The position numbers were made by a program, and so were the translations under genes. A DNA stretch of 48,833 nucleotides. It comes from an uncultured Ectothiorhodospiraceae bacterium (GTDB taxonomy: Bacteria; Pseudomonadota; Gammaproteobacteria; S012-40). Positions 1 through 48,833 of the stretch are shown piece after piece. The stretch lies in NCBI GenBank assembly GCA_945787715.1, contig CALZJE010000017.1, positions 1-48,833 of the forward strand, in the 5' to 3' direction. Below the pieces are notes generated by a model. It did not search any database and was not told the DNA's origin. It saw nothing but the letters and a program-made list of their open reading frames with translations. Each line of letters opens with the position of its first letter. Position 1 is the stretch's first letter.

Positions 1-262
1 CCTGTTCGTGAACACCGCATTTGCCGCCAGACGACGAGAGATTCCTCGTTTCATCAGCTTATGAAAAAGATTGCGTTTACTCTTTTGTTGATCCACGAGG
101 CGTGATCGTAATCGTCGCCGTATATGGGCTTCGATTTTCGCTAGCTGTGCCAGCTACTGAGTCATACTAAAATAACCCACCCAGCCAACATACCAACGAT
201 TGATCTGCTCAAAGACGATACAATTAACCTCCCCTCTAATGCCTTTATTTCTGGATTGTCGC
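1..262 (-). pseudogene. Group II intron reverse transcriptase/maturase, C-terminal remnant
   Basis: Read on the minus strand, this stretch encodes the maturase-domain end of a group II intron-encoded protein. It has an 'INRWYVGWVGYFSMTQ' segment followed by 'KIEAHIRRRLRSR' and 'HKLMKRGISRRLAANAVFTNR'. These match my memory of the thumb/maturase region of LtrA-type proteins, where GW-GYF, EAHIRRR and an R-G--R--A-----NR tail recur. An in-frame TAG at 154-156 stands where the family usually continues MTQYP, and another stop lies just upstream near 270. The N-terminal reverse transcriptase domain is absent, and the tail runs off the window. This is therefore a broken remnant. The right boundary is only where the similarity fades. 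Confidence 0.75.
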
Positions 263-308
263 TATTACCATTTCCCATCGTGCAATAAAATAAAAAATAA
301 AACCACAA

Positions 309-341
309 ACAAAAAAGCCTGTGATGTTTCACAGGCTTTAT
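309..341 (-). terminator. Rho-independent terminator of the beta-propeller gene
   Basis: A perfect 11-bp stem (AAAGCCTGTGA at 314-324 against 329-339, loop TGTT) is followed on the minus strand by six T (311-316). It lies about 20 bp after the stop codon of the beta-propeller lipoprotein gene, so it ends that transcript and insulates it from the intron remnant. Confidence 0.85.
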
Positions 342-359
342 AATTGAACACACGACTTC

Positions 360-2714
360 CTAGTTCGGGCCATTTACCACTTCTGGCTTATCCCACATTG
401 CAGACCACACTTCAGCGCTTTCAACATAGTGAACAGCATCATTCACAATGACACCTCTTGGCTCTCGCACATAATGATACTCCTTTTCTTTGCTGGGTAC
501 TGCCGCTTTCATCACGCCAACATCGTTCATAGAAGCCACTGACGATTGCGACCCATCATCTATCTCGAATAACTGCAACCCACTATATGACCAATAGAAA
601 TAAGTAAAATCGCCCCAACTATAGTGCTCGGTAAGCTCCCTCTCATGCACACTAACAGGAAGTGCAACTTTGTGAATGCCTGTCTCTGCATCCGATAAAA
701 TAGAAAATGCATGATGATCATAGCTGACTGCAGTATCACTACCTCGTTTACCAATAACCATGTCATTCAATGTAACTGGATTACTTTTATCACTGACATC
801 AAATAGCGCGATTTTAATTCCTTGAACGCGTCCACTTTCAGTTGCTTGCTTTCCTACTCCCAACAAAAGATTATCATTGATTGGATGCAGGTAGTCCGAG
901 TAACCTGGAATTGATAATTCACCTTCGATAAATGGTGCAGTTGGATCTTTAAGATTAATGGTATAAAGTGGATCAGTTCTACGAAAAGTTACGATATATG
1001 CATAATCACCAAAGTAACGAACAGCATAAATATCTTCTCCAGGTTTACCAATCACCTTTGGATTATCTGTATTAGGTAATCTACTCAGAACGGATAACTG
1101 ATTTTCATTTACTGAATCTTCACGCAATACATATAAACGATGAACTGGGCGTTGCTCAAATTGGATAATTGGACGGCTGGTCTCGGTGGGCATTATCTCA
1201 ATTGAAACATCAGAATCATTCCCCTGTAAAATTGATCCATTCTCAGAAATAAGATCATCACTGTTACTATCAGCATCCCGTGGAGCAGACGCACTTATGT
1301 CATCTTCCAAAGTTTCATTCGACGACTCTATTTGAATCAATTCATAATCTGTCACTACAATGCGCAGGTCATTATTTAATTCATTCATACGAAAAGAACG
1401 ATTTCGCCAACCCGTCCAGCCCGGAATACGTGCCGAACTTTGATAGGCGACACTATCTTCTGTAAAACTCAATTTATGAATAATTGTGTAATGTTCTCCT
1501 GGCTCATTAGCATCAGCAGAGTAAACATACTCGCCCTTGGTAAAATAAATGGCTTTAGGTGAAACATAAACTTCAGTGCTACTTTCAACCGTACAAAAAG
1601 ATTTTGTTTGTTCCGGTGCATTAACAGGAATGGTGTACACCGCTAACAGGTTTTTGCTAAATAAAGAATCTTTATTGTTCTGCACAGGCACCATACAATC
1701 TGTTGCTTTCATAATGTTTGTGGCAAACCCATTTACCCAAGTTGAAGGCAAAATATCTTCTACTTGAATATTTTCAATCAAAGATTTGTTTACTTCAACA
1801 ACACCTGGATCTGTGCTATCGATAATTAGTTCCTCAATCCACAAATATTTTGAAGAGACCAAATAAAGTTTTCCATTCATGCTGCGGCTAGCGTGATGAT
1901 ATCCCTCTGCTTCAAACTCCCATTGTTTCAATGGCGCTTCGGGATTACTCACATCGTAAGTGACTACCCATGTATTATTAGGCCGAAAGTAATCGCTGGT
2001 TTCATCTGCACGAACCCTGGTAACTACGATTAATTGATTCGCTTTTCCATCTGCAGCAAGATTAGAAAGGTACAACCCCACTATGGAAGAGACACGCGCA
2101 GGGAATTTAATCGTTGTTAGTTCTTTTGTCCCTGGTAATTCATTATCAAGCGTCATCACTCGGATACTTGCTGGCTCTACCCTACTTTCTCTATAAGGCA
2201 ATGGCTCTATAACTGCATCAAGCTCGGCAAAGCCCGCATCTTTTGCTTGTTCCAGTATATTTGCATCATCACCATAATAGTGATATTCAAATTTTCCCTG
2301 ACGACCAATAAACAGATGCCTACCATCAGATTTCACTAAATCTGCTTCATCGACCCCAGCTTCGATCAAATTTGTTCCACTTGCATTCACTTCGATTGAT
2401 GCGTCTGCAGTAGCGCCAATCTCCGCTGCTGGCACTGCTGTATCTGCTCCATCATCCCTAGTATTGGCTTCGGGAAATGCCAGGCTTGAAATGGACTGAT
2501 CTTCAACCGCTCTGGTTAATATTATTTTTATCTCTTTTTCAAATTCCGCATTTGATGCTGCCGCTTTTAGCTGTACATTTGATTTATCATCACTCGCTTT
2601 ATCACCATCTTCTTTATTGCAGCCATTAATCAATAACATCGTTAAAATGGCTACGATGCTCAGATAGGTCACAAAAAAGTCTGCTTTTCTTTTCATGGTT
2701 ATGGTCATGATCAC
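360..2714 (-). CDS. Beta-propeller domain lipoprotein
   Basis: A large exported protein of about 780 residues. The N-terminus has a positively charged stretch, a hydrophobic segment and a lipobox (LINGC), so it is probably a membrane-anchored lipoprotein. After a low-complexity Asp/Ala/Ser-rich stretch comes 'AGVDEADLVKSDGRHLFIG', the entry motif of the secreted C-terminal beta-propeller family (Pfam Beta_propel, PF09826). Repeated blade-like segments follow up to the C-terminus, with a Ser/Asp-rich insertion near residue 500. Three starts are possible: GTG at 2714, ATG at 2708 and ATG at 2696. ATG 2708 has a purine-rich GGGCGGGG a few bases upstream, and all three keep the signal peptide. 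The molecular role of this family is not established. The gene is monocistronic, with its own terminator. Confidence 0.8.
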   Translation of the reverse strand: MIMTITMKRKADFFVTYLSIVAILTMLLINGCNKEDGDKASDDKSNVQLKAAASNAEFEKEIKIILTRAVEDQSISSLAFPEANTRDDGADTAVPAAEIGATADASIEVNASGTNLIEAGVDEADLVKSDGRHLFIGRQGKFEYHYYGDDANILEQAKDAGFAELDAVIEPLPYRESRVEPASIRVMTLDNELPGTKELTTIKFPARVSSIVGLYLSNLAADGKANQLIVVTRVRADETSDYFRPNNTWVVTYDVSNPEAPLKQWEFEAEGYHHASRSMNGKLYLVSSKYLWIEELIIDSTDPGVVEVNKSLIENIQVEDILPSTWVNGFATNIMKATDCMVPVQNNKDSLFSKNLLAVYTIPVNAPEQTKSFCTVESSTEVYVSPKAIYFTKGEYVYSADANEPGEHYTIIHKLSFTEDSVAYQSSARIPGWTGWRNRSFRMNELNNDLRIVVTDYELIQIESSNETLEDDISASAPRDADSNSDDLISENGSILQGNDSDVSIEIMPTETSRPIIQFEQRPVHRLYVLREDSVNENQLSVLSRLPNTDNPKVIGKPGEDIYAVRYFGDYAYIVTFRRTDPLYTINLKDPTAPFIEGELSIPGYSDYLHPINDNLLLGVGKQATESGRVQGIKIALFDVSDKSNPVTLNDMVIGKRGSDTAVSYDHHAFSILSDAETGIHKVALPVSVHERELTEHYSWGDFTYFYWSYSGLQLFEIDDGSQSSVASMNDVGVMKAAVPSKEKEYHYVREPRGVIVNDAVHYVESAEVWSAMWDKPEVVNGPN

Positions 2715-2830
2715 CCCGCCCTGGCTATTAAAAGGGAAATTATCCCACCTTTAAAAAGTATATATGGGATTTTTTCCCACGTCAATGACGATATGATCGA
2801 CCCGCTCTCAGATATCAATAAAAATACAAT

Positions 2831-3016
2831 TATTAAGGGTGACTACTCACCGTATTTCTTAGGACAAAGCGTTTGGTGCTATACAGGTCGTAGAAACCGT
2901 TGTCCGCATGGATGCGGACATCGAGCGCCCAAGGAAGGGTTCACAGCGTGTTTTGGAGACCTGTATAGTGCCAAACGCGTGTTGTGGCGCATAAGGATGA
3001 GTAGTTACTATTAAGG
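2831..3016. mobile_element. MITE-like element with 8-bp target duplication
   Basis: The element proper spans 2839-3008 (170 bp). Its ends are inverted repeats, GTGACTACTCA at 2839-2849 against the complement of TGAGTAGTTAC at 2998-3008 (10 of 11 matching). It is flanked by an exact direct repeat TATTAAGG (2831-2838 and 3009-3016), as expected for a target-site duplication. Inside are a 21-bp inverted repeat (2869-2889 with 2958-2978, two differences that leave G-U pairs) and a perfect 8-bp hairpin (GTCCGCAT/ATGCGGAC, 2902-2919). There is no transposase, so it would be non-autonomous. It sits between the beta-propeller gene and the exporter operon. Confidence 0.8.
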
Positions 3017-3063
3017 ATGCATAATTATAGTAGTACTACATTTGTATGGGAAAACTAGACGGC

Positions 3064-4266
3064 CTACTCCGCCCTCAGAGCATCTACAGGTTGTAGATTT
3101 GCCGCACGCCGAGCAGGTAGCACCCCGGCAATTAACCCAATGGCTATCGCCAGAGATTCAGCTAAAATAACATAGGCCAACGGAGTATAAACAGGTAAAG
3201 CAGGAAACATCACTCCCAATAAATGAGCGCCACCTGCGCCAACAACTAGTCCGGCCAACCCGCCCAATGCCGCTAGAATAATCGCTTCTCCTAAAAATAG
3301 CATGAGCACTTGGCCTTTCCGTGCACCAAGCGCTATGAACAATCCGATTTCAGAAGTACGCTCATTCACCGCGATCGTCATAATAGTCAGAATTCCAATA
3401 CCGCCGACAAAAAGTGAAATGCTGCCTAAGGCACCAACAGCAAACGTTAAAATATCGAGCACTGAATCCAACACTTCCATCATCTGCTCTTGAGTTTGTA
3501 TGGTGAAATCTTCACTGCCATGACGTGCTTCAAGCAGATGAGATATTTGTTTCACTACCGTTTCTGCTTCTACATATTCACTATGAACGACGTTTATCTT
3601 CATCAATCCTTCGCGGTTAAACAGATCCAAACTTCGTGCTGCCGGAATATAGACACAATCATCTAAGTCCGTGCCGAGAATTTGCCCTTTAGATTCTGTC
3701 ACGCCAATGACGACATATCTCTGATCACCAACGCGAATTTTTTCGCCTAACGGATTTTGATCTTGAAACAATTCAGTTTTTACCTTTGCACCTAATACGA
3801 CGAAAGCACGTGGTGATATAGGATCATCATCCGGCAAAAATCGACCCATTGAGATGTTAACGTGTAGCACTTTTGAGAGTTCACTACCCACGCCATACAC
3901 GGTTGTCCGACGGCTACGATTTTTCACTTTGACTTCAGTGTTGCCTTGAGTGATGGGTAGTACTGCTTCTACCGCAGGAATTTCTCTAATAGCTTTAGAA
4001 TCTTCTATGGTTAGGGGGCGAACACTTCCAAAAATACCCACCGGACTACCGTGTGTCATCGTTTTACCAGGGACTACTGCTAAAACATTAGTACCAAATG
4101 TTGCAAATTCATTCGCAACATATTTATGAATACCTTCACCAATTGAGGTCAACAAGACTACCGCCGCAATCCCCACAGTGATACCTAAAGCCGTCAAAAC
4201 GCTTCGCATTTTTTGAGCAACCACTGCGCCTATGGAGAGCTTGATTAAATCACGAGTGAGCATCAT
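3064..4266 (-). CDS. ABC transporter permease, MacB/FtsX type (second permease)
   Basis: A 400-residue inner-membrane permease. It has one N-terminal membrane helix (TALGITVGIAAVVLLTSIG), a periplasmic MacB-type core domain of about 200 residues, and three C-terminal helices forming the FtsX domain (from about residue 270; motif NERTSEIGLFIALGA). It lacks an ATPase domain, unlike classical one-chain MacB, so the ATPase is the separate upstream gene. Its start overlaps the stop of the preceding permease by 4 bases (ATGA type), which indicates translational coupling. It is the last gene of the adaptor-ATPase-permease-permease operon. The substrate cannot be read from the sequence; such exporters move peptides, lipids or antibiotics from the periplasm outward. 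Confidence 0.9.
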   Translation of the reverse strand: MMLTRDLIKLSIGAVVAQKMRSVLTALGITVGIAAVVLLTSIGEGIHKYVANEFATFGTNVLAVVPGKTMTHGSPVGIFGSVRPLTIEDSKAIREIPAVEAVLPITQGNTEVKVKNRSRRTTVYGVGSELSKVLHVNISMGRFLPDDDPISPRAFVVLGAKVKTELFQDQNPLGEKIRVGDQRYVVIGVTESKGQILGTDLDDCVYIPAARSLDLFNREGLMKINVVHSEYVEAETVVKQISHLLEARHGSEDFTIQTQEQMMEVLDSVLDILTFAVGALGSISLFVGGIGILTIMTIAVNERTSEIGLFIALGARKGQVLMLFLGEAIILAALGGLAGLVVGAGGAHLLGVMFPALPVYTPLAYVILAESLAIAIGLIAGVLPARRAANLQPVDALRAE

Positions 4267-5468
4267 TTTGATAATGCTTCAACGGCATCAAGTTTCGCCG
4301 CACGTTTTGCAGGTGAAACACCAAACAACAAACCGGTTACAACGGAAACAAAAAAGGCTGAGAATATTGCCCACACAGGTGCTCCTGCAGGAAAATCAGG
4401 ATAGATTGTTGCGATGATCCGACAACCAATATCACCAATAATCAAGCCAATTGTCGCCCCTAAAACCGACAACAAAACCGCTTCTACTAAAAACAGGTTT
4501 TGAATTTCATGCGTTTTTGCCCCTAATGCTTTTAATAAACCAATTTCTGCAGTGCGCTGAGAAACAGAAATCAACATGACATTCATAATCAGAATACCTG
4601 CTACAATTAAACTGACTGCAGCAATCCCAGCGACGGAATAGGTCAGTGTTTTAAATATATTGTCAAAAGTTTGTAGAACAGCATCTTGAGAAATAACAGT
4701 TACATCTTCTTCGCCCTGGTGGCGCTCTTTTAATGTATTTATAATTTGTTTTTTTGCGAGCTCCAATACATCCCGATTTTTTGCCTCAATTAAAATCCGA
4801 AACAATGAAGCCTGATTAAAAAGGGATTGGGCTGATGAAACAGGAACGATAGCCATATCACCCGCATCCATACCGAAAGATTGTCCTTCTGAAGCGATCA
4901 CACCAATGACACGGAATCGACGATCACCAACCCGCACCCACTCTCCAACAGGATTTTCTGCTTTAAACAACTCCTCTTTTAGCGTTGCTCCCAAAACAAT
5001 TACTGACTGTTCAGTTCGCATATCAGTTTTGGGCAAAAAACGGCCTTGAGCCATTTTCCAATGATAAATATCCAGAAAGTGATGAGAAGTACCGACTATC
5101 GTCACTTCACGATCCAGCCGTCCTCTGGATACAGATGCGGCACCAACGGTGATCACGGCAATACGGTCTGTTGTTGAATTTCTAGTAAGAGAAAGTGCAT
5201 CATCGATTGTTAAGTCGCGTGTTGTTTGCCCTACAAAAGAACCCGGACTCACACCAGCAGTTTCAGACTTGCCAGGTAAAACAATGAGTAGGTTTGTTCC
5301 TAACGATGCAAATTCACTGGCAATAAAACGTCTCGCGCCATCACCTAAACCTGTTAATACAATAACTGCAGCAACACCAAAAGACATCGCAACTAACATG
5401 AGGATAGTGCGCACGCTAAAACCGCGCAAGGCGCCAAATGCAAAGTAAAAATAATCAACCCACTTCAT
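4263..5468 (-). CDS. ABC transporter permease, MacB/FtsX type (first permease)
   Basis: An inner-membrane permease of about 401 residues with the same layout as its downstream neighbour: N-terminal helix, MacB-type periplasmic core domain, and a C-terminal FtsX domain (SQRTAEIGLLKALGA). The two are related but clearly diverged, so they probably form a heterodimer. I chose the start at 5468 (MKWVDYFYFAFGALRG), which overlaps the end of the ATPase gene by 14 bases. Extending to 5498 would add a hydrophilic stretch not expected before the first helix. Neither start has a strong Shine-Dalgarno sequence, so translation is probably coupled to the ATPase gene. Confidence 0.88.
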   Translation of the reverse strand: MKWVDYFYFAFGALRGFSVRTILMLVAMSFGVAAVIVLTGLGDGARRFIASEFASLGTNLLIVLPGKSETAGVSPGSFVGQTTRDLTIDDALSLTRNSTTDRIAVITVGAASVSRGRLDREVTIVGTSHHFLDIYHWKMAQGRFLPKTDMRTEQSVIVLGATLKEELFKAENPVGEWVRVGDRRFRVIGVIASEGQSFGMDAGDMAIVPVSSAQSLFNQASLFRILIEAKNRDVLELAKKQIINTLKERHQGEEDVTVISQDAVLQTFDNIFKTLTYSVAGIAAVSLIVAGILIMNVMLISVSQRTAEIGLLKALGAKTHEIQNLFLVEAVLLSVLGATIGLIIGDIGCRIIATIYPDFPAGAPVWAIFSAFFVSVVTGLLFGVSPAKRAAKLDAVEALSK

Positions 5469-6144
5469 TGTGTATCGTCGCTTCAATTTGGCCATCAATC
5501 ATTCTAATTTGTCGATGCGCGCGCCGACCCAACCCTGGATCATGAGTGACTATAATTAATGTCATTCCCTCTTTATTTAAGCCTTCTAATACTTCAATAA
5601 TTTCTTTGCCCGAAGCACGGTCCAAATTACCGGTGGGTTCATCTGCTAAAATAATGGACGGATTCATAATCGTCGCTCTTGCCATTGCAACACGTTGACG
5701 CTGCCCACCTGATAATTGTCCAGGTTTATGATGAGCACGATCAACCAGCCCTGTACTTTTTAATATTTTATCTACCCGATGTCGACGTTCTTCTGAATCA
5801 ACACCCGCCAAAACTAATGGAAGTTCGATATTTTGCGCTGCGGTTAAACGAGGAACAAGATGAAAAACCTGAAATACAAAGCCGATTTTTTCACTACGTG
5901 TTAACGCTTGCTGCTCGTCACTAAACGAAGAGATGTCGACGTTTTCAAATAGATATTGACCTGTGTTTGGTCTATCCAATAAACCCAGGATATTTAACAG
6001 TGTCGATTTGCCCGAACCAGAGGGGCCCATGATAGAAATGTAGTCACCAGCATCAATATGCAATGAGACATTATTAAGTGCATAAACAGACTCATCACCA
6101 ACCTGAAACACTCTGTTGATATTTTTTAAGTCTATACCCATCAT
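5455..6144 (-). CDS. ABC transporter ATP-binding protein, MacB/LolD type
   Basis: A 229-residue ATPase of the family that powers MacB, LolCDE and FtsEX type systems. Visible motifs are the Walker A GPSGSGKST (residues 40-48), Q-loop FQVFHLVPRLTA (from about 91), signature LSGGQRQR (144-151) and Walker B ILADEPTGNLD (165-175). It is complete and of normal length. It starts 7 bases after the adaptor gene stop and overlaps the first permease, so it is in the middle of a tight four-gene operon. The protein should sit on the cytoplasmic face and drive the two permeases. It could be mistaken for LolD, but the HlyD-type adaptor next to it argues for an efflux system. Confidence 0.93.
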   Translation of the reverse strand: MMGIDLKNINRVFQVGDESVYALNNVSLHIDAGDYISIMGPSGSGKSTLLNILGLLDRPNTGQYLFENVDISSFSDEQQALTRSEKIGFVFQVFHLVPRLTAAQNIELPLVLAGVDSEERRHRVDKILKSTGLVDRAHHKPGQLSGGQRQRVAMARATIMNPSIILADEPTGNLDRASGKEIIEVLEGLNKEGMTLIIVTHDPGLGRRAHRQIRMIDGQIEATIHNEVG

Positions 6145-6151
6145 GGCTATG

Positions 6152-7294
6152 TCATTCGGGCATCACATAAGCACCCTCAACAGCGCCTTTGCGATCGATT
6201 GATAGAAGAATTTCGTCACCTTTCTCAAGTCCGGAAATAATTTCTGTATGTTTCCAATTGAACAGACCCGTTTTGATTTTTCGTTTTTCTAAAGTGCTGG
6301 TGAATGCTCCGTATAGTAATACATAATCATTTTCAAGAATCGCTTCCGATGGGATGCGAAGCACATCGTGTTTAACATCCAGAATGACCTCCAAATCGGC
6401 ACTATAGCCTGGCATAAGCTGAGAGTATTGTTTCTCATCCATAAAAACGGCCTCTACTTCCACGGTTCTTGCTTGTTTTTCGATTTCTAAAACATAAGGA
6501 GCAACACGACGCACAGCACCAAGAAAATTTTGCTTTGCAAATGCATCCAATGTAATTCTTGCTTCCATCCCTTCAACGATTCGAGGCGCATCAACTTCAT
6601 CAATAGGGGCTGAAATATATAAACATGAAGTATCAACCAAATCGACCGCCGGCAAAGTTATAATTCCAGCAGGTGATGGAGTAAGGTATTCACCAATCTC
6701 GCCATTTATTTCTGCCACATAACCATCAAATGGAGCTCTGAGTTTTGTTCGCTCTAAAGCGGCTTGAGCAGCGTGTACTCTTGCACTGCCCACCTTGGTG
6801 CGAGCTTGCGCTGCTTTGCAACCCGCTTGCAATGATTTTGCTGAAGTAACGGCCTTATCAACCAACTCGTCACTGGCAAGATTTTCAGCTTGCAGTTCCA
6901 ATAACCGTTTTGATTCGCGATCAGCAGACTCAGCCAACAAACAAGTCTGATTTGCCACCTCTTTATTTGCCTCAGCTTCACGTTTTGCCAAATCAAGCTG
7001 GGCAACAACATCATCATTCCAAAGCGTAAGCAGCTCTTGCCCCTGTTTGACTTTATTGCCTTCTTTAACGGTAAGTGTTGAAATTTGCCCTGCACTTGCT
7101 GGTGATATTTTTGCTCGTCGACACGCTTTCACCGTGCCAGCACGAGTATTGCTCACCGTTGACTCCACAATACCAAATTCAACAGTATGTAATAACACTT
7201 CAATGGGCTTATCCCGACTTAAGGAATAAATAATGGTGATTGAAATTAAGCCAATAAAGAAAAATATGCCGTAGCGTTTGATCTTTAGTTTCAT
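6152..7294 (-). CDS. Periplasmic adaptor subunit, HlyD/MacA type
   Basis: A 380-residue membrane-fusion protein, the first gene of the exporter operon. It has an N-terminal membrane anchor (residues 10-25, FFFIGLISITIIYSL). A biotinyl-lipoyl half-motif follows (ISPASAGQISTLTVKEGNKVKQGQ, about 62-85), then a long Ala/Glu/Lys-rich alpha-hairpin (about 95-185). The second lipoyl half comes next (TKLRAPFDGYVAEINGEIGE), then beta-barrel and membrane-proximal domains. It should link the inner-membrane ABC complex to an outer-membrane TolC-type channel, which is not encoded here and must lie elsewhere. No strong Shine-Dalgarno precedes the ATG at 7294. Confidence 0.9.
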   Translation of the reverse strand: MKLKIKRYGIFFFIGLISITIIYSLSRDKPIEVLLHTVEFGIVESTVSNTRAGTVKACRRAKISPASAGQISTLTVKEGNKVKQGQELLTLWNDDVVAQLDLAKREAEANKEVANQTCLLAESADRESKRLLELQAENLASDELVDKAVTSAKSLQAGCKAAQARTKVGSARVHAAQAALERTKLRAPFDGYVAEINGEIGEYLTPSPAGIITLPAVDLVDTSCLYISAPIDEVDAPRIVEGMEARITLDAFAKQNFLGAVRRVAPYVLEIEKQARTVEVEAVFMDEKQYSQLMPGYSADLEVILDVKHDVLRIPSEAILENDYVLLYGAFTSTLEKRKIKTGLFNWKHTEIISGLEKGDEILLSIDRKGAVEGAYVMPE

Positions 7295-7769
7295 AGTAAT
7301 TTAGTATTCTTTTTAAATTTTAGGGACAATTTAATACGCATCACGCCAGTAGTATTATTTTTGAATGACTGATTGTTGCGACAAAATCGTCAAACCACAG
7401 ACACTACCACTTTTCTACTAACCAAAGATCAAGGTTTCTCCAAAAATTGCGCTCATAACAAACTCCTCCCCATTTGAATTGCGACTTTCAAGGTGGCTCT
7501 CGATAGCATCTAATGATTCTGCTAATATAAGCTTAGTAAATAGAGGCAGATATTTCCTGGACTGAATGTATTTAGTCCAAATAATTCATTCGATGAAATT
7601 GGAATGGGCTAACTTACGGGATGATGGGGATGGGCTAAACTATGTTCTTAGTTTTCTTATAGTACATTTAGTAGTACATCCCAAGTTATTTGACAGGCTT
7701 ACATGCAATCAATTTGAAGGTTTTACGACAAATACTTGAATGCAGAATAACATTGTTTGAAATATAATT
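7295..7769. other. Gene-poor stretch upstream of the exporter operon
   Basis: This stretch has no long gene. It contains a very short reading frame with a strong ribosome-binding site (7418-7456, listed separately) and a small hairpin (TGGACT/AGTCCA, 7557-7578). It also has two near-identical ATGGGCTAA words close to 7605 and 7630. The exporter promoter should lie here, but I could not pick out a convincing -35/-10 pair. Confidence 0.5.
7418..7456 (-). CDS. Possible 12-residue peptide (or tail of a decayed gene)
   Basis: An ATG at 7456 opens a 12-codon frame, MSAIFGETLIFG, ending in TAG. It is preceded by GGGAGGAG (7463-7470) with 6 bases of spacing, the strongest ribosome-binding site in this part of the window. 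The same frame stays open upstream to about 7585 and reads as plausible protein (LAESLDAIESHLESRN), but it offers no ATG, GTG or TTG start. It could be a leader peptide, a tiny peptide product, or the end of a decayed gene. It lies about 120 bases before the adaptor gene on the same strand. Confidence 0.3.
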   Translation of the reverse strand: MSAIFGETLIFG

Positions 7770-8105
7770 TCACAATCCAGCTAGTTTCTGCGCTTGTGAG
7801 AATGCACAATTATACATGACTTTAGCAGCATATGTATGGGGCGCACCTTGCCATTGATAGGCATTCATAACGACTTTGTGTAGTTGGAATTTATAGGTAT
7901 CACTTACATTGTTGGCATCTACATTAACAGATACTGTATTCAAAGCTCGCTCAATTGGCAATCCGACCCGAGAATTTATGACGTAATCGTAACCAATCAT
8001 AGCAGATGCGTAGCATGCTTGCTCTTTTGAATTAAGTGACTCTAGATCAGACGAATAACCTTGTTGCCAAAAAAAAGTAAATAATATAACCAATATAATC
8101 CGCAT
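7770..8105 (-). CDS. Small exported protein of unknown function
   Basis: A 111-residue protein with a short signal peptide (MRIILVILFTFFWQQGYSS) and predicted export to the periplasm. The mature part has two cysteines (EQACYASAMIGYDYVINSRVG and VMYNCAFSQAQ) that could form a disulfide, and it appears mainly helical. I do not recognise the family. An AAAGGA sequence precedes the ATG with suitable spacing. It stands alone: the exporter operon begins about 475 bp downstream, and the catalase is divergent. Confidence 0.65.
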   Translation of the reverse strand: MRIILVILFTFFWQQGYSSDLESLNSKEQACYASAMIGYDYVINSRVGLPIERALNTVSVNVDANNVSDTYKFQLHKVVMNAYQWQGAPHTYAAKVMYNCAFSQAQKLAGL

Positions 8106-8483
8106 TATTTTTTCCTTTTCCCATTCAAACTCCGTGCTTAGAAATAAATGACTTGATCACTCATCCACACAAAAAGCCAAACCAGACATCATTCTGCAAT
8201 CAACGCGCCGGCATGTTGTTAGACTTCGACATTTAAGTGATATCTCAACACAGTCATGAGATATATAGGGTGTGCAATTGCAGCGTTTTTTTCACCACAG
8301 GTATAGAACTCCTATTATCAATGCGAAGTAACATTACAACTTAATGACTTAATATAAATGAATACTAAATATCTTTAATCGCTTTTTACGATTAACGCCC
8401 ACGATTAAACCAATTTCACAAAGCCTTAAAAATCTACTATAGTTTTAATCATCACATCTTTATAGCGATCAAGGAGATACACA
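8106..8483. other. Divergent intergenic region upstream of catalase
   Basis: A 378-bp stretch without a gene. It holds the likely catalase promoter (8415-8443). It has three copies of the heptamer CGATTAA or its complement (TTAATCG 8375-8381, CGATTAA 8389-8395, CGATTAA 8402-8408), an 8-bp inverted repeat (ATATCTCA 8240-8247, TGAGATAT 8257-8264) and a TGCAATTGCA palindrome at about 8272. No site with the OxyR spacing was found. Confidence 0.5.
8415..8443 (+). promoter_or_regulatory. Likely sigma-70 promoter of the catalase gene
   Basis: TTCACA (8415-8420) and TATAGT (8438-8443) are separated by 17 bases, each one mismatch from consensus. Transcription would start near 8450, giving a leader of about 34 bases with the Shine-Dalgarno AAGGAGAT (8470-8477), 6 bases before the ATG. 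Confidence 0.55.
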
Positions 8484-9956
8484 ATGAGTTCGAAAAAACA
8501 ATGTCCCTTAACTTCTGCCAACGGCTCACCCATTGCTGAAGATCAAAACAGTATTTCTGCCGGAGAGCGCGGCTCACTGACGTTTGACAACTGGCGTGTA
8601 TTTGAAAAGCTTGCTCATTTCAATCGCGAAAGAATTCCTGAAAGAGTTGTCCATGCCCGCGGATCAGGCGCGTATGGAGAATTCACTTTAAGCAAAGACT
8701 TGTCTGATCATACAATTGCAAACTTTCTCCAGGGTGCTGGTAAAAAAACACCTGTATTTGTTCGTTTTTCTACGGTCGGTGGTGGTCAAGATTCCAGTGA
8801 CTATGCCCGCGATCCTCGAGGTTTTGCTATAAAGTTCTACACCGAAGAAGGTAATTTCGATATTGTGGGTAACAACACCCCGGTTTTCTTTTTACGAGAT
8901 CCCATTAAATTTCCTGATTTTGTCCATTCCCAAAAAAAGAATCCAGCATCCAACCTACCGGATCCTGCTGCTGTGTTTGAGTTTTGGGCCAATAGTCCGC
9001 AGTCGCTACATCAAATGACTATACTAATGTCAGATCGCGGCATCCCTTATTCCTATCGCCACATGCACGGTTTCGGCTCGCATACTTTAAGTTTCTGGAA
9101 CAAAGCTGGCCAGCGATTCTGGGTGAAATGGCATTTCAAATCCAACCAGGGCATCAAGTGTGTGACCAATGATGAAGCGGCAACAATGTCGGCTCACGGT
9201 GCACAGAGTGATTTATATAATTCCATTGAAAAAGGCGATTTCCCTAGCTGGACAGTAAAAGTTCAGATAATGACTGAAGCACAGGCTAAGGATTATGCGA
9301 TTAATCCCTTTGATCTTACAAAGATCTGGCCACACTCAGATTTCCCATTGATAGAAATCGGACAGCTTGAGCTCAATAAAAATGTTCAAAACTATTTTGC
9401 TGAAACAGAACAAGCCGCTTTTAGTCCAAGCAACTTAGTCCCCGGTGTGGGCGCTTCGCCTGACAAAATGCTTCAAGCACGATTGCTGGCTTATCCTGAC
9501 GCACATCGTTATAGAGTTGGAGCTAACGTTAATCAATTGCCAGTGAACGCACCACGCTGCCCAGTGCACCATTATCAACGTGATGGAGCGATGGCAGGCA
9601 TGCCTCCGGCATTTGGTGAAGATAACAATCAAGGAGGTGGTGTAAACTTTTACCCGAATGATCGCATTAGCCAGGGAGCCGCTGCACCGGTACCTGAAGT
9701 TGCGGAACCGCCGATGCCGATACTGGGTGAAGCGTGGGTCAAAGCATATGACACTCAAGATGAAGACAACTTTACCCAAGCTGGAATGTTATTTCGTTTA
9801 ATGAGCAATGATCAGAAAAATCAACTCGCTGATAATATTGCCGGTGGATTGATCCACGCGACAGAGTCGGCTCAGCAAAGAATGCTGGATCAATTCCGCG
9901 CCGCAGACGAAGATTATGCTGAACGTGTCAGTTCAGCCATGAAAAACATGGCTTAA
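8484..9956 (+). CDS. Monofunctional haem catalase (small-subunit type)
   Basis: A 490-residue cytoplasmic catalase converting hydrogen peroxide to water and oxygen. The distal haem-pocket residues are present: His57 in RVVHARGSGAYG and Asn130 in DIVGNNTPVFF. The proximal ligand is Tyr337 in ARLLAYPDAHRYR. Other conserved blocks are FVRFSTVGGGQDSSDYARD and YRHMHGFGSHT. The length fits small-subunit (clade 3 type) enzymes, which usually bind NADPH; the C-terminal catalase-related domain is intact. It has its own promoter and a strong ribosome-binding site, and a hairpin follows the stop. No partner gene is linked. Confidence 0.96.
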   Translation: MSSKKQCPLTSANGSPIAEDQNSISAGERGSLTFDNWRVFEKLAHFNRERIPERVVHARGSGAYGEFTLSKDLSDHTIANFLQGAGKKTPVFVRFSTVGGGQDSSDYARDPRGFAIKFYTEEGNFDIVGNNTPVFFLRDPIKFPDFVHSQKKNPASNLPDPAAVFEFWANSPQSLHQMTILMSDRGIPYSYRHMHGFGSHTLSFWNKAGQRFWVKWHFKSNQGIKCVTNDEAATMSAHGAQSDLYNSIEKGDFPSWTVKVQIMTEAQAKDYAINPFDLTKIWPHSDFPLIEIGQLELNKNVQNYFAETEQAAFSPSNLVPGVGASPDKMLQARLLAYPDAHRYRVGANVNQLPVNAPRCPVHHYQRDGAMAGMPPAFGEDNNQGGGVNFYPNDRISQGAAAPVPEVAEPPMPILGEAWVKAYDTQDEDNFTQAGMLFRLMSNDQKNQLADNIAGGLIHATESAQQRMLDQFRAADEDYAERVSSAMKNMA

Positions 9957-9964
9957 TAGTAAAG

Positions 9965-9992
9965 TTTGCCGGGGCAATCTAACCCCGGCAAA
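9965..9992 (+). terminator. GC-rich hairpin after catalase
   Basis: A perfect 10-bp stem (TTTGCCGGGG 9965-9974, CCCCGGCAAA 9983-9992) with an 8-base loop begins 9 bases after the stop. There is no U-run, so it is either a weak terminator or an mRNA 3'-end stabiliser. Confidence 0.55.
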
Positions 9993-10076
9993 TCAATTCA
10001 GACAAGTTTGAATTAATTAGAAAATCCTGACTCCGCCCTTACCCTAACTGCATTCTTATAATGAAGTTAGCACACA

Positions 10077-11234
10077 TTAATTTATTGATGAGAGCTCTAA
10101 CGTTGAATTTTCTTGATCAATAAAAAATGTAAACTGATTTAGAAAATTCATCCCCAATAATCCATCAACATTGCTTTGAGAGAAAGAAGATAAAATCCCA
10201 ACTTTTACGTTTGATACAACGTAGTTTTGTACTTTTATTTTATCGACAAGAATAACAGGTGCGTTGACCACGCCATTTGCTGTACTAAAATTAGTGTAAG
10301 TAATAACATCTTCATCCTCAATATTCAAACCACGCATTATTTCTGGTGACAACACTGTCATACTTGCACCAGTATCAATAATTAATTTCACTGGCTCCTG
10401 ATCATTAATAATCGCAGTAACAATATAATGCTCACCCATTTTACTCACAGGCACAGGAAACTCACCTGATTGAATTACTGATTTATGATGATTGACTCTA
10501 CTCAGAAGACGCTTGGCTTCTACCATATAGTCTTGATGATGAACAAGCACATCTAGTAGTACTGAAGCTTGCTCATAGTTTTTATTTTTATACGAGAATT
10601 CAGCATATTTCATTTGATAGGCATAGTTATCTGGCTCTTTATAAATGATCAAGCTATAAAAAGCATCCAGCTTATCCAAACTATGAGATTCCATCAAACG
10701 CTCAACATTTGAATTAACCAGATAAAGTATGCGACCATCAATGGCAATTAAATCATCAGTGTAGCGAGTATGATCTTTTAAATCATATAGCGTATTAATC
10801 GCTTCAACGTATCTTTCATTTTTCTCATAAAGTCTGGCAAGATAATCAAGCACCGTCTCTTTCGTCTCGCTATTAGCTAACAGTGCTATCAGTTTTTTCT
10901 CAGCATCGTAAAAATTGTTATTTTTTTCCAGCAATTGTTTGGCGTATGCTATCAATCGTAGATTTACTTCATTTTTTTCATCTTGCGCCATCTCAGATTT
11001 AAGTAACTCCGCAACAGCACCAATCTGGTCATTGTTTAGCATTTTTGGATCAGAAAATAAATCAACCCAGCTAAAATTTAAATTATTCCCATCATCACGG
11101 TTTATTTGAGCACCAGGCGCTGCATGAACAACAACGGACGAGTTCTCTTCAAGAAGAACAGAGTGAGGTTTCAACTGCCAACCTGCAACAAAGCCGAACG
11201 AGAGTAACAATATTGTTTTTATAAATTTAGACAC
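10077..11234 (-). CDS. Membrane-anchored retropepsin-like aspartic protease with helical repeats
   Basis: A 385-residue protein in three parts. There is an N-terminal hydrophobic segment (residues 5-19) that is a signal or anchor. A helical, TPR-like middle follows (about 60-250; YLARLYEKNERYVEAINTLYD, YAEFSYKNKNYEQASVLLDVL). The C-terminal domain (about 265-385) has the retroviral-type active-site motif LIIDTGASMTVLS with Asp287, and closes with GLLGMNFL. These are hallmarks of clan AA single-domain proteases, which work as dimers. It probably faces the periplasm; the target is unknown. It starts with GTG only 2 bases after the upstream gene stop, with a TAGGAAAAG ribosome-binding site inside that gene, so the two are one operon. 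Confidence 0.85.
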   Translation of the reverse strand: MSKFIKTILLLSFGFVAGWQLKPHSVLLEENSSVVVHAAPGAQINRDDGNNLNFSWVDLFSDPKMLNNDQIGAVAELLKSEMAQDEKNEVNLRLIAYAKQLLEKNNNFYDAEKKLIALLANSETKETVLDYLARLYEKNERYVEAINTLYDLKDHTRYTDDLIAIDGRILYLVNSNVERLMESHSLDKLDAFYSLIIYKEPDNYAYQMKYAEFSYKNKNYEQASVLLDVLVHHQDYMVEAKRLLSRVNHHKSVIQSGEFPVPVSKMGEHYIVTAIINDQEPVKLIIDTGASMTVLSPEIMRGLNIEDEDVITYTNFSTANGVVNAPVILVDKIKVQNYVVSNVKVGILSSFSQSNVDGLLGMNFLNQFTFFIDQENSTLELSSIN

Positions 11235-11236
11235 AA

Positions 11237-12205
11237 TTATACTTTTCCTATAACAATATCGAGTCTCAAAAGCAGTACGGGTGAAGCTTCAAATTGCATC
11301 TCACGATTAAACTCCACAGCAGGTACAACTTCATAAAATGCCCATTTTTTATAAAAATTATGCCTGAATCGCGTATTAATATAGTATCGTGAAACATGTG
11401 ATGGTGAGTTTAGTACACCATCAGCACCGATAGAATAAACTAAACCTGTTTTACTTGATAATTGCTGAAAAAGCGAAAAATTCTGATTCGCAGACACTAC
11501 CGTCGGATCTTCTTCAACGATTGTTGCTTTTGAACTTGTGCGAAAAAAAAACGCATTATTCATTTTACGTTCAAAATCAAGGGATGTAGTTTCACCCATC
11601 CCTTCTTCATTAAACCAGAAAAATGTTTGTGTTAAGCGTGACTCCCACTCTCCTAACAAAAATAATCGACGTAATCGTATTCTTAAAAACGGATTCAATG
11701 GTGTGGAAAAAAGCATACCGGCACTTGAACTAACCTGCCACAATTCACTTTCTGAAAATATGAATTGCAGGGCAGTAGAGTATTCCGCGTTTTTACCTGC
11801 GTCTTTTAAATCGTCTGCAATATTGAATTCGTCTACTTCTTGATCAAAGTCGATACTACTTTCCACAACTAATCTAAGCTTGTTCTGAGTTTTCGGCAGA
11901 TGAAGCCTGACTTTTAACAAATATTCTGAATGAATATATTGCAAATCATCTGTTGAAGTAAGATAGCCTAAAACAACGCGACTATGCGATCCCTCGTCAT
12001 CCATTCGTTCATCGACAAAAAAGTTATCTAACATATTTGAATAATAAATAATATTATCCGACAGACTTTCATGAATACCATCTGCAAACTCTTCCGCAAC
12101 TTCTACCATCGGTTTTGAGTCAGTTGTTATATCTTCAGCAGAAACATTCAGTGTCAGTTGCAAACCAATAAGAAATAGACACTTTACTAAAAAACGCACA
12201 AACAT
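11237..12205 (-). CDS. Putative outer-membrane protein of unknown function
   Basis: A 322-residue exported protein with a signal peptide (MFVRFLVKCLFLIGLQLTLNVSA). The body alternates polar and hydrophobic or aromatic residues as in beta-strands, and many segments end in aromatic residues. The C-terminal part (FRHNFYKKWAFYEVVPAVEFNRE and a terminal LLLRLDIVIGKV) resembles, from memory, a conserved hypothetical family of gammaproteobacteria. A beta-barrel in the outer membrane is my inference. It is the first gene of a two-gene operon with the retropepsin-like protease, which suggests joint work in the envelope. It is clearly coding and of ordinary composition. Confidence 0.7.
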   Translation of the reverse strand: MFVRFLVKCLFLIGLQLTLNVSAEDITTDSKPMVEVAEEFADGIHESLSDNIIYYSNMLDNFFVDERMDDEGSHSRVVLGYLTSTDDLQYIHSEYLLKVRLHLPKTQNKLRLVVESSIDFDQEVDEFNIADDLKDAGKNAEYSTALQFIFSESELWQVSSSAGMLFSTPLNPFLRIRLRRLFLLGEWESRLTQTFFWFNEEGMGETTSLDFERKMNNAFFFRTSSKATIVEEDPTVVSANQNFSLFQQLSSKTGLVYSIGADGVLNSPSHVSRYYINTRFRHNFYKKWAFYEVVPAVEFNREMQFEASPVLLLRLDIVIGKV

Positions 12206-12398
12206 ACCTCAGATTGAATAATAATGCTGACACCCCAATAAGAACTTTAAATACAACAATTGTATTAAAAAATGTTATTGTATAAATATTACCAAATACT
12301 AATATAACAAGTGCACATCAAACTGCACTAAACATCAAAAACGATCGGCTTCACATCGTTAAAATAAGTAAAATTGTTGTTTGTTAAATATTTTCTTA

Positions 12399-12420
12399 TC
12401 TATAGCTGTTCTATAGCTAT
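12399..12420. repeat. Tandem 11-bp direct repeat upstream of the SulP gene
   Basis: TCTATAGCTGT (12399-12409) is followed directly by TCTATAGCTAT (12410-12420), 10 of 11 identical, and each contains the palindrome CTATAG. One helical turn of spacing about 80 bp before the start codon suggests an operator, but no regulator is known. Confidence 0.4.
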
Positions 12421-12498
12421 TTATACTTAACTCAGTAACTGTATTTTTTTCTGGCCGACACAGAAAGTTGTTATTAATGCAAAAGGCTCACTCTTTCG

Positions 12499-14286
12499 AT
12501 GAACTTGTTCAACAATCGTTCAGCATGGCTAATGAACTTATTTCCTTTCTTGCATTGGGCAAAAAAAGTTAATGGTAATAGCTTACGTAAGGATCTTGCC
12601 GCTGGTCTGATTGGAGCAATTGTTGTTTTACCGCAAGGTGTTGCGTTTGCTGCTATTGCCGGCATGCCCCCTGAATATGGACTATATGCAGGTATGGTTC
12701 CAGCCATAATTGCCGCATTATTCGGCTCATCTTGGCATTTAGTTTCTGGGCCAACTACTGCGGCATCGATCGTCTTATTCTCTGCGTTGAGTGAGATGGC
12801 GCAACCTGGATCAATTGACTATATACGTCTAGCCCTGACGCTAACGTTTATGGTCGGCATAATACAACTAGTTATGGGCGTGATCCGACTTGGCACCTTG
12901 GTAAATTTTATTTCGCATTCTGTTGTGATCGGTTTTACGGCGGGTGCAGCGATTTTGATCATCACCAATCAACTAAAGCACTTCTTTGGTCTAGATATGC
13001 CCAGAGGATTGCAATTTTACGAGTCCATTCAGTTTGTTTTTGTCGAAATTGAGAATATTAATTGGCATATCACAACCATTGCTTTAACAACATTAATTGT
13101 TGGCATTGTTTCTCGAAAGTTTATACCAAAACTCCCTTACTTAATTGTAGCGATGGTCGCGGGTAGCTTGCTTTCACTACTTTTAAATGCGTTATTTGGT
13201 CAAGATGTGACGCATATAAATACCATCGGTGCGCTTCCCTCTTCACTGCCACCTCTATCAACACCAGACTTTTCATTGCAGACTATTAAAGAACTTGCCC
13301 CAGTTGCTTTTGCCGCCACACTATTTGCTTTAACAGAAGCTGTTTCCATCGCTCGCTCAATTGCCGCAAAAACTGGTCAACATATCGATGGGAATCAGGA
13401 ATTTATTGGTCAGGGACTCTCCAATATCGCCGGTAGTTTTTTTTCTGGTTATGTTGCTACAGGTTCATTCAATCGGAGTGGATTAAACTATGAAGCTGGT
13501 GCAAAAACACCCATTGCAGCCGTATCTTCCGGTGTGTTTTTAATCTTGATTGTTTTACTCGTTGCACCGTTTGCCTCTTATCTTCCAAATGCTGCAATGG
13601 CCGCCATTCTGTTTTTAGTTGCATGGGGAATTGTAGACTTCCATCATATTAAGAAAATCGCAAAAAGTAGTCGCTCAGAATCGGTGATTTTATTTACAAC
13701 ATTTTTCGCTACTCTTTTTCTCGAGCTGGATTTTGCAATTTTTCTTGGTGTGATGCTTTCCCTTATCCACTATTTAAGCAAAACATCCAAACCTAAAATA
13801 CTTACCAGAGTCCCTGATCCAAGATTACCACGGAGGGCCTTTAATACAGATACCACACTGCCAGAATGCCCTCAACTTAAAATCATACGCATTGACGGTT
13901 CTCTTTTCTTTGGTGCCGTAAATCACGTACAGGAAAATTTTAGACGACTGGAAAATGAATCGCTCCAGCAGAAAAATCTTTTAATTGTCGCCAATGGAAT
14001 CAATTTTGTCGATATCGCAGGTGCGGAACTCCTCGCAGCGGAAGCACAACGTAGAAAACAAAGAGGTGGCAAACTGTTTTTCTGCGCTACAAAAGATGGA
14101 ATGTACGAACAGCTTAGTAAAGGAGATCACCTGGAATCCATTGGCATTCAAAATTTTTTCCGAACAAAAACTGACGCTATTACATCCATCTACAATAACG
14201 AGATGGACCCCGTTATTTGCCAAACCTGTGAACATCGAATTTTTAATGAATGCTCAGCAACAAGTGATCTTAAAATAAGTTTGTAA
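12499..14286 (+). CDS. SulP-family inorganic anion transporter
   Basis: A 595-residue inner-membrane protein of the SulP/SLC26 family. Such proteins carry sulfate, bicarbonate, chloride or dicarboxylates; the substrate cannot be decided here. The N-terminal signature AAGLIGAIVVLPQGVAFAAIAGMPPEYGLYAG (about 33-65) is followed by about 12-14 membrane segments. A cytoplasmic STAS domain comes next (about 453-575; NFVDIAGAELLAAEAQRRKQRGGKL). Behind the STAS domain is a short tail with three cysteines (ICQTCEHRIFNEC), which I do not recall as a usual part of the family. It starts at ATG 12499, with AAAAGG 12 bases upstream. It is convergent with the HIT gene, and no linked carbonic anhydrase is seen. 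Confidence 0.92.
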   Translation: MNLFNNRSAWLMNLFPFLHWAKKVNGNSLRKDLAAGLIGAIVVLPQGVAFAAIAGMPPEYGLYAGMVPAIIAALFGSSWHLVSGPTTAASIVLFSALSEMAQPGSIDYIRLALTLTFMVGIIQLVMGVIRLGTLVNFISHSVVIGFTAGAAILIITNQLKHFFGLDMPRGLQFYESIQFVFVEIENINWHITTIALTTLIVGIVSRKFIPKLPYLIVAMVAGSLLSLLLNALFGQDVTHINTIGALPSSLPPLSTPDFSLQTIKELAPVAFAATLFALTEAVSIARSIAAKTGQHIDGNQEFIGQGLSNIAGSFFSGYVATGSFNRSGLNYEAGAKTPIAAVSSGVFLILIVLLVAPFASYLPNAAMAAILFLVAWGIVDFHHIKKIAKSSRSESVILFTTFFATLFLELDFAIFLGVMLSLIHYLSKTSKPKILTRVPDPRLPRRAFNTDTTLPECPQLKIIRIDGSLFFGAVNHVQENFRRLENESLQQKNLLIVANGINFVDIAGAELLAAEAQRRKQRGGKLFFCATKDGMYEQLSKGDHLESIGIQNFFRTKTDAITSIYNNEMDPVICQTCEHRIFNECSATSDLKISL

Positions 14287-14303
14287 AAATCGAATGATAA
14301 AGA

Positions 14304-14645
14304 TTAACCCGGCGGCCAAGTCATTTGACGTCCTGCAAGAAAATGCATGTGAGTATGATGTACAGTTTGACCACCGTCATCGTTGCAATTAACAACTATC
14401 CGGTATCCTTGCTCAGAAACGCCTAGAGTATTGGCGATTTCTTTGGCGGCTTGTCCCATTTCGCCGAATATTACGACATCTTCTGACGTGAAATCATTCA
14501 TCGTTGGGATATGTTTTCTTGGAATTATTAAGATATGGTCAGGTGCTTGTGCGTTCAAATCCCGAAACGCGAGAACTTTGTCATTCTCAAAAACAATATC
14601 TCCAGGAATAGTCCCATCCGCTATTTTGCAAAAAATACAATCCAT
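14304..14645 (-). CDS. Histidine triad (HIT/HINT) nucleotide-binding hydrolase
   Basis: A 113-residue cytoplasmic protein of the HinT branch, which hydrolyses purine nucleoside phosphoramidates. The start CIFCKIADGTIPGDIVFE and the triad H97-T-H99-M-H101-F-L-A-G-R are clear. QTVHHTHMHFLAGR differs slightly from the usual QTVYHLHLHLLGGR. Length and C-terminal WPPG are typical. It is monocistronic and convergent with the SulP gene, with no terminator visible in the 17 bp between them. Confidence 0.93.
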   Translation of the reverse strand: MDCIFCKIADGTIPGDIVFENDKVLAFRDLNAQAPDHILIIPRKHIPTMNDFTSEDVVIFGEMGQAAKEIANTLGVSEQGYRIVVNCNDDGGQTVHHTHMHFLAGRQMTWPPG

Positions 14646-14838
14646 TCTGGTTTCCTTAAGTTTTTGTGTTGGACGATGTCATTAATTTTGCATTACTTGA
14701 AACATCATCTGATGAATCTCAAATAATATAAAGTATAACACTGACTTTATCCTGAAGAATGATTCTCAATCGAACATAAACAAAGCTTTTTTAATTTCCG
14801 TCAATTTATCGACTATAATTATAATCAAAGGAAAAACT

Positions 14839-15534
14839 TTGAATACAGAAGATATTTACATCACTTTATTGCGTATGTGTTTAGCTCTGCTAGCAGGGGG
14901 TGTGATTGGCTTAGAACGCAGTTTTAATGGACGCCCAGCCGGTTTTCGCACACATAGCCTTGTATGCATGTCATCTTCAATTCTAATGTTGTTAACTGTA
15001 TTTCAATGGGACTTACTTGCCAAAGCTCCAATTGAAACAATACGTGTAGATCCTACCCGAATGGCACAGGGCATAATGACAGGCATTGGTTTTCTCGGCG
15101 CCGGTGTCATTATGAAAGAACGATACACGATTCGTGGTTTGACCACTGCCGCCTCTATCTGGATGACTGCTTCTATCGGAATATTAATCGGAATGGGATT
15201 TTATATTCCAGCTTTTGCAGCAACCGTGTTGTCGCTGGGCACATTATCTATTTTCCGTTTACTCGAACGTCGCTTACCAACGCTACAATCCGGAATGCTG
15301 AGTATAAGAGTACTGCGGAAATCGGAATTAGCAGAAGATGATTTAATTACTGTTATCGAGAGCCATCAATTCAAGGCTACGAACAGTAGCTATTATTTGA
15401 AAGACGAGGGTAGATATATTCTTTATGAAATGATTATACACACACGCAAGACTGAGAATTTTCGAAAACTCGCTGAAACTTTATCTCAAATGGAAACTGT
15501 ATTAGAGTTTTCAGTAGCACCAAGGTCTAACTAG
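14839..15534 (+). CDS. MgtC/SapB family membrane protein
   Basis: A 231-residue protein. The N-terminal 140 residues hold four to five membrane segments with the MgtC signature (GGVIGLERSFNGRPAGFRTHSLVCM, and IGFLGAGVIMKERYTIRGLTTAASIW). The C-terminal domain (about 150-231) resembles the ACT-like domain of MgtC. Family members act in magnesium limitation and virulence by modulating the F-type ATPase or magnesium uptake; here the role is inferred from family only. Translation appears to begin at TTG 14839, because AAAGGA (14827-14832) stands 6 bases before it and no ATG fits the family N-terminus. No magnesium transporter gene is adjacent. Confidence 0.88.
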   Translation: MNTEDIYITLLRMCLALLAGGVIGLERSFNGRPAGFRTHSLVCMSSSILMLLTVFQWDLLAKAPIETIRVDPTRMAQGIMTGIGFLGAGVIMKERYTIRGLTTAASIWMTASIGILIGMGFYIPAFAATVLSLGTLSIFRLLERRLPTLQSGMLSIRVLRKSELAEDDLITVIESHQFKATNSSYYLKDEGRYILYEMIIHTRKTENFRKLAETLSQMETVLEFSVAPRSN

Positions 15535-16045
15535 ATCTTGTGGTTATCAAGCTAATAACTGCTCATAAATTAATTCGATCAATCTTTGGTCTTAACGACT
15601 AACTCTAAGGGTAGGTAGGAGATTCCAAACCAGACAATATTTTTGCACTTATTCACAATTATGTTTTTCTGTCAATAATAAAGCGCTATTCCATTTATAT
15701 ATTTCAGCATTATTACATATAAAATAATATCTATTAAATTCAACAGCATAAATCACGAACAAAAAGACAGCAATCTAACGCGGAGGCCCAATAAACAAGG
15801 GATTTGGCGACTTCCTAACAATTCATCCACAAAGTTATTCACAGTTTCTGTGGATAAGCGATAAAACCAATAAAGTCACATACTTAGCTGGTATCGGTTA
15901 AAATACACCCCAACGTATTAATAATTTTTATCGGAAAAAGATTATTGTCAGCTTTGACATATGAGACACTTCTTAATGTGTGCAACACCTTTTTTATAAT
16001 CGAGTTTGCATCAGCCAAGCGTTTCTCACACTTTTGAGCAGGGTA
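15535..16045. other. Gene-free region before priA with DnaA-box cluster
   Basis: About 510 bp without a gene. It carries four DnaA-box-like 9-mers (15649-15657, 15823-15831, 15835-15843, 15849-15857), with a strongly AT-rich stretch (about 15658-15770) between the first and the other three. A -10 element TATAAT (15995-16000) lies about 45 bases before the priA start. Confidence 0.6.
15823..15857. promoter_or_regulatory. Cluster of three DnaA-box-like sites
   Basis: TCATCCACA (15823-15831) has one mismatch to the consensus. TTATTCACA (15835-15843) fits TTWTNCACA exactly. TGTGGATAA (15849-15857) is a perfect TTATCCACA on the minus strand. The last two face each other across 5 bp. A further exact TTATTCACA lies at 15649-15657. 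This could be a DnaA-regulated or DnaA-titrating site for priA; an origin is possible but unproven. Confidence 0.5.
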
Positions 16046-18259
16046 ATGAGTAAAAGTATCGTTTTACAAGTCGCAGTCCCAATCCCATTTCGAAAACTCT
16101 ATGACTATCTGCCGAATAATAATCGAGCTAAATCAGATTATAAAATTGGTGCTCGAGTAAACATCCCGTTTGGCAAATCAGAGAAAATAGGGATGATAAT
16201 AAATATCACCGATCACTCTACTTATCCAATCGAAAAATTAAAGCCGATCAACGAGCTTTTGGATAGCTCCCCCATTTTTGAAAAAGAGCACTTAACATGG
16301 CTTAAATGGATTAGTCAGTACTATCACCATCCAATTGGTGAAACTATTTTCACAGCTCTACCTGCGCTACTGAGAAAAAGCGAGGCCACAGCTTCTGCAA
16401 TAGAAACGCATTGGCGCGCAACAGAGCTTGGAAAAACAATCAACCTGGATTCTCTAAATCGAGCTAAAAAGCAACAACAATTATTGATTCTGTTAAGAGA
16501 ACAGACAGATTGGATTAGCAACAAATCAGCTAATGAGCAGTTATCAAACTGGCGACCTGCGGCAAAAGCGTTAATGGAGAAAAATCTCGTTGAGCAATCA
16601 CAACGAATACCAAACATTAAATTAGCCACTCAAACAATTATAAAGGCACCAGAATTAAACGAAGAACAGCAGGAAGCAACAAATGAAGTTACACACAAAA
16701 TTGATCACTTTTCTGTTTTTCTACTTGATGGGATCACAGGTAGCGGAAAAACGGAGGTCTATTTTTCTTGTATTGAGCAAGTTATAAAAAAAAATGAACA
16801 AGTGCTCTTGCTTATTCCAGAAATAGGCTTAACACCACAACTATTAAAACGCTTTAGCCAAAGATTTAATTGCACAATTTCAGTGCTACATTCTGCGCTT
16901 AATGATTCAGAACGATATCAGATTTGGAAAAATGCACAAAATGGCCAATTACAAATCTTAATCGGTACTCGCTCATCTATATTCACACCCTTTCTCAATC
17001 TTGGCTTAATTATCATTGATGAGGAACACGATCTTTCATTCAAGCAACAAGATGGTTTGAAATATTCCGCACGCGATGTAGCAATCACACGAGCACAAAA
17101 AGTCAATATTCCAGTTATATTAGGTTCGGCCACACCTTGTCTTGAAAGCTTGAGCAATGTTAAAAAAGGTGCCTACCATCACCTAAAACTAAGACAACGA
17201 GCTGGCAATGCAATCGCTCCACGAATAGACACCATTGACCTCAAGGGCAAAGAACTCGTTAATAACTTTTCATCAGATTTACTAAAGCTCATTAAACAGA
17301 CCTTAGCTAAAGATGAACAAGTTATCTTGTTTCTGAACAGGAGAGGATTTGCTCCTACCATGCTTTGTCATGAATGTGCATGGTCAGCCCAATGCACTCG
17401 ATGCGATACTTACATGACAATCCATAAGAAAAAACATCGTCTCATTTGCCATCACTGTGGTTCTGAAAAGCGCATTCCTCAGCAATGCCCAAGTTGTAGC
17501 AGTATCGATCTGCGCCCTATTGGCTTTGGTACCGAAAGAACTGAGCAAGCACTGCAAGACGCGTTTCCTGATACTGAAATCATTCGTATCGATAGAGATA
17601 CCACATCTCGAAAAAACGCTATGCGTCAATTACTCGAAAAAATTGAAAACAACCGAAGCCAAATTTTATTAGGTACGCAAATGCTTGCTAAGGGTCACGA
17701 TTTCCCTAATGTTACATTAGTTGGAATTCTAGATGCGGACCAAGGATTATTTGGGACCGACATGCGATCAAATGAAAGAATGGCACAATTAATTACTCAA
17801 GTGGCGGGTAGAGCGGGAAGGGGCGAAAAAAGAGGACTTGTTATTATACAAACACATCACCCCGATCATCCCTTGCTACAAACACTAATTAACAAAGGCT
17901 ATGGTGCATTTGCTGATAACGCTTTAAGAGAAAGACAGGAAGCTCAATTACCTCCCTTTAGCTATACTGCTATGTTTCGTTCAGAAGCACCTTATGCGGA
18001 TCAAAACATTCGATTTTTACAAGAAATAAAGCAGATTTGTCAATCATTGAACTCAAATCAATCAATCGAACTTTTAGGACCAATTCCCTCCTCTATGGAG
18101 CGAAAAGCCGGGAAATATAGAGCTCAGTTATTGTTAAGCAGTCACTCTAGAAAAGACTTACACCATTTATTGAGTGGCACCCTGCAACAAACAGAAACCT
18201 TGAAGTCAGCTAAACGTGTACGATGGAGTATTGATGTTGATCCTCAGGATATGAGTTAA
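16046..18259 (+). CDS. priA: Primosomal replication restart helicase PriA
   Basis: A 737-residue DNA helicase that reloads the replisome at stalled forks. The N-terminal DNA-binding domain has VAVPIPFRKLYDYLP. The helicase core has Walker A GITGSGKT (229-236) and DEEH (IIIDEEHDLSFKQQD). A zinc-binding insert carries CHEC, CTRC, CHHC and CPSC pairs. A C-terminal helicase lobe follows (LLGTQMLAKGHDFPNVTLV, QVAGRAGRG). I chose ATG 16046 with GAGCAGGG before it, although the frame is open from 15980. The upstream ATG lies before the probable -10 (15995-16000), and the family begins close to the MSKSIVLQVAVP segment. It is convergent with yacG. Confidence 0.96.
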   Translation: MSKSIVLQVAVPIPFRKLYDYLPNNNRAKSDYKIGARVNIPFGKSEKIGMIINITDHSTYPIEKLKPINELLDSSPIFEKEHLTWLKWISQYYHHPIGETIFTALPALLRKSEATASAIETHWRATELGKTINLDSLNRAKKQQQLLILLREQTDWISNKSANEQLSNWRPAAKALMEKNLVEQSQRIPNIKLATQTIIKAPELNEEQQEATNEVTHKIDHFSVFLLDGITGSGKTEVYFSCIEQVIKKNEQVLLLIPEIGLTPQLLKRFSQRFNCTISVLHSALNDSERYQIWKNAQNGQLQILIGTRSSIFTPFLNLGLIIIDEEHDLSFKQQDGLKYSARDVAITRAQKVNIPVILGSATPCLESLSNVKKGAYHHLKLRQRAGNAIAPRIDTIDLKGKELVNNFSSDLLKLIKQTLAKDEQVILFLNRRGFAPTMLCHECAWSAQCTRCDTYMTIHKKKHRLICHHCGSEKRIPQQCPSCSSIDLRPIGFGTERTEQALQDAFPDTEIIRIDRDTTSRKNAMRQLLEKIENNRSQILLGTQMLAKGHDFPNVTLVGILDADQGLFGTDMRSNERMAQLITQVAGRAGRGEKRGLVIIQTHHPDHPLLQTLINKGYGAFADNALRERQEAQLPPFSYTAMFRSEAPYADQNIRFLQEIKQICQSLNSNQSIELLGPIPSSMERKAGKYRAQLLLSSHSRKDLHHLLSGTLQQTETLKSAKRVRWSIDVDPQDMS

Positions 18260-18271
18260 TGCTAAAAACGT

Positions 18272-18481
18272 TTATTTTATTGCATCAAGCTCTGTGTAGT
18301 CGCTATCTATATCGTCAATTGGATTTGGATCAGAACTCGCTATACTATACTCCTCATCTGCCCACGCACCAAGATCAATGAGCTTACAACGCTCTGAGCA
18401 GAAAGGCCGCCACTTGGATTCTTTATTCCAGGTCACTTCTGCATTACATGTAGGGCAATTAACTATCATCTCAAAGTGCAC
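18272..18481 (-). CDS. yacG: DNA gyrase inhibitor / zinc-binding protein YacG
   Basis: A 65-69 residue zinc protein with Cys9, Cys12, Cys28 and Cys32 (NCPTCNAEV and [19 protein letters not shown]), the YacG fold. In E. coli YacG binds GyrB and inhibits gyrase. The acidic C-terminus is usual. The start is either GTG 18481, overlapping the upstream stop, or ATG 18469, immediately after it. It follows the CoaE-ZapD gene directly, the same coaE-zapD-yacG order as in E. coli, so it is translationally coupled. Confidence 0.92.
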
Positions 18482-19949
18482 AACAAAATAATTTAAAAAG
18501 TATATCCTGTTCTATCTGAACAGGGCGATCAAAACCATTTGGTTTAAGAAACCTCACTGTAAACCGCTGTCTTCCTCCACTTATCTCTGGAAAATAGAAA
18601 GCACCTTTAGGAACAATGACTCTTACCAGTTGATTTGCGATTCCGGTATCTAAAGAATGTTGATACAGACCTGCTTTTGTGGAAGCTTCACAAACCACAC
18701 CACTATTTCGCATCAACTTTAAAATCAAATTCAATGCCTGTTGTGGTTGCGAATAATGGCTCAACCAAATACGAATATCCTGACAACGACTTTCTATGTT
18801 TTTATTCAGCCAATGACCATACGCAGGCACATCCATTTCCAGTGCACCACCAGGTATGCTATCACGCTGCCTAATTGACATAATAAATTCATTCTGTTTA
18901 AGACCCTGACCTAATTGTCCGTCAATAGAGCGAAGATTCTTGGCCGCTACATTCACCTCTTCCTGAACCTGTTTGATATAAGAATCATCCGGCATGTCTT
19001 TCAACGTATATTTGCCGACAATCGCATTAATTCGATCTAGCTCTTTTAACATATCTGTTTTTATTTCAGGACGACTAAATATGTTCATTAAGGCGACAAA
19101 TGTATTAATCGCTGAGCGACTATCCCAATATGTATCGCCCTTGAGATGATGTTCCATTTCCTCAAAAAGTGATTCTAAACGAACCAAGGTTCGGATTTTT
19201 TCATTTAAAGGCAACTCATAAACTATCTCATCGCCAGGCGGGATAAACAGTTCAGCAGCTTTAAACAAATTAGGCGAATTTTTTTGCTGCGGCACATCGG
19301 TATTTTTTATTTTATTATTAGATATACCATTATCTGCTTCGATTGATTCTCCTTGAGGATTAACAAGCACTTTATATTTTTCATTTAAAGCTTCAACTTG
19401 TTGTAACAAATCTTCAATGTCGCCAGAATTATTAAGAACATCATCAGCTAGCGACAAGCGTGTTTGATTATCCACTTGACTATTTAATACCGCTTCAATC
19501 GCTTCTGCACTGGAATTATCTCTCTCCATTGTTCGTCGAACTTGCAGCTCTCTGGGCACATCCAGCACAAGAATACGATCGACCAGATCCGCTTGCCCCG
19601 TTTCAATCAGCAACGGTATAGCGATAATACAATAAGGATTATCAAGTAATTCAATTTGCTGGGACATTTTGAGTCGAATTAATGGGTGAAGAATGCTCTC
19701 CAACTTGACTCTTGATTTAGCGTCAGAAAATATCAAATCTCTAAGATATTGGCGATCTATCTCTCCTGATGACTTTAAAACTTTGTCACCAAACTCATTA
19801 ACAATCTCAACAAAAGCCGGTTGACCTGGTTGCACGAGCTCTCGCGATATTTCATCTGCATCAATTATTGGAACGCCTAACGCAGAGAATTTTTGCGTAA
19901 CTGTTGTTTTACCGCTTCCAATCCCTCCGGTTAATCCAATTTTGAGCAT
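18471..19949 (-). CDS. coaE-zapD: Fused dephospho-CoA kinase and cell division protein ZapD
   Basis: One uninterrupted frame of 492 residues joins two proteins that are normally separate neighbours. Residues 1-196 are a complete dephospho-CoA kinase (last step of CoA synthesis): P-loop GGIGSGKTT (8-16), [15 protein letters not shown], and [19 protein letters not shown] near the end. Residues about 197-240 are a polar Asn/Lys/Gln-rich linker. Residues about 241-491 are ZapD, which bundles FtsZ filaments: [53 protein letters not shown]. No internal ATG offers a separate ZapD start in the linker. It is in the pilBCD-coaE-zapD-yacG run. Confidence 0.93.
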
Positions 19950-20113
19950 ACCATTCCAAAAAAAAGTTAAGTGATGAATAAAAATTCGCCAGCGAAATCA
20001 GGATCCCGCTAACAAGCCTACCTAAACCTAAGATCCCCGCAAATTTGTCACAAGATAAAGTTAAGTGGCTTTACAGTTATAGTGCTAGTAAACCGATTAT
20101 AGGCGAAAATAGA

Positions 20114-20998
20114 TTAAAATGTGAGTGTCAAATATTGATCAACAATCACTTCCCCATACATCAAGGCAATCCAGCCGGCGATCGCTAGATAAGGCCCGAA
20201 AGGTATTGGATGGTCTTTGTTATGTTTTTTAAATAGCACAAGTGAAATGCCAATAATAGCGCCAACAACAGAGGATAACAATATGACAAGTGGTAACATC
20301 TGCCAGCCTAACCAGGCACCAAGAAGAGCAAGTAGTTTGAAATCTCCAAAACCCATTCCCTCTTTCCCAGTTACTAGTCTGAACAACTGGTAAACTAGCC
20401 ACAACGATAAATATCCCGCGACCGCTCCAATTATACTTGTTGACGAATTGACAAAAACGGCTTCGACACTAATGATCAAACCCAGCCATAATAGAGGCAG
20501 TGTGATGTCATCAGGCAATAGCTGGGTATCATAATCAATAAAAGTGAGCGCAATTAATGACCAGGTTAGAATCAGAGCAAATAGCGCCTGGACGCCAAAA
20601 CCGAAATGCATTGCTACCGAAACCGAAGCTACAGCCGTCAATAGCTCAACGAAGGGATATCGAAAAGAGACTCGACTTTTGCAATATCGACACTTTCCAG
20701 CAAGTATTAGATAGCTAAGTACAGGGATATTATCCCAAGCCGCAATAGGATGATGACAACTAGAACAGCGAGACCGAGGCAATGTTAAATCAAATTGCTC
20801 TTGCTGATCGTTATTTGAGTGAGAAATTACCTTATCATCAGCTAAAAACTCTTCACACTGCTTCTTCCAGTCCCGCTCCATCATTATGGGCAAACGATAG
20901 ATAACAACGTTTAAAAAGCTACCGATTAGAAGCCCGAGAACACCACATACAATACTAAAAGCAATAGGAGAGGAAGAAAAATAGTCGTATATAATCAT
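20114..20998 (-). CDS. pilD: Type IV prepilin peptidase / N-methyltransferase PilD
   Basis: A 294-residue inner-membrane enzyme that cleaves the prepilin leader and methylates the new N-terminus. The N-terminal GSFLNVVIYRLP leads into the cytoplasmic methylase domain with four zinc cysteines (78, 81, 103, 106: CSSCHHP and CRYCKSR). Catalytic aspartates are in FIDYDTQLLPD (155 or 157) and GMGFGDFK (Asp219). Seven to eight membrane helices are visible. It starts 12 bases after pilC and belongs to the pilBCD operon. Confidence 0.95.
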   Translation of the reverse strand: MIIYDYFSSSPIAFSIVCGVLGLLIGSFLNVVIYRLPIMMERDWKKQCEEFLADDKVISHSNNDQQEQFDLTLPRSRCSSCHHPIAAWDNIPVLSYLILAGKCRYCKSRVSFRYPFVELLTAVASVSVAMHFGFGVQALFALILTWSLIALTFIDYDTQLLPDDITLPLLWLGLIISVEAVFVNSSTSIIGAVAGYLSLWLVYQLFRLVTGKEGMGFGDFKLLALLGAWLGWQMLPLVILLSSVVGAIIGISLVLFKKHNKDHPIPFGPYLAIAGWIALMYGEVIVDQYLTLTF

Positions 20999-21010
20999 AA
21001 AGAAAGATAG

Positions 21011-22252
21011 TTAGAATACACTTCCCATTTGAAAAATTGGTAAATACATTGCCAGTATTAATCCCCCAATGATTACCCCTAAAATCACCATAATTAGCGG
21101 CTCCATCAAACTACTCATATTATCGACAGCATCATCAACTTCCTGTTCATAGAATTCAGCGACTTTATAAAGCATTCTATCCAATGAACCAGAATCCTCA
21201 CCAATTGCAACCATTTGCAGAGTCATACTTGGAAACAGTTTGCTTTGCGCCATCGCTACCTGAAGCTGTTGTCCCGTTGAAATCTCATCACGTATTTTCA
21301 ACACAGCATCACTAAAAACATGATTACCCGTTGCCCCTGCTACTGATTCCATAGCTTCAACAAGTGGGACACCTGCAGCAGACATAGCTCCCAAAGTCCT
21401 TGAATATTTTGCAACCGCGGCCTTTGTTAATAAAGACCCAATAATGGGCAGTTTTAATGATATACGATCGATTAGCGCTGCAAATCTCCTGTATTTTTTC
21501 CTTCCAGAAATAAATAAATAGCTCATTGATAAAATAACACCAAATATGATCAGCCACCATTCCTGAACAAATTCGGACATACTTATAACTAGTTTTGTAA
21601 GCGGTGGAAGATCAGCACCAAAACTTGAAAACAACTTATCAAATTGAGGGACAACCCATATAAGCAACACAACCGTTACAATAAATGCAACTATCAAAAC
21701 GGCAACAGGGAAAACCAATGCTTTCTTAATTTTAGATTTTAGTAATTCAGTCTTTTCTTTATATGTCGAAATTTTATTAAGTAAATTTTCTAAAATACCC
21801 GCTTGCTCTCCCGCTTTCACTAGATTGCAAAAAAGATCATCAAATTCTTTCGGATGTTTACTCAACGCTTGCTCCAGAGAACTCCCACCCTCAAGATCTA
21901 TCTTGACCGCATTGAGAAGCGTTTGCATTCCTGTATGGTCATTGCTTTTGCTTATTATCTCAAAAGATTGGACCATTGGAATTCCCGCTGACATCATAGT
22001 GGCGAGCTGGCGACTAAATACCGCAATATCTTTTGATTTGATATGTTTCCTGCCAGCCGAAAATAAACTAGTCGCCTTTTTTTTGACTTTTAAAGGAGAA
22101 ATACCCTGGCGTCGTAAATCAGCTTTAACCAATGCAGTACTCGCTCCCATGATCTCGCCTTTGTGTCGACTACCTCTTCGGTCTGTGCCCTCCCACAAGA
22201 AAGCCATTTGCTTAAGCGATTTTTTCTTTATTGTTTTTGCTGCTACGACCAT
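21011..22252 (-). CDS. pilC: Type IV pilus inner-membrane platform protein PilC
   Basis: A 413-residue platform protein with two GspF-type domains, each followed by membrane helices. Visible landmarks are FSRQLATMMSAGIPMVQSFEI, the repeated KYSRTLGAMSAAGVPLVEAMESVAG and the C-terminal DNMSSLMEPLIMVILGVIIGGLILAMYLPIFQMG. It couples the ATPases PilB and PilT to pilin insertion and removal. It lies 7 bases after the pilB stop, within pilBCD. The start is near FLWEGTDRRGSRHKGE; the first 15 lysine-rich residues are less certain. Confidence 0.95.
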   Translation of the reverse strand: MVVAAKTIKKKSLKQMAFLWEGTDRRGSRHKGEIMGASTALVKADLRRQGISPLKVKKKATSLFSAGRKHIKSKDIAVFSRQLATMMSAGIPMVQSFEIISKSNDHTGMQTLLNAVKIDLEGGSSLEQALSKHPKEFDDLFCNLVKAGEQAGILENLLNKISTYKEKTELLKSKIKKALVFPVAVLIVAFIVTVVLLIWVVPQFDKLFSSFGADLPPLTKLVISMSEFVQEWWLIIFGVILSMSYLFISGRKKYRRFAALIDRISLKLPIIGSLLTKAAVAKYSRTLGAMSAAGVPLVEAMESVAGATGNHVFSDAVLKIRDEISTGQQLQVAMAQSKLFPSMTLQMVAIGEDSGSLDRMLYKVAEFYEQEVDDAVDNMSSLMEPLIMVILGVIIGGLILAMYLPIFQMGSVF

Positions 22253-22259
22253 TATTCCC

Positions 22260-23957
22260 TCACTCCGAAGTCACCCGGCCTATCTCTTCAATACTGGTAA
22301 TACCTGCCTTTACTTTTTCGAGGCCTGCTCTTCTTAAATCCCATACGCCATCTTTTTTTGCTTGCATAGTAATAGCGGTCGAATTGCCGCCGTTTATAAT
22401 TATTTTTGAAATTGATTCAGTAATTGGTAAAACCTCAAACACACCTACCCTACCACGATAGCCCGAGTTGCACTGCTCACAACCTTCGGGACCATACAAG
22501 ATAAAAGAGCCTAATTCATCCGGTTCAAACCCCATACGCAATAGAACATCGTCAGGTAATTCGAGCGGCTGTTTACAAGCATGACATAATTCGCGAAGCA
22601 GCCGCTGAGCAATAATCAAAGAAACTGAAGCAACAATATTGTATGGCTCCACTCCCATGTTAACCAGCCGTGTCAATGTCTGCGGTGCATTGTTAGTATG
22701 CAGCGTGGACAGCACCATATGGCCAGTCTGAGCGGCTTTCATAGCAATCTCAGCAGTTTCTGTATCGCGAATTTCCCCAACCATAATAACATCTGGGTCT
22801 TGGCGTAAAAACGAACGCAAAGCAGCAGCAAAATCCAATCCGATTTTTGGATTAATATTTACCTGATTAATTCCCTGCATATAAATCTCGGCAGGATCTT
22901 CAGCTGTAGCTATATTGCGATCATTGGTATTAAGTATACTAAGCGCAGAATATAAGCTTACCGTTTTACCGCTACCTGTTGGTCCAGTAATTAAAACCAT
23001 ACCGTGTGGTTTTTTTATCGCATCGATAAACAGCTTCTTTTGATGTTCATCCATCCCCAAAGTATCAGCACCAAATTTCAAATTTCCTGAATCCAAAATC
23101 CTCAGCACTATTTTTTCACCAAATAACATTGGGCAAGAGCTTATTCGAAAGTCTATACTTCGGCTTTTAGTCAATTTGATCTTCATTCGACCATCTTGAG
23201 GTAAGCGCCTTTCTGTAATATCGAGTTGAGACATGACTTTCAATCTTGCAATAATTCTATTTGCTTGATTTGCCGGCGGCTTCGCTATCTCTTCAAGAAT
23301 TCCATCAATTCTGATTCGCACCCGAAAATTGCCTTCATAAACTTCAAAATGAATATCTGAAGCCCCCTTCTTAATTCCATCAATCAGCAGTTTATTAACA
23401 AACCGTACTATCGGTGCGTCTTCAACATCTGTTTCATTAGCGTCATTTGCAGACTCTTCCTCAACACCAAGAAATTCAAGGTCATCCAGTGTTGCATCAA
23501 TTAACGACGGAAGTTCAGATTCTTGAGTTTCAATAGATTTGTCTATTACGCGACTTAATGCTAAAGCCTCAGTCAATATAGGCTCAACATTTAATCCAGA
23601 ATGAAATTTAAATTGATTTAGTGCATTTAAGTTAGCTGGATCTGAAACGCCCACAAATAATTTATTACCACGCTTATAAAGAGGGAGTGCATTAAACTCA
23701 CGAACTAATTTAGAATCAATAAGCTTTAAAACATCAGAATCGTAATCAAAAGCTTCAATATCGAACAAAGGTAAGCCGAACTCTTCAGACAACGTATTGG
23801 CAATATTACTACTTTCAATAAGATGATGTTCTAACAGATAGCTGACAAAGCTCATCCCTTCACTAATTGCTTGCCTATATGCTCGATGAGCTTGTTCTTC
23901 AAACATCAAACCCTTATCAACGAGTCGTTTAGGTAATCCATTTAACGCAGTGCTCAT
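22260..23957 (-). CDS. pilB: Type IV pilus extension ATPase PilB
   Basis: A 565-residue cytoplasmic hexameric ATPase that powers pilus extension. It has an N-terminal MshEN-type domain (about 40-140). The GspE core has Walker A GPTGSGKT (325-332), Asp box TAEDPAEIY, Walker B VIMVGEIRD (390-398) and His box STLHTNN. A tetracysteine zinc site follows (CHACK 458/461, CEQC 493/496). The length is that of Pseudomonas PilB. pilT is not in the window. It is separated from pilA by a terminator, so it should have its own promoter. Confidence 0.96.
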   Translation of the reverse strand: MSTALNGLPKRLVDKGLMFEEQAHRAYRQAISEGMSFVSYLLEHHLIESSNIANTLSEEFGLPLFDIEAFDYDSDVLKLIDSKLVREFNALPLYKRGNKLFVGVSDPANLNALNQFKFHSGLNVEPILTEALALSRVIDKSIETQESELPSLIDATLDDLEFLGVEEESANDANETDVEDAPIVRFVNKLLIDGIKKGASDIHFEVYEGNFRVRIRIDGILEEIAKPPANQANRIIARLKVMSQLDITERRLPQDGRMKIKLTKSRSIDFRISSCPMLFGEKIVLRILDSGNLKFGADTLGMDEHQKKLFIDAIKKPHGMVLITGPTGSGKTVSLYSALSILNTNDRNIATAEDPAEIYMQGINQVNINPKIGLDFAAALRSFLRQDPDVIMVGEIRDTETAEIAMKAAQTGHMVLSTLHTNNAPQTLTRLVNMGVEPYNIVASVSLIIAQRLLRELCHACKQPLELPDDVLLRMGFEPDELGSFILYGPEGCEQCNSGYRGRVGVFEVLPITESISKIIINGGNSTAITMQAKKDGVWDLRRAGLEKVKAGITSIEEIGRVTSE

Positions 23958-24262
23958 TCAAACATCCTATATCATGAAAGATAAATAGCGTTTCATTGCG
24001 CCCACTTTATCTCATTCAATAAACCTGTTATCAAGTGACGCCTCTCAAGAATATATTTCCTTGAGTATAAGTGAGCATAAAAAAAAGCCCCTCAAGAGAG
24101 GGGCTAAAATGTGGGGAGGGAAGGACGGGGTGATCGGCAACAAGTAGCAAGCATTACTACAGTCCTTCCAACTCTGTAATAATCTACTTTTGATTACATG
24201 CGTAATCAGCGTTACCTAAATCTAGTAAATGCATATTTTGAGCCAATACTCATTTTGGAAAA
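23958..24262. other. Structured pilA 3' UTR and pilB upstream region
   Basis: 305 bp without a gene. Read on the minus strand, it holds about 155 nt of pilA 3' UTR with several stem-loops and a C-rich stretch, then the pilA terminator (24079-24105). About 120 AT-rich bp before pilB follow, in which I could not assign a promoter. Confidence 0.55.
24079..24105 (-). terminator. Rho-independent terminator of pilA
   Basis: A perfect 8-bp GC-rich stem (AGCCCCTC 24086-24093 with GAGGGGCT 24098-24105, loop AAGA) is followed on the minus strand by eight T. It separates highly expressed pilA from pilBCD. Confidence 0.9.
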
Positions 24263-24706
24263 TTAACAAAGCCCTGCATTTTGACACGACCCCGATATTT
24301 CCCAAGATATTACTCCCCTTGCCGCATCATCAGTAGGTGTTAATATGAACTCATAACCACTATCAGCATCAGTAGGATCTTCAAGAATAGTCGAGGTAGC
24401 TGTTATGACCGCTGTGTCTGCGGTAATATCAAGTGAATGTAAATTATCCACCCCTTTAGTAGGGTTGACCATACCAATTTCGTCATAGGTATCACAATCC
24501 TTCAAATCACCTGTTTGTAAACATATCCCTACACCGAGCTTTACTTTATTCGCAATTCGAACTGATTCAGAGAATTCTGTCCTTTCAATATATGATTTAT
24601 ATTGCGGCAAGGTGAAACCAACGAGCAGGCCTATAATAGCGATAACAATCATTAATTCAATCAATGTGAATCCATTCTGGTTTCTTTGTTTTTTTATTTT
24701 TTTCAT
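24263..24706 (-). CDS. pilA: Type IVa major pilin (prepilin)
   Basis: A 147-residue prepilin. A short positive leader (MKKIKKQRNQNG) precedes the cleavage site G/FTLIELMIVIAIIGLLV, with the +5 glutamate at residue 17. The methylated Phe13 would be the mature N-terminus, giving 135 residues. The C-terminal loop is closed by cysteines (GSCQNAGLC), and another pair is central (GICLQTGDLKDC). I chose ATG 24706 with AGGCGAG 7 bases upstream; a start at 24736 would lengthen the leader unusually. It is transcribed alone between pilR and pilB, with a terminator and a long 3' UTR. Promoter control by PilSR and sigma-54 is expected from family knowledge, but I could not find a clear sigma-54 site. Confidence 0.93.
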   Translation of the reverse strand: MKKIKKQRNQNGFTLIELMIVIAIIGLLVGFTLPQYKSYIERTEFSESVRIANKVKLGVGICLQTGDLKDCDTYDEIGMVNPTKGVDNLHSLDITADTAVITATSTILEDPTDADSGYEFILTPTDDAARGVISWEISGSCQNAGLC

Positions 24707-24984
24707 GAATTCTCGCCTAAAATAACTCTTTAACACTTTATAGCTTTAAGAATATCGCTACACCATCTTGCGGATAATAGAAGCACTCTTTGCAACTCAT
24801 CTCGCTACTTTAGACATTTTCTTAGAATTTTGTTTGTATATTCGTATAGCAAGTTTCTTAGAAAATTTATAAAAACTGATGAATAGCGAACTCTTATACT
24901 AGCCGATTCAATGGACCTATATGCTGAACTACGTCACATATTGACAATTTTTGTCACCCCAATGTGTCACTATTCCCCAACACA

Positions 24985-26325
24985 TTAGCCCATTTCCAGT
25001 TTTTTAAGTCGATATCGCAACTGACGAAAACTTATTCCTAAGAGTTTGGCAGCTGCGGTTTTATTATGCCTTGTCTTTTCCAATGCTTCCTTAATTGCCT
25101 CTTTTTCTATAGAGCCTAAATATGGATCTAAGGGAATTCGGGAATTGTCTAGAGAGTCAAGGTCACCCGGCTCTAAACCGGGAAGGCGTAAATCTTTTGG
25201 CTCAATCAAGTTTCCATCACATAGCGTCATTGCTCGTTCCAGAATATTTTCCAGCTCCCGGACGTTGCCAGGAAAGCCATATTGACAAAGCTTCATGACA
25301 GCCGCATTGCAAATCTTAACTTCACCAAGGCCTGAATCACGCGCCAAATTAGCTAATAAATGTTCAGCAAGCAAAGGGATATCTTCTGGATGCTCGCGCA
25401 AACTGGGCGCTCGCAGTTCAATGACATTGATTCGATAAAAAAGATCTTGGCGAAAATTTCCTTGTTGAACCATTTCAGCAAGATTTTTATGGGTAGCGCT
25501 TAATATGCGTACGTTAATGGGAATCTCTTTTTGCGCCCCAACTTGCCTTACTGCTTTTTCTTGAATGACGCGCAGAAGCTTAACTTGCATGTGCATAGGA
25601 AGGTCCGCTACTTCATCTAAGAACAGAGTCCCTCCATTTGCCACCTGAAAAAGGCCTTCTTTATCACTAATAGCTCCTGTAAAGCTCCCTTTTTTGTAGC
25701 CAAAAAATTCACTCTCCATTAAATGATCCGGAATCGCTCCACAGTTAACAGGTACAAAGACTCCATCACATCGAGGGCCTTGCTCATGGATCATGCGAGC
25801 TACTAACTCTTTGCCACTCCCAGATTCCCCGGATATATAAACCGGAGCTTGGCTGTTGGCTAATTTATTAATCACCGCTCGTGTATTTACAATCACAGCG
25901 GAATTCCCAAGCAGTTTTAATGTTCTCCGAATCGTCTTTTTAGCTATAACCTCCTGTTTTTCAACTTTTACAGCGGTGGCCACCATGTTTCTCAAGACTT
26001 GTAAATCGACAGGCTTGGAGACAAAATCAAAAGCGCCTGCTTTTAGCGCTTGAACCGCAGATTCTACATTGCCATGAGCAGTTATCATCGCAACTGGTGT
26101 ATTACCGTACTCCGTTGAAATTGTATCGACCAAGTCAATCCCATTACCATCAGGAAGACGCATGTCAGTTAAGCAAACATCATATTTATGTCGAGTTAAA
26201 AGAGCTCGAGCTTCAGCAATTGATCCTGCGGTATGAGAATCAATATCCATTCGGAGTAATGTGATCTGGATCAGCTCACAAATATCTGGCTCGTCATCAA
26301 CCACTAACGCTAAATAGCCTGACAT
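24985..26325 (-). CDS. pilR: Sigma-54-dependent response regulator PilR
   Basis: A 446-residue NtrC-family regulator. The receiver domain (1-120) has phospho-acceptor Asp54 (CLTDMRLPDG). The AAA+ domain (about 140-370) has Walker A GESGSGKE (166-173) and GSFTGA (213-218), a conservative variant of the canonical GAFTGA sigma-54-contacting loop. A C-terminal Fis-type helix-turn-helix follows (NKTAAAKLLGISFRQLRYRLKK). It overlaps pilS by 1 base (TAATG), so the pair is coupled. Given its place directly upstream of pilA, it is PilR rather than another NtrC-type protein. Confidence 0.94.
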   Translation of the reverse strand: MSGYLALVVDDEPDICELIQITLLRMDIDSHTAGSIAEARALLTRHKYDVCLTDMRLPDGNGIDLVDTISTEYGNTPVAMITAHGNVESAVQALKAGAFDFVSKPVDLQVLRNMVATAVKVEKQEVIAKKTIRRTLKLLGNSAVIVNTRAVINKLANSQAPVYISGESGSGKELVARMIHEQGPRCDGVFVPVNCGAIPDHLMESEFFGYKKGSFTGAISDKEGLFQVANGGTLFLDEVADLPMHMQVKLLRVIQEKAVRQVGAQKEIPINVRILSATHKNLAEMVQQGNFRQDLFYRINVIELRAPSLREHPEDIPLLAEHLLANLARDSGLGEVKICNAAVMKLCQYGFPGNVRELENILERAMTLCDGNLIEPKDLRLPGLEPGDLDSLDNSRIPLDPYLGSIEKEAIKEALEKTRHNKTAAAKLLGISFRQLRYRLKKLEMG

Positions 26326-27968
26326 TAGCGTGCTCTTCTTTTTATTACATTTGAAAATGTTAACCTAAAACAACTGCCCCCTGCCTGATCCCGAAGGTAA
26401 TCCAGGTGTGCTTGGTTTGCTTCCGTCAGTTCTCGTGCGATATACAAGCCCAAGCCGGTTCCTTTTGTTGCTGTTGTAAAAAATGGCTCAAAAATTTGCT
26501 CAACCATCTCTTCACTCACTCCACTTCCATGATCGATAACATCCAAATATGGTGAATGGGAATCTGTCAACTCCCCCCCTTTAATCTCAAGAATCCACTC
26601 ACAAGCATCACATAATCCATGCCGTAGTCCATTTTGAGACAGGTTCCATAATATTTGATGGAGGTGGCTTGGATCAACAGATACCTGCAAATCATTAGGG
26701 AAAACTTCCAATAGTATCTTACTTAACTCAATATCATGAACACGACAAAACTCAAGTACAAACGCATCTAACCAAGGTTTTAATAAGATGAGCTCTGGGA
26801 TGGCTTTATCTCGCCGACTAAGCTGCATGACGTTTTCAATAATGACATTCATACGAACAGATTGCTCACGAATAATTTGTGTCAACCTTCGGTCAGCCTG
26901 ATCGAGATTGGTTGACTCTTCAAGCAATTGACTTGCATGACTTATTGCTCCTAAAGGATTCCGTATTTCATGTGCGATACTGGCTGTTAGGCGCCCTAAA
27001 GCAGTAAGTTTTAGATGCTGAGCTTGCTGATCAAGAAAAGAAGTATCCTCTAAGATAATTAATGTTCCTGCATAATCTTGCATCCCAAGCCGGATAAAAC
27101 GGGGGTATATTGCATTTACACCAGATACACGAAATGTTTCAGGTTCATATTGATTATCATTAAGCCACTGCATAAGCTCAACATTTAAGGCTATTGACAC
27201 ATCAACAACGGGTCTCAATTCGTCTTTTGCAGGCATCCCAAGCAAATACCAGGCAGCCTCGTTCATTAAGCGAATATGCATCCGATTATCAACAACTAAA
27301 ACACCAGATCCCATTCTCTGAATAATAAATTCGTTTAGCTGCCCCATATTCACGAGATCGACCCCGCGCTGAGCGGCAAGAACCGCACTATCTCTTAGCT
27401 GCTTTGCTAATACATTGGACAATATTGCAGAGATAAAAAGCGTGGCGCATAAAAGACCAGTCTGCACAAAATAATATCCATGGCTATCAAGCCATATCAA
27501 TCGATAAGTCTGTTCTAATGCAACGATCAGAGCCGCGCTAGTCGCATAAATAAAAGCGACACGGCCATTGCACAAAATCCCGACACTTGCCACCGTAACC
27601 ACAAGCAACACTCCTAAACCACTATCAATGCCACCACTTGCATGCATGCAGATTGTGATTATGCAAATGTCCACAAATGAGTGAACATAAACTTGCAGAT
27701 TGAAAGAAGGCGCACGGTAATACGAACTCATGATTGAAAAAAGCGCATATATCAGGAAGATATTTGAAGCAATAAAAAAAACAATAGGATTTTCTTTCCC
27801 CAACAGGCTTGGGGCAGGGAGAAACAGATAGGAAATAATAAATATTACAGCAAGTGCTAATCGATAGAACCCGATAAGATAGAGAGCATGCCATGACGAA
27901 TCAAGAGGTGTGTTAAACTGCCTTTTATCCTTTACACCTACGCCACCGCGATGCATTATGTCATTCAC
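26325..27968 (-). CDS. pilS: Type IV pilus sensor histidine kinase PilS
   Basis: A 547-residue membrane sensor kinase. It has six hydrophobic segments in residues 25-190 and a PAS-like domain (about 210-310, MGSGVLVVDNRMHIRLMNEAAWYLLG). The HisKA domain carries the phosphorylated His333 (LTASIAHEIRNPLGAISHASQLLE), and a HATPase domain follows (NLSQNGLRHG, DHGSGV, GTGLGLYIARELTEAN). In Pseudomonas PilS senses pilin level in the membrane and phosphorylates PilR. The start is uncertain among ATGs in the first 15 residues. Confidence 0.94.
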   Translation of the reverse strand: MNDIMHRGGVGVKDKRQFNTPLDSSWHALYLIGFYRLALAVIFIISYLFLPAPSLLGKENPIVFFIASNIFLIYALFSIMSSYYRAPSFNLQVYVHSFVDICIITICMHASGGIDSGLGVLLVVTVASVGILCNGRVAFIYATSAALIVALEQTYRLIWLDSHGYYFVQTGLLCATLFISAILSNVLAKQLRDSAVLAAQRGVDLVNMGQLNEFIIQRMGSGVLVVDNRMHIRLMNEAAWYLLGMPAKDELRPVVDVSIALNVELMQWLNDNQYEPETFRVSGVNAIYPRFIRLGMQDYAGTLIILEDTSFLDQQAQHLKLTALGRLTASIAHEIRNPLGAISHASQLLEESTNLDQADRRLTQIIREQSVRMNVIIENVMQLSRRDKAIPELILLKPWLDAFVLEFCRVHDIELSKILLEVFPNDLQVSVDPSHLHQILWNLSQNGLRHGLCDACEWILEIKGGELTDSHSPYLDVIDHGSGVSEEMVEQIFEPFFTTATKGTGLGLYIARELTEANQAHLDYLRDQAGGSCFRLTFSNVIKRRAR

Positions 27969-28025
27969 CTAAACTCCTTGCATTAGACCCCTAAACATCA
28001 TTTTGCACTAACGAGAAGAACCCTC

Positions 28026-28277
28026 TCATGTTTTTTTTGAGCGTATCGAAGAGTATTTATCATAATGGCTTTTACTGCAAAAGAAGGAGTCTGAATCCTT
28101 ATAAGCCTCATTTTCAAGAAGATGAACGCCGCATAACCTACATTGTTGCATTCGCTGAATCGGAGGAGCGGAGTGCTTTTTCTGTTGAAATTCGAGCTTT
28201 CTTAGCCGCACATGTTTAACAACTGCCCAAATTACCCAGATAGCAAGCCCAATCAATGCAACTCGAACAATTCCCAT
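28026..28277 (-). CDS. PP0621-family small membrane protein
   Basis: An 83-residue protein with one N-terminal membrane helix (VRVALIGLAIWVIWAVVKHV) and a small zinc-ribbon-like domain: Cys46 and Cys49 (CRLCGVHL), Cys67 and His71 (FFCSKSHYDKY). This matches the PP0621 family of gammaproteobacteria as I remember it; the function is unknown. It lies 57 bp upstream of pilS on the same strand, a common neighbourhood, so co-transcription with pilSR is likely. Confidence 0.8.
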   Translation of the reverse strand: MGIVRVALIGLAIWVIWAVVKHVRLRKLEFQQKKHSAPPIQRMQQCRLCGVHLLENEAYKDSDSFFCSKSHYDKYSSIRSKKT

Positions 28278-28333
28278 TTAACATTTACACCTAAATCTGA
28301 AAGTCTCGCAAAAACCAATAATTGGAAACCGAG

Positions 28334-29374
28334 CTAAAAGGAACGACTAACTGAAAACTGAGCTAATGTAATCATTGCTTGTTTGTATTTTGAATCCGGC
28401 AATACATCGAGAAAAGCAATTGCTTTCTCTGCTTCTCGTTTTGCAGCATTCGCTGTGTAATCGATTGCCCCGGTAGATATCACTGCACTAATAATTGCAT
28501 CAATATTATCCCGGCCACCTTTTTCGATCGATTCCCTGACAATATTAACCTGCTCACTATTACCATGGCGCATAACATAAATTAGTGGCAACGTCGGCTT
28601 ACCTTCTGCCAAGTCATCACCAACGTTCTTTCCAATTTCTTCACTGGAATGACTGTAATCCAAAACATCATCAATTAGCTGAAACGCTGTGCCTAAATGC
28701 ATGCCGTACCGACTTAGCGCATCTATCTCTTCATCAGATCTTCCGCTTATTACAGCGCCGAGTTTGCTTGCTGCCTCAAACAACTTTGCCGTTTTATAGC
28801 GGATAACTTCAAGATATGTCTCTTCGGTGGTGTTCGGCTCGTGACAATTCATCAACTGCATCACTTCACCTTCGGCGATAACATTAGTTGAGCTAGCAAG
28901 AATATCCATCACTGGCATACTTCCAACTTCAACCATCATTTGGAAGGCACGCGAGTATAAAAAATCACCCACCAAGACGCTCGCTTCATTACCCCAGATA
29001 GCATTGGCTGTGTCTCTACCGCGCCGCATATCAGACGCATCTACTACATCATCATGAAGTAAAGTAGCCGTATGAATGAACTCCACAACGGCAGCGAGCG
29101 GTATATGGTAATAACCTTGATAACCAAATGCTCTAGCACTAAGCAGCAATAGTATTGGCCGCAATCGCTTTCCACCACTATTAATAATGTAATGACTCAA
29201 CTGATTAACAAGCACTACATCCGAGTGCAAACGCTGTCTGATCACATTATCTACTTCAAGCTTATCCTCCTCTATCAATGCGTAAACATCATCAATAGTC
29301 ATGGTGTTTGGCGCAGGATCGAAGTCCTGCCCATAGGTTGAAGTATGTTTAAGCTCAATAGGTTCTAAGTGCAT
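28334..29374 (-). CDS. ispB: All-trans polyprenyl (octaprenyl) diphosphate synthase
   Basis: An enzyme of up to 346 residues that makes the polyprenyl side chain of quinones. The two Asp-rich motifs are present: LLHDDVVDASDMRRG (first) and QLIDDVLDYSHS (second), as is GGKRLRPILLLLSARA. From ATG 29302 (MTIDDVYALIEED) the protein would be 322 residues, the E. coli IspB length. The ATG at 29374 adds 24 residues without family support, and neither has a good ribosome-binding site. It is divergent from rplU, the usual arrangement. Confidence 0.95.
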   Translation of the reverse strand: MHLEPIELKHTSTYGQDFDPAPNTMTIDDVYALIEEDKLEVDNVIRQRLHSDVVLVNQLSHYIINSGGKRLRPILLLLSARAFGYQGYYHIPLAAVVEFIHTATLLHDDVVDASDMRRGRDTANAIWGNEASVLVGDFLYSRAFQMMVEVGSMPVMDILASSTNVIAEGEVMQLMNCHEPNTTEETYLEVIRYKTAKLFEAASKLGAVISGRSDEEIDALSRYGMHLGTAFQLIDDVLDYSHSSEEIGKNVGDDLAEGKPTLPLIYVMRHGNSEQVNIVRESIEKGGRDNIDAIISAVISTGAIDYTANAAKREAEKAIAFLDVLPDSKYKQAMITLAQFSVSRSF

Positions 29375-29459
29375 AGTGCAGTATTCTAATCATATATTCA
29401 CTTCGATTATATAAAATATACCGTTCTAGTCAAAACTGTTAATTTTTAATTTGCTGTGT

Positions 29460-29489
29460 TTGACATTATCATACATGTAATAGTAAAAT
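29460..29489 (+). promoter_or_regulatory. Promoter of rplU-rpmA
   Basis: TTGACA (29460-29465), an 18-base spacer and TAAAAT (29484-29489) are preceded by an A/T-rich UP-like stretch. A GC-rich discriminator (CGCGCCCC) follows, as expected for a ribosomal promoter under ppGpp control. The regulation is inferred. Confidence 0.7.
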
Positions 29490-29538
29490 CGCGCCCCTTA
29501 AATTTGACCCTTGATCGTCAAACCGGAGAACAAAGAAC

Positions 29539-29853
29539 ATGTATGCGGTAATCAAAACCGGCGGTAAGCAATACCGCGTAGAAGAAGGCCAAACTCTTAG
29601 AGTTGAAAAAATTGAAGCTGACGCTGGTAGCTCAATAGATTTAGACGAAGTGTTGATGGTAGCAAATGGTGACGACATCAAAATCGGCGCTCCTTATGTG
29701 GATAGCGGCAAAGTATCTGCTGAAATTGTTGAGCATGGCCGTGGCGAGAAAATTCGCATCATTAAATTCAATCGTAGAAAGCATTATCGCAAACAGGCAG
29801 GTCACCGCCAATCTTATACTGCGATAAAAATTACAGGCATTTCTGCTAGTTAG
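29539..29853 (+). CDS. rplU: 50S ribosomal protein L21
   Basis: A 104-residue ribosomal protein binding 23S rRNA. It starts [20 protein letters not shown] and contains [21 protein letters not shown], both diagnostic. GGAG lies 10 bases before the ATG. It is the first gene of rplU-rpmA, divergent from ispB. Confidence 0.98.
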
Positions 29854-29874
29854 GAAAAAATAGAGGCTTATACA

Positions 29875-30135
29875 ATGGCACATAAGAAAGCAGGCGGTAG
29901 TACCCGCAATGGACGTGATTCCGTATCCAAACGTCTTGGCGTTAAACGCTTTGGCGGACAAGAAGTACTAGCAGGTAATATTTTGGTTCGTCAACGTGGT
30001 ACAAAATTCCACCCCGGACTAAATGTTGGTCGCGGTCATGATGACACGCTCTTCGCAACGGCAAACGGTACTGTTGTTTTTGAGACTAAAGGCCCGAAAA
30101 ATAGAAAATACATAAGCGTAACAGCCGCCAACTAA
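29875..30135 (+). CDS. rpmA: 50S ribosomal protein L27
   Basis: An 86-residue ribosomal protein near the peptidyl-transferase centre. It starts [16 protein letters not shown], retaining the unprocessed N-terminus of the gammaproteobacterial type, followed by [27 protein letters not shown]. It is 21 bases after rplU and is followed by a strong terminator. Confidence 0.98.
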
Positions 30136-30158
30136 GGCATTTGTCAATCGCTTGAATC

Positions 30159-30184
30159 AAAAAACCCCTTTACTGGGGTTTTTT
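30159..30184 (+). terminator. Rho-independent terminator after rpmA
   Basis: AAAAAACCCC (30159-30168) pairs with GGGGTTTTTT (30175-30184), loop TTTACT, ending in six T. It ends the rplU-rpmA transcript before obgE. Confidence 0.92.
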
Positions 30185-30305
30185 GCGTATTTCGAGATAA
30201 CTTTTCAGCTCGCCCTATATTTGCCCGATCGCGCTTTTCCCTTGCACTCGAACAAGTCCGGAGCAATCTGAACGGCTACACACACGCCTTTTCCAACTTA
30301 ATTGA

Positions 30306-31394
<1,089 letters not shown>

Positions 31395-31416
31395 CAGCTA
31401 ATCAAGCACAACTTCT

Positions 31417-32514
31417 ATGAAAACTTGGATCATTAAGTCAGGTAGCTCACTACTTACCAACCACGGGAAGGGCCTAGATAAGGCTTTTATCTCTCAATGG
31501 GTTGAACAGGTTGTCGAATTAAGAAAAAGGGGGGTAAATTGCATTCTCGTATCATCTGGTGCAGTTGCTGAAGGACTCAGCCGATTAGGTGTAACAGAAA
31601 GACCACATGAGCTCCACGAACTCCAGGCTGCTGCTGCCGTTGGTCAAATGGGATTAATTCAAAATTACGAAGTACAGTTTCAAAAGTACGGCATCCACAC
31701 CGCACAAATTTTACTCACGCACGATGATTTATCCAACAGACAACGCTATTTGAATGCAAGAAGCACATTAAAAACACTCGTTTCAAAGGGTGTTATCCCC
31801 ATTATCAATGAAAATGACACTGTTGCAATTGAAGAGATCAGATTTGGAGATAATGATACGCTAGCCGCACTCACGGCTAACTTGCTAGATGCAGATCAGC
31901 TCGTGCTATTAACAGATCAAGACGGCCTATTTACTGACGACCCAAGAAGTAATAGCAATGCTGAATTGATTAACAAAGCAGCTGCAAATGATCCAACCTT
32001 GCTGCAGATGGCCGGATCAGCCGGGAAATTTGGTCGCGGTGGCATGTATACAAAAATTAAAGCAGCTCAACGTGCCGCTCTCTCTGGCACAACAACAGTG
32101 ATCGCCAATGGAAGTAAAAAAAATATTCTTCTACAAATCGAAGCGCAAGAAGATAAAGCAGGAACCTGGCTAACAACAGAAAATAGCCCAATTGCCGCAA
32201 GAAAACAATGGCTTGCAGGGCATCTAAAAGTCAAAGGCACACTGACTTTAGATGATGGGGCTTGTGCAGCGTTAATAAACTCTGGAAAAAGCTTATTGCC
32301 TATTGGCGTTAAAAAATGCGTAGGCACTTTCAAGCGAGGTGAAGCTATTATGTGCATCAACGCTGGTGGCGAAAATATCGCCATTGGACTCATCAACTAC
32401 GACAGTGATGAAACCAGCAAAATTATCGGCAAAGCATCCAAGCAAATTGAAACTATACTTGGTTATATTGACGATTTTGAGCTTATACACCGAGATAACT
32501 TATCTATCATCTGA
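31417..32514 (+). CDS. proB: Glutamate 5-kinase
   Basis: A 365-residue enzyme for the first step of proline synthesis. It has an amino-acid kinase domain (1-260; WIIKSGSSLLTNHGKG, LVSSGAVAEG, INENDTVAIEEIRFGDNDTLAALTA, GGMYTKIKAA) and a C-terminal PUA domain (about 275-365), as in E. coli ProB. Feedback inhibition by proline is known for the family. It has no clear ribosome-binding site. It is downstream of obgE, and proA is not in the window. Confidence 0.96.
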   Translation: MKTWIIKSGSSLLTNHGKGLDKAFISQWVEQVVELRKRGVNCILVSSGAVAEGLSRLGVTERPHELHELQAAAAVGQMGLIQNYEVQFQKYGIHTAQILLTHDDLSNRQRYLNARSTLKTLVSKGVIPIINENDTVAIEEIRFGDNDTLAALTANLLDADQLVLLTDQDGLFTDDPRSNSNAELINKAAANDPTLLQMAGSAGKFGRGGMYTKIKAAQRAALSGTTTVIANGSKKNILLQIEAQEDKAGTWLTTENSPIAARKQWLAGHLKVKGTLTLDDGACAALINSGKSLLPIGVKKCVGTFKRGEAIMCINAGGENIAIGLINYDSDETSKIIGKASKQIETILGYIDDFELIHRDNLSII

Positions 32515-32528
32515 TAAATACCCAAACA

Positions 32529-32560
32529 CAAAAAAGCCGACATAAAAGTCGGCTTTTTCA
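32529..32560. terminator. Bidirectional terminator between proB and rpsT
   Basis: AAAAAGCCGAC (32531-32541) pairs perfectly with GTCGGCTTTTT (32548-32558). There are T-runs on both strands, so it serves both convergent genes. Confidence 0.92.
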
Positions 32561-32577
32561 TTAAATACTCAATACAC

Positions 32578-32838
32578 TTACATGCTTTTAATCGCTGCAT
32601 TCATGCGAGATTTATATCGTGCTGCAGTGTTTCTTTGAACAATACCTTTACCACTCATGCTATCTAATACAGGAACAGCTGCTTTATAGGCTTCTTGAGC
32701 TTTTTCTTTCTCACCGGCATCAATAGCACTTTTAACACTTTTGATATAAGTACGCATCTTGGAGCGCAAAGCACTGTTTTGAGCACGACGTGTGTCATTT
32801 TGACGCGCACGTTTTCTTGCTTGTGGTGAATTTGCCAA
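32578..32838 (-). CDS. rpsT: 30S ribosomal protein S20
   Basis: An 86-residue ribosomal protein. It starts (M)ANSPQARKRARQNDTRRAQN and contains KAQEAYKAAVPVLDSMSGKGIVQRNTAARYKSRMN. The start codon is TTG (32836-32838) with GAGGAG upstream. E. coli rpsT also uses UUG, linked there to autoregulation by S20. It is divergent from murJ and convergent with proB. Confidence 0.97.
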   Translation of the reverse strand: MANSPQARKRARQNDTRRAQNSALRSKMRTYIKSVKSAIDAGEKEKAQEAYKAAVPVLDSMSGKGIVQRNTAARYKSRMNAAIKSM

Positions 32839-33010
32839 AGTACTGCTCCTCGAATCTTACCTAAATTTTAGAACGCGGGATTATCCGCCCCCCCACGCAT
32901 TGTGTCAACCCTTACTCACTTATAATTTAGTCTTATCCATATTAATCAGTTTTATCAAACATTGCCGGCTTCAGATTTGCTAATATCACGTCGCAATTAA
33001 CCACTAGACT

Positions 33011-33025
33011 AGGAATTTCCCTCTG
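33011..33025 (+). promoter_or_regulatory. Ribosome-binding site deciding a CUG start for murJ
   Basis: AGGA (33011-33014) stands 8 bases before CTG 33023-33025. The codons from there read LSKKLLKSAAVVSSMTMISR, which matches the usual MurJ N-terminus. A TAG at 33005-33007 closes the frame upstream, and the first ATG is at 33065. Confidence 0.65.
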
Positions 33026-34585
33026 AGCAAGAAGCTACTAAAATCTGCAGCCGTTGTCAGCAGCATGACAATGATATCCCGAATCCTTGGGTTTGCTCGA
33101 GACATGGTGTTCGCACGCATGTTTGGTGCTGATGCTGCAACTGATGCATTTTTCGTCGCTTTTAAAATCCCCAATTTTCTACGTCGACTTTTCGCTGAAG
33201 GTGCCTTTGCTCAAGCATTCATCCCCGTTCTCACTGATTATAAAGAAAACAAATCCACTGAAGAGCTGCAATTACTGATCAGCAAAGTGGCTGGAACATT
33301 TAGCGTCGTTTTATTAGGTATAACATTGTCTGGGATACTTGCCGCTCCACTAATTATAATGGTGTTTGGACCTGGGTTTCTCGGTGATGACGAAAAATAC
33401 AACCTCGCGGTAGAAATGCTACGTTTCACATTCCCTTATCTTTTTTTTATTGCGCTTACCGCGTTTGCAGGTGGTATTCTCAATAGTTTCGGTAAATTTG
33501 CTGTTCCTGCATTCACACCGGTTTTTCTGAATATTGTTTTGATCAGCGCAGCTGTTTTCATTTCGCCTAATTTAGATCAACCCGTAATGGCACTTGCTTG
33601 GGGAGTGTTCATTGCCGGTCTTGTGCAGTTAATGTTTCAATTTCCTTTTTTATTGAAAATGAAACTATTGCCTCGACCCCGCTGGGGATGGAATCACCCA
33701 GGTGTTACTAAAATACGCAAATTGATGCTGCCAGCGATTTTTGGATCATCTGTTGTACAAATTAATTTACTTTTCGATACGCTAATTGCTTCGTTTTTAG
33801 TGACGGGCAGCATCAGCTGGCTTTATTATTCAGATAGATTAGTAGAATTCCCGCTTGGGTTATTGGGAATCGCCTTAGCCACAGTCATACTACCCAAACT
33901 CTCTCAAGATCACGCAAAGGCTTCACCAGAAAAATTTTCCGCAACGTTGGATTGGGCATTACGTTTTACGCTCCTGATTGGTTTACCGGCTGCGGTAGGT
34001 TTAATTATTCTCGCTGCTCCCATGCTCGCAACACTCTTTTATGGCGGCGCTTTTACCGGCGAAGACGTATACTTATCCAGCCTGAGCTTAATGGCTTACG
34101 CCTCGGGTTTAATGGGATTTATTCTGGTGAAGGTATTAGCGCCCGGCTTTTATGCAAGACAAGACACCAAGACCCCAGTAAAAATCGGCATTCAAGCAAT
34201 GGTCGCCAATATGGGATTAAACATATTATTTGTGACACCACTTTACATGATGGACTTCAAAGGAGCACATACTGGGCTAGCTCTGGCAACAGCAGCATCA
34301 GCCTATATTAACGCCTTCCTCCTCTATCACACTTTAAGGAAAAACGGCTTTTATCAACCACAAAAAGGCTGGATGAAAATGCTTGCACAAGTAACATTTG
34401 CCTGCACAGCAATGGCGTCACTACTCATCTATGCAAGCCCCCCGCTCGAAACCTGGCTAGCTTGGACAACATTGGAACGTGCTGGCTCACTGACAATGTG
34501 GGTGTTGGCCGGTTTTTTATGTTATTTGGTTTCTCTGTTAATCACAGGCGTGAAGTTAAAATCATTTCTCAAAGCTGAAAGTTAA
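33023..34585 (+). CDS. murJ: Lipid II flippase MurJ
   Basis: An essential inner-membrane flippase of about 520 residues and 14 helices (MOP superfamily) that turns lipid II to the periplasmic side for peptidoglycan synthesis. Diagnostic segments are SMTMISRILGFARDMVFARMFGADAATDAFFVAFKIPNFLRRLFAEGAFAQAFIPV and GLLGIALATVILPKLS. I start it at CTG 33023 rather than ATG 33065, because the extra 14 residues align with the conserved K-LLKS-A-VS--T segment and complete the first helix. It has its own 3' hairpin, and ribF follows. Confidence 0.93.
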   Translation: MSKKLLKSAAVVSSMTMISRILGFARDMVFARMFGADAATDAFFVAFKIPNFLRRLFAEGAFAQAFIPVLTDYKENKSTEELQLLISKVAGTFSVVLLGITLSGILAAPLIIMVFGPGFLGDDEKYNLAVEMLRFTFPYLFFIALTAFAGGILNSFGKFAVPAFTPVFLNIVLISAAVFISPNLDQPVMALAWGVFIAGLVQLMFQFPFLLKMKLLPRPRWGWNHPGVTKIRKLMLPAIFGSSVVQINLLFDTLIASFLVTGSISWLYYSDRLVEFPLGLLGIALATVILPKLSQDHAKASPEKFSATLDWALRFTLLIGLPAAVGLIILAAPMLATLFYGGAFTGEDVYLSSLSLMAYASGLMGFILVKVLAPGFYARQDTKTPVKIGIQAMVANMGLNILFVTPLYMMDFKGAHTGLALATAASAYINAFLLYHTLRKNGFYQPQKGWMKMLAQVTFACTAMASLLIYASPPLETWLAWTTLERAGSLTMWVLAGFLCYLVSLLITGVKLKSFLKAES

Positions 34586-34630
34586 CCCGGGTATTTCATG
34601 AATATGCGAATTTATGAAACACCCGGGTTA
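34583..34630 (+). terminator. Large hairpin at the end of murJ
   Basis: TAACCCGGGT (34583-34592, including the stop codon) pairs with ACCCGGGTTA (34621-34630). After one mismatch TTTCAT pairs with ATGAAA, giving 16 of 17 bp. No U-run follows, so it may stop or stabilise the 3' end rather than act as a classical terminator. Confidence 0.5.
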
Positions 34631-34720
34631 TATGACTCAATTTGCGTATAATCACCCAAGCGCATATCATCACTAACATTCTGCATAATTCAACAAAAAC
34701 ACTCACAAACATAACAATCA

Positions 34721-35647
34721 ATGGAAATCATCCGCGGTTTACACGCTTTACAAAAACACCACAAAGGCAATGTTGTCACCATAGGAAATTTTGATGGCGT
34801 CCATCTGGGACACCAACAAATTATCAAGCAGCTCAAAAAACATGCAACCAAATTTAATACGCCATTAACCGTCATTACTTTCCACCCAAATCCACAAGAG
34901 TTCTTTGCGCCAGAAACAGTACCTGCAAAACTCACCCGGTTTCACGACAAGATGCGTTTATTGGAAGAATATGGTGTGGATCGAGTTCTCAATATCCCAT
35001 TCAACGCTTCACTTGCACAATTGGAAGCAGATGATTTTATTAAAAATATATTAGTTGATGGGCTGGGTACCAAACACCTTGTTATTGGAGATGACTTCCG
35101 TTTTGGTAAAAATCGAAAAGGCGATTTCGGTCTATTACAGAATGCTGGAGTAACATATGGCTTTAGTATTGAAGCGACACCTACCTATTGTGTAGAAAAC
35201 GAACGAGTGAGCAGTACTAGAGTTAGGCAAGCCATGGCACAGGGAGATCTTGCACTCGCGGCAAAACTCCTGGGGCGTACCTTTCATATCAGTGGCCATG
35301 TGGCACATGGCGACAAACGCGGTAGAATAATTGGTTTTCCAACGGCTAATATTAGACTAAAACAACAAATTGCTCCCACTAATGGTGTTTATGCAGTTAA
35401 AATAACCGGCTTAGACAGGGAGTATGGTGGTGTTGCAAATATTGGTGTTCGACCGACAGTTGATGGCAGCCAATACCTTTTAGAAGTCCATCTTTTTAAC
35501 TTTGACCAAACCATATACAACAAACGCATTAATGTTCATTTCGAACAATTTATTCGAACCGAACAAAAATTTGATGGCCTCGACGCTTTAGTCGAGCAGA
35601 TTAAACAAGACTCAACAACTGCAAAAGAGCTACTAAGAATAAACTAA
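34721..35647 (+). CDS. ribF: Bifunctional riboflavin kinase / FAD synthetase
   Basis: A 308-residue enzyme making FMN and then FAD. The N-terminal nucleotidyltransferase domain (1-180) has [13 protein letters not shown] (HLGH 28-31) and [15 protein letters not shown]. The C-terminal riboflavin kinase domain (from about 185) has [19 protein letters not shown] and LEVHLFNFD. It is 2 bases before ileS, the common murJ-ribF-ileS-lspA order. No clear ribosome-binding site precedes the ATG. Confidence 0.96.
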
Positions 35648-35649
35648 AA

Positions 35650-38493
35650 ATGACTGACGCAAAAAACTATAAAGACACATTAAACCTTCCCAAAACCGGT
35701 TTTCCAATGAAAGCAAATCTGGCGAACCGTGAACCACAGATGTTGAAACGCTGGAATGCGCTAGATATTTACGGCAAACAACGTGAAATCGCTAAAGGAA
35801 GAGATAAATTTATTTTGCACGATGGCCCTCCCTATGCGAATGGCGACATCCATATTGGCCATGCAGTTAATAAAATCCTCAAAGATATTATTATCAAATC
35901 CAAATCACTCTGCGGTTTTGACGCCCCTTATGTCCCTGGCTGGGATTGTCATGGCTTACCTATTGAGTTGCAGGTTGAAAAGAAAGTCGGTAAAGCTGGC
36001 GGAAAAGTCAGCGCCAAAGAGTTTCGTAAGGCCTGCCGCAAATATGCTTATAAGCAAGTCGACAATCAGAAAAAAGATTTTGTACGTCTGGGTATTTTAG
36101 GTGATTGGAATAATCCTTACCTAACACTTGATTACAAATTTGAAGCAAACATCGTTCGCGGCCTTGCTAAAATTTTCGCCAACGGCCATATCCACCAGGG
36201 ATCAAAACCGGTTCACTGGTGTACCGATTGCGGATCAGCTTTAGCAGAAGCCGAAGTGGAGTATAAAGATAAACGTTCTCCAGCGATTGATGTGCGTTTT
36301 GAAGTTTTAGATGACGCAGCGTTTTTAGATAAATGTCACCATGTTGAACATCATGATTCCAAAGGCCCTATCTCTGTTGTTATCTGGACGACCACTCCCT
36401 GGACACTACCTGCAAATGAAGCCGTTGCCTTACACCCTGACTTCGATTATGTCGTTGTTGAGTGTATCGGTGAGCACGGCGTTGAAAGACTAGTCCTTGC
36501 AGAAGCGCTCTGGAAAGATGCAATGGGCCGATACGAATTTGAAGAACATCGTGTTGTTGCATACTGCAAAGGCAGTGCGATTGAACATACAAAACTTAAA
36601 CATCCGTTCTATGACAAGGAAGTGCCCATCATTCTGGGAGACCACGTTACAACGGAAGCGGGTACGGGAGCTGTTCATACAGCGCCAGCACATGGCCAGG
36701 AAGACTATGTTGCAGGCTCGCGTTATAACTTGCCGGTAGAAAATCCGGTAGGCTCAAATGGAACATTCCTGGCTGACACCAAGTTGTTTGCTGGACAACA
36801 TGTCTTTAAGGCTAACGATAGTGTCATCGAAACATTAAAGACAAATGGCAAACTCGTGCATCACCGAGCGTTGGAGCATAGTTACCCACATTGCTGGCGC
36901 CACAAAACACCCATTATTTTCCGCGCAACACCGCAATGGTTCATCAGTATGAATCAAAACAATCTGCGAGAAAATGCACTAAAATCTATTCCTGAAATAA
37001 GCTGGCTACCGGATTGGGGGCAAGCGCGTATTGAAGGCATGATAAACAATCGTCCAGATTGGTGTATATCACGTCAACGCACTTGGGGTGTACCTATTGC
37101 AGTATTTGTTCATAAAGATACGCAAGCACTTCACCCTGAAACGCCGGCACTGATGGAAAAAGTTGCGCTGAAAATGGAAGAGTCAGGTATTGACGCCTGG
37201 TTTGATCTCGAGCCTGCTGAATTGTTAGGTGATGATGCCGAAAACTACGTTAAAATTGTTGATACACTCGATGTATGGTTCGATTCGGGTAGTTCGCACT
37301 TTTGTGTGCTTGACCAAAACGACGAACTTAAATCTCCTGCAGATCTCTATCTCGAAGGTTCAGACCAACATCGCGGCTGGTTTCAATCATCCTTACTTGC
37401 CTCATTTGCCATGAAAAACGTTGCGCCTTATAAGCAGGTGCTAACACATGGATTCACGGTAGACTCTGAAGGCAAGAAGATGTCCAAGAGTATTGGCAAT
37501 GTTGTCGAGCCGCAAAAAGTGGTTAACTCACTTGGCGCTGACATAATTCGTCTTTGGGTAGCAGCAACAGATTATCGTGGTGAGATGACAGTTTCTGATG
37601 AAATTTTTGCTCGAACTGCGGATGCCTATCGAAGAATCCGCAACACCGCACGCTTCCTCTTAGCAAACTTAAATGGTTTTGATCCATCAACTGATGCATT
37701 AGCGCCTGGGGATATGCTCGCACTGGATAACTGGGCAATTGATCGGACGGCTCAGCTGCAACAAGAGATCATAGAAGATTACGAAAACTACGAATTCCAC
37801 AATATTTACCAAAAAGTTCATAATTTTTGCGCGGTGGAATTGGGGGGGTTTTATCTCGATATCATTAAAGATCGCCAATACACCACTAAAGAAAACAGTA
37901 TAGCTCGTCGTTCAGCACAAACCGCACTACACCACATTATTGAGGCATTTGTTCGTTGGGTAGCGCCAATACTTAGCTTCACCGCTGATGAAATCTGGGC
38001 CAATATTCCGGGTCAACGAAGTGAGTCAGTCTTTTTAGATGCCTGGCATACACTACCAGAGACGCCCAAGGATACTGGATTCACTTTAGAGTTTTGGAAT
38101 GAGTTGGTGGAAGTGCGAGTCGCCGTTAGCAAAGAGCTTGAAAAGCTGCGCGTCGCAGGTGCCATCGGATCTTCGCTGGATGCTGATGTAGAACTTTACT
38201 GTGGTGCTGAAGTCTATGAAAAACTTTCATCACTGGATGACGAGTTACGATTTGCGCTTATTACATCAGACGCAAAGGTATTCCGTGAGACCGAAAAACA
38301 GGAAGAATTGACCCACGTCACATTAATCACAGGTGATGAAATCTGGATCAAAGTCAACGCCTCTGTTTATGAAAAATGTACACGCTGCTGGCATCATAGA
38401 GAAGATGTTGGCGAAAATATTGAACACCCTCAACTTTGTGGGCGTTGTGTTGTGAATGTAGACGGCGACGGTGAACAGAGAAGGTTTGTGTAA
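35650..38493 (+). CDS. ileS: Isoleucyl-tRNA synthetase
   Basis: A 947-residue class I synthetase of the bacterial eubacterial-type branch. It has HIGH (68-71, [16 protein letters not shown]) and KMSKS (610-614, [13 protein letters not shown]). The CP1 editing domain is visible ([32 protein letters not shown]). A C-terminal zinc site has [10 protein letters not shown] and CGRC. Length and domains are normal. It sits between ribF and lspA, with a TAATG overlap to lspA. Confidence 0.98.
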
Positions 38494-38975
38494 TGTTGAA
38501 ATGGACTATTTTATCTTTAATCATCATTATTCTTGATCAAATAACCAAGATGATTGCTTCGGCAAATCTTCAGATGTTTGATCCAATTGCTATTATCCCT
38601 ATGCTGAACTTTACATTGATGCATAACGAAGGTGCCGCATTCAGCTTTTTAAGTGATGCCGGTGGTTGGCAGCGCTGGTTTTTTTCAGGGCTCGCATTTA
38701 CTGTCAGCATTGTATTAATTGTATGGATAAAAAAACTCAAGCCAGAAGAAAAAGCATTGGCCATCTCTCTTTCTCTGATTTTAGGTGGTGCGATTGGAAA
38801 CTTGATTGACCGCTTACGATTTGGGTATGTTGTAGATTTTATCGATGTGTACTACGGCACCATGCATTGGCCAGCATTCAATATTGCAGACTCAGCTATC
38901 ACAGTCGGCGCAATCTGGATGATCATATCCAGTTTTCGTCAAAGCGATGATGAGAAAAAAGATAGTAAAAACTGA
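38493..38975 (+). CDS. lspA: Lipoprotein signal peptidase
   Basis: A 160-residue inner-membrane aspartic peptidase that removes the signal peptide of diacylglyceryl-prolipoproteins. It has four helices, conserved [14 protein letters not shown] and [24 protein letters not shown]. The catalytic aspartates are Asp115 and Asp133 ([11 protein letters not shown]). Its ATG overlaps the ileS stop by one base, so it is coupled. Confidence 0.97.
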
Positions 38976-38984
38976 TTTTCCCCT

Positions 38985-39920
38985 GTGACAAAAAAACGTA
39001 TTCACGTTGTTGCTGCAGTTGTTAAGCAGAACAAAAAAATCTTGATCGCCAAACGAGCTAAGCACCTCCATCAAGGAGGGCTTTGGGAGTTCCCTGGTGG
39101 AAAAATTGAGTCAAATGAGTCACCACTGCTTGCATTAAAACGAGAACTCTTTGAAGAACTCAATATTAAACTCTCTACTGCACAACCATTAATTAAGATA
39201 GACCACGACTATAGTGATAAGTCTATTTGCCTTGATGTCTGGCAAGTTTCCAAATTTAGTGGTGAAGCCATTGGAAAAGAAGGACAGGATGTTCTCTGGG
39301 TATCAGCAGATAAACTAAATAGCTTTGATTTTCCTGCGGCAAACAAACCGATTGTCACTGCTGTACAACTTCCTCAGAAATATTTAATCACGCCAGATCC
39401 CAGTTCTATGGACGAACAGCAGTTTCTAACACGATTAGAAAAAGCTTTTAAAGGTGGCATTACCTTAGCTCAACTCAGGTCAAAAACACTCCCTTTAGAC
39501 AATCTCTCTCAGCTTTATAAAAAAGCGCAAAAGATCGCAACTCATCACCAAGCCACCCTAATGCTAAATTGCTCTATTGATGATGCCAACACAATGGGAG
39601 TTGGATGCATTCATCTGTCATCACAAAATTTACTTAGCCTGAACACGCTTCCTGATCACTTATTCATTGCTGCTTCATGCCATAACCAAGTTGAAATAGA
39701 AAAAGCTTGTGAATTGGGTGTCGACTTCATTGTTATTGCACCCGTAAATAACACAAAGACTCACCCGAGCACACTACCATTAGGCTGGGGAAAGTTTAGA
39801 TCACTATGCCAAATTTCTACTGTTCCAGTATTTGCGCTGGGTGGAATGCAAACAAATGACATTGTAAATGCGGTTGAAAATGGTGCACAAGGCATCGCTG
39901 CCATTCGCGCACTATGGTGA
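38985..39920 (+). CDS. Nudix hydrolase (MutT) fused to a ThiE-like domain
   Basis: A 311-residue two-domain protein. Residues 1-130 are a MutT-type Nudix hydrolase that should cleanse 8-oxo-dGTP: Nudix box GKIESNESPLLALKRELFEEL (39-59). Residues about 135-311 resemble thiamine phosphate synthase (GGITLAQLRSKTLP, CSIDDANTMGVGCIHLSS, DFIVIAPVNNTKTHP, PVFALGGM). This MutT-ThiE fusion is known in several gammaproteobacteria; the role of the second half is unknown. The start is GTG 38985, 10 bases after lspA and without a clear ribosome-binding site, so it likely depends on upstream translation. Confidence 0.9.
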   Translation: MTKKRIHVVAAVVKQNKKILIAKRAKHLHQGGLWEFPGGKIESNESPLLALKRELFEELNIKLSTAQPLIKIDHDYSDKSICLDVWQVSKFSGEAIGKEGQDVLWVSADKLNSFDFPAANKPIVTAVQLPQKYLITPDPSSMDEQQFLTRLEKAFKGGITLAQLRSKTLPLDNLSQLYKKAQKIATHHQATLMLNCSIDDANTMGVGCIHLSSQNLLSLNTLPDHLFIAASCHNQVEIEKACELGVDFIVIAPVNNTKTHPSTLPLGWGKFRSLCQISTVPVFALGGMQTNDIVNAVENGAQGIAAIRALW

Positions 39921-40138
39921 GCAGTAATATCTTACTTCGCACACTACTAATCTATTTCACCTATTTCTTTCGCGCTTTTTCCATGCAATTTATATTTTTT
40001 ACGCCAAAACTGTGCATCAGTATTTTTTCCGTGTATTATTTCCTGCCAGCAAAACACGTAATTTAACTACAACCAACTCTCTTTATCGCACTTCAACAGT
40101 ACGTATCATTTTAGACAATTAGAATAAACAGGCACTTT

Positions 40139-41332
40139 ATGGAAACTACATATTCAGGTAATGACGTTTTATTTATTTTGCTGGGCGCAATCATGGTTCT
40201 TGCTATGCATGCAGGTTTTGCCTTTCTGGAAGTCGGAACTGTTCGCAAGAAAAATCAAGTAAACGCTTTAGTGAAAATCATTTGCGATTTTGCGGTATCA
40301 ACAATCGCGTATTTCTTAGTCGGCTTTGGCATTGCATATGGTGTGGATTTTTTCGCTAGTGCAGAAACCCTGTCAGAGAAAAATGGCTATGAGCTGGTAA
40401 AATTTTTCTTCTTAATGACTTTTGCTGCAGCAATTCCAGCTATTATTTCTGGTGGTATCGCGGAGCGAGCTAAATTCTATCCACAATTAATTGCGACTGC
40501 TGTTCTTGTAGCTCTGGCCTATCCATTCTTTGAAGGCATTATTTGGAATGGTAACTTCGGCATCCAGGATTTGTTAGAAAAGAGTTTTGGTGCCCCATTT
40601 CACGACTTTGCAGGCTCGGTTGTTGTCCATGCCATAGGTGGTTGGATAGCGCTTGGTGCTGTAATAATGCTCGGAGCACGGTACGGTCGTTACTCTAAAG
40701 CTGGTGTTATCTCCACTCACCCACCTTCAAGCATTCCTTTTCTGGCACTTGGTGCATGGATTCTGACAGTAGGTTGGTTCGGATTTAATGTCATGTCAGC
40801 CCAAACTGTTGAAGCAGTAAGCGGCTTAGTTGCACTAAATTCATTGATGGCCATGGTGGGCGGCATATTAGCAGCGCTTGTTGCTGGAAAAAATGACCCT
40901 GGCTTTATACACAATGGCCCACTTGCAGGCTTGGTTGCTGTTTGTGCAGGCTCTGATGTCATGCATCCAATGGGAGCATTGGTAACTGGCGTAATTGCTG
41001 GAGCTGTCTTTGTTTGGACATTTACGTTAGCGCAAAATAAATGGAAAATCGATGATGTTCTTGGCGTTTGGCCACTGCACGGTATTTGTGGTGCTTGGGG
41101 AGCAATCGCGGCAGGCATTTTCGGTCAACAAGCGCTTGGCGGAATGGGTGGTGTAAGCTTTGTTTCTCAAATTATTGGAACACTTGGCGGCGTCTTATTT
41201 GCTACTGCCGTGGGATTCTTGGTATACGGTGCACTGCGGCAAACAATGGGATTACGTTTATCTCAAGAAGAAGAATATAACGGCGCCGACTTAAGCATCC
41301 ATAAAATTCAGTCTGAATACGACAAGGATTGA
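40139..41332 (+). CDS. amt: Ammonium transporter Amt
   Basis: A 397-residue trimeric channel of 11 helices conducting ammonium/ammonia. The pore twin histidines are His164 (GSVVVHAIGGW) and His314 (VWPLHGICGAWGAIAAG), and FLEVGTVRKKNQVNALVK and GGIAERAKF are conserved. It lacks a cleavable signal sequence, unlike E. coli AmtB. A PII protein (glnB) lies 5.2 kb away, not adjacent as usual. It has its own terminator; no sigma-54/NtrC site was found in the 218 bp upstream. Confidence 0.95.
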   Translation: METTYSGNDVLFILLGAIMVLAMHAGFAFLEVGTVRKKNQVNALVKIICDFAVSTIAYFLVGFGIAYGVDFFASAETLSEKNGYELVKFFFLMTFAAAIPAIISGGIAERAKFYPQLIATAVLVALAYPFFEGIIWNGNFGIQDLLEKSFGAPFHDFAGSVVVHAIGGWIALGAVIMLGARYGRYSKAGVISTHPPSSIPFLALGAWILTVGWFGFNVMSAQTVEAVSGLVALNSLMAMVGGILAALVAGKNDPGFIHNGPLAGLVAVCAGSDVMHPMGALVTGVIAGAVFVWTFTLAQNKWKIDDVLGVWPLHGICGAWGAIAAGIFGQQALGGMGGVSFVSQIIGTLGGVLFATAVGFLVYGALRQTMGLRLSQEEEYNGADLSIHKIQSEYDKD

Positions 41333-41355
41333 GCGCCTCACTTATCTATTAACAT

Positions 41356-41384
41356 GAGGCTTTTCGAAGCCTCTTGTTTTGTTT
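41356..41384 (+). terminator. Rho-independent terminator of amt
   Basis: A 7-bp stem, GAGGCTT/AAGCCTC, closes on a UUCG tetraloop (41356-41373) and is followed by a T-rich tail. It is 23 bp after the amt stop. Confidence 0.85.
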
Positions 41385-41400
41385 GAAACTTCTCAGCAAT

Positions 41401-41436
41401 AAAAAAACCACTGATTCCTTTCAAAATCAGTGGTGG
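41401..41436 (-). terminator. Rho-independent terminator of the PilZ-domain gene
   Basis: On the minus strand CCACTGATT and its complement form a stem around a short loop, followed by seven T. It ends the PilZ transcript facing amt. Confidence 0.8.
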
Positions 41437-41492
41437 AGAGAGTAACTTATTATTAAGCGCAATAAACAACTACAGTAGTCGAAAAGAGGTAA

Positions 41493-41876
41493 TTACTGAG
41501 CCACCCCAAAATCATCTATATAATTACGTAATGTCATAAACAGCATCACATTATCATCTACATTATGGTTGCTAAAATGGATTCCCATTCGATAGACATC
41601 ATCAGAGAGTTTTTCTTGCCAAACGACCTCAGCTTGAATCTGCACGTTAAAATCCTCTGCTTCATATCCAATGGTAATATTTGACTTAGTCGCCAAATAA
41701 CTATCAAGCAGTATTCCCATACCAGAAATAGATACATCATTTACTTGATTGAACTCTATTCTTTCACTTCCAATTCCGATATGAAACTTCCCTGGTATTT
41801 GTTCATACGCAAGGTTCGCTCTTTCATGCTGACGTTTATCAATAACGTCAAGCGGTTCCTGTCTAGCATTATTCAT
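41493..41876 (-). CDS. PilZ-domain cyclic-di-GMP-binding protein
   Basis: A 127-residue cytoplasmic protein consisting of one PilZ domain. Both ligand motifs are intact: RxxxR (RQHER, residues 15-19) and (D/N)xSxxG (DVSISG, about 47-52). It should therefore bind cyclic-di-GMP. Its output partner is unknown. It is not the pilus-assembly PilZ, which lacks the motifs and sits beside holB/tmk. It is monocistronic with its own terminator. Confidence 0.9.
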   Translation of the reverse strand: MNNARQEPLDVIDKRQHERANLAYEQIPGKFHIGIGSERIEFNQVNDVSISGMGILLDSYLATKSNITIGYEAEDFNVQIQAEVVWQEKLSDDVYRMGIHFSNHNVDDNVMLFMTLRNYIDDFGVAQ

Positions 41877-42279
41877 TAATCAAATTCCCCTCAGAATTAA
41901 CTATACTTTTCTATCGGCGATGTAGGGACTCGCTTTAGCTGGGAGAAGAGTGAAGCAACTCATGGAAACAAAGATATATCCATTAATAACAGTCACTTAA
42001 AATCGCACGTCCATGCACCATGAACTTGAATTCTGTGACTCTAATCATACTTATATATGAATTTTGATGGGCTTGAAAATAGGTTCGACGCCAATTTAAT
42101 TGTAATATTCTTGAAAATTGATTGCTTATAATGATGTTTTGTAGGGTTACTCCTAGCATCCGAAAAAATACATATATTTTATTTGACATCGACAAAAAAC
42201 TGAAAAAGATCGTCAATTCCATGACTTTCAAGGGAAGTAACTGAAGATTAAAATCATAAGTCTTTGAATAATATATACG

Positions 42280-42400
42280 GTAAGAAACTGGCACAGGGAG
42301 TGCATTATTATAAATGTATCATCTGACCCTCCCTTAGGTGATACGCATTTTTCTTTCATCCTCCCTTAAAGGGTACTGAATTTCAGTACCCTTTTTTTTA
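42280..42400 (+). ncRNA. Candidate small RNA with two anti-Shine-Dalgarno-like motifs
   Basis: A strong plus-strand terminator (below) follows no plus-strand gene, so it must end an unannotated transcript. Just before it is a stem-loop with an 8-bp stem (42316-42323 with 42337-42344) whose C-rich loop carries CCTCCCTTA (42328-42336). The same 9-mer recurs in the single-stranded linker at 42360-42368. It is the 16S rRNA tail sequence CCTCCTTA with one extra C, so it could pair with ribosome-binding sites of mRNAs. A weak promoter may be TTAAAA-18-TATATA (42248-42277); another is TATAAT at 42127. The 5' end is therefore uncertain. Confidence 0.55.
42368..42400 (+). terminator. Strong rho-independent terminator without an upstream gene
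   Basis: GGGTACTG (42371-42378) pairs with CAGTACCC (42384-42391), extendable with AAA/TTT, and is followed by eight T. It points on the plus strand, opposite to both flanking genes (the PilZ and ZIP genes are minus). Confidence 0.9.
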
Positions 42401-42479
42401 TCCCTAAGCTAACAGGCCTGCCAGAATAAATCACTGCCAAAACATGAAGCGCATAATGTTGAAGTGATTTTTTACATGA

Positions 42480-43286
42480 TTAATGAAGTGTGGAGTGAGC
42501 CATGTAGATAACAAGTATGCCTAATGTTATTAGACTAATTTGTTGCAAACTCTCTTTGGGAGCTGTTCGTTTATGTAAACCTGGAATTAAATCTGCCACG
42601 GCGATATAGATAAAACTGGATGCGGCAATAGCAAGAATGTAAGGAACAATCGCTTCTGCAGAACTCAGACTATAATAGGCAATCAATGCACCCACAACGG
42701 TTGCCAAGCTTGCGAGCATGTTAAAAATCAGTGCTTTGGTGCGGGAAAATCCACTTTGAAGGAGAATAGCAAAATCTCCCACTTCTTGAGGAATCTCATG
42801 CGCGGCAACAGCTAGAGCTGTCACTATTCCTAAGTGAATATCAGTAAGAAATGCGGCGGCGATCAAAACCCCATCCACAAAGTTATGGACACCATCACCA
42901 ACCAAAACTAATGACCCGGCAGCCGAAGCTTTTTCGTCATTATGCTTATGATGATGCTCTTGATGCTCATCTGCGCCATGCACTTCACACTCTATCGAAT
43001 GGCAATGCCGCCAAAGTACTAATTTTTCCAGCAGGAAAAAGGTAAGAATCCCGATTAGCACCGTTAAAGTAATATCATGTAAATCCTCTACTTGAGGAGA
43101 TATTAGCGCATGGGGTAATAGTCCGAGAAAAGCAGCTCCCAGCAGAGCGCCAATGGCGAAACTTACCATATGAGGCAATAATCGGATTCGACCTTTTTCA
43201 GGAATCAATAAAAAAACAGAAGCAGCGAGCACGCTGAGTACGCCACCAAGTAAGCTAAAAACAAGAATCCAGGTCAGAAGTGACAT
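42480..43286 (-). CDS. ZIP-family metal transporter
   Basis: A 268-residue inner-membrane protein with about eight helices. The metal site is in helices 4 and 5: HNFVDGVLIAAAF and AVAAHEIPQEVGDFAI. A cytoplasmic histidine-rich loop precedes it (about 100-120; HGADEHQEHHHKHND). The family imports zinc, iron or other divalent metals. It resembles the ZIP/ZupT and GufA-like proteins; the substrate is undetermined. It stands alone. No Zur or Fur site was recognised upstream. Confidence 0.92.
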   Translation of the reverse strand: MSLLTWILVFSLLGGVLSVLAASVFLLIPEKGRIRLLPHMVSFAIGALLGAAFLGLLPHALISPQVEDLHDITLTVLIGILTFFLLEKLVLWRHCHSIECEVHGADEHQEHHHKHNDEKASAAGSLVLVGDGVHNFVDGVLIAAAFLTDIHLGIVTALAVAAHEIPQEVGDFAILLQSGFSRTKALIFNMLASLATVVGALIAYYSLSSAEAIVPYILAIAASSFIYIAVADLIPGLHKRTAPKESLQQISLITLGILVIYMAHSTLH

Positions 43287-43344
43287 TAACTATCCGTATA
43301 TCATTAGGTGTGTGTTTCAAACGCGGAATATTACGCAATTCGTT

Positions 43345-44106
43345 TTATTTGTCCAGCCAAATTAAACTCGCCATTCGACCACAAATGCCGTCTCTGCGGT
43401 AAGAATAAAATCGCTTCTTATCTGAATAGGTACAATACTCACCGCCATAAATGTCGTTGACACCTAAAGCCTTCAGCCGTTTATTCGCTAATTGATAAAT
43501 ATTTGCTAACCATTTGTCTCTACTGTCTCTAGTATCAAGACGCTGAAAAGCTGATTCGACATTAACATCTCTTTCCACAAACGCTGAAACGACTTCTTCA
43601 CCCACTTCAAATGCACTAGGCCCGATTGCAGGACCGAACCATGCGAAAATACGCTCACCATTTTGCGCTAGCTTTTCAACCGTATGTTCCAAAATGCCAT
43701 CTAACAATCCACGCCAACCTGCATGAGCGGCAGCGACTTTTGTTCCACTCTCATTTGCAAATAGAACAGGGAGACAATCCGCTGTCATAACGACACAAAC
43801 TTGCTTAGGTTTATCGGTAAAAGACGCATCCGCATCTACCGTGTTTTTAATATCACCCGCGTAAACCACTTGGTTACTATGAATTTGGTTCAGCCATAAC
43901 GGATCGCTGGGTAAATTTATATCTTGCCGTAGTTTTTGGCGGTTTGCCTGCACAATTGCAGCGTCATCCCCAACATGAAGCCCAAGGTTGAGACTTGCAT
44001 AAACACCAGTGCTAAAACCATGTAATCGCGTTGTGGAGATTGCTTTTACCCACGCAGGTACCGGCCAGTTAGGAACGATAAAAGAATCTGTTTTAACCTC
44101 ACTCAT
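43345..44106 (-). CDS. pgeF: Purine nucleoside phosphorylase / polyphenol oxidase (YfiH/PgeF)
   Basis: A 253-residue protein of the LACC1/YfiH family, described as a multicopper-type oxidoreductase and as a purine nucleoside phosphorylase/deaminase. In E. coli it also edits peptidoglycan. The metal-site motifs are LNQIHSNQVV, VVMTADCLPVLF and AAAHAGWRGLLDG. The length is normal. Its ATG overlaps the rluD stop by 4 bases, the common rluD-pgeF pair. Confidence 0.93.
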   Translation of the reverse strand: MSEVKTDSFIVPNWPVPAWVKAISTTRLHGFSTGVYASLNLGLHVGDDAAIVQANRQKLRQDINLPSDPLWLNQIHSNQVVYAGDIKNTVDADASFTDKPKQVCVVMTADCLPVLFANESGTKVAAAHAGWRGLLDGILEHTVEKLAQNGERIFAWFGPAIGPSAFEVGEEVVSAFVERDVNVESAFQRLDTRDSRDKWLANIYQLANKRLKALGVNDIYGGEYCTYSDKKRFYSYRRDGICGRMASLIWLDK

Positions 44107-45095
44107 TGTTCATCATGCGATTTTTGGTCTTCTTCCAAAAGCACTCGGAGATCCTGCATGTCCTTGGGCATTTCTACCGTCCATTCAACATACTCATCTG
44201 TTTCCGGGTGAATGAAGCCCAAGGTTCTTGCATGCAGAGCTTGTCGTCGAAATTCTCTAAGCTTATCGATAAATTCTTGAGATGAATTTGGCGGAATACG
44301 TGAACGCCCTGCATAGACTGGATCCCCTACAATAGGATATTTTATATACGCCATGTGGACACGAATTTGATGTGTGCGACCGGTCTCCAGCTTCACATTG
44401 ACCAAAGTATGTGCTCGATAACGTTGCTCGACTCGGTAGTGAGTAATCGCCTCTTTAGCAGTAGAACCATGCTTTAACACAGCCATACGGGTTCGATGCG
44501 TAGGGTGACGGCCAATTGGCTCATCAATTGTCCCACCAGCAGTCATAACACCTAAAACAAACGCCTGGTATTCACGATTAAACTCTCTGGCTTGCAATTG
44601 CTGAGTTAACTTATTGTGTGAGGAAAGTGTTCGAGTAACAACCAAAATACCTGAAGTATCTTTATCCAAACGATGAATCACGCCTGCACGAGGAATTTGC
44701 GCTAGCTCTGGCGCATGATGAAGCAACGCATTGACCATTGTCCCGTCCATATTACCTGCGCCAGGATGAACGACCAATCCAGCGGGTTTATTTATGACGA
44801 TGACACTCTCATCTTCATAGATAATATTTAATGGAATTTCCTGGGGGTCCCAGCGCTCATCGACAACATCAGCCATAGCATCCTGAAGATGAATTTCAAT
44901 CAACTCACCACCCCACACTTTCTCTTTAGGTTTCGGATTCTGTCCATCTAAAAAAATGTGATTTGATTTAAACCATTGTTGAATGCGGCTTCGCGAATAA
45001 TCGCTCAAACAATGCGCAATCACTTGATCGATGCGTTTACCTGCCAGCTCTACTGGCACATTTAATGTCATTATATTTTTTTGTTGTTCAGTCAT
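44103..45095 (-). CDS. rluD: 23S rRNA pseudouridine synthase RluD
   Basis: A 330-residue enzyme that modifies U1911, U1915 and U1917 of helix 69 in E. coli. It has an N-terminal S4 RNA-binding domain (15-75; AGKRIDQVIAHCLSDYSRSRIQQWF) and the RluA-type catalytic domain with Asp144 in HRLDKDTSGILVV. Other motifs are INKPAGLVVHPG and ETGRTHQIRVH. It is divergent from bamD, the typical arrangement, and overlaps pgeF. Confidence 0.96.
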   Translation of the reverse strand: MTEQQKNIMTLNVPVELAGKRIDQVIAHCLSDYSRSRIQQWFKSNHIFLDGQNPKPKEKVWGGELIEIHLQDAMADVVDERWDPQEIPLNIIYEDESVIVINKPAGLVVHPGAGNMDGTMVNALLHHAPELAQIPRAGVIHRLDKDTSGILVVTRTLSSHNKLTQQLQAREFNREYQAFVLGVMTAGGTIDEPIGRHPTHRTRMAVLKHGSTAKEAITHYRVEQRYRAHTLVNVKLETGRTHQIRVHMAYIKYPIVGDPVYAGRSRIPPNSSQEFIDKLREFRRQALHARTLGFIHPETDEYVEWTVEMPKDMQDLRVLLEEDQKSHDEQ

Positions 45096-45201
45096 TTGAA
45101 TTGGAAGTTTGAATTTGTGCGAGATATTCGCAAAGTGAGTATATAATAGTTGGCTTACTTGTTTAGATTAATTTCGATCTCATTTTAACCAAAAAAGCAT
45201 T

Positions 45202-45951
45202 ATGTTGAAAATAAAACCCAAAATCATTTTATTACTTGTCTTCTGTTTCACTCTACTCACTGCTTGCGCAACAACGCCTGAAGATGAAGAAGAATTTGAC
45301 GATAAAACCGCAGGTGCTCTTTACGAAGAGGCCAAAGCTGCTCTTTCTCAAGAAGATTACGAGACCGCAATTCAAAAATTAGAATCATTGGAAGCACGCT
45401 TCCCTTTTGGCAAATATGCTCAACAGGCACAAATGGATATGGCGTTTGCGTATTATAAATTTGAAGAGCCGGAATCCTCTATCGCTTCAGCCAATCGCTT
45501 TATAAAACTTTACCCACGACACCCTCATGTAGATTATGCTTATTACCTGAAAGGTCTGGTGAAATTCGAACAAGGGCAAAGTGTATTTGATGGATTAGCA
45601 TCTCAAGACCCAGCCAAACGAGACCCGGAAGCCGCAAATCGCTCATTTCAATATTTCAGAGAATTAGCTAGTAAATACCCTCAAAGTAAATATTCTGCTG
45701 ATGCTATAGAGCGTATGAAGTATTTAAAAAACAATCTCGCTAAACACGAATTGTTGGCAGCACAACATTATATGGAGCGCAGTGCATATGTCGCCGCAGC
45801 TAACCGAGCAAAATATATTGTGGAAAACTTTCAAACCACACCAGTAATGCCAGACGCATTATTATTACTCGCAAACGCTTATGACAAATTACGTTTGCAC
45901 GATCTCGCTACAGATGCGAGACGTGTTTACGCTCACAATTATGAAAAATAG
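45202..45951 (+). CDS. bamD: Outer-membrane assembly lipoprotein BamD
   Basis: A 249-residue lipoprotein with lipobox LLTAC (Cys22) and a TPR superhelix (LYEEAKAALSQEDYETAIQKLESLEARFPFGKYAQQAQMDMAFAYY split over residues 45-90). It is an essential part of the BAM complex that inserts beta-barrels. Conserved SIASANRFIKLYPRHPHVDYAYYLKGL is present. A TATAAT (45142-45147) about 60 bases upstream is a likely -10, but the -35 is unclear. Confidence 0.96.
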   Translation: MLKIKPKIILLLVFCFTLLTACATTPEDEEEFDDKTAGALYEEAKAALSQEDYETAIQKLESLEARFPFGKYAQQAQMDMAFAYYKFEEPESSIASANRFIKLYPRHPHVDYAYYLKGLVKFEQGQSVFDGLASQDPAKRDPEAANRSFQYFRELASKYPQSKYSADAIERMKYLKNNLAKHELLAAQHYMERSAYVAAANRAKYIVENFQTTPVMPDALLLLANAYDKLRLHDLATDARRVYAHNYEK

Positions 45952-45975
45952 AGAATAAACCTGGAGAAGATTAAG

Positions 45976-46506
45976 ATGCTGGGATTTTTTGAAACAGTTC
46001 GAATTAGACATTCAATCAGAAAGTATCAACCAGACATGCCAGTGGAAGCAGAAAAGTTACATGCGATTTTAGAAATGGCATGTGCAGCTCCATCCGCAGG
46101 AGATCTTCAAGCATATCGCATACATGTGATATCTAAACAATCAACACGAAATGCGCTTGCAAAAGCTGCCGACAAACAAGAATTTATATCTGAAGCCCCT
46201 ATTTGCCTGGTTTTTTGTACCGATGAAATTAAGGCTGAAGAAAAATATGGGGATCGTGGGAAACAACTCTACACGGTACAAGATGCGACTATAGCAGCGG
46301 CGTATGCTCAACTTGCCATCGTAGCAGCTGGCTTAGGATCAACCTGGGTAGGCTTTTTTGATGAAAAGAATGTTGAGGAATTACTATCACTTGAAGCAGG
46401 TATAAAGCCAGTAGCAATGCTTAGCCTCGGTTATCCTGCAGAAATCCCCGAGGCCAGTTCGCGACAACCACTCGATAAAGTGGTTGTTTTTGATAGCAAA
46501 TCCTAA
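45976..46506 (+). CDS. Nitroreductase-family FMN-dependent oxidoreductase
   Basis: A 176-residue flavoprotein with the nitroreductase fold: IRHSIRKYQPDMPVE (residues 10-24), CAAPSAGDLQAYRI, QDATIAAAYAQLAIVAAGLGSTWVG and SLGYPAEIP. It likely uses NAD(P)H and FMN; the substrate is unknown. GGAGAAG precedes the ATG by 6 bases. It is 24 bp downstream of bamD on the same strand, so read-through is likely, and it converges with glnB. Confidence 0.88.
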   Translation: MLGFFETVRIRHSIRKYQPDMPVEAEKLHAILEMACAAPSAGDLQAYRIHVISKQSTRNALAKAADKQEFISEAPICLVFCTDEIKAEEKYGDRGKQLYTVQDATIAAAYAQLAIVAAGLGSTWVGFFDEKNVEELLSLEAGIKPVAMLSLGYPAEIPEASSRQPLDKVVVFDSKS

Positions 46507-46518
46507 TTACTGCTAGGG

Positions 46519-46869
<351 letters not shown>

Positions 46870-46945
46870 TTACTGACTCTATGCAATAGTAATTGATGAT
46901 TCATTTAACTTTATCATATTAACGATAATTCGCCCAAACTAGAGT

Positions 46946-48583
46946 TTAACGTATTATTTTATCGATAAATCCTGACGTGATGGGATAACGCCTGTCACGG
47001 CCAAACGCTTTAGGTGTAATTCGAATCCCAGGCGGAGCTTGTCGTCTTTTATACTCATTAATATCAACCAAGCGAGTGACCTTGCAAACTACGTTTTCGT
47101 CGAAACCTTGAGCAATGATTTCATCAATAGACATTTCTTGTTCGATATACAACTCCAGAATCGCATCTAGAACCTCATATTCAGGCAAACTATCCTGGTC
47201 GGTCTGATCTTCCCGCAACTCTGCAGAGGGTGGCCGTTCGATAATCCGAGTTGGTATAAGTTCCGATTCCTGATTGCAATGCCGAGACAATGCGAACACC
47301 AGCGTTTTAGGTACATCTTTCAATACATCAAAACCACCCGCCATATCACCGTACAAGGTGGAATATCCAACCGCCATCTCACTCTTGTTTCCAGTTGTTA
47401 GCACCATGGCACCTTTTTTATTAGAGATTGCCATTAATATCAGACCGCGGATTCTCGCTTGAATATTCTCTTCAGTTGCATCAACAGGTCTACCTTCAAA
47501 CTCTGGTGTAAGCATGTTAAGAAAAGTTTCAAACGCTGGTTCGATAGGGATAACTTTATAATTAACCGATAGTCCTTGCGCCATTGTTTCTGCATCGGTC
47601 AAACTAATACCTGACGTAAAGCGCGTGGGTAACATCACGGCTTCTACATTTTCAACACCCAACGCATCAATTGCTATGACTAAGGTAAGTGCTGAATCGA
47701 TTCCACCTGATAATCCAATGACTACGCCTTTGAATCCATTCTTTCCAACATAATCCCGAACACCTAAAACCAAGGCTTGATAGATTGCATCAAGTTTTTG
47801 CGGATGTGGCACAATTTTCGACGGTTTAGGCGCTAATGTATTCTTATCTATCTCGATAATTTCTAGCTGCTCTTGATATGCCGCGAGACGTGTTGTTATT
47901 TCTGATTTGGCATTCATGACAAAAGATGCACCATCAAAAACCAACTCGTCTTGCCCGCCAACAAGGTTTAAATAGACAACAGATACGCCATTTTCTTCCG
48001 CACGTTTGGCAACACTGGCTTCGCGATTAAGATATTTACCCTGATGAAAGGGAGACGCATTGATATTGATAATTAACTGCGCACCTCGGGTAACTGCTGC
48101 TTTAGTCGGCCCAGGCTCCCAGATATCTTCACAAATAGTAAGCCCAATTTTTATCTCTTTAATCTCGACCACACACGCTTTTTTACCGGAATGAAAATAG
48201 CGCTTTTCATCAAAAACACTGTAATTTGGCAAAGCCCATTTATCATAAACAGCCAGTATTTTTCCGTCACGGATATATGCGGCGGAATTGTATGCTTTAC
48301 CGTCAACCAGTCTAGGTAACCCCAAAATAACATCAATATCGAGAGTGCTTGCTAAGATTTGATCCATCGCCTGCTCAACCTGAATATACAGGCCTTTGCG
48401 ATACAAAAGATCTTCAGGTGGGTAACCCGTAATTGTTAACTCAGGAAACACGATTAGATCTGAGGATAGTAGTTTTGCTTCGGCGATAGATTTCAGAATA
48501 CACACTGTATTCCCTCGAATATCCCCGACTTTAAGATTAATTTGCGCTAAAGCTATTTTTATAGGTTGATAACTGGCTTGCAT
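46946..48583 (-). CDS. nadE: Glutamine-dependent NAD+ synthetase
   Basis: A 545-residue two-domain enzyme for the last step of NAD synthesis. The N-terminal nitrilase-type glutaminase domain has the Glu48-Lys115-Cys151 triad (VFPELTITGYPPEDLL, YDKWALPNYSVFDE, GLTICEDIWEPGP). The C-terminal synthetase domain has the PP-loop SGGIDS (292-297). Further conserved segments are TTGNKSEMAVGYSTLYGDMAGGF and the C-terminal KRRQAPPGIRITPKAFGRDRRYP. Ammonia is channelled between the domains. PII control of glutamine-dependent NadE is documented in Azospirillum, so the pairing with glnB is meaningful. Confidence 0.97.
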   Translation of the reverse strand: MQASYQPIKIALAQINLKVGDIRGNTVCILKSIAEAKLLSSDLIVFPELTITGYPPEDLLYRKGLYIQVEQAMDQILASTLDIDVILGLPRLVDGKAYNSAAYIRDGKILAVYDKWALPNYSVFDEKRYFHSGKKACVVEIKEIKIGLTICEDIWEPGPTKAAVTRGAQLIININASPFHQGKYLNREASVAKRAEENGVSVVYLNLVGGQDELVFDGASFVMNAKSEITTRLAAYQEQLEIIEIDKNTLAPKPSKIVPHPQKLDAIYQALVLGVRDYVGKNGFKGVVIGLSGGIDSALTLVIAIDALGVENVEAVMLPTRFTSGISLTDAETMAQGLSVNYKVIPIEPAFETFLNMLTPEFEGRPVDATEENIQARIRGLILMAISNKKGAMVLTTGNKSEMAVGYSTLYGDMAGGFDVLKDVPKTLVFALSRHCNQESELIPTRIIERPPSAELREDQTDQDSLPEYEVLDAILELYIEQEMSIDEIIAQGFDENVVCKVTRLVDINEYKRRQAPPGIRITPKAFGRDRRYPITSGFIDKIIR

Positions 48584-48833
48584 TTATTTAGATACCTAGT
48601 GGGAATTTTTACACTGGAAAAGCTGCATCATATCGAATAACCGAGGGAATGGCGATATTTTGGACGACTCAACAACTTCTCACCTGGAGAAAGGCCAATA
48701 AAGGCACACTCCTCACTCCATAATCCCATCAGATCTATCTCACAGTTCATAACATTATCACTTCATATTATAAATTAAATGCCGATTACTGAACTTGAAA
48801 TGATTTAAAATCTCGCGTAGAAGTTATTGGATA
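48584..48833. other. Right-edge stretch without a recognisable gene
   Basis: 250 bp. Only a 40-codon minus-strand frame (MNCEIDLMGLWSEECAFIGL onward) is present, without a good ribosome-binding site or recognisable similarity. The nadE promoter must lie here, but I cannot assign it. Confidence 0.4.

Follow-up and report, generated by a model that had tools for sequence, protein, structure and literature searches.

A predicted sigma-54-dependent small RNA with a conserved anti-Shine-Dalgarno linker in one GTDB family

Described anti-Shine-Dalgarno and sigma-54-dependent small RNAs

The cuckoo or alpha-r14 small RNAs, which include NfeR1 of Sinorhizobium and the Rfam family ar14 (RF02344), carry repeated C-rich anti-Shine-Dalgarno motifs that are unpaired, and their stems diverge freely (PMC10746234, PMC3927594). 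The NfeR1 promoter has no sigma-54 signature, and repression by NfeR1-type RNAs is predicted to occur via pairing with ribosome-binding sites (PMC10746234). In Neisseria meningitidis, 2 anti-Shine-Dalgarno motifs in NmsRA and NmsRB mediate the down-regulation of TCA-cycle enzymes (PMC5362039). The RpoN-dependent RNA CJnc230 (FlmE) of Campylobacter jejuni is 98 nt long, and its 2 stem-loops flank a single-stranded anti-Shine-Dalgarno stretch of 12 nt (PMC11187230). Finally, enhancer-binding proteins control the Qrr small RNA genes, which have the element TGGCA-N7-TGC, given as canonical for the sigma-54-dependent qrr1 of Vibrio fischeri (PMC10162802).

Here we describe a predicted small RNA of this functional kind, identified in a 48.8 kb stretch of DNA (48,833 nucleotides), the whole of which is referred to as the window. 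It resembles the cuckoo/ar14 RNAs in the repeated C-rich anti-Shine-Dalgarno motifs in unpaired regions and in the diverging stems. However, the latter belong to Alphaproteobacteria and have 3 or more hairpins with CCUCCUCCC, whereas the constant copy is here located in a linker, the core is CCUCCC and the promoter is of the putative sigma-54 type. Instead of the 3 hairpins each with CCUCCUCCC that characterize ar14, the window RNA contains 2 hairpins and CCUCCC. The ar14 (RF02344) covariance model gave no match on the window RNA at E-values up to 10, and the sole hint of ar14 in a relative was on the opposite strand, with 25.7 versus 58.8 bits. We noted a second candidate anti-Shine-Dalgarno RNA in genome G002 (L095:1647-1745, minus strand), which converges on the sigma-54 one and consists of a hairpin with the loop CCCTCCTCCCTCCCTCA followed by a terminator, with sub-threshold matches to ar14 (25.7 of 58.8 bits) and SorX. 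A hairpin with the loop ACCCTCCTCCCCTCCCTCC followed by a perfect terminator in G493, from another class of the same phylum (L128, minus strand, about 1500-1590), also looks cuckoo-type.

The other systems each share a part of the arrangement. Like NmsR, the window RNA is a small RNA with 2 anti-Shine-Dalgarno motifs, but the NmsR RNAs have -35/-10 promoters and are tandem sibling genes, whereas the RNA described here is single-copy with a sigma-54 element, and no sequence relation was detected. It is similar to CJnc230 in having a single-stranded anti-Shine-Dalgarno stretch between 2 stem-loops. However, CJnc230 is processed from the flgE mRNA and has the motif CCUU, while here the RNA has its own predicted promoter directly at the hairpin and the motif CCUCCC. 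No flgE neighbor was present in the window, where the adjacent genes are pilZ, zip and amtB, nor was one recognized at the loci of the relatives. With the Vibrionaceae Qrr RNAs, it shares the stand-alone small RNA gene and the -24/-12 element TGGCA-N7-TGC, but Qrr has its own pairing region, in place of which an anti-Shine-Dalgarno linker is found here. The Qrr model gave no match on the window RNA at the gathering threshold or at E-values up to 10, and no LuxO site (TTGCAWWWTGCAA) was recognized upstream of the RNA.

No Rfam family reached the threshold on the window RNA, at either gathering or relaxed settings. The best weak lead was suhB/MmgR (RF00519), at 22.1 bits versus a gathering threshold of 41; the likeness consists of a pyrimidine-rich UUUCCUCCCU linker followed by a terminator, with motifs that are not mutually aligned in the match. 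No published description of the RNA was found among open-licence papers. It looks like a new small RNA family within a known functional kind. RNAs of this class have been described before; what is unusual is that such a promoter is combined with a modular motif. By analogy, the RNA would work like a functional mixture of Qrr (sigma-54 control), CJnc230 (the linker stretch) and the cuckoo RNAs (repeated C-rich loops), and it adds a comparative case in which an anti-Shine-Dalgarno RNA is wired directly to sigma-54.

Architecture of the locus and its putative promoter

The initial annotation had described 2 copies of a C-rich 9-mer, CCTCCCTTA, together with a hairpin and an intrinsic terminator at 42280-42400, all of which are present in the window (Table 1). 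The copies are on the plus strand, 32 nt apart, and there is no third copy in the 48.8 kb. The chance expectation for the 9-mer in the window is 0.24, and 2 copies occurred anywhere in 2 of 100 shuffles, never 32 nt apart. The strand was said to be without a gene for 1 kb, which agrees with the nearest plus-strand genes, amtB, ending at 41332, and a bamD-like gene, starting at 45202; the RNA is an orphan on its strand, since no plus-strand gene is located between them.

Table 1. Coordinates of the predicted RNA, its elements and its neighbors in the window
Feature	Position	Strand	Remarks
Putative sigma-54 -24/-12 promoter element CTGGCACAGGGAGTGCA	42288..42304	+	GG and GC 10 nt apart
Predicted small RNA, ~86 nt	42315..42400	+	Start from promoter geometry, end from terminator; homology
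5' hairpin, 12 pairs, loop CCCUCCC (42327-42333; first C-rich copy)	42315..42345	+	Fold -12.1 kcal/mol, z -5.8
First CCTCCCTTA	42328..42336	+	Only 5' part in loop
U-rich single-stranded linker, with the conserved anti-Shine-Dalgarno segment UUCAUCCUCCCUU at its end	42346..42367	+	
Second CCTCCCTTA, the conserved linker copy	42360..42368	+	
Intrinsic terminator, 12 pairs, then T run	42368..42399	+	Covarying stem across relatives
Divergent PilZ-domain gene, conserved neighbor	41493..41876	-	PF07238, 36.4 bits
ZIP-family metal transporter gene, convergent neighbor	42480..43286	-	PF02535, 133 bits

None of 200 dinucleotide shuffles folded as well as the region 42280-42400 (z -5.0). In the fold of the region, the linker 9-mer was paired with GGGAG near 42296-42300, a pairing that is not expected in the RNA, since the GGGAG segment is inside the putative promoter, which makes up about 35 bp of the interval. 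In the predicted ensemble of an RNA starting at 42315, the second 9-mer was indeed located in the linker, as previously noted, and was unpaired with a probability of 0.98. The order of the elements was a 5' hairpin, an unpaired linker and a terminator. The stem-loop that had been thought to expose the first 9-mer does display CCCTCCC in its loop, but TTA is in the stem, leaving about 6 of the 9 bases exposed. Similarly, the terminator had been called perfect with 8 T: the 12 pairs and the T run at 42392-42399 are there, in a stem-loop at 42368-42394 with a 3-nt loop, but the first 3 T pair with AAA and only about 5 are free.

A coding RNA was rejected, with no ATG in the predicted transcript and a 13-codon GTG frame, lacking a ribosome-binding site, that was dismissed by eye. 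Two GGGAGG...ATG lookalikes on the minus strand were the complement of the C-rich copies and opened no frame of 60 codons.

The initial annotation had overlooked the putative sigma-54 promoter, which is the best evidence that the RNA is a gene. The element is the only match to TGGYAY-N6-TGC in the window on either strand, and the geometry of CTGGCACAGGGAGTGCA predicts a transcription start that coincides with the opening base of the 5' hairpin, at about 42315. In all 9 members identified in the family, TGGCAY-N6-TGC was followed by exactly 11 nt and then by the TG that opens the 5' hairpin, which places a -24/-12 element about 12 nt before the predicted start in each of them.

Sigma-54 promoters are silent unless a specific activator signals. 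Under sigma-54 control, the RNA would therefore be made only while some enhancer-binding protein is active. At least 11 full sigma-54 activator candidates were identified in the window's genome, including FleQ and a PilR-like protein, the latter encoded in the window at 24985-26325. FleQ could not be singled out as the activator, being encoded in all 13 genomes of the family. In genome G003, the RNA is located 2.2 kb downstream of a gene for a response-regulator-type sigma-54 activator. Searches for an activator site upstream of the 9 promoters, using k-mers and dyads, yielded nothing that beat the best of the shuffles. GTCAA/TTGAC repeats were present in 7 of the 9 upstream regions, at a level not above the best shuffle k-mers, and are a lead only. 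We also observed a type IV pilus cluster in the window (20114-27968, minus strand). It includes a PilS/PilR-like pair as well as a pilA-like gene, whose upstream region contains GACAAAAATTGTCAA, similar to the weak GTCAA repeats that precede the small RNA.

Distribution and conservation among relatives

The search set consisted of the 13 genomes of the GTDB family, including the window's genome (G000; 4.4 Mb in 227 contigs), which contains a single copy of the RNA. Homologs were identified in 9 of the 13 genomes. A tenth member, in G001 from the same genus as the window's genome, is cut by a contig end and retains the terminator and the ZIP neighbor. BLAST recovered the RNA in G003, and weaker matches pointed to G004, G007, and G010. 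When the 13-base linker pattern was used without the promoter, 6 sites were found in the family, of which 5 had both promoter and hairpins; the sixth, in G002, was rejected as the complement of a ribosome-binding site. A covariance model (R1), built from the linker and the terminator only, with neither the promoter nor the 5' hairpin included, detected the RNA in 3 more genomes, G002, G006, and G012 (E 7e-4 to 3e-3), whose copies are more diverged and each have CTGGCAC-N6-TGC at the same place. For the strict element, about 18 sites were counted on the 2 strands of 1.4 Mb of sequence, with some loci overlapping, which corresponds to a background of 1.3e-5 per position. The independent confirmation of the promoter at one fixed position in these 3 genomes is for this reason not attributed to chance.

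The covariance-model search did not find the RNA in G008, G009, and G011. In wider scans, for which the patterns were strict and weak matches were filtered, no convincing member was seen outside the family, neither in 369 genomes of the class (pattern scan) nor in 398 genomes of the phylum (model scan). A promoter-plus-linker scan of a contig collection of 84,980 species returned only family members and chance matches. Other matches outside the family that were inspected represented coding sequence or bare terminators, or were without the module.

The linker sequence CAU(C/U)CUCCCU was present in all 9 members, with a C-to-U change at one position in one of them. In the linker, UCAUCCUCCCU was identical in the first 6 members, and the other 3 read UCAUUCUCCCU (G002) and ACAUCCUCCCU (G006 and G012). 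In the predicted ensembles, the linker motif was only about 55% to 60% unpaired in G004, G006, and G012. The stem sequences differ among the members with the pairing kept. In the terminator, 8 of 10 pairs were changed on both sides in the model-fitted alignment, which leans towards structure and contains one minus-strand match, and the covariation score was 0.66, compared with 0.23 for shuffles and 0.12 to 0.26 for slid controls. Between the 5' hairpins of G000 and G003, one pair was changed on both sides in compensatory fashion, C-G to U-A, and another went from U-G to U-A. The pattern that had been proposed to speak against the small RNA, namely 9-mers that vary freely while the terminator is kept, is thereby reversed: all 9 members have the conserved linker, and it is the terminator that differs in sequence. 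The comparison supports, as a predicted function, the earlier suggestion of a small RNA that acts in trans and has its anti-Shine-Dalgarno motif accessible.

As regards the 2 copies of the 9-mer, one linker copy is constant in the family, but the exact pair is particular to the window's genome. A second C-rich copy was located in the 5' loop in 4 members (G000, G003, G006, and G012) and in the terminator loop in 5 (CCUCCC in G010, UCCCCCC in G005, CCCCUCCC in G002, and CCCCCC-containing loops in G006 and G012), while G004 and G007 had it in neither loop. From these alignments, the rule in the family appears to be a constant linker copy with a second C-rich copy in the 5' loop, the terminator loop, both or neither. 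Terminators would not by default be expected to have large C-rich loops, and the C-rich motif itself therefore appears to be under selection. Moreover, the display position of the C-rich module differs among the relatives with one linker copy constant, which suggests that the motif has been gained repeatedly, probably convergently; the shifting module bears on the evolution of multi-target small RNAs.

The RNA was divergent from one particular PilZ-domain gene (PF07238) in 8 of the 9 members, at a distance of 0.1 to 2.5 kb. Beyond this gene, several members contained argJ, an FKBP gene, ispH, a STAS gene, cheY-like and cheA genes (some names assigned by eye). The zip gene also adjoins the RNA in G001, G004, and G012, and on this side zip, pgeF, rluD, bamD-like and nitroreductase-like genes (some again named by eye) were found in both G000 and G004. 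The locus has moved in G003. The locus is syntenic, and the RNA has descended vertically at this single site in the family. The PilZ gene was considered as a conserved target of the RNA and rejected, as no consistent pairing was seen. Two adjacent Lcl_C-domain (PF07603) genes were located directly downstream of the RNA on the same strand in G004 (L145:4504-6114) and, as a homologous pair, in G005 (L149).

Predicted mechanism, targets, and alternative explanations

The locus combines an intergenic RNA, a terminator and a conserved accessible motif of the CCUCC type, the features taken here to characterize an anti-Shine-Dalgarno small RNA. The linker is complementary to AAGGGAGGAUGA, a strong Shine-Dalgarno sequence plus the bases after it, in line with the initial annotation, which had considered the motif complementary to a near-ideal ribosome-binding site. 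The RNA is U-rich around the C-rich motif, and Hfq is encoded in 13 of the 13 family genomes. We consider it likely that the locus encodes a stand-alone sigma-54-dependent trans-acting small RNA whose linker pairs with the Shine-Dalgarno regions of several mRNAs. The gene, its promoter, the conserved linker and the structures are indicated by the alignments.

According to this reading, an enhancer-binding protein would activate sigma-54 RNA polymerase at the -24/-12 element, and transcription would run from about 42315 to near 42400, where the terminator ends. The 5' hairpin would cap the RNA and in G000 also display CCCUCCC, and the single-stranded linker UCAUCCUCCCUU would pair with AAGGGAGGAUGA-like Shine-Dalgarno regions of several mRNAs, probably helped by Hfq on the U-rich stretches. 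This pairing would keep the 30S subunit off the mRNA, and the extra C-rich loops may serve as added contact sites. Such repression of initiation via ribosome-binding sites is the simplest working model, and it has been reported for the NmsR RNAs (PMC5362039). We infer transcription, Hfq binding, translational repression and more than one target.

Target prediction around start codons, which the initial annotation had suggested, produced scattered genes, none of them recurrent among the members. This was the outcome for searches with both RGGGAGGAT-N3-10-ATG and AGGGAGGATGAGA with one mismatch, where the candidate sites belonged to YceI-like, fliE-like, c-type cytochrome and radC-like genes (names by eye). 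Near-perfect linker sites at start codons were few and not common to the members, and the duplex energies for the window's genes were not informative on targets.

The absence of a recurrent gene with a near-perfect start site speaks against an alternative that we regard as unlikely. In this alternative, the small RNA exists and is driven by sigma-54, but a longer linker segment (UUUCUCUCAUCCUCCCUU) directs it to a single specific mRNA or to a few of them, such that the Shine-Dalgarno overlap would only mark where the site is located and there would be no broad repression. This alternative agrees with the conservation that extends past CCUCC, with UCAU before and U or UU after, and with UAUUUUCAUUUUUCUCUCAUCCUCCCU being common to G004 and G010. 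It does not account for the additional C-rich loop copies, which lack the linker context.

Several exposed C-rich copies per molecule could also be expected of a sponge, the C-rich loops of which would bind a G-rich small RNA, mRNA leader or protein and withhold it, with no direct translational repression. This is very improbable, however, since a G-rich partner would be needed in all 9 genomes and none was found, and the obvious complement of the motif is the Shine-Dalgarno sequence. Furthermore, the transcript displays no GGA, the sequence to which CsrA-type proteins bind. Finally, there might be no independent gene at all, the feature being the terminator or leader of a neighbor, or else a bare terminator between genes in which the C-rich repeats arose by chance. 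This is scarcely credible, although intergenic terminators are common and a gene follows the RNA on the same strand in G004 and G005: the 9 genomes share the promoter at its fixed spacing, the constant linker and stems that covary, and the next genes on either side in the window are on the opposite strand.

Beyond the preferred reading of a trans-acting RNA with several targets, we tentatively raise the possibility of a signal-gated brake: a sigma-54-switched RNA with one to three interchangeable anti-Shine-Dalgarno modules, in the 5' loop, the linker and the terminator loop, which would dampen translation initiation on many mRNAs with strong Shine-Dalgarno sequences at once. Such an RNA would be lineage-specific, with an origin separate from that of the alphaproteobacterial cuckoo RNAs, and would be tied to the neighboring PilZ and chemotaxis signaling genes. 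If confirmed, the RNA would be tractable for asking how selective a mimic of the 16S tail can be.

Among other observations on these genomes, 2,348 bases were 100% identical between L140 (G000:C166) and L141 (G003:C290), which belong to different genera, suggestive of either a recent mobile element or shared assembly contamination. The window also contains a frame of 492 codons (18471-19949, minus strand) that by eye represents a fusion of dephospho-CoA kinase (CoaE) with a ZapD-like domain, and a frame at 38985-39920 (plus strand) in which, again by eye, a MutT-type Nudix domain is joined to one that is ThiE-like.
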